Positions 1-47,001 of a stretch of 47,001 nt of DNA are shown here, one piece after another. The stretch covers positions 1 to 47,001 of the forward strand of contig JAONKT010000003.1 in the NCBI GenBank assembly GCA_028377625.1, in the 5' to 3' direction. Both the position numbers and the translations under genes were made by a program. The first letter of the stretch is position 1; each line of letters starts with the position of its first letter. This DNA is from Candidatus Nitrosopumilus sp. GTDB lineage: Archaea; Thermoproteota; Nitrososphaeria; Nitrososphaerales; Nitrosopumilaceae. A model generated the notes under the pieces. That model made no database searches and was not told the DNA's origin. It saw only the letters and a list, made by a program, of their open reading frames with translations.

Positions 1-135
1 ATTTTCTAAATAATGAAAATATTCAATTTGAGGATAATCAAAAACTATGATAAATGAACCTAAAATCATAATTATTAATCCCATTAAAAATTTCCTTTGA
101 TTTCTAATTTCCAAATATCCTTCATAAAATTTCAT
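1..135 (-). CDS. Partial CDS (N-terminal 45 aa, truncated by window edge), small membrane protein
   Basis: Not in the supplied ORF list. Reverse strand from 135 is open to the window edge: MKFYEGYLEIRNQRKFLMGLIIMILGSFIIVFDYPQIEYFHYLEN, with one hydrophobic segment. Confidence 0.55.
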   Translation of the reverse strand, partial: MKFYEGYLEIRNQRKFLMGLIIMILGSFIIVFDYPQIEYFHYLEN

Positions 136-189
136 TTCTTTTTTAATAAATTTTTAATAGTTTTTAGTAGGTTCATCTGATAATTAAAC

Positions 190-351
190 GCCCAAGAGCA
201 GGCACACACACGGAATAGGATGACGCTGATCGTAATTGATACCAATGATTTCTAATTCACCCAGGTGTGCTACATTATGGGCAACCCCGGTTTCAGAACG
301 TGATGAGGCGTATGGCTATGTCCAATGAAATTTTGCGAGTCAGAACCGGGG
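190..351 (+). ncRNA. Candidate structured RNA of unknown class (strand inferred)
   Basis: GC-rich island in AT-rich DNA with perfect complementary arms: GCCCA (190-194)/TGGGC (278-282), GCACAC (202-207)/GTGTGC (265-270), CCCCGGTT (285-292)/AACCGGGG (344-351). A TATA-like TTTTTAATAG lies about 150-165. Confidence 0.4.
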
Positions 352-405
352 AACATTAAATCAATTCAAAAACCATTAAACGTTAGTTCTAAACAAAATA
401 TTATA

Positions 406-825
406 ATGATAAACTATTGGTTAGCAAAACAAGAACCAAGTGGACCTCGAGGATATAATTTTGAACAATTGAAAAAAGAAAAAACTACTGTTTGGGATGG
501 TGTTCATAATAATTTAGCACTAAAACATATGAGAGAAATGAAATCTGGTGATTTAATTTTGTTTTATCATACTGGTGTTGAAAGACAAGCAGTAGGAATA
601 ATGCAAGTCACTTCAAAACCATATTCTAATCCAAAAGAGGATGTTGAACGTTTTATTGTTGTTGATGTAAAATACAAAAAAACTTTGAAACGACCTGTAA
701 CATTGACAGAAATAAAAAATAATAAAAAATTTAAAGATTGGGAACTTGTTAGAATTTCAAGATTATCTGTTATGCCTGTACCTAAACCTATTTGGGATGA
801 GATTCTAAAAATTTCACAAGACTAG
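406..825 (+). CDS. EVE (PUA-like) domain protein; ORF opens at 325 but the domain starts at ATG 406
   Basis: MINYWLAKQEPSGPRGYNFEQLKKEKTTVWDGVHNNLALKHMREMKSGDLILFYHTG matches the EVE domain pattern. Confidence 0.85.
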   Translation: MINYWLAKQEPSGPRGYNFEQLKKEKTTVWDGVHNNLALKHMREMKSGDLILFYHTGVERQAVGIMQVTSKPYSNPKEDVERFIVVDVKYKKTLKRPVTLTEIKNNKKFKDWELVRISRLSVMPVPKPIWDEILKISQD

Positions 826-867
826 TCTAATCGCTTTATTGATATAGTAGATTTATCTTATTACTGT

Positions 868-1107
868 ATGGCAACAGCTTATGTTTTGATAAACTGTGAA
901 CTAGGTTCTGAGGAAGCTATTATTGGGCAACTAAAGGGCTTAGAAGGTGTAAAAGAAGTTCATGGAACTTTTGGTGCATACGATATTTTGGCCAAGATTG
1001 AATCTGACACCGTTGAAAAATTACGAGAAACAATTACCTGGAAAATCAGAAAAATTGAAAAGATTCGTTCAACTCTTACCCTTATGGGTATTGAAGGCCA
1101 AACATAA
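868..1107 (+). CDS. Stand-alone Lrp/AsnC ligand-binding (RAM) domain protein
   Basis: 79 aa, AYVLINCELGSEEAIIGQLKGLEGVKEVHGTFGAYDILAKIES; no HTH. Confidence 0.85.
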   Translation: MATAYVLINCELGSEEAIIGQLKGLEGVKEVHGTFGAYDILAKIESDTVEKLRETITWKIRKIEKIRSTLTLMGIEGQT

Positions 1108-1125
1108 ACACCCTTTTTTCTAAAT

Positions 1126-1692
1126 ATGATTCTACATTTTATTTTTGTTGTAAAAGAGGAGGATCTTCAAAAACGAAAATCTGAGTTTGAATATGTTAAA
1201 AAAATGGCACAATTTTATAAAAAATGGATTTATGAAAATTTTGGAATAGATTATGAAATTAAGTGTGATGAATTAGTTACAAAACCTAGAAGTATTTTTC
1301 AAAAACTTGATACTCATACACTTGTTCGTGATCATGAACAACGTGGAAATGACATATACCATTTCTACTTAACTCATTTTAAACCAATATGGACAGATTG
1401 TACTTGTGAGGGTTATCATTCTGAAAATTTTGGAATGATTTTTTGGCAATCTCCAAAAGAATCTAATGATGTTTTATTTTTAGCAGAAAAAAATTGTACA
1501 ACTGTTTCTCATGAAATTGTTCATGAGATGCTAAGAATTAAAAAACATAAAAAATACATTCATGATGTTCATGATGTTTGGACAAAACATTTCTATGAAC
1601 AATTAGAATTCCAACAATATGGTGAAGATTTTCAAGAAACTATGGATAAACCCATGTTCTTAACGATGGATATTACTAACTTTAAAAATTAA
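1126..1692 (+). CDS. Hypothetical protein with HExxH (HEIVH) motif
   Basis: ORF 188 aa; TVSHEIVHEMLRIKKHKKYIHDVHD. Confidence 0.75.
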   Translation: MILHFIFVVKEEDLQKRKSEFEYVKKMAQFYKKWIYENFGIDYEIKCDELVTKPRSIFQKLDTHTLVRDHEQRGNDIYHFYLTHFKPIWTDCTCEGYHSENFGMIFWQSPKESNDVLFLAEKNCTTVSHEIVHEMLRIKKHKKYIHDVHDVWTKHFYEQLEFQQYGEDFQETMDKPMFLTMDITNFKN

Positions 1693-1703
1693 TTTTTAAA
1701 ATT

Positions 1704-2336
1704 TTAACATTTTGTAACTGAATAAATATTATTTTCAAAATTAGCAGTTTTAAAATCTAATTTATTTTCAGGATCATTATCTCTGGATTTACTTAATTCT
1801 TTGAGTTCTACTAATGCGTCTGTTCTAAAACCTACTGATGAACCATAAACAGCATCAGTTAACATTGTACCGTGATCTCCTTTTTTAATATCATCCACCA
1901 TATCATAAAATCGATTTGTTTCTTTTTTATTAACTGGATTGCCTGTAGCTTTGTTGTGTGCTACTGAAATATACATTCCATTATTTTTTACTGCAACTAA
2001 AATTTTATGATTTTTACCTGTTGCACCTGGTATAGTCTCGTTTACTAATACTTCACATTTGTGATACATGCTTGATACATATGCAAAAAACCTGTATTGT
2101 GCAAATTTACCTGCATCATCTTCTTCACAATCCACAAAAATTTTGTGCAATAAATGTAAGGCATCATCGTTCATACTTTGTAATCTATCATCAATTCTAC
2201 CTCTTTCAAGTAATTCTGATTTGCATTCTTTAGCTATTAAGACCAATATGAAATCTGGTAAATTATAATTTTTTAACGCAGCAACAAATGAACCTGCTTG
2301 TGACATTCCAAATTTTGGAAATCCTTTATTGACCAT
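1704..2336 (-). CDS. Hypothetical protein, possibly restriction-endonuclease-like fold
   Basis: ORF 210 aa; KILVAVKNNGMYISVAHNKATGNPVNKKETNRFYDMVDDI segment. Confidence 0.7.
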   Translation of the reverse strand: MVNKGFPKFGMSQAGSFVAALKNYNLPDFILVLIAKECKSELLERGRIDDRLQSMNDDALHLLHKIFVDCEEDDAGKFAQYRFFAYVSSMYHKCEVLVNETIPGATGKNHKILVAVKNNGMYISVAHNKATGNPVNKKETNRFYDMVDDIKKGDHGTMLTDAVYGSSVGFRTDALVELKELSKSRDNDPENKLDFKTANFENNIYSVTKC

Positions 2337-2491
2337 ATTTTAATTCCTCTTTAGAAAATTTTGAATTTATTGACAACGCATTAAAAAGCTGGGGTTGGCT
2401 TATAATTGTTGAGAATTAATATGCCTATTTTGATATTTTTTTTAACTTTTGAATTGTAAATATTAAATTCAGGTAGAATTTTCTGTATATT

Positions 2492-4759
2492 ATGGAAATT
2501 GAAACTAGTCCTGAACTTGTTTCTAATGTTTATTTGAAATTAAAAGAAAATATTGTAAAGTTCAGAAATGTTGTGGGTAGACCTCTAACACTTACTGAAA
2601 AAATTCTAGCTGGTCATTTTAATCAAATTAATGAAAAAAATTATTCTGGAGGTGCAGACTATGTTTTCTTAAAACCTGATCGAGTTGCATTACAAGATGT
2701 TACTGGACAAATGGTTATGCTTCAATTCATGCAAGCAGAATTAAATGAAACTTCCTTGCCTACTACAGTTCATTGTGATCATCTTATCAGAGCTGAAGTT
2801 CAAGGCGATGTTGACATGAAAGTTTCATTAGATGAAAATAGTGAAGTTTTCAAATTTTTACAATCTGCTTGTGCAAAATATGGTTGTGGATTTTGGAAAC
2901 CAGGTGCAGGAATTATACATCAAGTAGTTCTTGAAAATTATGCATTTCCTGGTGGATTAATGATTGGAACTGATTCACATACTCCAAATGCAGGAGGTCT
3001 TGGAATGATTGCTATTGGTGTTGGAGGTTTGGATGCTGCAGAAACTATGGCTGGTATGCCATGGGAATTACTTTATCCAAAAAGAGTTGGTGTTAAATTA
3101 ACTGGCAAATTAGATGGTTGGACTGCACCAAAAGATATTATTTTGAAAGTTGCTGAAGAACTGACTGTTTCTGGTGGAACCAATGCTATTGTTGAATATT
3201 TTGGTCCTGGTACTAAATCCATTAGTTGTACTGGAAAAGCTACTATTACAAATATGGGTGCAGAAATTGGTGCAACTTGTTCTCTATTTCCTTATGATGA
3301 AAGAATGGAAACTTATCTCAAGTACACTAACAGAAAAGAAATTGCAGAACTTGCAAATCAAAATAAAGAATTACTAGTTGCAGATCCTGAAATTGAATCT
3401 AATCCTGAAAAATTCTTTGATAAAATAATTGAAATCAATTTATCCACTTTAGAACCTCATATTGTTGGACCTCATACGCCTGATTTAGCTCGTTCAATTT
3501 CTGAACTTTCTGATGATGTTGCCTCTAATGATTATGTGGATCCAATATCTGTTGCATTAATTGGAAGTTGTACTAATTCTTCGTACGAAGATATGTCTCG
3601 AGCAGCCAGTTTAGCTGAGCAAGCTAAATCTAAAGGAATCAAATCAAAAATTCCACTACTTGTAACTCCTGGTTCAGAACAAATTAGAGGTACAATTGAA
3701 AGAGATGGACAAATGGATTCACTCAAAGCAATTGGCGCAACTGTTTTGGCTAATGCATGTGGTCCTTGTATTGGACAGTGGAATAGACCTGAATTAGAAA
3801 AAAATGAAAAGAATTCTATCGTAACTACATTTAACAGAAATTTTCCTGGAAGAAATGATGGTCAAAGAACAACTCTTAATTTTATTGGCAGTCCTGAAAT
3901 GATTATTGCATTGGCATTAGGTGGGAGATTGTCTTTTAATCCTTTGAAGGATGATCTTGTTGCTGCAGATGGAACTAAGTTCAAATTACAACCACCATCA
4001 ATTGCACCAGAGGTTCCTGAAGACGGATTTATGATACCTGATGGAATTTTTATTTCTCCACCTTCTGATTCAAATAATGTTGAAGTAATTATTGATGCTG
4101 ATAGTAAGCGTCTTCAACGTTTAGAACCTTTTACTAAATGGCATGGTAATGATTTTGTTGAACTTCCAATAATGGTCAAGGCAAAAGGAAAATGTACTAC
4201 TGATCATATTTCTCCTGCAGGTGCATGGTTATCTCTTAGAGGACACTTGGATAATCTTAGTGATAATATGTTGTTAGGAGCTGTAAATGCTTTTAATGAT
4301 GAAGTCGGTAATGGTAAAAATATTTTAAATAATCAAATTGAACCATTTTCAAAAATTGCTAGACAATACAAACAACAAGGACTCAACTGGGTAATTATTG
4401 GAGATAATAATTATGGTGAGGGTAGTAGTAGAGAACATGCAGCTATGAGTCCTCGCTATTTGGGATGTGTTGCTGTTATTACAAAAAGTTTAGCGAGAAT
4501 TCATGAAACAAATTTGAAAAAACAAGGTGTTTTGGCATTAACTTTCAATGAACCAAATGACTATGAAAAAATTCTTGAAGATGATAAAATTAGTTTAATA
4601 AATTTAGAACATTTAGAACCTCAAAAACAAGTAACTTGTGTAATTAGTCATAATGATGGAAATAAAGAAGAAATTCTATTAAATCACTCATATAATGAAT
4701 CTCAAATTCAATGGTTCAAACATGGTTCTGCATTAAATGTTCTAAGAAACAAAAAATAA
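2492..4759 (+). CDS. acn: Aconitate hydratase
   Basis: 755 aa; VTGQMVMLQFMQ, GTDSHTPNAGGLGMIAIGVGG, SCTNSSYEDMSRAA, NACGPCIGQW, GDNNYGEGSSREHAAMSPRYLG. Confidence 0.97.
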   Translation: MEIETSPELVSNVYLKLKENIVKFRNVVGRPLTLTEKILAGHFNQINEKNYSGGADYVFLKPDRVALQDVTGQMVMLQFMQAELNETSLPTTVHCDHLIRAEVQGDVDMKVSLDENSEVFKFLQSACAKYGCGFWKPGAGIIHQVVLENYAFPGGLMIGTDSHTPNAGGLGMIAIGVGGLDAAETMAGMPWELLYPKRVGVKLTGKLDGWTAPKDIILKVAEELTVSGGTNAIVEYFGPGTKSISCTGKATITNMGAEIGATCSLFPYDERMETYLKYTNRKEIAELANQNKELLVADPEIESNPEKFFDKIIEINLSTLEPHIVGPHTPDLARSISELSDDVASNDYVDPISVALIGSCTNSSYEDMSRAASLAEQAKSKGIKSKIPLLVTPGSEQIRGTIERDGQMDSLKAIGATVLANACGPCIGQWNRPELEKNEKNSIVTTFNRNFPGRNDGQRTTLNFIGSPEMIIALALGGRLSFNPLKDDLVAADGTKFKLQPPSIAPEVPEDGFMIPDGIFISPPSDSNNVEVIIDADSKRLQRLEPFTKWHGNDFVELPIMVKAKGKCTTDHISPAGAWLSLRGHLDNLSDNMLLGAVNAFNDEVGNGKNILNNQIEPFSKIARQYKQQGLNWVIIGDNNYGEGSSREHAAMSPRYLGCVAVITKSLARIHETNLKKQGVLALTFNEPNDYEKILEDDKISLINLEHLEPQKQVTCVISHNDGNKEEILLNHSYNESQIQWFKHGSALNVLRNKK

Positions 4760-4768
4760 AATAAAAAA

Positions 4769-4842
4769 TGGGCCCGATCGGATTTGAACCGACGATCGAT
4801 GGTTTTGGAGACCATCGCCCTACCAGGCTAGGCTACGAACCC
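4769..4842 (-). tRNA. tRNA-Trp (CCA)
   Basis: Reverse complement GGGTTCG-TA-GCCT...GGGC-G-ATGGT-CTCCAAA-ACCAT...GTCGG-TTCAAAT-CCGAT-CGGGCCC-A folds as a cloverleaf. Confidence 0.95.
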
Positions 4843-4914
4843 ACAAGAATCGAAACAATTTGCTTGAATTTTAACTTATTTTTAACCAAGATTTATTTGC
4901 AATAATCAATAATC

Positions 4915-5466
4915 TTGTATTGTAACGTAATTATGGCCAAACCAGTTTACTTTCTATTAGGAGCGATTCCCGTTATCGCTGCAATATTACTTGCAGTTCC
5001 TCTAATAACAAAAAATGAAATTCCAATATCTGCTTCAAATTCTTTTGATAAAATTGAAATTGAATATACTAAACATCAATTAAAAAAAATATCTAATGGA
5101 ATCGCTGAAAGAACTGGTGCACAGAAAACTGAAATTCTTCTAATAAAAAATAATGGAGATACAAAATATACTATAACTGAAAAGGGATATCCTCAACCCG
5201 ATATTAAATCAAAAATAGATGAAAAAAAATTAAATAAAATTAAAGCTCTCATAAAGGAAACAGGTTTTATTGCAATAGAGCCCAACTCATTTTCTGTTTT
5301 TGAAAATGTAACTGATTACCAAAAATCTTCAGTTAAAATTACTCTTAATGGACGCGTTAATCAAATTTATTGGCCAGAATCAAATGCGACATCTGATTTT
5401 ATCCCGCCCATAATTACTATGGTTGAATCAGAGTTAGATAAAATAATGTCCGAAATTAGTGAATAG
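4915..5466 (+). CDS. Hypothetical membrane-anchored protein
   Basis: N-terminal hydrophobic segment VYFLLGAIPVIAAILLAVPLI then a soluble domain; start may be the internal ATG of MAKPVYF. Confidence 0.7.
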   Translation: MYCNVIMAKPVYFLLGAIPVIAAILLAVPLITKNEIPISASNSFDKIEIEYTKHQLKKISNGIAERTGAQKTEILLIKNNGDTKYTITEKGYPQPDIKSKIDEKKLNKIKALIKETGFIAIEPNSFSVFENVTDYQKSSVKITLNGRVNQIYWPESNATSDFIPPIITMVESELDKIMSEISE

Positions 5467-5496
5467 GTACAAATAGGCTTGAAGAAAAATTAGAGT

Positions 5497-6465
5497 ATGC
5501 TACCTCTATCTGGTGAACGAGTTAATGCTAAAGGGATTATTTCTGAAAAATTAGACTCTATTGATACAGTACGTGGTTCCAGTACATTAAAGCGTGGATT
5601 TGCTCATATGCAAAAAAATGGTGTTGTAATGGATGTTACAAATGTTGAACAAGCATTAATTGCTCAAGAAGCTGGTGCAGTTTCTGTAATGGTTTTAGAT
5701 AAACTTCCATCAGAAGTTAGAAAAGCTGGTGGAGTTGCACGAACTGCAAGCATAAAAATTATTGAAGAAATAATGGACTCTGTAACTATTCCTGTTATGG
5801 CTAAATGTAGAATTGGACATGTTAGTGAAGCATTGGTTTTACAAGAAACTGATGTTGACATGATAGATGAATCTGAAGTTTTAACTCCTGCCGATGAATT
5901 GCGTCATATTTGGAAATGGGATCTTACAACACCTGTAGTTAATGGCGCTAGATCTTTGGCTGAAGCTTTAAGAAGAATTGAAGAAGGTGCATCTATGATA
6001 AGAACAAAAGGTGAACCTGGAACTGGAAATGTTGCAGAAGCTATTACTCATATTAAAAAAGTTAATGATGAATTAAGAACAATTAAATCAATTTATGATT
6101 CTGGAGATAATCAAGATTTAGTACGTATGGCAAGAGAATTCAAAGTATCATATGATATTGTAGAGCAAACAGCAAAACTTGGAAGGTTACCTGTTGTAAA
6201 TTTTGCAGCTGGTGGGATTGCAACACCTGCTGATGCAGCATATTTGATGTCACTTGGATGTGATGGTATTTTTGTTGGTTCTGGAATTTTTAGTGCAAAC
6301 GATGCACAAGAAAGAGCTAATTCAATTGTTTTAGCCACTACTTTTTGGAATGAATCTGATAAAGTTAAGGAAGCACAAAAAATGATTGATGAAAGACAAT
6401 CTATCCATGGTTTAGATGTTAAAACATTAGAATTACGTATGCAAGATCGTGGAGGTTCGGCATGA
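5497..6465 (+). CDS. pdxS: Pyridoxal 5'-phosphate synthase lyase subunit PdxS
   Basis: [40 protein letters not shown]...GGVART; strong family match. Confidence 0.98.
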
Positions 6466-7079
6466 GTCTTACTGTTGGAGTTTTATCAATACAAGGTGAC
6501 ATTCTTGAAAATATTTTATCTGTGAAAGCTGCAATTGATGCATTAGATATTGATGGAACTGTCACTAGTGTTAAAACACCTGAAGAAATTTCAAAAGTTG
6601 ATGGTCTAGTTATCCCAGGTGGTGAGAGTACTACTATTGGTCAGCTATCAGTTGTTAATGGTTCATTAAAGATCATAAAAGAAAAAATTGAACAAGGAAT
6701 GCCTGTATTGGGAATTTGTGCTGGAATGATTATGTTGTCAAAAACAGCACAAGATAAAGTAGTGGGAAAAATTGATCAACCTCTTTTAGATATTTTAGAT
6801 ATTAAATTAGAAAGAAACTCTTTTGGACGTCAACGAGAATCTTTTGAATCTGATATTTCTTTAAACTCTATTGGTATTCCTTCATTTAATGGAGTTTTCA
6901 TTAGAGCACCATCAATTTCTGATGTTGGTTCTGATGTAGAAGTTTTATCAAAGTTTAATGAAAAAATTGTTGCTGTTAAAAAAAATAATGTTATTGGAGT
7001 TGCTTTTCATCCAGAATTAACTACTGATATTTCACTTCACAAATATTTTGTCAATCTTACAAATACCTTAAAAAATTAA
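6462..7079 (+). CDS. pdxT: Pyridoxal 5'-phosphate synthase glutaminase subunit PdxT
   Basis: [38 protein letters not shown]; 4-nt overlap with pdxS. Confidence 0.97.
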
Positions 7080-7168
7080 ATTATTGTTTATGCTTTTAGT
7101 TTTGTCTATAATTGGCACTAGATTGTTCAATTATTATTAATTAAATATCATAAAACCTAAATTTTGTC

Positions 7169-7537
7169 ATGGTAGAACAAACTACAACAGGCTCTATAGC
7201 ACCATATTTTGAACAGTTCTTTGAACAAATCAAAAATACTCATCCAAAAATCGATACTGAACTCCTAATCCGAGTAATGTTGTTTGAGATTAATTTGAAA
7301 AAATATGTTGGCCCAGACATACCACATGTTCATCTTGATGTATCATACGAAAAAGGTGTAGATCTTCACATAAAACAAGAAGAAGCCAGAGATAAATTTC
7401 CAATAGAAATTTCCACTAACAAGTGGGGAGATGGAGTTATCTTTTCAGGTTTGATGGGAATACGACATATTGAAAAAGTCTGTGCAGATCCTCAAATTGT
7501 TAAAGTAACTGGTACTGCGACACCTAGACATAACTAA
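7169..7537 (+). CDS. Hypothetical protein
   Basis: ORF 122 aa with intergenic spacing on both sides. Confidence 0.7.
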   Translation: MVEQTTTGSIAPYFEQFFEQIKNTHPKIDTELLIRVMLFEINLKKYVGPDIPHVHLDVSYEKGVDLHIKQEEARDKFPIEISTNKWGDGVIFSGLMGIRHIEKVCADPQIVKVTGTATPRHN

Positions 7538-7580
7538 TTTTTATTTTTTTTATTTTTTTAAAATATTTTTTAACTAATAA

Positions 7581-8168
7581 TTATTCTTTAGAAAAATTAA
7601 TTTCAATTCGCATTGTATTATTAATTATTTTTATCACTTTCTCAATTATTTTTGAATCCATTGTAAAGAATCCCTTGAATTTATCATTACCCAAATCTTC
7701 TGCAACTAACCCAAATGGTCCATTTACTCCTTTTGTAACTACGATCCACATTTTTTCAATGTTAGTATCTAAACAACTTAAAATTTCTGCTGTAGCTGGA
7801 ACTGAGTCTGGTGGAATCAAAAATGGATCATCAAACCCACCTATTACCCATGCGTGAGGAATTTTTTTCAAAATTTCTGTATATCGTTTTTGTACATATT
7901 TGTATAATGCTTCAGTTTCAAATGTAGCTAGTAATGGAACATAATTTTTTACTGCGTATGCCTCAATATCCATACTTAATCTGTAAAGATCCTCTCTTTT
8001 AGCCTCAAAATTCACAAATTCTGTCTTTGTAAAGTCTTCTAATGTGGATAATCCTGAATCATTAGTTACATCCTTTGGATCATCTTTTGGCAATTCAGGA
8101 CATTGAATTTTTAATTCTTCTATGAAACTTTCATATTCTTTAGTCAATACGAGAAAAATCTTTTTCAC
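7581..8168 (-). CDS. Hypothetical protein
   Basis: ORF 195 aa, same strand as and next to valS. Confidence 0.7.
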   Translation of the reverse strand: MKKIFLVLTKEYESFIEELKIQCPELPKDDPKDVTNDSGLSTLEDFTKTEFVNFEAKREDLYRLSMDIEAYAVKNYVPLLATFETEALYKYVQKRYTEILKKIPHAWVIGGFDDPFLIPPDSVPATAEILSCLDTNIEKMWIVVTKGVNGPFGLVAEDLGNDKFKGFFTMDSKIIEKVIKIINNTMRIEINFSKE

Positions 8169-8225
8169 CTATTATAATATTAATCTCGTAATTTTTCTAG
8201 TGCCAATTTAATTCTCAAGAATGAT

Positions 8226-10544
8226 TTAATCTAATAAATTGTGCATTGATTTCAGATCTTTTTTAAACGGTTGAAGTATTTCTGGAATTTCAATTTCAAT
8301 TGAATCTTTTAATGATAGGTTTTGAGACTTTTTTTCATTCCATACTTTAGAATTAAATTCTGATATTTCTTTTGTTATTTCTATTTGTTCTTCTATATTT
8401 TCAACATCTACTTGTTTTTCTTTATGAATACTTTCATTTGAATACAATGTTTTCCAAAGATGTTCTGTAATGAATGGTGTAATTGGAGCTAATAATTTTA
8501 AAATTGTTGATAATGTTTTATGGAGTGTAAATATGGCCCCATCTCTTTCTTCATCTGAGAAATCAATTCCATATGCTCTTGCTTTAACCATTTCAATATA
8601 ATGTGCTGCAAATACATTCCATGTAAATTCTCTAATTGCAATTGCAGGAATAAAGAAATTATATTCTTCATAGCCTTTTTTACATTCTTTAACTAATTTA
8701 TCTAATTCTGATAAAATCCATTTATCCGATGCATTTGGAATTCCTGAATCAATAACTGGAAAACTCGATAAAAATCTGGACACATTCCATAATTTGCTTA
8801 AAAATTTCTTAGTTGATTCAATTTTTTGTTCATTACATCTGAAGTCATACCCATGATTAATCTCGCTGGCACTCCAAAATCTAAAAGTATCTGCACCTAA
8901 TTTTTCAATTACTGGTAGTGGATCTATTGCGTTTCCTTTACTTTTGCTCATTTTCATTCCTTTTTCATCTAAACCATATCCCATTACCCAAGCTTCAGAC
9001 CAAGGTTTTTCCCCCGTTAATTCTTCACACCTCAATAATGTGTAATACAACCATGTTCTCACTATGTCTTTTGCTTGGGGTCTTATTGCTGCTGGATATA
9101 CTTTTTTGAAAAACTCATCATCTCTGTTAAATTTACTAATGAATAATGGAGATACACTGGAATCCATCCATGTATCAAATGTTCTTTCTTCACCAATAAA
9201 TTCTGTAGATTTACATTTTGTACAATTTACTATCGGACATTTTTCATTCCATGGTCTATAATATTTTCCAGCTTCTGGAACGTGTGGTTCTGAACAGTTT
9301 TTACAATACCAAATTGGAATTTCAGTACCATAAAACCTTCTTCTTGAAATTGGCCAATCAATATTTATTGATTCTAACCAATTCATCAAAATTTGTTTGT
9401 GCATTGTTGGATGAAATGTAATTTCTTTTCCTATTTCTTTTATTTTTCCAACCTTTTCTTTTTGTTTAAGATAATATTCTTCCATAGGAATTATTTCAAT
9501 TGGAATTTTACTTCTTTCTGAAATTGGAGTTCTATGAATAATATCTTCAATTTTTTCAACAAATCCTGCAGCTTCTAAATCTTCAATGATTTTTGTTCTT
9601 GCCTGTTTTGGTTTTAAGCCTGTATACTCGCCTGCTACTTCAGTCATTCTTCCATTCAATCCAATTGCAACTATCTCTTCTAATTGTAATTCTCTGAATA
9701 ATGCCACATCGTTTTGATCACCATAACTACAAACCATTACTGCCCCTGAACCAAATTCTTGTTTGGCTGAATGATGAGTCCGTAATTCTACCTCTGCATT
9801 GGTAATTGGAACAATCACTTTTTTACCGATATATTTTGAATATCTTTCATCTTCCGGATTGACAATAATTGTTTTACATGCACAAAGTAATTCTGGTCTT
9901 GTACTTGCAATAATTATTTCTTGATCTGTATCTTTAATTTTGAATTTCATGTAAACAAGTTTTGTTTGTAAATCATCATAAACTATTTCTGCATCTGCAA
10001 TTGTAGTTCCTGAAACCCAATCGTAATTGTTAGGTCTATTTGCAAGATATACTTCACCTTTTTTCCATAATTTGATAAATGTTGACTGTGTTAATGTTCT
10101 ATATTCTTCAGAATCTGTTCTATAGTAATTTGCAAAATCACCACTAATTCCTAGACTTTTCATGATTAGAATCATTTCTGCTTCTAAATCGTCTAATGCA
10201 TTTTTACATAAATTTAGAAATTCCCCTCTTTCTGTCTCTCTCATTCTAATTTTATGTTTTTTTTCAGTATAGAGTTCAACTGGTAATCCATTTCTATCAA
10301 TTCCTATTGGAAAATACACATTTTTTCCAGACATTCTTGCTGTACGTGCTATCATGTCTATTTGTGAATAATGTGCGGCTGCACCAATATGCCATGGTCT
10401 ACCTGATGGATATGGTGGTGGTGTATCTATTGTAAAATTATTTTCTTCAGGTGTAAAATCATAAATTTTGTTTTCTTCCCATTGTTTGAGAATATTTTTT
10501 TCTAATTCTGGATTCCATGCTTTTTCTGATATTTTAGGTTCCAT
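8226..10544 (-). CDS. valS: Valyl-tRNA synthetase
   Basis: 772 aa class I synthetase; PPYPSGRPWHIGAA, KMSKSKGNAIDPL, TWMDSSVSPL. Confidence 0.96.
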   Translation of the reverse strand: MEPKISEKAWNPELEKNILKQWEENKIYDFTPEENNFTIDTPPPYPSGRPWHIGAAAHYSQIDMIARTARMSGKNVYFPIGIDRNGLPVELYTEKKHKIRMRETERGEFLNLCKNALDDLEAEMILIMKSLGISGDFANYYRTDSEEYRTLTQSTFIKLWKKGEVYLANRPNNYDWVSGTTIADAEIVYDDLQTKLVYMKFKIKDTDQEIIIASTRPELLCACKTIIVNPEDERYSKYIGKKVIVPITNAEVELRTHHSAKQEFGSGAVMVCSYGDQNDVALFRELQLEEIVAIGLNGRMTEVAGEYTGLKPKQARTKIIEDLEAAGFVEKIEDIIHRTPISERSKIPIEIIPMEEYYLKQKEKVGKIKEIGKEITFHPTMHKQILMNWLESINIDWPISRRRFYGTEIPIWYCKNCSEPHVPEAGKYYRPWNEKCPIVNCTKCKSTEFIGEERTFDTWMDSSVSPLFISKFNRDDEFFKKVYPAAIRPQAKDIVRTWLYYTLLRCEELTGEKPWSEAWVMGYGLDEKGMKMSKSKGNAIDPLPVIEKLGADTFRFWSASEINHGYDFRCNEQKIESTKKFLSKLWNVSRFLSSFPVIDSGIPNASDKWILSELDKLVKECKKGYEEYNFFIPAIAIREFTWNVFAAHYIEMVKARAYGIDFSDEERDGAIFTLHKTLSTILKLLAPITPFITEHLWKTLYSNESIHKEKQVDVENIEEQIEITKEISEFNSKVWNEKKSQNLSLKDSIEIEIPEILQPFKKDLKSMHNLLD

Positions 10545-10547
10545 TTT

Positions 10548-11363
10548 CTATCTTTCAATGTTTGAAATTATGTGGGATCCTTTGTTATAACCTTCATAAA
10601 TGTAAACTCCTACTGCTTCCACATTTTCAGGCATTTTTGGAGCCAATAATTTAATAATTTCACTTGAAAGATTTTCAACTGTAGCTTCTCCTTCTAATAG
10701 ATATGTTGTATGTTTTGGAACTTGTAAATCAAATAACCCTTTTGGTCCATCAAAACTAATTTGATAATGTGATTCATCCTCTTTTTGTAAATATTTTCTA
10801 TTAATGAAAAATTTATGATCAAATTCGTTGATAACTTCTTTAATAATTTTTTTAGCAATTCCAAAATCAACTAACAAATTATTTTTCATTTGTCCTACAA
10901 GTTCTACCATCACTGATGACGTGTGTCCATGTAAAATTGAACATTTTTCAACTAATGGAAGTATGTGTGCATAATCAAATGAAAATGATGCGTCTTCTAA
11001 AAATATTGAACCTGTTTGTGGTGCTTTATCATAAAACACAATATCTTGTAATTCTTTAATTTGTGCAACATATTTTGCATGTCCAATAGCCATTATTTTT
11101 TCTTCAGGAAAATCTTCTTTGATTTGCTTATATTTTTCAATATCTGCATCATTGTCTATTACTTCGATAAGTCCTTTAGCAGTTTTGAAATCAACTTTTA
11201 TCTTCTCTCCATTTTTTAATGTCATTTCATAATTGTACTCATATTCATTTTCTAAAAATACAAGCATTTGTGCTACTGTCAATTCAGTTCTTGTTTTAAG
11301 TAAATTTCCTTTTTTGTCTATGTACTTAAAATCTGAATCTAAAATTGTAGGACTTGTAGTCAT
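10548..11363 (-). CDS. 6-pyruvoyl tetrahydropterin synthase/QueD-family protein with N-terminal nuclease-like extension
   Basis: C-terminal half FSFDYAHILPLVEKCSILHGHTSSVMVEL with Cys and HGH metal site; N-terminal about 115 aa KTRTELTVAQML...KVDFKTAKGLIEVID. Confidence 0.88.
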   Translation of the reverse strand: MTTSPTILDSDFKYIDKKGNLLKTRTELTVAQMLVFLENEYEYNYEMTLKNGEKIKVDFKTAKGLIEVIDNDADIEKYKQIKEDFPEEKIMAIGHAKYVAQIKELQDIVFYDKAPQTGSIFLEDASFSFDYAHILPLVEKCSILHGHTSSVMVELVGQMKNNLLVDFGIAKKIIKEVINEFDHKFFINRKYLQKEDESHYQISFDGPKGLFDLQVPKHTTYLLEGEATVENLSSEIIKLLAPKMPENVEAVGVYIYEGYNKGSHIISNIER

Positions 11364-11431
11364 GTGAAGTTTTTTGACTTTGGATATAATATAAATTCTG
11401 TAATAAGGTGTCTAATTGTTATTTTTTATAC

Positions 11432-11710
11432 TTAAACTAGAGAATTTAAAATTCCGGCGAGATTAATATCATTATTTGTGATACCGCCAGCATCATGAGT
11501 TGTTAAATCTATGGTGATTCTATTGTAAACATTAAACCATTCTGGATGATGATTCATTTTTTCAATTTCCATAGCAGCTCTAGTCATAAATCCAAATGCT
11601 TGATTGAAATTATCGAATTGAAATTCTTTGTGTAATTTTTCATTTTTTACATTCCATCCTGATAATTTTTTCAATTCTTCATCTATGTCTGATTCTGATA
11701 ATCTTATCAT
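11432..11710 (-). CDS. Pterin-4a-carbinolamine dehydratase
   Basis: [63 protein letters not shown] is diagnostic. Confidence 0.95.
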
Positions 11711-11757
11711 GCTTTATAGAAGATATTACTAGATTAAAAGATTGATAAATAATAATT

Positions 11758-12279
11758 CTACCAAAGATTTCCCTGCATCTCTAAAATTAATTTTATATCT
11801 CTTGAAATAGTATCCAATGTATCTAAATCATAATTTGCATTTGTAAAATCTATTGATGTAAAAGTAGCACCGTCAAAGTTTGTATGTCTTAGATTTATTC
11901 CACTTAGATTTGTATTTCTTAAATCTGCATTTCTTAAATCTGCATAAAATAAGTCTGCGCCACTCATATTTGCATTTGTAAGATCAACTCCATACAAGTC
12001 AGCATCCCAAAGTTTTGCATTTGTAAGATTCACATTTTGTAGATCAGCTCCTCTTAACTTCACATTAAATAATATTGTATCACTTAAATCAGCTCCAGTT
12101 AAATCTGATCTACTTAAATCTGCATTGTGAATATCCCTGTTTTTAAGAACAACTCCTTTTAAATTACTATTTGCTAAATCTCTTCCAATTAATTCTTCAT
12201 AATCAAAATTAACTTTTGATAAATTCCTTTTCTTAAAAATATCTGTAGGCTCCATTTGTTTTTTAATAAAATGTTTCAC
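11758..12279 (-). CDS. Pentapeptide-repeat protein
   Basis: Tandem A(D/N)LxX repeats: LANSNLKGVVLKNRDIHNADLSRSDLTGADLSDTILFNVKLRGADLQNVNLTNAKLWDADLYG. Confidence 0.93.
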   Translation of the reverse strand: MKHFIKKQMEPTDIFKKRNLSKVNFDYEELIGRDLANSNLKGVVLKNRDIHNADLSRSDLTGADLSDTILFNVKLRGADLQNVNLTNAKLWDADLYGVDLTNANMSGADLFYADLRNADLRNTNLSGINLRHTNFDGATFTSIDFTNANYDLDTLDTISRDIKLILEMQGNLW

Positions 12280-12368
12280 TATTATGATGTTTATGACTAT
12301 TTTCTCTTAATTACACCTAGTTTATGGAAATATATGTAAAATTAATTTTATCATTTAATGTGAGTAAT

Positions 12369-13124
12369 ATGGATTTGACTAATCAAACATTATTAGAAAA
12401 TATTAAAAATTCTGTTTCTGAAGTTGTTCCAACAAAGAAAATAGGTGTTGCTTTTTCTGGTGGTGTTGATAGTACACTAGTTTCAAAAATTTGTACTGAT
12501 ATGGGTTTTGATATTGTTTTACTAACTATTGGTTTTTCTGAATCTCACGATATTATATTTTCTAAAGAAGTTAATGAACATCTGAATTACTCTCATCATA
12601 TTTTAGAAATTGAACCTGAAACATTTCCTAAAATTACTTCTGATATTCATAACATGATTAAAACTGATAATTTATCTTGGAATGAAAACTGTATTGCTTT
12701 TCATTATGTTTCTAAACTTGCAAAAACTTTGAATCTTGATACTGTGATAACTGGCAATGGAATTGATGAATTATTTTGTGGATATAATGCATATCGCGAA
12801 GCATTTTCTGGTGGTTCAACTCGAATTAATGAAGTGATGAATTCAAAACTAGATAATGAATTAAAAATGATGAAAGCTGTAAATGTAGTTACTTCCGAAT
12901 TTAATGTAAAAATTTTACAACCATTATTATCTGGAAAATTTATTGAATACGCAAAAACTGTTCCTATTTCTGAAAAAATTCATAGTTCTGATGATCTATA
13001 TCGGAAACATATCATTCGTAAATTAGCTAATGAAATTGGTGTTCCAGAAATTTCTTGCAATAAAAGAAAAAAAGCACTTCAATATGGCTCTAAAATTCAT
13101 AAATCTCTACTAAAAATTAGATAA
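12369..13124 (+). CDS. Asparagine synthase-like PP-loop ATPase (synthetase domain only)
   Basis: GVAFSGGVDSTLVSKI, ITGNGIDELFCGYNAYREAF; no glutaminase domain. ORF opens at 12324; ATG 12369 is the more likely start. Confidence 0.85.
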   Translation: MDLTNQTLLENIKNSVSEVVPTKKIGVAFSGGVDSTLVSKICTDMGFDIVLLTIGFSESHDIIFSKEVNEHLNYSHHILEIEPETFPKITSDIHNMIKTDNLSWNENCIAFHYVSKLAKTLNLDTVITGNGIDELFCGYNAYREAFSGGSTRINEVMNSKLDNELKMMKAVNVVTSEFNVKILQPLLSGKFIEYAKTVPISEKIHSSDDLYRKHIIRKLANEIGVPEISCNKRKKALQYGSKIHKSLLKIR

Positions 13125-14481
13125 ATTTTTTTGCTATTTTTCGCACTGATTTGTCTACATTACTAATTATCTTTGGTGATGCTCCAAGATGTTTTTCTGG
13201 TGAGAAGATGGCATCAATTTCTTTATTTGTTAATTTTGTATAGAATGCTTTATCCTTTTTAATTGCATCCTTATACAACATCCCTTTGTCATTTGCTTCA
13301 AATGCAACTCTTTGCACATCTCTGTATGCTACAAATCTTGGAATTCCTTTTTTGATTAGTGCTTCTAAGACAAATTCTGCAAATATTTGTCCTTTTGTAA
13401 TGTATAGATTATCAATAATTCTTTTTTCATTTACCATTAAATTAGAAACAATTCTGGTCATTGTTTCTAACATTTCGTCAACTAAAATGGATACTGTAGG
13501 AATTACAAATCTTTCATTAGCTGAATTTGAAAGATCACGTTCGTGCCATAATGGAATATTTTCAAAAGATAATGCAACTTGACTTCTTACTAATTTAGAT
13601 AATGATGATACTCGTTCACTTTTAATCGGATTTCTTTTTACAGGAACTGCACTGCTACCCATTTGTCCTTTTTTGAATTGCTCTGCAACTTCCCCTATCT
13701 CTGTTCTTTGTAAATTTCTAATTTCTATTGCAATTTTTTCTAATGTGGCACCAATTAATGCTAATTCAAATACATATTCTGCATATCTTTCTCTTGGGAC
13801 AACCTGTGTTGTGACTTCTGCTGGGAATAAATTTAATCTCTTGGCAGCCCCTTTTTGAACTTCTAGTGATTTTGCACCCATTAAGGAACCTGTCCCCACA
13901 ACTCCTAGTGTTTTACAAATCAAAATTCTTTTCTTAATTTCTTCAATTCGTTCTACATGTTTTGCCATTTCTGCTGCCCAATTTGCAAATTTTAATCCAA
14001 ATGAAATAATGCTAGCATGCTGTCCATGAGTTCTACCTACTGCTGGAATTTTTGCATATTTTGTAGATTTTTTTGTTAGTACTAATGCCATTTTTGCAAC
14101 TTTGGGTTCAATAATTTCTAATGCATCTCTCATTTGCATAGAATTACTTGTATCTACTAAATCATTACTTGTTAGACCATAATGTATCCAAGGTCTTGCA
14201 TTTTTAGAACATTTTTCACTGAGTGATTCTACCAATGCAGCTGTATCGTGATCACTTTTTGCTTCTAATTGTTTAATTCTTTTTGCAGTAATTTTTCCTG
14301 ACATTGCAGCTCTGTAAATTTCTTTACCTATGCTTTTTGAAATCATTCCTATCTCACTTTGGGAAATTGCAGCAGCTCCTTCAATTTCTAATTGATAGTC
14401 TATTTTTTTTTGTTCACTAAAAATTTCCATCATTTCTTTAGTACCATAACGACCATTATCAATAGGTAAAATTGCCAACAT
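13117..14481 (-). CDS. purB: Adenylosuccinate lyase
   Basis: HYGLTSNDLVDTSNSMQMRDAL, GRTHGQHASIISFGLKFANW, GQMGSSAVPVKRNPIKSERV. Confidence 0.97.
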   Translation of the reverse strand: MLAILPIDNGRYGTKEMMEIFSEQKKIDYQLEIEGAAAISQSEIGMISKSIGKEIYRAAMSGKITAKRIKQLEAKSDHDTAALVESLSEKCSKNARPWIHYGLTSNDLVDTSNSMQMRDALEIIEPKVAKMALVLTKKSTKYAKIPAVGRTHGQHASIISFGLKFANWAAEMAKHVERIEEIKKRILICKTLGVVGTGSLMGAKSLEVQKGAAKRLNLFPAEVTTQVVPRERYAEYVFELALIGATLEKIAIEIRNLQRTEIGEVAEQFKKGQMGSSAVPVKRNPIKSERVSSLSKLVRSQVALSFENIPLWHERDLSNSANERFVIPTVSILVDEMLETMTRIVSNLMVNEKRIIDNLYITKGQIFAEFVLEALIKKGIPRFVAYRDVQRVAFEANDKGMLYKDAIKKDKAFYTKLTNKEIDAIFSPEKHLGASPKIISNVDKSVRKIAKKFI

Positions 14482-14667
14482 TTTGGTAACTGTTTGTTAG
14501 AAAATAAATCTATCTGGACTTACTGTTAATTCTATAAGAAATTGATTTATTTTTTCTATAATTTCGCTTTATGTGTGATATTTTAATTTGAATTCTTACT
14601 GATTTAATTATTTTTAGAATATTTATGATGATTTAAATTGGATTGAAAGAAAATTCTACCGATACTT

Positions 14668-16116
14668 ATGTCATCAAGCATTCCAAAAAAAATTGGAGAA
14701 AATCAATATGAAATTGATGCTGATTCTAATCTTGGAATGAAAGTCCCTGTTCGAATTTATGCAAATGAAACATTACTACAAAAAATGTTGTCTGATAGAA
14801 CTATTATGCAGGCTCGAAATGTTGCTTCTATTCCTGGAATTATTAGTCATAGTGTTGTTTTACCTGATGGCCATGAAGGGTATGGTTTTCCTGTTGGTGG
14901 AGTTGCAGCTATGGATGCTGAAGAAGGAATGATTAGTCCTGGCGGTGTTGGTTACGATATTAATTGTGGTGTTAGATTACTTCGTTCAAATTTAACTGAA
15001 CAAACAGTTCGTTCAAAATTAAAAGATTTGGTTAATGATTTGTTTAGTTCTATACCTTCTGGAGTTGGTTCTAAAGGTGCAGTTCGGTTAACTAATTCTG
15101 AACTTGATGAAGTTTTAGTTAATGGTGTTAATTGGGCTATTGACCATGGTTATGGTTCGTCTAATGACTCTGATGTTTGTGAAGAAAATGGTAAAATATC
15201 CAATGCTGATCCTAACAAAGTTTCTGATAAAGCAAGAAAAAGAGGAGCTCCTCAATTAGGAAGTCTTGGTTCTGGTAATCATTTCCTTGAAATTCAAAAA
15301 GTTGCAGAAATACATGATGAAGAGGCAGCAAATAGAATGGGAATTAAAGAAGGAACAATAACCGTTTTAATTCATTGTGGTTCTAGAGGATTTGGTCATC
15401 AAGTTTGCAGTGATTATCTTCGGGTTGCCGAACAAGCTATGGAAAAATATAATATTCATTTGCCTGATAGGGAACTTGCTTGTGTTCCAAATAATTCTGA
15501 AGAAGGTGACTCGTATAGAAAAGCAATGTTTGCTGCATTAAATTTTGCATGGAGTAATAGACAAATGATTACTCATTGGACTAGAAAATCATTTGAACGT
15601 GTATTTGATCAAACTGAGTCTGATCTAGATATGAAATTGGTTTATGACGTTGCACATAATATTGCTAAAGTGGAAAAACACAATGTTGATGGTGAGGAGA
15701 GAAAGCTAGTTGTTCATAGAAAAGGTGCAACCCGAGCATTTCCTTCAAATCGTAGCGAGATTCCTTCTAAATATCGAGATTTAGGTCAACCTGTTTTAGT
15801 TCCTGGTTCAATGGGAACATCAAGCTGGATTTTACTGGGAAAATCTAACTCCATGGATTTGAGTTTTGGTTCTACTGCACATGGTGCGGGAAGAACTATG
15901 TCTAGATCAAAAGCTCGACGAAATTTTACTGAAGATAATGTGAAAAAATCCCTTAATGACAAAGGCATATTTATCAAAGCATTAACTCGTGATGGGGTTG
16001 TGGAGGAAACACCTGAAGCTTACAAAGATGTTGATTCTGTGGTAAATGTCTCTCATAACTTGGGAATTGCTACTAAAGTTGCTAAATTAGTGCCTATAGG
16101 TGTGATTAAAGGTTGA
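14668..16116 (+). CDS. rtcB: RNA-splicing ligase RtcB
   Basis: LPDGHEGYGFPVGGVAAMD, GVGYDINCGVRLLRSNL, GSLGSGNHFLEIQ, STAHGAGRTMSRSKA. Confidence 0.98.
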   Translation: MSSSIPKKIGENQYEIDADSNLGMKVPVRIYANETLLQKMLSDRTIMQARNVASIPGIISHSVVLPDGHEGYGFPVGGVAAMDAEEGMISPGGVGYDINCGVRLLRSNLTEQTVRSKLKDLVNDLFSSIPSGVGSKGAVRLTNSELDEVLVNGVNWAIDHGYGSSNDSDVCEENGKISNADPNKVSDKARKRGAPQLGSLGSGNHFLEIQKVAEIHDEEAANRMGIKEGTITVLIHCGSRGFGHQVCSDYLRVAEQAMEKYNIHLPDRELACVPNNSEEGDSYRKAMFAALNFAWSNRQMITHWTRKSFERVFDQTESDLDMKLVYDVAHNIAKVEKHNVDGEERKLVVHRKGATRAFPSNRSEIPSKYRDLGQPVLVPGSMGTSSWILLGKSNSMDLSFGSTAHGAGRTMSRSKARRNFTEDNVKKSLNDKGIFIKALTRDGVVEETPEAYKDVDSVVNVSHNLGIATKVAKLVPIGVIKG

Positions 16117-16529
16117 GCGACGAAGATTCTGAACTTCAAAGATTACAAGCTAAACGTTTAGCCGAAATGCAAAAAAATATTTCTTCACGAGAAACTACTG
16201 AAGAAAAACTAGAATCCTCAAAATCAACTGAAGATAAAATTGTTAATTCTCGTGATGTATTGATAAAACAATTAGGGTTTAGAGGATTAGAGGTTTTAAC
16301 AAATGCTGAATCTCAATTTCCAAATGAAACTAAAATGGTAATTGATAAATTATATGAATTAATTAAAAGTGGTGAAATTACTGAAATTCTTGACGGTGGT
16401 AAATTACTGGCATTGTTTCGCTCAATTGGATTAAGCATAAAGATGGATACAAAAATTAACATCCAACAAGATGGAAAATTTGTTTCTTTAACTGATAAAC
16501 TTAGTAACAAATCAGATGATGTAGAATGA
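16113..16529 (+). CDS. PDCD5/TFAR19-like DNA-binding family protein (TTG start overlapping rtcB stop)
   Basis: N-terminal ELQRLQAKRLAEMQ followed by a helical domain IDKLYELIKSGEITEILDGGKLLALFRSIG. Confidence 0.75.
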   Translation: MSDEDSELQRLQAKRLAEMQKNISSRETTEEKLESSKSTEDKIVNSRDVLIKQLGFRGLEVLTNAESQFPNETKMVIDKLYELIKSGEITEILDGGKLLALFRSIGLSIKMDTKINIQQDGKFVSLTDKLSNKSDDVE

Positions 16530-16837
16530 GTATTACTTTAGAAATCGGAACAAAAAATTACCTTGATGATTTACTTTGTATAAAAAAGCATCTTTCTCAT
16601 ATGGAAAGCCTTTTGAATTGCTATGCAAGTTATGCTCTCAGTGAACCTTCTTCAAAATTTGGTTGGACATTTTTTAAATTAGAATTTAAATCTAATTTTC
16701 AAACTAGTATATCTGAAAAATTTTCTGACATCCTTGTAAAATATCAGTACAATGATGATGCAGGAAAATTTACCAAATTTATGAGTGATTATTTTATTGC
16801 TAGAGGTTGTAACGTTAAAGTAAATTCTGTTACCTAG
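16526..16837 (+). CDS. Hypothetical protein
   Basis: 103 aa, start overlaps the preceding stop (ATGA), so probably the same operon. Confidence 0.7.
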
Positions 16838-17331
16838 ACTCTTCTTCCTCTTTTTCCACCTTTCTTTCTAGTGGTGTCGTGAGGAATTGGTGTTACATCA
16901 TCAATTCGTCCAATTTTAAATCCGCCTCTTGCTAGTGCTCTAATAGCTGCTTGTGCACCTGGACCTGGAACTCTTGAACCAACGCCGCCAACTGCACGTA
17001 CTTTAATATGAAATCCTGTGAATCCCTTTACTCTTGTTGATTCAACTACTGCATTTGCAGCTTTCATTGCAGCAAATGGTGATGACTCATATCTGTCTGC
17101 ATTAACATGAATTCCACCAGAACTAATGGCCACTGTTTCGCCACCTGTTAAATCTGTCATATGGATAATTGTGTTATTATAACTACTGTAAATGTGTGCA
17201 ATGCCCCATTTTTCTGGACCTTCTTTTTTGGTCTCTGGTTGATTTTGTTCTTCAACTACTGCCTCAGTCTCTTGTTCTTCAACTACTGCCTCAGTTGTTT
17301 CAACTGGTGCTTCTACTTCGATTTCTGACAA
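16834..17331 (-). CDS. rps11: 30S ribosomal protein S11 with acidic N-terminal extension
   Basis: [33 protein letters not shown]...[37 protein letters not shown]. Confidence 0.98.
17245..17295. repeat. 27-bp in-frame tandem repeat in rps11 N-terminal extension
   Basis: TTGTTCTTCAACTACTGCCTCAGT at 17245-17268 and 17272-17295, encoding repeated EAVVEEQ. Confidence 0.9.
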
Positions 17332-17446
17332 TGCTTACCAGATCTTAAAGGGTTTAAAAAACATTGATTTCTTTAAATCGTTTCAATTTGGTCACTTGTA
17401 TTAAAATTCATCATTATTCAAATACTCTAATTTATTGAATATTTTG

Positions 17447-17767
17447 ATGGCTTCAATTATTTTATTGGCAATCATTATTGCTGTTGCTGTTGCATTACTA
17501 GGTTCTGTATTGATACAATCTATCACTCCGATCAATAATATCATTTTATCACCCTTAGAAAAAAAATGTCAAGAAATTGCTAATGAAGGTTACAAAATTC
17601 ATACACTTTACCCTACTTCAAATCCTGATGAACTTTTAGAGAATGATATGAAAAGATTGTTGTATATCGATGATTTGTGGATGAAAGAATGTGTTTCTGT
17701 TTTACCTACCGAATCTATCTTTAGTATTATAAATAATGTTGATAGAGATTTTTCTTATGGTGAATAA
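17447..17767 (+). CDS. Hypothetical membrane-anchored protein (ORF opens at 17435)
   Basis: N-terminal TM MASIILLAIIIAVAVALLGSVLI. Confidence 0.6.
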   Translation: MASIILLAIIIAVAVALLGSVLIQSITPINNIILSPLEKKCQEIANEGYKIHTLYPTSNPDELLENDMKRLLYIDDLWMKECVSVLPTESIFSIINNVDRDFSYGE

Positions 17768-18718
17768 TTATTTGAAATGTTTCCATCCTAAATCTTTCAA
17801 TATTGTTTTTTGTCCTTTATTATCTAGATGTACTCCTTTTCCTAATGTTACATAACCAATTTCAATTATTGGTGTTTTCATTAATTTTGCATTTTTAATT
17901 ATGATTTTTTTATATTTTGATGGTATGGTAAACACAAATTCATATTCTTCACCTCCATGGAATATTGCTGAGTTTAAATTCATGTTTTGCTTTTTCATAT
18001 AAGTTTGTAAATCCTTATTTGCTGGTATTTTATTAATTATGAATTTTTTCTTACTTTGCTTTGACATTTCATTTAATGTAGTTGATAGTCCATCGCTAGA
18101 ATCCATTGATGATGTAAAATATTTTTTATTTTTTAAACCATAATCCAGTCTTGGTTTTGGATTTGTAACTGTTTTGAGAGATTTTTTTATTAAATTATTT
18201 GTTTTTTTACTGTTGTTCAATAATAAGTGTAAACCTAGAGATGTATAACCAAATGGACCTGTGGTGAATATCAAATCTCCTTTTTTGGATCCTTTTCTAG
18301 TAACAATTTTGTTTGAATTTCCAAAAATACATACGTTAAACACAATTTCTTTCCCTTCATTTGTATCCCCTCCAATCATTGAAATGTTATATTCTTTACA
18401 TGCTTTTTTAAATCCAGTTCCAATACTGTTTACTTCTTTTTTTGAAATTGATTTAGGCAAATTTATCGAAATCAGTCCATATTCTGGTTTTACTCCTTTA
18501 GATGCAAAATCACTCACACATGCAATAACGCTTTTTCGTGCTGCATCTGATAATTTCATTTTTTGTGGAATGTCTGTACTTTGTACCATGGTATCTGTTT
18601 TTGCTATAATTTTTGTTTTTCCTAACGTAAATATTTCAACATCCTCTGAAACAAATTTCTTATTTCCTAATTTTTTTTGAAAAATATTAATTATTTTACT
18701 TTCACTTAAATTCGTCAT
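17768..18718 (-). CDS. thiL: Thiamine-monophosphate kinase
   Basis: KTDTMVQSTDIPQKMKLSDAARKSVIACVSDFASKGVKPEYGLISINLP; MIGGDTNEG; SMDSSDGLSTTL. Confidence 0.93.
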   Translation of the reverse strand: MTNLSESKIINIFQKKLGNKKFVSEDVEIFTLGKTKIIAKTDTMVQSTDIPQKMKLSDAARKSVIACVSDFASKGVKPEYGLISINLPKSISKKEVNSIGTGFKKACKEYNISMIGGDTNEGKEIVFNVCIFGNSNKIVTRKGSKKGDLIFTTGPFGYTSLGLHLLLNNSKKTNNLIKKSLKTVTNPKPRLDYGLKNKKYFTSSMDSSDGLSTTLNEMSKQSKKKFIINKIPANKDLQTYMKKQNMNLNSAIFHGGEEYEFVFTIPSKYKKIIIKNAKLMKTPIIEIGYVTLGKGVHLDNKGQKTILKDLGWKHFK

Positions 18719-20000
18719 AATATTTTTTTACCCTCTCTATAGTATTACTGACTAATGTTTTACATTTTTCTTTATCATTGGATTCTCCAGAAATTCTAAT
18801 GATGTCTTCTGTGTTTGATTTTCTAATTAAAATCCATGTGTCTTCATCAATTATTGCTTTAATTCCATCACATGTATCTACTTTTGAATATTTTTTTGTT
18901 AATTCGTTTTTTATATTTTCAATAACTTTATCATGCACAATTGAATCTACTTCTATTTTTTCTCTAATTTGAAAATAATTTTTCATATAGTTAATTATTT
19001 CAGAAAATTTTGAGCTTTCTAACATTGATGATATTAAACCACTTGTAAGAATTCCTTCTCTACAAAAATTAAATTCTGGTAAAATAAATCCTCCACTGCT
19101 TCCTTCTCCGCCTGCTTGAGAATCATTTTTCAACATTTCTTCTATTACATTTGCTTCTCCCACTTTTGATCTTACAACTATTCCTCCTTTTTCTATGATG
19201 AATTTTTCAATTGATACACTTGTATCTGTGCTTAAAACAAATTTTTTGTATCCTAATTCCAATGCTTTTGCAATTCCTAACCCTAGTGTTACATCTGGAG
19301 TTTGTTTTTCCCCTTTTATGACAACTACTAAGCGATCTCCATCAAGATCAAATGCAAATCCTATTTCTTTTTCATTTGATATCTCTGTTACCTCAATTAA
19401 TTCATCTGATGTGGGATCTGGACCTCTTGAACAACCAATGAGTTCTTGATTTATGATTTCTGTATCGCATCCAATATTTTTTAATAAATTTACCACAAAA
19501 TCCTTTGCAGCTCCCCCCCCATTATCTATTATAATTTTGGGAGAATTTTCTATTTTACCTATAATTTTAGTTGCATCTTCAATGTATGTTGATTTTATTT
19601 CCTCAATTTTACCTATTTTTGATTTCACAATTTCTTGATGATTAATTATTTGGGGAAGTTCTTTTTCATTAATTCCTTTTCCGTCTAAAATGAATTTCAT
19701 TCCATTCCATTCTATTGGATTATGTGAAGATGAAATTATTATACCTGAACCGTATTTCCTTGCTTCTCTAAATATTACTGGAGTTGGTACCATTCCTAAA
19801 TCAAAAACATCTATTCCGTTTTTCATTAAAACTGCGCTTACTGTTTCTTGAATTATTTTACCTGAAGGTCTTGTATCTCTTCCAATAACACATTTTTGTG
19901 ATTTAATTAATGATGAAAAATTATTTGTAAACTCAATTATGTCTTTTAGGTTAAGATCTTGCCCAAATATACCTCTAATACCTGAAATTGTTTTTTTCAA
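18702..20000 (-). CDS. Phosphoglucomutase/phosphomannomutase/phosphoglucosamine mutase family
   Basis: ISGIRGIFG, IGRDTRPSG, IIISSSHNPIEWNGMKF, FAFDLDGDRLVVV, GGEGSSGGFILPEF. Confidence 0.94.
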   Translation of the reverse strand: MKKTISGIRGIFGQDLNLKDIIEFTNNFSSLIKSQKCVIGRDTRPSGKIIQETVSAVLMKNGIDVFDLGMVPTPVIFREARKYGSGIIISSSHNPIEWNGMKFILDGKGINEKELPQIINHQEIVKSKIGKIEEIKSTYIEDATKIIGKIENSPKIIIDNGGGAAKDFVVNLLKNIGCDTEIINQELIGCSRGPDPTSDELIEVTEISNEKEIGFAFDLDGDRLVVVIKGEKQTPDVTLGLGIAKALELGYKKFVLSTDTSVSIEKFIIEKGGIVVRSKVGEANVIEEMLKNDSQAGGEGSSGGFILPEFNFCREGILTSGLISSMLESSKFSEIINYMKNYFQIREKIEVDSIVHDKVIENIKNELTKKYSKVDTCDGIKAIIDEDTWILIRKSNTEDIIRISGESNDKEKCKTLVSNTIERVKKYYDEFK

Positions 20001-20053
20001 TTACCCAAACTCTGAAAGGCTTTTTATTAACTCTGATGGATTTATCCAATCGT

Positions 20054-20127
20054 GCCTTGGTAGCTCAGCCTGGTAGAGCACCTGATTCGTAATCAGTAGG
20101 TCGCGGGTTCAGATCCCGTTCAAGGCT
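20054..20127 (+). tRNA. tRNA-Thr (CGT)
   Basis: GCCTTGG-TA-GCTC...GAGC-A-CCTGA-TTCGTAA-TCAGT...GCGGG-TTCAGAT-CCCGT-TCAAGGC-T. Confidence 0.95.
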
Positions 20128-20173
20128 TTCATTTTATGTTAAATTTTTAAAATTATTTGAAAAGGATTATGTG

Positions 20174-20251
20174 TTATTCGTCTAGGGTTTCAATGTCTAA
20201 TTCAAGTTCTTTACCTAAACCTATCCACCATTGTTTTGTTTGTTCTGTCAT
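20174..20251 (-). CDS. Possible 25-aa micro-ORF
   Basis: Reverse strand ATG...TAA: MTEQTKQWWIGLGKELELDIETLDE, in an otherwise unassigned gap after the tRNA; below the ORF-track cutoff. Confidence 0.35.
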   Translation of the reverse strand: MTEQTKQWWIGLGKELELDIETLDE

Positions 20252-20338
20252 ATCCCTTTTACTTTCTTGAAATGCTCCTTAATAGATCTGTCGGTTCATA
20301 AATAATTGATCATCTGATAATTTTTTGTAAAATTATTT

Positions 20339-20527
20339 TTACTCTTGACCTGCTTGTTTTCTTTTTCTTTTCCTGTACATGATTATGATTAGAGTTCCTC
20401 CTGCACATCCCCAAAAGTATGGATTACTTGCTCCTATTGGAATTCCAATTGATTGAAGTGCTCCCACAAATGACAAAATCATTATTGCTACAAGTCCTAA
20501 TCCTATCATTTCTAGCATTTTTATCAT
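20339..20527 (-). CDS. Small membrane protein (ORF opens at 20623)
   Basis: Internal ATG gives MIKMLEMIGLGLVAIMILSFVGALQSIG...YFWGCAGGTLIIIMYRKRKRK and removes overlap with the divergent ORF. Confidence 0.6.
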   Translation of the reverse strand: MIKMLEMIGLGLVAIMILSFVGALQSIGIPIGASNPYFWGCAGGTLIIIMYRKRKRKQAGQE

Positions 20528-20588
20528 AGTTTTTCTATCTTCTTCTCTAGAATCAAAAAGATATATGGTTTTGTAAAATAGGTTATAC

Positions 20589-20804
20589 ATGGATAAGTAT
20601 CTAACAATCATCTTAATTTTCATGGTTGTAGGAGTTCCTATTGCTTGGGTTTCACCAATGACTGGAGAAATACGTGATCCTCCTCTTTACGTTCTATTCT
20701 ATGGTTCTATCGGCGGAATTATCTTCATTCTTTTCTATAGTGGTTACAAAGATAAGAAAGAGCGAGAAAAAATTAATGCAAAACGAAAAAGATCTAAAAA
20801 ATAA
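20589..20804 (+). CDS. Small membrane protein
   Basis: Two hydrophobic segments with basic tail KDKKEREKINAKRKRSKK. Confidence 0.65.
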   Translation: MDKYLTIILIFMVVGVPIAWVSPMTGEIRDPPLYVLFYGSIGGIIFILFYSGYKDKKEREKINAKRKRSKK

Positions 20805-20807
20805 ATT

Positions 20808-21098
20808 TTAAAGTTCTAATCCAAATGATTCTGCGATACTTGAAAAGTTAACGTATGAATCCAAATATTGTCTTCCTTTGGAAGTAATGACAAAAGTGTT
20901 TTTTCCATCATATTCAATTTTGTTAATCAAACCTGCTCCTGTTAAATTTTCTAGAAATTTAGATAATCTTGAATGTGATAAATTTGCTTTTGTTAGAAGG
21001 GATGTTGTTTTGATACCTTCTTGACCTGATAATTGGGTAACAGTCAATAGATCTGCAACAATTTGCATACTAGTTCTATAAGTTACCATGACGTCCAT
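20808..21098 (-). CDS. Winged-helix transcriptional regulator (paralog of 27992..28279)
   Basis: TSLLTKANLSHSRLSKFLENLTGAGLINKIEYDGKNTFVITSKGRQYLDSY. Confidence 0.82.
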   Translation of the reverse strand: MDVMVTYRTSMQIVADLLTVTQLSGQEGIKTTSLLTKANLSHSRLSKFLENLTGAGLINKIEYDGKNTFVITSKGRQYLDSYVNFSSIAESFGLEL

Positions 21099-21173
21099 AG
21101 TTTCAAACTCAGATATAAGGGTATTACCATAAATTCAGATCAGATAAATAAGCTTCAACTATATTTTGGTACA

Positions 21174-21758
21174 ATGTCCTCTCAATCTCCAATTCCATGG
21201 TTTGATGACTTTGTAGGTGTTGCGTATAGGTATTTTGATCTTAGGATGAATGTTGTTCCATTAATTACTGATAGAAAACAATCTGCCTCTCTTTGGCATG
21301 ACTCTATTCATTGGTGGGTTGATCCATCAATTAAAATTCGATTTGTAGAAATGGAAAATGATTATTGGTTCATTATGGGTTCTGATTCTCAAAAACCTGA
21401 TACTAATCTATCTTTTTTTAAAATATTACCAAAGTCGGAACACTATGAGCGATTTAAAGCTGGTCATGGTGGTGAAGCATATCTTCGCTTAGGTACGTAT
21501 ATAGAAAAATCTCTTAGTGATGCGAAAAAAAATGATTTGTGCACTTGTAATCATAAGGCTGAAGATCATGATGAAGGTGATGATGATGTGTGTTTATTCA
21601 ATGATTGTAGTTGTAAAACCTTTTACAGTTACCAGGTGAATCTTTTAAAAAGAAAAAAAACAATAACAAATATTAAATTTTTAGAGGAAAAAGATGTAAA
21701 AGATGATCCTTTAGCTTGGAATTGCTTTAATGTAAATAAATATTCAAAACCTGAATAA
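21174..21758 (+). CDS. Hypothetical protein with C-terminal Cys/His cluster (ORF opens at 21063)
   Basis: CTCNHKAEDHDEGDDDVCLFNDCSCKTF; ATG at 21174 avoids overlap with the divergent regulator. Confidence 0.75.
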   Translation: MSSQSPIPWFDDFVGVAYRYFDLRMNVVPLITDRKQSASLWHDSIHWWVDPSIKIRFVEMENDYWFIMGSDSQKPDTNLSFFKILPKSEHYERFKAGHGGEAYLRLGTYIEKSLSDAKKNDLCTCNHKAEDHDEGDDDVCLFNDCSCKTFYSYQVNLLKRKKTITNIKFLEEKDVKDDPLAWNCFNVNKYSKPE

Positions 21759-21760
21759 AA

Positions 21761-21964
21761 TTAATCTAAATCTAAGTTTACTCTAGTGTGTTCTCCAGGA
21801 TAAAATTCATGAACTTTTTTTGAATAACATTTTCCGCACATAGTTCCTTTAATCCCCCACTCTTCCATTGGATTGTAGCGCAGTTCAATTTTTCCATTAC
21901 AAACTACACATTTTTCTTTTAATCCCAAGATATTTTTTCTATTTTTTATCGATATAAAAAACAA
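21761..21964 (-). CDS. Small zinc-ribbon-like protein
   Basis: CVVCNGKIEL...CGKC. Confidence 0.6.
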   Translation of the reverse strand: MFFISIKNRKNILGLKEKCVVCNGKIELRYNPMEEWGIKGTMCGKCYSKKVHEFYPGEHTRVNLDLD

Positions 21965-22090
21965 TCTAGATTAATCCTAACTGAGAAAATTATGTTAAAT
22001 AATACTTATTTCTGATAAAATCAGGTAGCTAGTTTAACCAATGTAAACCTCCTGCAAGATTTTTACTTGGTTGAACTACTGCCTTTTTAA

Positions 22091-23842
22091 TTAAAATAAA
22101 CTATTTGCTATCTTTTTTAATGCTATTATTTCATCTTCTTCTTGTCTAATTTTCTTATCTATTACTCGAAGCATTGAATCATTCCAAACATGTTGGGAGA
22201 AAAAATTATGTTTTGTGTTGGCCAATTCAATTTCATCATCAACTACTGTGTCTTCTAAAAATTTTGTCACAATTACATCTGTAATTTTTAAAATTCTATT
22301 ATTTAGCTTAAAACTACGAAATATGGGTTCCAATTTTCTAATATCTGATTTAAAATCTCCTTTGGATTCTAGAATTTTTTTGTGTAATATTCTAAAATAA
22401 ACTGCTACAAAGAATAATGTTGCATAACGTTTTGTTTTATGACCTCCTTGTTTTCCATATTTTAGTGATTTTTTTGCAAATTCTTTTACAAGATATGGAT
22501 ACAGTATAACCCTATAATCGTCTTTGAGATTTTCATTAAAGATTTGATCATATTTACTTCCTCGTGGAAGAAATTGAGATGGCGAACTGTATGATTCAGT
22601 TGGTCTTTGTTCAATACCTGCTACTAGTGATTGAATTGCATCTTTGGCAACAATGACTTTTTTATGATTATCTGGAAGATAGTTATTGTAATCTGTATCT
22701 CCGTTGTATTCTAATTGTTTTGACTTTGTTTTTGTATCAAATGAACCTGCTTGAATTTCATAAAAATAACCAGAATTTTTTAATTGCGATTTAATTGATT
22801 TGTGAAAGTCCATTAGTGAAACTAAATCTTTTCCTCTAACTGAATTTTGAGAATTTCTATATTTTGTAATATTATTTTGTTCTTGTTCATCATCAGCTTT
22901 GATTATAGTTACTGTCATTGATCCATCCATATTTTTTGTTCTCTTTGAATGATCTAAAATTGAATTTGATGTTTGTGCACCATTAACAATTTGTGGAGCA
23001 AATAATTCTATCATGTTTTCTCCTAGTTCTGTAAAATCACTAACTACTATTGTGATTCCATTATTATAAAAAAAGAATTTTCCTGGATTTGTTTGTAAAG
23101 TATCTCGTAATCCTTTGTTGACTGTAGTTTTAAATTGCATCCACTGTCTGATATTTGATTCAAAAACATAGTCTCTATTTTTACTTACAAAATCTGTTAA
23201 TTCACGTAGTTTTAAAATTCCTAGAATAGTATTTTCATGTCTAAGCATTCTTTCAAGTTTTATGGATGATTTTTTTCCTGCAGCTGGTTTTTTTATTCTA
23301 TCCCATAATCTTTGAATTATTTTCTCTTCATCTATGATTTCTACTACTTCATCTTGATAATCGACTTTTTGATCAGTAACATAACAACATTTTATTTTTA
23401 AATTTTTTTCTTTAATTTTTGTAACGAGTTGGGCTAATTCTGGTCTCATTTTTGTTATATCTTTTGTAAGTAATCTCTTTGCATCTTCTTTGAATTTTGC
23501 AATTGCTTCAAGTGAATGTGATGTACCATATTTTGATTGAAATAATCTAACTGTATTATCTGAAAAGTCTACTGGTAAATATGCATCAATTCCTAGATCA
23601 TTTGCTCCATCTACTATTGCATCAGCTGCATCATCTTCTGTAGCCTCAAATACTCTTGTTAAAATCCATTGAAGGAAATTATTTCCTTTCTCTACTTCAT
23701 TTTTTGAATCTTGTGCATAATCGGATATACTTTCTCTGATATTTTCTGCAAAACCTTCTAGAGGAGGACTAGAATTTTTTTCTACTAATAGCGCCTGTGA
23801 TCCTGGTATGTATTCTAATAGACCATTTGGATTTTGTGACAT
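22091..23842 (-). CDS. AIPR (abortive infection/phage resistance) family protein
   Basis: FFYNNGITIVVSDFTELGENMIELFAPQIVNGAQTSNSI is the AIPR hallmark; N-terminal GIDAYLPVDFSDNTVRLFQSKYG resembles a D-xn-QxK nuclease motif. Confidence 0.88.
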   Translation of the reverse strand: MSQNPNGLLEYIPGSQALLVEKNSSPPLEGFAENIRESISDYAQDSKNEVEKGNNFLQWILTRVFEATEDDAADAIVDGANDLGIDAYLPVDFSDNTVRLFQSKYGTSHSLEAIAKFKEDAKRLLTKDITKMRPELAQLVTKIKEKNLKIKCCYVTDQKVDYQDEVVEIIDEEKIIQRLWDRIKKPAAGKKSSIKLERMLRHENTILGILKLRELTDFVSKNRDYVFESNIRQWMQFKTTVNKGLRDTLQTNPGKFFFYNNGITIVVSDFTELGENMIELFAPQIVNGAQTSNSILDHSKRTKNMDGSMTVTIIKADDEQEQNNITKYRNSQNSVRGKDLVSLMDFHKSIKSQLKNSGYFYEIQAGSFDTKTKSKQLEYNGDTDYNNYLPDNHKKVIVAKDAIQSLVAGIEQRPTESYSSPSQFLPRGSKYDQIFNENLKDDYRVILYPYLVKEFAKKSLKYGKQGGHKTKRYATLFFVAVYFRILHKKILESKGDFKSDIRKLEPIFRSFKLNNRILKITDVIVTKFLEDTVVDDEIELANTKHNFFSQHVWNDSMLRVIDKKIRQEEDEIIALKKIANSLF

Positions 23843-23949
23843 TAATTTTTGTAATGTATTATATATTTAGAGAATTAGGTAATTGTGTAATAACTCTCTA
23901 ACGGATGTGAAATGAAATAATAAAAAAAATAACTATAATCGCAATAATT

Positions 23950-24357
23950 TTGGTAATATCTGTGTCAATTATTGGTTTATCTTTATCTGGTATGGTTTTT
24001 GAAATATCAAATCCTAACGAAAAAAATTCTGAAGAAATTAATTTGCAAAATGATTTCCTAATTCCACCTGATGTTGTAATACCTATGAAAGTATCTCGTC
24101 CAGGATGTGATATTGAGGACATTTGTTATATTCCATCCAACATTATTGTTGAAAAAGGAAAATCTGTTACATGGTTGAATGAAGATTCTTCTTTTCACAG
24201 TGTTACTTCTGGATTTTATCCTGAACCGAGTGGACTTTTTGATAGTGGTCATTTAGATCCGTATCAGTCCTATACATTATCTTTTGATGAAATTGGTACA
24301 TACGATTACTTTTGCACATTACATCCTTGGATGTTCGCTCAGGTAATTGTAGAATAA
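23950..24357 (+). CDS. Plastocyanin-like blue copper protein (start uncertain; may lie upstream)
   Basis: VTWLNEDSSFHSVTSG...YDYFCTLHPWMFAQVIVE: His...Cys-x2-His-x2-Met type-1 copper ligands. Confidence 0.9.
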   Translation: MVISVSIIGLSLSGMVFEISNPNEKNSEEINLQNDFLIPPDVVIPMKVSRPGCDIEDICYIPSNIIVEKGKSVTWLNEDSSFHSVTSGFYPEPSGLFDSGHLDPYQSYTLSFDEIGTYDYFCTLHPWMFAQVIVE

Positions 24358-24429
24358 AGGTACCCGAGGGAGTCGAACCCCCTTGTATAAGCTTTGCAGG
24401 CTCACGCATAACCGTTCTGCCAGAGTACC
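24358..24429 (-). tRNA. tRNA-Cys (GCA)
   Basis: Reverse complement GGTACTC-TG-GCA...TGAGC-CTGCAAA-GCTTA...GGGGG-TTCGACT-CCCTC-GGGTACC-T. Confidence 0.93.
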
Positions 24430-24468
24430 GTTTTGAAAAACACGAAATGAACAATTAAACTCTTTAGA

Positions 24469-24690
24469 TTAGAATTTGTTAAATGATTTTGAAGCCAATT
24501 TTACATCTTCTCCTTTGATTGTTTTTCGACCTGCATGAGATGCCATGTCTACTGCATTCTTTGCAATACTGTCAGCAACATCCTCAATTATTCTTCGTAA
24601 TTCATCTGCTGATTCGTCACTAACTCTTTCTGCACCTGCTTTTTTTAAGATTCTATACATTGCAGAAAGTCCTAACTCTGAAGATTTCAT
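24469..24690 (-). CDS. Archaeal histone
   Basis: ELGLSAMYRILKKAGAERVSDESADELRRIIEDVADSIAKNAVDMASHAGRKTIKGEDVKLASK. Confidence 0.96.
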   Translation of the reverse strand: MKSSELGLSAMYRILKKAGAERVSDESADELRRIIEDVADSIAKNAVDMASHAGRKTIKGEDVKLASKSFNKF

Positions 24691-24786
24691 AATATTTGTT
24701 TTAGTTTTTTGTGAAAAAACCTAATGAGTGAAAAAATATCACTAAGGAATCGATTTATACAGACTATATTGAGAATTAATTAGAAA

Positions 24787-25542
24787 ATGACTTGGTCTTT
24801 TGATTCTCATATTCATTTATCTGATTCTATCTATCTACCTGAAATTAATTTTATAATATCTCAAATGAAATTTCTTAAAATTAAAGCGTGCTGTGTTTCT
24901 ACAAATGTTAAAAATTCTTTAGAAACTTTATCCTTATCAAAACAAAGTGATCTTGTTTTACCTTTTATTGGGATTCATCCTGAATATGCAAATGATGATC
25001 TTGAAAAAATCAATAATTTGATAGAATTAAATCAAAATAATATTTCAGGCATTGGAGAAATTGGATTGGATCCTACTTATTGTATAAATGATGATGATAT
25101 GAAAAGACAAATTCAAGTTTTTGAATCATTACTTTCATCTGCAGAAAAATTTCATAAACCTGTATCTATTCATTCTAGAAAAAGTCTTGATGATATTTTT
25201 GAAATAATGACTTCATATGACACTAGTCATGCATTGCTACATTGGTTTGATGGGAGTAAAAAACAACTTCAGAAAGCAATGGATATGGGTTTCTTTGTTT
25301 CTTTTGGACCTGTAATGGTTTATGCTAATGATAAACAGACTTTATTGTCAAAAACTGATGAATCAAAAATCCTTGTCGAGACTGATGGACCAGTTAGATT
25401 TTCTAGATGTTTTGAAATGAAATCTGCTCAGATCACTTTTATTCCAAGTGTGATTTTTTGTGCCTCTAAAATTCTTGAAAAAACATTTGATGATATGTCA
25501 TTACTGCTAGAAGAAAATGCAAAACGTTATCTTGGAATATAG
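24787..25542 (+). CDS. TatD-family metal-dependent hydrolase
   Basis: SFDSHIHLSD, PFIGIHPEYA, GIGEIGLDP, PVSIHSRKSLDD, ILVETDGPV. Confidence 0.93.
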   Translation: MTWSFDSHIHLSDSIYLPEINFIISQMKFLKIKACCVSTNVKNSLETLSLSKQSDLVLPFIGIHPEYANDDLEKINNLIELNQNNISGIGEIGLDPTYCINDDDMKRQIQVFESLLSSAEKFHKPVSIHSRKSLDDIFEIMTSYDTSHALLHWFDGSKKQLQKAMDMGFFVSFGPVMVYANDKQTLLSKTDESKILVETDGPVRFSRCFEMKSAQITFIPSVIFCASKILEKTFDDMSLLLEENAKRYLGI

Positions 25543-25572
25543 GTATAAAATACCCTATTCGTTAATTTACTC

Positions 25573-25926
25573 GTGGATAGAATAAAACGTCTTTCATTTG
25601 AAGTATTAACTGACCATAAATCTAAATTTGGTGAAGACTTCGTTGAAAATAAAAAAGCATTAAACCAAGTTTCAATTATCCGTTCTAAAGGCCTAAAAAA
25701 TAAGGTTGCCGGATATATTACAAGATTTATAAAAAAAGAAATTCGTGAGGAGAAATTCAAACAAGATAGAAGTAGTTATGATTCTTCAAATACTGAAGAA
25801 AAATCTTCTTTAGATGTCACAGAATCTGAGGATGTCTCTGAAACAGTTGAAGAAATTACTCTAACAAATGAAGAAGTAGAAACCATCATTCCTTCAACTA
25901 AATCTGTTGAAGAAAAAACTGAATAA
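25573..25926 (+). CDS. rps17e: 30S ribosomal protein S17e with acidic C-terminal extension (GTG start)
   Basis: DRIKRLSFEVLTDHKSKFGEDFVENKKALNQVSIIRSKGLKNKVAGYITRFIKKE. Confidence 0.9.
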   Translation: MDRIKRLSFEVLTDHKSKFGEDFVENKKALNQVSIIRSKGLKNKVAGYITRFIKKEIREEKFKQDRSSYDSSNTEEKSSLDVTESEDVSETVEEITLTNEEVETIIPSTKSVEEKTE

Positions 25927-25961
25927 TTAATTAAATATTAATTTCTAAATGAAATATTGAT

Positions 25962-26732
25962 ATGATTAATATAAAATTAATTGGCGGTGCCAAAAAATCT
26001 TTTAATTCTGATAAATTACAAATTGATGAATCTGATATTTCTATTAATGAACTACTTAAATTATTATTAAAAATAAAACCAGATAATACTGATTTTGATA
26101 TTGAAAATATTTTAATTGCAATTAATGGTTCGGATTCTTCTGCAATGGATGGAAAAGATACCATTGTACATGACAGTGATATTGTAAGTATTATTCCTGT
26201 AATACATGGCGGTTCATCTAAAAAATTACTTTTTGAAATAGAAAAAAAACAAATTCAAGTAATTGAAATCCGTGGTCAAAAGAAAGTCGATATAAAATTT
26301 ATTGATGATTTAAGAAAAAAATACCCAAAAATTAAATTTCAAGCTATATCTAGTAATTTTATTCTCAACCCCTCTCATCTAAAAAAAATTTTATACCTTT
26401 CAATTTATGCTGAAAAAAATAATATTTTATTATCTAATAAAATTGAAACTGATATTTTAATGCGTTTTGGACTAACATTACAAATTTCTAATGCAATTTC
26501 TTCAGCTGGTATGAAATCTTCAACTAATTTCATACTAATTGCAATTGGAAATAAAAATTATTTTAATTCACTGTACTCTGAATTATCTGATTCTTGTGTT
26601 CCCCTATTTTTAAAAAATAATAACTTGTTTTTAAAAAAATATTTCAATATTTCAAAAAAACACATGGATTCTGTATATTCCAAAAATTCGTTGGAAGATA
26701 TATTGGTTGAAAAAGCATCAGTTTTAATCTGA
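25962..26732 (+). CDS. Beta-grasp ubiquitin-like (MoaD/ThiS/SAMP-like) domain fused to KEOPS Cgi121-like domain
   Basis: N-terminus MINIKLIGGAKKSF...ILIAINGSDSSAMDGKDTIVHDSDIVSIIPVIHGG; C-terminus AISSNFILNPSHLKKILYLSIYAEKNNILLSNKIETDILMRFGLTLQISNAISSAGMK. Confidence 0.8.
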   Translation: MINIKLIGGAKKSFNSDKLQIDESDISINELLKLLLKIKPDNTDFDIENILIAINGSDSSAMDGKDTIVHDSDIVSIIPVIHGGSSKKLLFEIEKKQIQVIEIRGQKKVDIKFIDDLRKKYPKIKFQAISSNFILNPSHLKKILYLSIYAEKNNILLSNKIETDILMRFGLTLQISNAISSAGMKSSTNFILIAIGNKNYFNSLYSELSDSCVPLFLKNNNLFLKKYFNISKKHMDSVYSKNSLEDILVEKASVLI

Positions 26733-27248
26733 CATACTACGTTTAGTTTTTTCAAGACTAAGTATGTCTGATTTTTTTATTATTGAAATTCCGGTAACTA
26801 TTCCTAATATTTCAATTAAAATTATTTTATCTGGAAAATCCAACGATACTTTATTTTTTATTTTATTTGCTACTTTTGTAATTACTTCTTTACTTGAAAT
26901 ATCTGAATTTCTTTTTTCAATTAATATCCTATATGACTCCTTTTCTTCAATTTGATTTGACATACTTGAAATTGTTTTTTCAATTTCTTCTATTCCTGTC
27001 TCAATCACTCTTTCAATTGGTATGACTCTTAGACAATACCTGATACTCCAGGGCTCATCTAGTAGCATTTCTTTCATTTTTCTAACTACTTGGATTGGGT
27101 CCAATTTTGTTTCAGCAGTAATAATTCCAGACATACTACTTACTGAAATTTTAACATCAGAATCACCTAATTCATCTAAAATATCTATTAATTCGTCCTC
27201 CGTATCCCCTTCTAAATGTCTAGCACATGTAACTATTAGATTCATCAT
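26724..27248 (-). CDS. THUMP-domain (Tan1-like) RNA-binding protein
   Basis: MNLIVTCARHLEGDTEDELIDILDELGD...WSIRYCLRVIPIERV...YRILIEKRNSDISSKEVITKVANKIKNKVSLDFPDKIILIEILG. Confidence 0.85.
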   Translation of the reverse strand: MMNLIVTCARHLEGDTEDELIDILDELGDSDVKISVSSMSGIITAETKLDPIQVVRKMKEMLLDEPWSIRYCLRVIPIERVIETGIEEIEKTISSMSNQIEEKESYRILIEKRNSDISSKEVITKVANKIKNKVSLDFPDKIILIEILGIVTGISIIKKSDILSLEKTKRSMSD

Positions 27249-27838
27249 ATCATAATGTCCTTTATTTTCAATGCCCCTTCTCTAATAATTTTGATCTCTT
27301 CATTTTCTATTTCAATTATTGTTGATTCACCTTTGCTTGTAATTGTTCCTCCATTAAGAAATACGTCATAACCTTTCATATTTTTTATACAATCTTTTGG
27401 ATTTGTATATGAAGAATTTCCAGAAATATTTGCACTAGTTCCTACTAATAATTTACATTCTTCTAATAATTTTAAAGTGCATTTAGAATCTGGAATCCTT
27501 ACTGCAATTTTATTTTCTAAGTTTAATGATTTTTTTAATTCTTTATCTGTTAATTTTAAAATTAATGTTAATGGACCTGGCCAAAATTTTTCTACAATTT
27601 TTTCAGTAAATTTATCGATTAATGCTATCTCCTTTACAATATCTAATGAATATGCTAATACTGGTAATGATTTTAATTTTGTTCTAGATTTAATTTCATA
27701 AATTCTTTTTACTGCATTTACATTGTATGGATTACATCCAATTCCATAAACTGTATCTGTTGGAAATATTACAATTCCTCCTTTTTCAACAATTTGAATT
27801 ATTTTTTTAATTCCTTCATCATCACAATTTACTTTCAA
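27245..27838 (-). CDS. Threonylcarbamoyl-AMP synthase (Sua5/YrdC/YciO family)
   Basis: GGIVIFPTDTVYGIGCNPYNVNAVKRIYEIKSRTKLKSLPVL; LVGTSANISG. Confidence 0.95.
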   Translation of the reverse strand: MKVNCDDEGIKKIIQIVEKGGIVIFPTDTVYGIGCNPYNVNAVKRIYEIKSRTKLKSLPVLAYSLDIVKEIALIDKFTEKIVEKFWPGPLTLILKLTDKELKKSLNLENKIAVRIPDSKCTLKLLEECKLLVGTSANISGNSSYTNPKDCIKNMKGYDVFLNGGTITSKGESTIIEIENEEIKIIREGALKIKDIMI

Positions 27839-27917
27839 TGTTTCTAAGACTATCCTTTCTTTAATTATTATTTTGTTTTAACTACATTTTTATCTTTATT
27901 TATTACGTTAACTGTAG

Positions 27918-27995
27918 ATGTCTTCTACACCTAATTTTGATGATAATGGATTTGAAGATGATTTTGATGATGATCTCGGAGAAGTAGAAAATTAA
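27918..27995 (+). CDS. Possible 25-aa highly acidic micro-ORF
   Basis: MSSTPNFDDNGFEDDFDDDLGEVEN; ATG...TAA, not in supplied track; AT-rich promoter-like sequence upstream. Confidence 0.4.
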   Translation: MSSTPNFDDNGFEDDFDDDLGEVEN

Positions 27996-28279
27996 ATATT
28001 TAAACCAAAATTATCTGCAAATTTTGTAAATGAATTATATGCTTGAAGAAACTCTCTACCTGATTGACTAATTTTGTATCTGTTTGAACCTTGTGAATCA
28101 GCTTGTTCTAACAAACCTTGTGAGACTAATGTTTTTAAAAGTCTAGAAATTCTAGAATGTGAAATATTTGCTTTTCTAATTAGATAAGTTACTGTTGCTC
28201 CATCTTCATCTTGAAGATCATCTCTAGTAGTTGATAGAATGTCTCCAATAATTTTCATTTGAGTTCTATATTCTCCCAT
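27992..28279 (-). CDS. Winged-helix transcriptional regulator (paralog of 20808..21098)
   Basis: VTYLIRKANISHSRISRLLKTLVSQGLLEQADSQGSNRYKISQSGREFLQAYNSFTKFADNFGLNI. Confidence 0.85.
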   Translation of the reverse strand: MGEYRTQMKIIGDILSTTRDDLQDEDGATVTYLIRKANISHSRISRLLKTLVSQGLLEQADSQGSNRYKISQSGREFLQAYNSFTKFADNFGLNI

Positions 28280-28382
28280 TTTCTTAATTTTTTCTTCTTA
28301 AATCTATATGAGAGGCAATTGATATTTTCGTATATACTAAAAAGATAAAAGAATTTGACAACTTTCTATTTTTGAGCCTAGA

Positions 28383-29030
28383 TTAGATTTTATCTAGATC
28401 ATCATCAAATTTTATCTTTTTTAATGGGACTTTACTAACTGGAATAAACAATGCAATTAGTCCTGCAATTTTAATTATCATTGATATTGTGTATAGGACT
28501 GATTCTGGAAATACAAAAGAATACCATCCCAAAAATTCCCCCAATGCTAAAAGTGCTAATCCTAATGATACTGAAATTGCACCTTTATTTTTATTGTCTC
28601 TGTATGACAATATTGTCTCAATTGCACCATATACTAATAGAATAAATGAAATTGATCTGAAAATATGTTCTAATTGAACAGTTGACACTAAAAAGAATGG
28701 TAAAATTCCTACTGATCTAAAATAATTTGATTTTGGAAAAAATGATTTTATGCTATGAGAAAATGCAATAAAAAAATATCCTACAGTTTGAATTACAATT
28801 CCAACTGTTTGAATCCATCTCTCTATGCTTCCTGATTTTATTAAAAAATCTTCTACCATATATCCAGACCATATAACAAAAAATCCTAAACTTATTGAAA
28901 CAAATGCAATTGTTAATCTAAATAATGTTGGACTACCTGTATTCCTAAATCCGATGTATGACATCAGTCCTATGGCAAGTCCTACTAAAAATCCTACAAA
29001 ATTAAGTATGTTTTCTAATAAAAATTCCAA
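28383..29030 (-). CDS. Multi-pass hypothetical membrane protein
   Basis: About 6-7 hydrophobic segments. Confidence 0.75.
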   Translation of the reverse strand: MEFLLENILNFVGFLVGLAIGLMSYIGFRNTGSPTLFRLTIAFVSISLGFFVIWSGYMVEDFLIKSGSIERWIQTVGIVIQTVGYFFIAFSHSIKSFFPKSNYFRSVGILPFFLVSTVQLEHIFRSISFILLVYGAIETILSYRDNKNKGAISVSLGLALLALGEFLGWYSFVFPESVLYTISMIIKIAGLIALFIPVSKVPLKKIKFDDDLDKI

Positions 29031-29090
29031 TGATGTTTAGTAACTTCTTAAAGTAATTATTTTAATCTGATGAATCATTTTACTATCTAG

Positions 29091-29306
29091 TTAATCCCAT
29101 TCATCTAAGGAACCTGCTGTATGTCCTTCTGTACTGCCGCCCGATGCATAATCTCCTAAAATATCGGAATATTTTGGTTGATTATGTGCTACAAATTTTA
29201 CATATTCTCCATAACTCATATCCAAATCACATGATCCACATTTGACTAATGAGTAATCCATAGCCATTTCTGCATCCTCATTACATTTTGGACATTTGAT
29301 CTTCAT
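29091..29306 (-). CDS. Small zinc-ribbon protein (ORF opens at 29324)
   Basis: MKIKCPKCNEDAEMAMDYSLVKCGSCDLDMSYGEYVKF. Confidence 0.75.
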   Translation of the reverse strand: MKIKCPKCNEDAEMAMDYSLVKCGSCDLDMSYGEYVKFVAHNQPKYSDILGDYASGGSTEGHTAGSLDEWD

Positions 29307-29382
29307 ACTGATAATATTGTTCATGAATTATTATTACTTTACATCAAAAAAAGATAAAAGGAGTGATTTCTTGCTGGTTTCT

Positions 29383-29664
29383 ATGAGTCGTTCTTGTACT
29401 AAATGTAAAAATTCTATTCCTGATACCGAAAAACTAGGAGTAATTAATGAAAAGTATCCTACATGTACAAAATGTTGGGCTGAATGGAAAGAATATCAAA
29501 TCATGGTAATGAATGAAATGAAATTAGATATGTCAATGGCTGATCATCGTAAATTGTTAAAAAAACATGAAAAAATCTTTGTAGGTGTATTGTCTCCTGA
29601 AGGTGAAATAATTGATTATTCAAATGAGGATAATCGAAAACCTGACGAACCACAAATTAACTAA
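29383..29664 (+). CDS. YggX-like Fe(2+)-trafficking domain protein with N-terminal CxxC pair (ORF opens at 29296)
   Basis: MSRSCTKCKNSI...CTKCWAEWKEYQIMVMNEMKLDMSMADHRKLLKKHEKIFVG resembles YggX W-x2-W-x4-Q-xx-(I/V)NE-x-(R/K)L...HRKLL. Confidence 0.75.
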   Translation: MSRSCTKCKNSIPDTEKLGVINEKYPTCTKCWAEWKEYQIMVMNEMKLDMSMADHRKLLKKHEKIFVGVLSPEGEIIDYSNEDNRKPDEPQIN

Positions 29665-30122
29665 ATTTTTAAATGATTTTTAGCATTATTTGGTATCATA
29701 ATTAGAATTTTCTTTTTATCTTGTTCATTTAGATTTTTAATAATTTTTCTTACTGTATTTGATATTGTTTCTTTTTCCTTTTCTTCTAATTCTAAAAATA
29801 TTTCTAAAATACCATCTAAATTAAATGAGATTAATTTCTCTGGATCTGATAACGATTGTGTAATGTATGCTAAAAACATCCCCTCTCTATGCTCTTCAGA
29901 TAAATTTGCTATAATTTTTAACCAAGATTTAAACAATTTAGAGAAATTAAGAAATGGGATGGTTGGACCTGCTTCTAGCGCATTATAGATAATTTCTTTT
30001 TTATCTGCTTCTTCTTTTGAAAAGAATTCTATCATTCTTTTTTTTAAAATCGGTGTTCTTAGAAAATCTGGTAAACTAGCAAGATTAACTATGATGTTTC
30101 CTGCAAAATTATCTTCTGACAT
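29661..30122 (-). CDS. Hypothetical helical protein
   Basis: ORF 153 aa. Confidence 0.65.
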   Translation of the reverse strand: MSEDNFAGNIIVNLASLPDFLRTPILKKRMIEFFSKEEADKKEIIYNALEAGPTIPFLNFSKLFKSWLKIIANLSEEHREGMFLAYITQSLSDPEKLISFNLDGILEIFLELEEKEKETISNTVRKIIKNLNEQDKKKILIMIPNNAKNHLKI

Positions 30123-30190
30123 CGATCTGATTTAATTTTGCTTGAATATAAAATCATGTGACAATACTTTAGCTTAAATAAACGAAATAG

Positions 30191-31204
30191 ATGTTTATCA
30201 TTATGACATCCACTGTTGTTGTTGGAGGATTTTTTGGTGATGAAGGTAAAGGAAAAATTATTTCATATTTGGCAATTAATGATGATCCTAAAATTATAGT
30301 TCGTGGAGGTGCAGGTCCTAACGCTGGTCACACTATCATGGATGGCGAAAAAGTTTACAAAGTTAGAATGCTTCCTAGTGGATTTTTAAATAAAAATGCT
30401 AAAGTTATGATTGGACCTGGTGTTGTAATCAATCCCGAAGTTCTTGATAAAGAAATTCAAGATTTTGGTGCATCTGGACGTGTATTTATCGATAAACATT
30501 GTGGAATAATTGAGAAATCTCATTTAGACAGAGATTCGAAAGGAGAATTAAAAGAAAAAATTGGTAGTACTGGCTCTGGAACTGGTCCTGCAAATTCTGA
30601 TAGAGCAATGCGTGTTTTAAAAATGGCAAAAGACTTTGATTCATTGTCCTCTATAATTACAGATGTTCCTGAAGAGATAAACTCAGCATTATCTGCAAAT
30701 GAACATGTTCTTGTTGAAGGAACACAAGGAACGTTTCTTTCTTTATGGCATGGGACCTACCCTTTTGTAACTTCAAAAGATGTAACTGCTTCTGGAATAT
30801 GTGCTGATGTTGGTTTGGGACCTACAAAAGTTGATGAAGTGATTGTTGTTTTCAAATCTTACGTTACTCGTGTTGGAACTGGTCCTCTAGAAAAAGAATT
30901 ATCTCTAGAGGATGCTGAAAAGAAAAATTGGTCTGAATTTGGAACTGTTACTGGTCGTCAAAGACGTGCAGCTGATTTTGATTTTGATTTAGCTAGGCGT
31001 GCAATTATGCTTAATGGTGCAACACAAATTTCAATTACAAAACTTGATGTTCTTTTTCCTGATTGCGCTGGAAAAACTTTTTATGATGAATTATCTGATG
31101 ATGCTAAATCATTTATTAAAAATATTGAAAATGAATTAAACACGCCTGTAACAATTATTGGAACTGGTCCTGCAATCAATGATGTTGTTGATAGAAGAAA
31201 CTAG
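30191..31204 (+). CDS. purA: Adenylosuccinate synthetase
   Basis: VVVGGFFGDEGKGKIISYLA, GGAGPNAGHTI, EGTQGTFLSLWHGTYPFVTSKDVTASG. Confidence 0.97.
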   Translation: MFIIMTSTVVVGGFFGDEGKGKIISYLAINDDPKIIVRGGAGPNAGHTIMDGEKVYKVRMLPSGFLNKNAKVMIGPGVVINPEVLDKEIQDFGASGRVFIDKHCGIIEKSHLDRDSKGELKEKIGSTGSGTGPANSDRAMRVLKMAKDFDSLSSIITDVPEEINSALSANEHVLVEGTQGTFLSLWHGTYPFVTSKDVTASGICADVGLGPTKVDEVIVVFKSYVTRVGTGPLEKELSLEDAEKKNWSEFGTVTGRQRRAADFDFDLARRAIMLNGATQISITKLDVLFPDCAGKTFYDELSDDAKSFIKNIENELNTPVTIIGTGPAINDVVDRRN

Positions 31205-31253
31205 GCTCTAATTTTTTGGATAAGTTTAATTTGATAATCTGTTACAAATCCTT

Positions 31254-31940
31254 GTGGATAAATTAGAAACTCCGATTGTTGATAAATTACCTCGTTACAT
31301 ACAAGTACATTCAACTTTAGAATTTACAAGATTAGTTTGTGCACTTGAGCGTGCACCTCGTGTATCATTCTCACATAATCATGATGGAAAAAAAATTCTA
31401 TCTGTACAAATGGATGTTTTAAAAGAAAAACCAATTGTTTACTTCACTCCCTTAGAACATACTGGTGATTATCTTTGTTATGGATTAAAATCTGGAAAAG
31501 AAGAATCTGATATTGTAAACTCCACTTCTGACTCTAGCAAACTTTATTCACCAATTATTAGAATAAAATCTCTACCAAAAACATTACAACCTGGTAATGG
31601 AACTCTTGATAGATATCAGCCAATTGAATTAGAGGATCTATCTAGTCTTGCAAAACTCACATGGGGTTTTGATGATGTTCCTTTTCCCCTATTTCTGTTC
31701 CCACACAATGATAAATGGCTTCTTGGGGTTTTCATGAATTTTAACGATGAAGGAACATCTTATTTTTGTCATGTAGTCCTAAATACTGAACCTGAAAATC
31801 CATTCATTAAATTTTCTACAACAAATGGAATTGAACCCACTTTTGTTCAAAATCCCTCCGAACATGGATATTCTTATATCAAAATAATAAAATTGAAGGA
31901 TACTCATCCACTAGTTGACTATGGCCACCTTCAAAACTAA
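31254..31940 (+). CDS. Hypothetical protein
   Basis: ORF 228 aa between purA and pyrF; 3' end overlaps pyrF. Confidence 0.7.
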   Translation: MDKLETPIVDKLPRYIQVHSTLEFTRLVCALERAPRVSFSHNHDGKKILSVQMDVLKEKPIVYFTPLEHTGDYLCYGLKSGKEESDIVNSTSDSSKLYSPIIRIKSLPKTLQPGNGTLDRYQPIELEDLSSLAKLTWGFDDVPFPLFLFPHNDKWLLGVFMNFNDEGTSYFCHVVLNTEPENPFIKFSTTNGIEPTFVQNPSEHGYSYIKIIKLKDTHPLVDYGHLQN

Positions 31941-32661
31941 ACTTTCACAGATCTCAAAAAGCAATGGTAAGGTAATACTTGCAAATGATTATGATTTCTT
32001 GGAAAAGAATTTACAAAATAAAACTATCCAAAATATTAAAAAATTAAATCCATACCTATGTGGAATAAAATTAAATTTTCATTTACTTCTTCCACTTAGT
32101 GCTAAAGAAATAATTAAAATTAATAAAACAGCACATGATTACGGATTACAAACTATAGCTGATATCAAACTAAATGATATTGGTAATACTAATCGTGTTA
32201 CAACTGAACATCTTTGGAATTTAGGATTCGATGCAGTAATTGCAAATCCTATCATGGGATTAGATAGTTTAAAGAATTTAGTAAAATCATCTCATAAAGA
32301 ACAAAAAGGTGTGATTACTTTATGCCACATGAGTGCACCTGAGGCTAAATTATCTTATGACATGGAAATTAAAATGGGTAAAAAGCAACAATTATACCAA
32401 TTATTCCTGAATTGGGCATTAACTTCAAAAGTTGATGGTATTGTAGTTGGTGCAACATTCCCAAAAATTATACAATATTGTTCTAAACAGGCAGGGCGGA
32501 ATCTAAGTATTTTTTCACCTGGTGTTGGTACTCAAGGTGGAAATGCATCAGAAGTAATTTCATCTGGTACTAATTATTTAATTGTAGGTAGAACTATTTT
32601 GAATGCTAAAGATCCTATCAGTATGGCAAAAGAATTACATTTACAAAGTATTGGAAAGTAG
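31915..32661 (+). CDS. pyrF: Orotidine 5'-phosphate decarboxylase family
   Basis: GLQTIADIKLNDIGNTNRVTTEHLWNLGFDAVIANP; IFSPGVGTQGGNASEVISSGTNYLIVGRTI. Confidence 0.92.
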   Translation: MTMATFKTKLSQISKSNGKVILANDYDFLEKNLQNKTIQNIKKLNPYLCGIKLNFHLLLPLSAKEIIKINKTAHDYGLQTIADIKLNDIGNTNRVTTEHLWNLGFDAVIANPIMGLDSLKNLVKSSHKEQKGVITLCHMSAPEAKLSYDMEIKMGKKQQLYQLFLNWALTSKVDGIVVGATFPKIIQYCSKQAGRNLSIFSPGVGTQGGNASEVISSGTNYLIVGRTILNAKDPISMAKELHLQSIGK

Positions 32662-33060
32662 TTTTTGAGCTTTTGTTAGAACTGTTTTAGCATTATCAAA
32701 TGTTGTTTTCTCCATAGCTGAATTATAATCCATCCATGTGTATCCACTATGTTCATGAGAAATTTCAATTTCTTTAGTTTTAGTTTCTGCTAAGAAAAAT
32801 ACAACTTTTTTTTGCACCAATTCCCCTTGGTGTTTAAAATTATAATTAATCCATTCTTCAAAATTTTCTACAAATATAATATCTGTAATTCCTGTCTCTT
32901 CTTTTGTTTCTCTAATTGCTGTTTCATGAGTTTTTTCTCCTTTTTCCATCTTGCCTTTTACAAAATCCCAATGACCTGATGGATAATGTAATAATAAAAA
33001 CAATTTTTTTGATTCCTCTTTTCTAAATATTACAATCCCTGCAGACGTTTCTTCAATCAT
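32641..33060 (-). CDS. NUDIX hydrolase (Ap4A hydrolase-like)
   Basis: GKMEKGEKTHETAIRETKEETGI Nudix box. Confidence 0.94.
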   Translation of the reverse strand: MIEETSAGIVIFRKEESKKLFLLLHYPSGHWDFVKGKMEKGEKTHETAIRETKEETGITDIIFVENFEEWINYNFKHQGELVQKKVVFFLAETKTKEIEISHEHSGYTWMDYNSAMEKTTFDNAKTVLTKAQKLLSNTL

Positions 33061-33848
33061 TTTCCTAATCTCCTTTTCCTTACTTGAAATGTTCTAATGG
33101 CTCTCATTAAATCAATCTTCCTAAATTCTGGCCAAAAAATATCCATAAAAACTAATTCACTATAGGCACTTTGCCACATTAGGAATCCGCTTAATCTTTT
33201 TTCACCAGATGTACGCAAAATCATATCTGGTGATGATTGTGGTAAATGTGATGTATATAGGTTTGATTCAATTTCTTTTTTTGTAATTTCTTCTATTTTT
33301 AGATCTCCATCTTTAATTTTCTCTCCAATTTTTTTTACTGCATCAACTAATTCATACTGACCACCATAAGCTAATGCAATATTTAGAAAATGATTGTTAT
33401 AATTTTTTGTTACATTATCTAATCTTGTTAAAACTTCTTTAATTGATTCTGGTAGTAATTCAATTCTTCCAATTGCTTTGACTCTCATACTGCATCTATG
33501 TATTCTCGGATCATTGTATAATTTTTCTAATCTCAATCGAATCAATTCGAAAAGATCTTCTAACTCGCTATCTTTTCTCTCCAAATTTTCTGCTGATAAT
33601 GCATAAAGTGTAACAATTTTGATATCAAATTCCTCACACCAATCAAGTAAATTTTCAACTGCATCTGCCCCTTTCCAATGTCCTTTTTTATTAATCTCCA
33701 AATGTCGTTTAGCCCATCGTCTGTTTCCATCTAAAATTAATGCAATATGATTAGGAATATCTCCAGTTTTAATTTCATTTTCTAATTTTTTACCATATAT
33801 TTTGTATAACCCTGATAATTGCAAAATTATGTCTTTTATCTTACTCAT
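33057..33848 (-). CDS. uppS: cis-Prenyltransferase (undecaprenyl diphosphate synthase family)
   Basis: PNHIALILDGNRRWAKRH, GHWKGADAVENLLDWC, LRTSGEKRLSGFLMWQSAYSELVFMDIFWPEF. Confidence 0.96.
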   Translation of the reverse strand: MSKIKDIILQLSGLYKIYGKKLENEIKTGDIPNHIALILDGNRRWAKRHLEINKKGHWKGADAVENLLDWCEEFDIKIVTLYALSAENLERKDSELEDLFELIRLRLEKLYNDPRIHRCSMRVKAIGRIELLPESIKEVLTRLDNVTKNYNNHFLNIALAYGGQYELVDAVKKIGEKIKDGDLKIEEITKKEIESNLYTSHLPQSSPDMILRTSGEKRLSGFLMWQSAYSELVFMDIFWPEFRKIDLMRAIRTFQVRKRRLGK

Positions 33849-33918
33849 TTCCCGTTGAAAATTAATGGATGTTTGCTGATATCAGTGTTTTTTAAAATTT
33901 TTTCTTAAAATTAATGAA

Positions 33919-35064
33919 TTAATCTGAAACCATTTCTTGATCTTTCTGTTTTCTATATTTTTTAAAGAGAATAGTGGCTGAGACTAAAGTTACTGCTAAT
34001 CCTCCTAATAATGGTGGAATTAATGTGAATGAACTTTCATCAAAAATCATTATGTTTGTAAATTGTGCAATAATTGGATATAATGAAATTAACACAATAA
34101 TTCTAAGAATATCACTAATTTGTCTAGGGATTCCTCCTATCCAATTACTAAGTAATGTCCCAGCAAATATTGCTCCTAATCCAATCCATAAAATTGGTAA
34201 TGAACCTCCAACAAACTGTCCTATCACCATTTGATTTGACATACTTTCAATTACTCCTCCATTTGATTCAATTATTTCTTGATCAATCATACTAATTCCT
34301 GCTGGTACTGATGATAAAATCAATAATACTCCTGTAACCATTGTGAACATTCTGATAAAACCTGTTGGTGTAGGTTTAGACCAACTTGACCATGCTCTAT
34401 CTACATCAAATGCTCTGATTAAAAATGCTCCACCCAAAATACTTACAAGTACAGCAAATATTTCTGCAGTATATCCAAAAACAGTTGCAATGCCACCAAT
34501 TAGCAAAAGAATTCCTGGAACTCCTAAAAAGAATTTTGAATATTTTGAATCATAAGCAATCATTTTTAGATATTTGCCAAAAACTGCATAAGAATACTCT
34601 ACACTTCTACTTACTTTCATTACTACTCGTTGTACTGATACTACTGGTAGAACATTTTGAATAACTGGAATCACACTTTCGTCATCTTCACCATCAGAAA
34701 CAATTACTGCTCCGTTTGCTTGAAATTTTTCTAATATCATTTTTGCTTCTTGTAGTATTTTTTCATCTGCTTGCACCCCTCTATTTTTCACACCTGTAAT
34801 GGTGGCTACTTCAACTTGGTAACCTTTACTGATTAAATCTTCATATGTTTTAATTGCCGCAAATATTGAATTAGAATCTGCATCTTCTGGATCCTCTAAT
34901 GCTAATCTTTGTGCTGCTTCTATACATGCATCTCTTCCTATTACTGGTGTACTGATTCCTGTTTTTTCTCCTACATCATCATCTCTATCTACACAAATTA
35001 CTACTAATTTGTTAGCCGTCGATTTACTGACATCTTTCTGTACTTTGCTGGATCTTTGTGACAT
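33919..35064 (-). CDS. DUF373 family membrane protein
   Basis: LVVICVDRDDDVGEKTGISTPVIGRDACIEAAQRLALEDPEDADSNSIFAAIKTYEDL plus C-terminal TM segments. Confidence 0.9.
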   Translation of the reverse strand: MSQRSSKVQKDVSKSTANKLVVICVDRDDDVGEKTGISTPVIGRDACIEAAQRLALEDPEDADSNSIFAAIKTYEDLISKGYQVEVATITGVKNRGVQADEKILQEAKMILEKFQANGAVIVSDGEDDESVIPVIQNVLPVVSVQRVVMKVSRSVEYSYAVFGKYLKMIAYDSKYSKFFLGVPGILLLIGGIATVFGYTAEIFAVLVSILGGAFLIRAFDVDRAWSSWSKPTPTGFIRMFTMVTGVLLILSSVPAGISMIDQEIIESNGGVIESMSNQMVIGQFVGGSLPILWIGLGAIFAGTLLSNWIGGIPRQISDILRIIVLISLYPIIAQFTNIMIFDESSFTLIPPLLGGLAVTLVSATILFKKYRKQKDQEMVSD

Positions 35065-35135
35065 CTGATTTTATTATACATAATTGGTTTTTAATCATTT
35101 CCAACAATTCTCATTAGTATACTTGGGTTTTGAGC

Positions 35136-35633
35136 CTATGGTCTTAATTCATTTGATTTTTTAACATATTCTGTTGATTCTGCTTTAATGGATTCTATTT
35201 TGTCAATTGTTTGTTGAATCTCTATACCTTGATTCCCATTTTCAATTTGATTTGCTAAGACTTTAGTTTCTAAAATATACTCATTAAATTTTTTCATTCC
35301 ATTCATGTAGCTAATATAACTCTCTTGCCATTGTTCTGAAGGTTTTGAAGTGATGAATTCGCTAATCTGTGTAGTCACTTGTGATGATGTTATTTCCGTT
35401 ATTGCAATGTAATCCATTGGAGATATTTTTCCGTCACGCAGGTTCTGATATTCTATGTCTATTGATTCTTGTAAAACTTCATGGATATTTTTTGCTCCAT
35501 TAAGATATCCTTCATAGTCTGTTACTATGAATGTTGTATCATTTTCTTGCGGTATTACCCATAACAGAAAACTCGCACCTGTAATTGCTGCTAAAATTAC
35601 AGCTGTGATTATAATTCCTTTTTTTGATGCCAT
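35136..35633 (-). CDS. Hypothetical protein with N-terminal signal/TM
   Basis: MASKKGIIITAVILAAITGASFLLWVI. Confidence 0.7.
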   Translation of the reverse strand: MASKKGIIITAVILAAITGASFLLWVIPQENDTTFIVTDYEGYLNGAKNIHEVLQESIDIEYQNLRDGKISPMDYIAITEITSSQVTTQISEFITSKPSEQWQESYISYMNGMKKFNEYILETKVLANQIENGNQGIEIQQTIDKIESIKAESTEYVKKSNELRP

Positions 35634-35884
35634 TTTCTATTTTTACCATTAAGTAGTTTATATTTGATAATTTTTTTAAAAAAAGCAATTTTCTTACGAA
35701 TATTTAAAAAAATATCTATTTTTATTATTTTAAACTCCTTTTTTAAAAAAAAATACTTGTTTTTATGAAATTTATTGTATTTTTACTTTTTTTAGTGCCT
35801 AAAAAAAACTACATACATCCAGTTTATAGTGAAATAATTTTCACAGCCTCTTACTAAATACCCCCAATCGTGTTTAATTTTATA

Positions 35885-36037
35885 ATGGTTCAAGCATATT
35901 GTGTAAAATGTAGGGCAAAAAGGGATATCAAAGATCCTAAAGAAGTCAAACTAAAGAATGGACGTCCAGCAGTAAAAGGAACATGTCCAACTTGTGGAAC
36001 TAATGTATTCCGTATTGGCGCAATGCCAAAAGAATAA
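35885..36037 (+). CDS. 50-aa zinc-ribbon protein (DUF5679-like); absent from supplied ORF list
   Basis: MVQAYCVKCRAKRDIKDPKEVKLKNGRPAVKGTCPTCGTNVFRIGAMPKE. Confidence 0.88.
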   Translation: MVQAYCVKCRAKRDIKDPKEVKLKNGRPAVKGTCPTCGTNVFRIGAMPKE

Positions 36038-36105
36038 TTAGAAATTATTCCACACGATTCCACTTTTTCAAAAACAATATAGGGAATACTCTACACATTT
36101 TTTAT

Positions 36106-36528
36106 ATGACTAAGTCTGATTATGAAAATTTGCTTAAGCGTATTGAAGATAAATTAGGTAATTCTAACTCAGAGTCTTCAGCTAGATTTGAACTTCCAAT
36201 TGTAGATGTAATGTGGGAAGGACAAAAAACATTTTTACGAAATTTCTCAGAATTTCCTAAAGTCTTAAGAAGAGATCCAGAAAAAGTCCTTCAATACCTT
36301 TCAAAAGAATTCGCTGTACCTGCTGAGAGACTTGGTGATAAAGCAATGTTTGTTGGTCGTCGAGCTCCTGATGACTTTACTAGATTATTTCAAATTTATG
36401 TTAAAGACTATGTTGAATGTCCAACATGTAAAAGTCCTGATTCAAAAATTTTAAAAGAAAATCGTATTTCATTTTTAATTTGTGAAGCATGTGGTGCAAA
36501 ATCTACTTTGAAAGGTAAATATGCGTAA
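36106..36528 (+). CDS. Translation initiation factor aIF2 beta subunit
   Basis: NFSEFPKVLRRDPEKVLQYLSKEFAVPA...YVECPTCKSPDSKILKENRISFLICEACGAKS. Confidence 0.95.
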   Translation: MTKSDYENLLKRIEDKLGNSNSESSARFELPIVDVMWEGQKTFLRNFSEFPKVLRRDPEKVLQYLSKEFAVPAERLGDKAMFVGRRAPDDFTRLFQIYVKDYVECPTCKSPDSKILKENRISFLICEACGAKSTLKGKYA

Positions 36529-36824
36529 TGCAATTTTCAGTAAAAATTTCTGATTACCAAAAAAACACAATGGTCAATATGTCTGATGCTGAATTAATTG
36601 GAAAAGACATTATTGATGGTGAGTTAAAAATCCACATTAGTGAAAGTTACTATGGTACACAATTAGTAGACAAAGATCAAGCTACTTCTTTTTTAAAATC
36701 TGCTTCTATCCTGAATCTAGTTGGTAAAGACACAATATCTTTGGCTATAGAACTTGGTATTGGTTCTGAATCTGGTGTTAAAATTATTTCTGATATTCCA
36801 TTTTTAATTATTTTTAATACTTAA
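36528..36824 (+). CDS. DUF424-like protein
   Basis: 98 aa; ELIGKDIIDGELKIHISESYYGTQLV; overlaps aIF2 beta stop. Confidence 0.72.
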   Translation: MQFSVKISDYQKNTMVNMSDAELIGKDIIDGELKIHISESYYGTQLVDKDQATSFLKSASILNLVGKDTISLAIELGIGSESGVKIISDIPFLIIFNT

Positions 36825-36905
36825 CATGAATTTTTATTCTGATACTTATTGTAATGTTTTAATTAAAAAGCAATCTCTTTTATCTAGTGCGGAAAATAAT
36901 AACTA

Positions 36906-37691
36906 TTGACTGATACTATTAGTAGAAAACTTGAATCTAAAATTGATAGTAAATTAATTTCAAAATCTAAAAGAAGAGAGCTTGATGATGGATTTAAAAA
37001 AGGAAAAGTTGTCAATGAAGTTTTAGATAAACCTACAGTTATGACATTGTACAAAATGATTACAGATCATGTTATTGCTTATGTTAATGGTTCTATAAGT
37101 GCTGGAAAAGAATCTGTTGTTTTTTGGGGCGTTGCTGATGATGATACTAATGTTGCTTTGAAAATTTATTTGGTTAGTACTTCTAATTTTAAAAAACGTG
37201 AACCATATCTTACTGGCGATCCTAGATTTCGTCATGTCAAAAAAGGTACCAAAAATTTAGTCTATTTATGGGCAAAAAAAGAATATCGTAATCTAACTCA
37301 ATGTTATGAGGCTGGAATTCCTGTACCTAGACCTCTGTATGTTACAAATAATGTATTAGCTATGGATTTTGTGGGTGTTGATGGCGCACCTTGTAGGGCT
37401 TTACTAACCTCAAATGTTGAACAAAATGACTATGAACAAGCAATATCTCTAATTAAGGATCTATATCATAAAGCAAAGTTAGTTCATGGTGATTTTTCAG
37501 AATATAATATTTTTAAAACTGATGATGGTTTAGTTGTGTTTGATTTGGGTTCTGCAGTTGATCTTAGACATCCGAATTCTAAAGAATTTCTTAAAAGAGA
37601 CATTAATAACATTATAAGATTCTTTAAGAAAAAAGGAATGAATGTTGAGGATCCTGTTCATGTATTTGAGGAAATTGTAAATGAGCTTTGA
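36906..37691 (+). CDS. RIO1 serine protein kinase
   Basis: AYVNGSISAGKESVVFWG, ALKIYLVSTSNFKKREPYLTGDPRF, LVHGDFSEYNIF, VVFDLGSAV. Confidence 0.95.
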   Translation: MTDTISRKLESKIDSKLISKSKRRELDDGFKKGKVVNEVLDKPTVMTLYKMITDHVIAYVNGSISAGKESVVFWGVADDDTNVALKIYLVSTSNFKKREPYLTGDPRFRHVKKGTKNLVYLWAKKEYRNLTQCYEAGIPVPRPLYVTNNVLAMDFVGVDGAPCRALLTSNVEQNDYEQAISLIKDLYHKAKLVHGDFSEYNIFKTDDGLVVFDLGSAVDLRHPNSKEFLKRDINNIIRFFKKKGMNVEDPVHVFEEIVNEL

Positions 37692-38253
37692 AAAATTAAT
37701 TCGTATACCTAATGATCGAATAGGTGCTTTGATTGGAAAATCTGGTAATGTTAAATCTTCAATTGAAAAATCTTGTTACGTCTCAATTGATATTGACGGT
37801 GATAACGGTGAAGTTTTTATAAAATCTGTTGGCGATGTTGAAAAAATGAAACCATTCAAAGCAATGGAAATTGTTAGTGCAATTGGACGTGGGTTTTCTC
37901 CTGAAAATGCAATGACTTTGTTAGAAGGTGAAAATACATTACATGTAATAGATCTTCGAGAATTTGCTGGAAAATCTAATGCAAATGTTGAAAGGATAAA
38001 AGGGAGGATCATTGGAGAAGGTGGTAGAGCAAGAAAAAATATGGAAAATCTTACCAGTACACACATTTCAGTTTATGGAAGAACCGTTTCAATTATTGGT
38101 GATGCAAGTAAATTACGATTAGTAGTTGATGCTATCTCTTCTATTTCAAGTGGTGGAATGCATGGTGCTGTTTATGATAAATTAGAAGCTGCAAACAGAA
38201 GAACAAAACAAGAAAAAATGCAATTGTGGGAAGATCAAGATGTCTTCTATTAA
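37681..38253 (+). CDS. KH-domain RNA-binding protein (Pno1/Dim2/Krr1-like)
   Basis: IPNDRIGALIGKSGNVKSSIEK, RIKGRIIGEGGRARKNMENLTSTHISVYG. Confidence 0.92.
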   Translation: MSFEKLIRIPNDRIGALIGKSGNVKSSIEKSCYVSIDIDGDNGEVFIKSVGDVEKMKPFKAMEIVSAIGRGFSPENAMTLLEGENTLHVIDLREFAGKSNANVERIKGRIIGEGGRARKNMENLTSTHISVYGRTVSIIGDASKLRLVVDAISSISSGGMHGAVYDKLEAANRRTKQEKMQLWEDQDVFY

Positions 38254-40114
38254 GGAAAAATTTAATCAAATATCTCCTAGTGAGTTTTTTTATAGTAATC
38301 GTGATTTAGCTGGATTTAGTAATCCTACACGTTCATTATACACTGCAGTTCGCGAATTTGTTGAAAATGCATTGGATGCATGTGATCAAAAAGGGATTCT
38401 TCCAGATGTTCATCTTACAATAAAGGCTGTTGACCCTGATAAACCTGATCCTAAGCCCTATATCTTGACTGTAAAAGACAATGGTCCTGGAATTGATGCA
38501 GAACATATTCCCCTTGCATTTGGAACTGTACTTTATGGTTCTAAATTTGGACTCAAACAAGCTAGAGGGATGTTTGGATTGGGTGCAACTATGGCAATTT
38601 TGTATGGACAAATTACAACAAACAAACCCGTAACTGTAAAAAGTTCTTCTGACGCAAAAATTCAAAATCAATTTGAAATATTATTGGATATTCAAAAAAA
38701 TAAACCTGTAATTGTAAAGCACACTACTAAAGAAGTCACAAAAAAAGGATTGAGTGTAAGTATTTGTTTAGAAGGTGATTATTCAAAAGCTGGAAATAAA
38801 ATCCGTGATTATGTTTATGAAACTTCTTTAATTACTCCTTATGCATCAATAACTTTTGATGATCCTAAGGGGCAAAAATTTAGTCATCCAAGATTTGTAA
38901 AAGATATTCCTCCACCTCCAACTATTATTCGTCCACATCCGCATGGAATTGATGTTGAACGTATACGAAGAATGATTGTTGAATCTCAATTTGAAATTCC
39001 AACAATTGATGATGCAATGATTGAAAAAGTTAGAAAAGATTTGGGTCTATCTGTGAAGAAACTAAGCTTTACATCTATTATGGAAAAAGCAAAGAAAAAA
39101 TGGAAAACGCTTCCACGTCAAGTTCGAGTTGTTATTGCTTTGATGTCTTTTTTAAAAATGGATTTTGAAAAATTAAACAAAATTAGAATTGAAGATATTG
39201 ATATGCCAAACAAAAAATTATTTTATTGGGACTTTGGTGATTCTCAATCAAAATCAGTTGACATGGATCCTGAAAGTCAATATTACAAACAATTGACAAA
39301 CACTGTTCAAGGTGAACCTCTTACTACATTTTTAACAAAGAGATTTCAACGTGTAGGTCCTACAACTGCTCTTAAATTTGCATCATTTGCTAAATTGAAG
39401 CCTGAGAAAAGAATGGGAACTCTAACCAACCAAGAACTTGTCAATCTGAGTGACGCACTTCAAAAGTTTGATGATTTTATGGCTCCTGATTCAAGTTGTT
39501 TGGCCCCTCTAGGCGCTGAACCATTAGAAAAAGGAATTAAAAAATTCTTTAATCCTGATTTTGTTGCTGTAGTTCAACGCCCAGCCTCTGCATATTCTGG
39601 ATTTCCTTTCATTATTGAGATGGGTATTGCTTATGGTGGTGATATCAAAACAGGTGGACCTCATGTATATCGATATGCAAACAGAATTCCATTGCTTTAT
39701 GATGAAGGAAGTGATGTTGTGATTAAAGTAGTGAATGATACTGATTGGGGAAGATACAAAGTAAAAGGTGAGCCTCCTTTCATTATTGTTTCCCATATTT
39801 GCTCAACTAGAATTCCATACAAAACTGCTGGTAAAGAAAATGTTGCAGATAGACAAGAAATAGAAAGAGAATTAAGATTGGCATTGCAATTTTTGTCTAG
39901 AAAGCTTTCTTCTTTCATGTCTAAACGAGGTCAAGCTGAAATGGCAAAAAAGAGAGCTAATCTTTATGCAAAATATATTCCAATGATTGCAGAGTTTTGT
40001 ACTGAATTATCTGGAAAGAAGAAAGAACCTAATTATAAGAAAATGTTAGAAACTGAAATAGCATCTGAAACTAAAAAAGCAGTAAAGGAGGAAAATGAAA
40101 TTGGCAACAACTAA
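38240..40114 (+). CDS. top6B: DNA topoisomerase VI subunit B
   Basis: REFVENALDACDQKG, VKDNGPGIDAEHIPLAFGTVLYGSKFGLKQARGMFGLGATMAILYGQ. Confidence 0.98.
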   Translation: MSSIKEKFNQISPSEFFYSNRDLAGFSNPTRSLYTAVREFVENALDACDQKGILPDVHLTIKAVDPDKPDPKPYILTVKDNGPGIDAEHIPLAFGTVLYGSKFGLKQARGMFGLGATMAILYGQITTNKPVTVKSSSDAKIQNQFEILLDIQKNKPVIVKHTTKEVTKKGLSVSICLEGDYSKAGNKIRDYVYETSLITPYASITFDDPKGQKFSHPRFVKDIPPPPTIIRPHPHGIDVERIRRMIVESQFEIPTIDDAMIEKVRKDLGLSVKKLSFTSIMEKAKKKWKTLPRQVRVVIALMSFLKMDFEKLNKIRIEDIDMPNKKLFYWDFGDSQSKSVDMDPESQYYKQLTNTVQGEPLTTFLTKRFQRVGPTTALKFASFAKLKPEKRMGTLTNQELVNLSDALQKFDDFMAPDSSCLAPLGAEPLEKGIKKFFNPDFVAVVQRPASAYSGFPFIIEMGIAYGGDIKTGGPHVYRYANRIPLLYDEGSDVVIKVVNDTDWGRYKVKGEPPFIIVSHICSTRIPYKTAGKENVADRQEIERELRLALQFLSRKLSSFMSKRGQAEMAKKRANLYAKYIPMIAEFCTELSGKKKEPNYKKMLETEIASETKKAVKEENEIGNN

Positions 40115-41225
40115 AAAACAAAAAGAAAGTAAAATTAAAGCTCGAAGTAAAAAAGCTGATGATAAACAAAAGACTATTCTTGAAATGCTCAAAAGTCATG
40201 GTGCAAAAATTTATGATGATTTAGATAATGGTCAATTCCCAAAATTCTCTATTCCTAGTAGATCTGTAAGTAATATTGTTTATGATAAAAAACTTCGACA
40301 ATATATTTTGGGTAATAATGCTGCTCTGAGAAGTTCTAGAAATTCTGCACAATTAAGATCATTTACACAGTTAATGTGGCTAGCATTTTTTGCAAATAGA
40401 TTAACTAATGAGAGAAAATCATCTACTTTGAGAGATGTTTATTATTCTTCACAGGCTTTTGCTGTTGAATTTGAGGACCAATCTGAATCTGATAATATCA
40501 TTGTTGATTTAGAAGCTGTCACTTCTAGAGCTAGAGAAGATTTTCATATTTTCCCTGAGGAACGAAGTTCTATTTTTGGCGATTTGAATATTGAATATAC
40601 TATTCCTGGATATGAGGGAAAAACTATGAATTTGGCTAATCATCCTGATGGTTATTCTATAGGTCCTAGTTTAACCACTGCTGAATTAGTTGATACAAGT
40701 GCTGAAATTGTAATTGCTATTGAGAAAGGTGGTCTTTTTACAAGATTTGTCGAAGAACAAGTTGATAAAAAATTTAAATCGATTATTATTAACACTGGAG
40801 GACAAGCACCACGTTCAACTAGAACTTTATTAAAAAGACTTCATGATGAAATGAAATTACCTGTTATTTGTTTAACAGATGGTGATGTGTATGGAGAACA
40901 TATTGCAATGGTAATAAAATCTGGTTCAGCAAATGCTGCACATCTTAGAGAATTAACAGTCCCTGATGCAAAATGGGTTGGAGTTTGGGCTACTGATATA
41001 GAGAAATACAAATTACCTACAATTCCCATGACAGAATCTGACATTAAGCGATGCTATGATTTACAAAAAGATCCTAGATATCAAGATGGTATTTGGAAAA
41101 AAGAACTTGATGTATTTTTAAGATTAAAAAGAAAAGCAGAACTTGAGGCTTTTTCAAAATATGGTCTCACAAATATTACTGATAAGTATTTACCACAAAA
41201 ATTAGAATTAGCAAAAAGTCTTTAG
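40095..41225 (+). CDS. top6A: DNA topoisomerase VI subunit A (Spo11-like)
   Basis: TLRDVYYSSQAF, VIAIEKGGLFTRFVEE, PVICLTDGDVYGEHIAMVIKSGS. Confidence 0.97.
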   Translation: MKLATTKKQKESKIKARSKKADDKQKTILEMLKSHGAKIYDDLDNGQFPKFSIPSRSVSNIVYDKKLRQYILGNNAALRSSRNSAQLRSFTQLMWLAFFANRLTNERKSSTLRDVYYSSQAFAVEFEDQSESDNIIVDLEAVTSRAREDFHIFPEERSSIFGDLNIEYTIPGYEGKTMNLANHPDGYSIGPSLTTAELVDTSAEIVIAIEKGGLFTRFVEEQVDKKFKSIIINTGGQAPRSTRTLLKRLHDEMKLPVICLTDGDVYGEHIAMVIKSGSANAAHLRELTVPDAKWVGVWATDIEKYKLPTIPMTESDIKRCYDLQKDPRYQDGIWKKELDVFLRLKRKAELEAFSKYGLTNITDKYLPQKLELAKSL

Positions 41226-41741
41226 TTATTTTATTCTTAGTGTTAATACGCCATTTCTATATTTAAAATCTGATATTTGCATTTCATTAGCTCCTTCAAT
41301 TGGTACTTCTTTGGAAAATCCCCCTGTACCGCGAACATATAATATTCCATCTACTAATCTTACAGCAATTTTATCTTCAGGACCTGGAACTTCTGCTACA
41401 AAAACAAATTCTCCTTCACCTTTGATTAAATCATAAACCCAGTTCTTTGTTTCTTGTTCTCTTCCTTGATTAAACGTTACAGGCTTTTGTTCATTTGCTA
41501 TTTTTTTAATTACTTTTACCCAATAGATCATTGTAATTGCTGCTGCTCCGATTAAGATAAAACTCACATAACCTGAATCTGCTCTTTGACTCATTATGTA
41601 AATAATTCCCAAAAATAAAATTACAATTATGGGGATGACAAAATTTAATGATTGTTCATTCGAATATGTCTTTTTATAACTTGACAAGCAATTCAAATTC
41701 CTTTTCACCAAATATAAAGTATCTTTGATTTTTATTACCAT
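41226..41741 (-). CDS. Membrane protein with C-terminal Hsp20/alpha-crystallin-like segment
   Basis: Two TM segments then IAVRLVDGILYVRGTGGFSKEVPIEGANEMQISDFKYRNGVLTLRIK. Confidence 0.68.
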   Translation of the reverse strand: MVIKIKDTLYLVKRNLNCLSSYKKTYSNEQSLNFVIPIIVILFLGIIYIMSQRADSGYVSFILIGAAAITMIYWVKVIKKIANEQKPVTFNQGREQETKNWVYDLIKGEGEFVFVAEVPGPEDKIAVRLVDGILYVRGTGGFSKEVPIEGANEMQISDFKYRNGVLTLRIK

Positions 41742-41743
41742 TT

Positions 41744-41977
41744 TTGAAAATTACCCTGTTGTCTGATCCAATAAAACCTAAACTTGGGATTCGTGATATT
41801 GTATTGAAAGGAACTATTATGGCTGTAATTGTAACTGTTCCTTCAATTATTGCATTTTTGATTAGTTGGATTATTCTTGATAATTTGATTACTGCAATTA
41901 TTGTGAGTGGAGTTATTCATTTTATTGCTATGGGATTTAGTTTAAAAATCTCAAAAAAAATATTGGTTAAAAAATAA
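41744..41977 (+). CDS. Small membrane protein
   Basis: Two hydrophobic segments; TTG start as called. Confidence 0.6.
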   Translation: MKITLLSDPIKPKLGIRDIVLKGTIMAVIVTVPSIIAFLISWIILDNLITAIIVSGVIHFIAMGFSLKISKKILVKK

Positions 41978-42023
41978 TCTATTTGCTTATGTTTTATGTA
42001 CTGGTTAATTTCTTTAAAAAACC

Positions 42024-42377
42024 ATGGATTCATCAAAACTTGAAAATGACCTAATTTCTGAAATTAAATTATCTCCGATTCAGGCTAAAACTTACTTGTT
42101 GGTAACTTGGTATGGAAAAATGTCATCAATTCAAATTGCTGAAAAATTAAAAATTTCATTTGAAGATGCTCAAAAGGCTGGTACTGATCTAATGTCTCTT
42201 GGTGGTTTTATTGATATATCTGAAACTGAATTTGAAGCAATGCATCCCAGATTCACTGCTGTTAACATGTATAGAAAAATGTGTGAACGAGAACATATTG
42301 AATTTAAGCGAAATAAAATTGTTGATAATATAGGAGTAATTTTAGAACAACCTTATGATGATGCAAGAACTAAATAA
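42024..42377 (+). CDS. TrmB-like winged-helix protein
   Basis: ISEIKLSPIQAKTYLLVTWYGKMSSIQIAEKLKISFEDAQKAGTDLMSLGGFIDI. Confidence 0.72.
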   Translation: MDSSKLENDLISEIKLSPIQAKTYLLVTWYGKMSSIQIAEKLKISFEDAQKAGTDLMSLGGFIDISETEFEAMHPRFTAVNMYRKMCEREHIEFKRNKIVDNIGVILEQPYDDARTK

Positions 42378-42399
42378 TGCTAATTATTTGTGAACAACA

Positions 42400-42885
42400 T
42401 TGAGTGATTCTGATGCACCTTCCGGAAAACCTCAGAGTTATACTAGAAAAACTCTAGGTAAATCTGATGAAGAAAAACCAAAAGCTCCTGAAGTTTACAA
42501 ATGTTGTAATAATCCTCAAATTACATACTTTGGTGTTGTAAATATCAACATAGACGAGCGAACTATAGGTTCTGTTGATGTATGGAGATGTGGTGCTTGC
42601 AAAAAACAATTTTGTGAAGAAAAAACATTGGGAATTGATTCTATATCTGATATTGTTGGAATGCCTCGAATTGATGATGATGAAAAATGGGCTGTTACAA
42701 TATGTAAATTACAAAAAACACAATATAGATGGAAATTAGTAAAACTAAAAGAAAATAATTCAATTCAACATGAGTGTTTTGAGGAAAAAGTCATTTCACT
42801 TAAAAGTGAAAATTTTAAAATTGAAGATGAACAGCATTGGAGCTTTTTGATTGAAGACAATGTTAACAAGGCCATAGAAATTTAA
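42400..42885 (+). CDS. Hypothetical protein with putative zinc site
   Basis: YKCCNNPQITYFG...WRCGACKKQFCEEK. Confidence 0.68.
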   Translation: MSDSDAPSGKPQSYTRKTLGKSDEEKPKAPEVYKCCNNPQITYFGVVNINIDERTIGSVDVWRCGACKKQFCEEKTLGIDSISDIVGMPRIDDDEKWAVTICKLQKTQYRWKLVKLKENNSIQHECFEEKVISLKSENFKIEDEQHWSFLIEDNVNKAIEI

Positions 42886-42893
42886 CAAAACTG

Positions 42894-43178
42894 ATGGATC
42901 TTAAAGTTCACATTAATAATATTCATGGTAGTCAGATGGCTGCAAAGATTAATGGTATTTTTACTTTGGATAAACATGAATTTCATTTTACTGCAATTGC
43001 TTTTGGTCGAATTGGTGGTCAAAACATTGGTGCAAAACTTTCCAAAACTACTGAAACTGAATTAGAAAAATTGAATTATGATGTTGAGGAAGTGATTATG
43101 AATTTACAGCAAAATTTACTTCAAGGGGATCTTACTCTTCCAGAAGGTCTCAAAAGAGAGTCTTTTGTTGATGACTAA
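42894..43178 (+). CDS. Hypothetical protein
   Basis: ORF 94 aa, convergent with and overlapping the mtnP end by 4 nt. Confidence 0.65.
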
Positions 43179-43966
43179 AATTCTGCTTCTTCTAATGCTT
43201 TAGCACAAGAACAAGTTCTTGTTTTTGGAATTTTATCAATTAATTCTGTTAATATTCTCTTTGTAGTTTCTACATTTTTTGAAAGCGTTTCTAAAACTTC
43301 TTTTGCTGTTACTGGTTTGTCTGCCCATACATCATAATCTGTAACTGTTGATATTGATGCATAACACATTTGTGCTTCTCTTGCTAGTTGACATTCTGGA
43401 ACTAGTGTCATTCCAATAATATCTGCACCAGTTGTTCTATAGAATTTTGATTCTGCTCTAGTTGAAAAACGTGGACCTTCAATACAGACATAGGTACAAT
43501 CTTTATGCAATCCAATATTTTGTTCATCTGTTACTTTAATAATCGATGATTGTAATTCCGGACAAAAAGGATCTGCAACTGAAATATGGATTACTCTTCC
43601 GTCTTTAGAAAATGAACCATCTCTTGATTTTGTGAAGTCTAAAAATTGTGTTGGTAAAACAAAGTGCCCTGGTTCTAATTCTTCTTTTAAACTTCCAACT
43701 GCTGATGGTGCAATAATTCTTGTAACTCCTAATTCTTTGAATGCCCAGATATTTGCTTTGAAATTAATCATATGTGGTGGGATTGTGTGCTTTTTCCCAT
43801 GTCTTGGAAGAAATGCAATTTTTCTTCCTTTGAATATTCCTACTGTTATGGTATCTGATGGTTTTCCATATGGTGTATCTATTTCAATTTCTTGTGCATT
43901 TTCAAGTAATCCTGAATCATAAATGCCTGTTCCGCCAAAAATTCCAATCTCTACATCTTTTTCCAT
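43175..43966 (-). CDS. mtnP: S-methyl-5'-thioadenosine phosphorylase family
   Basis: [78 protein letters not shown]. Confidence 0.95.
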
Positions 43967-44478
43967 TAATATTTCACCAATGATTTACAATTGTATTTGC
44001 TTAGTCCTTTAATTCCATTCAAGTCTGTTAATTCTATTATGAATGCAAATCCTGATATGTCTCCTCCTACTTTCTCAATTAATTTTCCAGAAGCTTTGGC
44101 TGTTCCACCTGTGGCTAGTAGATCATCACAAATTACAACTTTTTGACCTTTTTCAATTACATCCTTTTGAATCTCAATTGTATCTTTTCCATACTCAATT
44201 GTGTATGCTAGTTTTGCAGTTTTTCCAGGTAACTTACCTGCTTTTCTAATCATTATCATTCCTTTATTGTATTTTAAGGCCAAAATTGTTGCAAGTAGAA
44301 ATCCTCTTGATTCAATTCCTGCAAATACATCAACATCTTTTGGATGAAAATGTTTAGAAAATTCATCTGCAATGTATGATAATGATGAAGGATCTTTTAA
44401 GATTGGGCTGAAATCTCTAAATAGTATTCCTTTTTTTGGGAAATTTGGATATTCTGTTATCTTATCTTTTAAATTCAT
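43966..44478 (-). CDS. apt: Adenine phosphoribosyltransferase
   Basis: [69 protein letters not shown]. Confidence 0.96.
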
Positions 44479-44511
44479 ACTAATCCAATAATGAGGTGAA
44501 ATAAAATTGTT

Positions 44512-46683
44512 TTATTCTATCGTAAATTGAGTTTCACTTTTATTGCGATTATCATCTGCTATTATGGTATATATTCCTGGAAGTATATTTTTAGGGATGT
44601 TCCAATAAGTTTCACAATTAAATTCTGCTGTTGTATTACAGCTTAAACCTTTTTCAATTACATCTCCGTTTTGATTAAATATTTTTACTAATATGCTGGC
44701 TTTGTGAGTTGTTTGAATTTCAATTTTCATAGTGTCACCATATCCTGGAATCTCTGCACCTTGTGATACTTGTATTATCATTCCCTCTTTTATTACTGAA
44801 AATACTTCAAAATCAACTATCTTTAAATTTGAACCACTACTGATGGTTATTTTCCATGATCCTGAATCTCCATTTTCAGGAATTCTGAATCTTGATTCTG
44901 AAAATAATCCTTCATTATCTGTAGGTATATCTATTTTTTTAATTACATCTCCATTAGGATCTGTCAAATTTGCAGTTAGTAGTGAATTTGGATTTGTCTC
45001 ACCTATTAGTAAAATTGATTCTCCTTGCTGATATTCTGTTTGTGTTACTGTGGCAGTAATTGGACCTGAACCTATCTGTAACCCTACTGAAAATTGCTCA
45101 CTACTTTGTGAATTTTCTATCTGAGTTACTGCGGTATAAATCCCTGAACCAAAACCTGTTAAATCTAACTCATATTTTGCTCTGCCATCTGCTTGTAATT
45201 TAATTAAAATATCCTCTCCTGGTGTTCCTGCAGGATTAATAATTATCATTTTTATATTATCTGAGGGGTTTCCAATTAGTGAAATTATTGCTGTATCTGA
45301 AGAATTATAATTCACTTTATCGAATTTTAAATTAACTGGGATTGTTGGTATTACTCCATATCCTACATATGTAAATTCTTTATTGTTTCCTTGAGTTGCT
45401 ATTAATGACCATGTTCCTTCAGGATCATCATTTTCTTTACTTTGATATTCAAATTTTACTAATCCTGAATTATCGATATCAATTATTTCTGTTTTAAGTT
45501 CTTTTCCTAGGTTGCTCTCTAAAATTAATTCTAATTTCTCATTTGGTATTGCTGTTCCAGTAAATTTCAGCAATTCTCCTGCTTCATATATTTTCTCTAT
45601 TGGATTAATTACAATTAGTTTATTTGTTTCAACATTCCAGTTTTTCAGAAGTTCATTTCTTCCATCTGAAATTGTTATGCTATATTTTCCAAAAATTGAA
45701 TCAAATGGAATGTTTATTGGTTCTGACAGTTTCCAGGAACCTGCGCCATTCACCTTAGCTGTTCTGGTGTATAGTACATTATTTTCAGGGGTAATGACTT
45801 TAGCTGTTATGGTAGTTCCTGGTAATCCTGTTCCTTCAATATTTAATTTGTCTCCTGTTTTAACTGTATTTTGAATACCGCTTAAGGAAAGTTTCATTTT
45901 TTCTAATTCTACAATTCTGTTATCTGCAGTTCCTAATCTTAAACTTATTACTTTTTCATCTCCTTGGTTATTTTTAATTTTAAAATCTACTCTTTCTTTA
46001 ATTTCGTCATCAGGAATTTTCATTGTTGTTATGAAAAAACCATTTTGATCAGTTTCAAAATTTCCAATTTTTTTATCGTCTATATAGAAATCAAATATTT
46101 GTGATGTTCCAAATGCTTCTCCTGTAATTCTAATAGTTGAACCCGCATTTGGTTTATCTGGAATTATTCTAAAAACTGATTCTGAAAAAATATCTCCATC
46201 AGTACTTTTAATATTTTGATTTACATCTATTTGTGGATTTTGTTTAATTGTTGATATTTCTGTAGGTATTATTGCTCCCACGGTGATTGTATTATTTTCT
46301 TGATTCAATCCTTTCCAATTGATAACTGGATTAGGTTTATCTGTCTTGATACCGAACTTTACTGATTCACCAACTTTGATTGAGTCTGACGATGTAAAAA
46401 TTATCACTCCCTGTGAATTTTTTTCACCTGTCCATCCTTGTTCTGTTTTAAATGATTGAAAATTAAAATTCTCATTTAACCAAATTCTAAAAGTCTCTAC
46501 ATCTTGCGTTGAATCATTTGTTAATGTGATAATTGTGGTACTGTCTACGCCTGCCCCTTTAACAACAATCTCTTCTGCATACGAGTTAATTGGAATTGAA
46601 ATTAGGACTATTGAAAATATTACAATTATTGAAAGGAATGCCTCTCTGTTTGAGAATCTAATCATATACTTCAAATTCCACAT
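44512..46683 (-). CDS. Secreted multi-domain Ig-like/beta-sandwich repeat protein
   Basis: N-terminal signal sequence; about 6 repeats of the form xGDxLxIxGxxxPxxxLxxxlxxPxGxxxxxxxxxxxxxGxfxxxxxIP. Confidence 0.8.
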   Translation of the reverse strand: MWNLKYMIRFSNREAFLSIIVIFSIVLISIPINSYAEEIVVKGAGVDSTTIITLTNDSTQDVETFRIWLNENFNFQSFKTEQGWTGEKNSQGVIIFTSSDSIKVGESVKFGIKTDKPNPVINWKGLNQENNTITVGAIIPTEISTIKQNPQIDVNQNIKSTDGDIFSESVFRIIPDKPNAGSTIRITGEAFGTSQIFDFYIDDKKIGNFETDQNGFFITTMKIPDDEIKERVDFKIKNNQGDEKVISLRLGTADNRIVELEKMKLSLSGIQNTVKTGDKLNIEGTGLPGTTITAKVITPENNVLYTRTAKVNGAGSWKLSEPINIPFDSIFGKYSITISDGRNELLKNWNVETNKLIVINPIEKIYEAGELLKFTGTAIPNEKLELILESNLGKELKTEIIDIDNSGLVKFEYQSKENDDPEGTWSLIATQGNNKEFTYVGYGVIPTIPVNLKFDKVNYNSSDTAIISLIGNPSDNIKMIIINPAGTPGEDILIKLQADGRAKYELDLTGFGSGIYTAVTQIENSQSSEQFSVGLQIGSGPITATVTQTEYQQGESILLIGETNPNSLLTANLTDPNGDVIKKIDIPTDNEGLFSESRFRIPENGDSGSWKITISSGSNLKIVDFEVFSVIKEGMIIQVSQGAEIPGYGDTMKIEIQTTHKASILVKIFNQNGDVIEKGLSCNTTAEFNCETYWNIPKNILPGIYTIIADDNRNKSETQFTIE

Positions 46684-46763
46684 CTATCAATTAAACCTTA
46701 AATAATTTTTCTTCTTTCTATATTTCTAAATTTAGTGTTTTTCATGAGTAATCTTCTTAAATC

Positions 46764-46994
46764 TTAATTTTTTGGCTTTTGAAATTTATCTAGATCTGGT
46801 TTAGTTGAGGTATTTTGATACTGTCTAATCCTTTCAGCAATTAATCTGTATAAAGATCTAAATTGATCTTTTGTTTTATCCGATAAGAAATTTGTTTCTT
46901 CTAGCGTAATTTTTTCACAAATATATCTGGTAATCTCTTCATTGTTAAATTCACCCCAGTCGTCATCACTATGTTCCTGCCACACTCTTTTCAA
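46764..46994 (-). CDS. Hypothetical protein (5' end may extend beyond window)
   Basis: Called start is TTG; frame stays open to the window edge. Confidence 0.55.
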   Translation of the reverse strand: MKRVWQEHSDDDWGEFNNEEITRYICEKITLEETNFLSDKTKDQFRSLYRLIAERIRQYQNTSTKPDLDKFQKPKN

Positions 46995-47001
46995 TTTCTC
47001 T

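Follow-up and report, generated by a model that had tools for sequence, protein, structure and literature searches.

A ubiquitin-like domain joined to the KEOPS subunit Cgi121 in Nitrosopumilaceae: a candidate precursor for cleavage after an internal Gly-Gly

In Haloferax, the JAMM protease HvJAMM1 cuts a linear SAMP1-MoaE fusion precisely after the Gly-Gly in vitro; in vivo, this cleavage requires both HvJAMM1 and the Gly-Gly, and the uncut fusion is inactive and leaves the pathway unsupported (PMC4443979). CsRpn11 and CsJAMM similarly process ubiquitin-like (Ubl) precursors (PMC6043591). Fusions with an internal Gly-Gly have also been recorded in the Thaumarchaeota, where a 2024 survey found a MoaD-MoeB fusion in 61 of 98 members (PMC11237513). 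The fusion of a Ubl to Cgi121 was itself reported in Thaumarchaea by Makarova and Koonin in 2010, along with its S17e neighbor and the Ubl-E1 fusion, and these authors proposed a link to tRNA modification or a regulation of KEOPS by SAMPylation (PMC2948915). Hence, although an earlier note on the DNA considered here presented the fusion as new, it has been known since 2010, and the mechanism that we propose for it is drawn from comparison; among the papers searched, we found no experiment on Ubl-Cgi121. Beyond the 2010 report, we add the conservation and flexibility of the Gly-Gly, the history of fusion and fission, a census of Ubls, and the distribution of JAMM, NcsA, and Bud32.

Ubl-Cgi121 resembles the SAMP1-MoaE and MoaD-MoaE fusions (e.g., DR0402 of Deinococcus) in its N-terminal Ubl, internal Gly-Gly, direct join, and the presence of JAMM. 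It differs in its partner, Cgi121 rather than MoaE, and in that the Haloferax fusion was engineered, whereas cleavage is here a prediction. Like Ubl-Cgi121, the Caldiarchaeum ubiquitin/SAMP precursors, matured by archaeal Rpn11/JAMM, have residues after the Gly-Gly, but the tail of CsUb is of nine residues and that of Ubl-Cgi121 is a whole domain (PMC6043591). The thaumarchaeal Ubl-E1 (MoaD-MoeB) occurs in the same genomes with the same type of internal Gly-Gly, but its partner is an E1-like enzyme, its tail is AGG, and its neighbor is thrC. Sulfolobales Urm1 homologs, too, lie near S17e (PMC2948915); however, the Saccharolobus Urm1 is a free gene, and its conjugation has been shown by proteomics (PMC12625751). 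By analogy with SAMP1-MoaE, maturation by JAMM would be the simplest account of Ubl-Cgi121. We therefore examine the reading, to which we assign a probability of roughly 55%, that the fusion is a precursor that a JAMM protease cuts after the Gly-Gly, releasing the Ubl on one side and functional Cgi121 for KEOPS on the other. Such a precursor would be a prokaryotic parallel to the eukaryotic ubiquitin-ribosomal protein fusions.

The fused gene and its two domains

The window, i.e., the whole stretch of 47,001 nucleotides of Candidatus Nitrosopumilus sp. that was analyzed, carries the fusion and its neighbors as follows:

24787..25542, +: TatD-family nuclease (Pfam 1.5e-48), found in 73 of 80 related loci
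25573..25926, +: ribosomal protein S17e (Pfam 7.3e-16), immediately upstream of the fusion, found in 78 of 80 related loci
25962-26732, +: Ubl-Cgi121 fusion ORF, 256 aa, ATG start
25962..26213, +: Urm1/SAMP-type beta-grasp Ubl domain, residues 1-84, tail PVIHGG (Pfam, AF2, Foldseek)
26208..26213, +: internal Gly-Gly, residues 83-84, candidate cleavage point (invariant in 61/61; pLDDT <50)
26223..26729, +: Cgi121 (TPRKB) domain, residues 88-256, KEOPS subunit (NCBIfam, Pfam, Foldseek, CCA-contact residues)
26724..27248, -: THUMP-domain protein, convergent (Pfam 3.1e-6), found in 80 of 80 related loci
27245..27838, -: TsaC/Sua5 L-threonylcarbamoyladenylate synthase, first step of t6A (TIGR00057 3.8e-50, above cut-off), found in 76 of 80 related loci

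The S17e protein (25573-25926, +) has an acidic C-terminal extension of ~50 residues past the end of the NCBIfam model. Further upstream, at 22091-23842 (-), lies an AIPR-family protein (Pfam 2.8e-57), whose family takes its name from abortive infection phage resistance.

The position of the open frame and of the Gly-Gly agrees with the earlier note, as does its assignment of a beta-grasp domain to the N-terminal half and of Cgi121 to the C-terminal half. Searched alone, the former matches Pfam ThiS (1e-8) and Urm1 (1.6e-4) and the latter Pfam CGI-121 (2.5e-6, 28.1 bits against a cut-off of 25) and the NCBIfam KEOPS Cgi121 model NF011465 (4.5e-41, 140.5 bits against a cut-off of 40); either half thus exceeds the curated Pfam cut-off of its own family. 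The NCBIfam Urm1_like equivalog NF053661 matches the Ubl at 27.1 bits, below its curated cut-off of 70, and the Ubl is a relative of this equivalog that lies outside it. An AlphaFold2 (AF2) model built from 61 orthologs (mean pLDDT 91, pTM 0.67) places strands and helix of the Ubl half in beta-grasp order, and Foldseek matches this half best to SAMP1 (2l52, E 4e-5), with Ta0895 and Urm1 among the other, weaker matches. For the Cgi121 half, it recovers Cgi121 structures (4ww7, 8up5, 7kjt; best E 3e-9, to Bud32-Cgi121), with tRNA-bound KEOPS entries among them. A chance resemblance of both halves is ruled out by the family models together with the fold.

The Ubl occupies residues 1-84 as had been proposed, while the Cgi121 domain, previously placed from about residue 90, lies nearer to it: its first strand in the AF2 model begins at residue 88, so that there is almost no linker between the two. 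Each genome has at most one Cgi121 match. The residues of Mj Cgi121 that contact the tRNA CCA end (PMC7718258) are largely retained, with Gln28, Gln71, Ile72, Ile76, and Gly80 corresponding to Q127, Q174, I175, I179, and G183, all invariant in the 61-row alignment, whereas Met60 and Lys56 are replaced by T163 and N159. On this count, the Cgi121 half should function in place, which speaks for an alternative in which the fusion works uncut, the Ubl being a permanent KEOPS adaptor or regulator that brings in partners or tunes Bud32/Kae1, with the Gly-Gly kept for binding. We consider this alternative unlikely in light of the conservation pattern and history considered below.

The Gly-Gly at the join

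Conservation was assessed on an alignment (A2) of 61 fused sequences that are 50-86% identical to the window protein. HGG is present in all 61, and likewise in 20/20 fused loci taken from other genera of Nitrosopumilaceae; the loss in close orthologs that would have spoken against the earlier note was not seen. The segment IPVIHGG (residues 78-84) is the lowest-entropy 7-residue window of the whole protein in this alignment, and conservation drops immediately thereafter, with both residues 85 and 86 variable. The Gly-Gly is thus invariant, yet internal in the translated protein. Moreover, HGG (residues 82-84) is the only stretch of the AF2 model with pLDDT <50, where it sits in what is predicted to be a flexible hinge; therefore, local structure does not account for its retention. 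Both the flexibility of HGG, which has no role in the modeled fold, and the variability of the residues right after it count against the Ubl acting as a permanent, uncut part of KEOPS.

Among 110 distinct fused sequences, all four glycine codons are used at both Gly83 and Gly84, indicating that selection acts on the protein; as these sequences were chosen by an HGG-containing pattern, the invariance itself rests on A2 instead. That the Gly-Gly might be a functionless relic in the fused protein would fit its loss in one lineage (G050, see below), but is hardly credible given its invariance in 61/61 sequences at 50-86% identity to that of the window and the use of all glycine codons. We also considered internal initiation of Cgi121, which is ruled out because only 34 of the 110 sequences have a start-like codon within 16 codons after the Gly-Gly and none is at a shared position.

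Fusion, fission, and other partners of the Ubl

Among the 201 genomes of the class that were searched with the 61-row profile, 125 belong to Nitrosopumilaceae, and 123 of these carry the fusion as a single open frame; the genes are split in the remaining two (G085 and G136). Makarova and Koonin reported the fusion in all Thaumarchaea then available (PMC2948915). In our set, by contrast, the Ubl and Cgi121 are encoded apart in most other families of the order, by neighboring genes that usually lie downstream of S17e, so that the fusion does not extend to the whole order. The Ubl of the split loci examined ends exactly at HGG in roughly two thirds of cases and has 1-9 extra residues in the rest. 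Some split loci have the Ubl and cgi121 in the same frame with a single stop between them, so that loss of the stop and a short spacer suffices for fusion. In five loci (L032, L033, L034, L041, and L048), cgi121 begins within the HGG codons of the Ubl (cATGGAGG), giving an 11-base overlap in which the same bases are read in two frames.

A midpoint-rooted maximum-likelihood tree of 70 loci, based on the Ubl plus Cgi121, with changes reconstructed by Fitch parsimony, points to a split ancestor and about seven changes between the split and fused states, the exact number being limited by the rooting and weak deep branches. Fusions are reconstructed at the base of Nitrosopumilaceae, within a genus of another family (g42 of f8), in G092, and in G050, and fissions in G085 and G136. 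HGG is retained in every lineage except G050, where a fused Ubl-Cgi121 (L046, around 880-1614) lacks the Gly-Gly and has the tail LHCSAF. Neither E1 nor JAMM was found in G050, a metagenome-assembled genome (MAG) that is 82% complete and the sole genome of its family in our set, and for these reasons we set it aside as proof that the Gly-Gly depends on E1 and JAMM. In one further MAG (G046, L036:2297-3136), HGG leads from the Ubl into a phosphoribosyltransferase domain (Pfam 3.5e-16), and this fusion lies between S17e and a separate cgi121. Varied partners after one constant Gly-Gly are the pattern expected of a processing site.

This history bears on the alternatives in different ways. The joined gene in 123 of 125 family members and the fused Ubl without Gly-Gly in G050, which implies that the Ubl can persist there without it, are what an uncut KEOPS adaptor would lead one to expect; repeated fission and the other partner in G046, however, speak against a fixed joint function. 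Nevertheless, because quick and complete cutting should make splitting neutral, the near-universal fusion in the family suggests that staying joined is of some use, for example in dosage or latency. Accordingly, for a precursor cut after the Gly-Gly, the fusion may add a 1:1 dosage or hold the Ubl latent until it is cut. A related alternative makes cleavage itself regulated, the uncut protein holding the Ubl and/or KEOPS in reserve or in an inhibited state until JAMM releases them under certain conditions. It accommodates the retained Gly-Gly as well as the retained fusion and has a precedent in Haloferax, where the enzyme is blocked as long as SAMP1 stays linked to MoaE, a block that HvJAMM1 lifts (PMC4443979). 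By sequence it is indistinguishable from our main reading, and as a separate account we regard it as quite improbable.

Ubl supply and the candidate partners of cleavage

The supply of Ubls was surveyed with a Ubl profile in 61 Nitrosopumilaceae genomes, 58 of which are at least 90% complete and clean; completeness reaches 97% or more in nearly all. The survey yielded two Ubl families and no others, Ubl-Cgi121 and Ubl-E1. No free Ubl gene was detected with this profile, which could miss a divergent Ubl, other than in the two split genomes (G085 and G136), in G167, where a Ubl is separated from its E1, and as fragments at contig ends. In G167, the Ubl of the Ubl-E1 type (L220:1034-1312) stands alone and ends in AGG-stop, with the ThiF frame on another contig (C15).

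The genome of the window itself encodes a Ubl-E1 (C21:4600-5922, ThiF 2.8e-74), in answer to the question raised earlier of whether an E1-like enzyme is present. Of 36 chosen genomes, however, 19 lacked any ThiF match at E 1e-3 and three more had only a weak one, although most are >90% complete. This pattern, an apparent loss of E1 despite the retained fusion, was first read as evidence against an E1-dependent use of the Gly-Gly. Yet, in most E1-lacking genomes, the thrC gene beside E1 is also missing or broken by a contig end, and the single-contig members of Nitrosopumilaceae in the Ubl survey all have both Ubls. Hence, an assembly gap is a likelier cause of the missing E1 in fusion-bearing MAGs than loss. 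The same region (L031:3377-5922 and the thrC loci) forms a recurrent gap in marine MAGs, with E1 and thrC absent together or contigs ending there.

The genome of the window also encodes two JAMM proteins with an intact HxHx7SxxD motif, HSHPKGEAYPSHTD and HSHPSGSAEPSVTD, and of 61 relatives, 56 have JAMM genes, in most cases a pair. NcsA was found in 57 of the 61, and Bud32 scored above cut-off in 27 of 31 genomes; it was not found above cut-off in the genome of the window, which is 58.6% complete.

These components could be assembled into the following pathway. The translation product, Ubl-HGG-Cgi121, would be cleaved behind the Gly-Gly by a JAMM/MPN+ metalloprotease, and the C-terminal glycine of the freed Urm1-like Ubl would then be activated by an E1-like enzyme. 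The activated Ubl would serve in sulfur transfer, most likely to NcsA for tRNA s2U34, and/or in protein conjugation, while the freed Cgi121 would join Bud32 in KEOPS and bind the tRNA CCA end for t6A37. Against this pathway, the Ubl joined to E1 in the same genomes could serve some of the roles of the Ubl from Ubl-Cgi121.

The earlier note had left two alternatives, exposure of the Gly-Gly by cleavage or a cis action of the Ubl that couples the s2U34 and t6A37 modifications of one tRNA. The occurrence of both NcsA and KEOPS genes in the relatives and of Sua5/TsaC adjoining the fusion would agree with the latter. The shared substrate is, however, narrow, tRNA-Lys(UUU) being the main tRNA with both modifications, and nothing that we found supports such coupling specifically. 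Furthermore, E1 is not expected to activate a Gly-Gly that is still held in a peptide bond; such a Gly-Gly should likewise be inaccessible to thiocarboxylation, as argued for SAMP1-MoaE (PMC4443979). Cis coupling is thus very improbable, and comparison favors cleavage over it because of the recurrent fusion and fission at the Gly-Gly, the variable residues after it, the lack of a free Ubl gene, and the presence of JAMM.

More tentatively, the Ubl supply of Nitrosopumilaceae might, as a rule, lie wholly inside larger proteins, namely Ubl-Cgi121 and Ubl-E1, which would make JAMM an obligatory maturation enzyme and keep the Urm1-like modifier in step, in amount, with a subunit of KEOPS. If Ubl-Cgi121 is indeed a cut precursor, very abundant marine archaea would depend on a JAMM protease to make a Ubl, and provision of a modifier or of a carrier of sulfur for tRNA would be coupled to the t6A machinery. 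The present comparison moves the cleavage of Ubl-Cgi121 from an open guess to a one-tube test. In the window protein, the tryptic peptide spanning the join is DTIVHDSDIVSIIPVIHGGSSK, and its semi-tryptic form is DTIVHDSDIVSIIPVIHGG.
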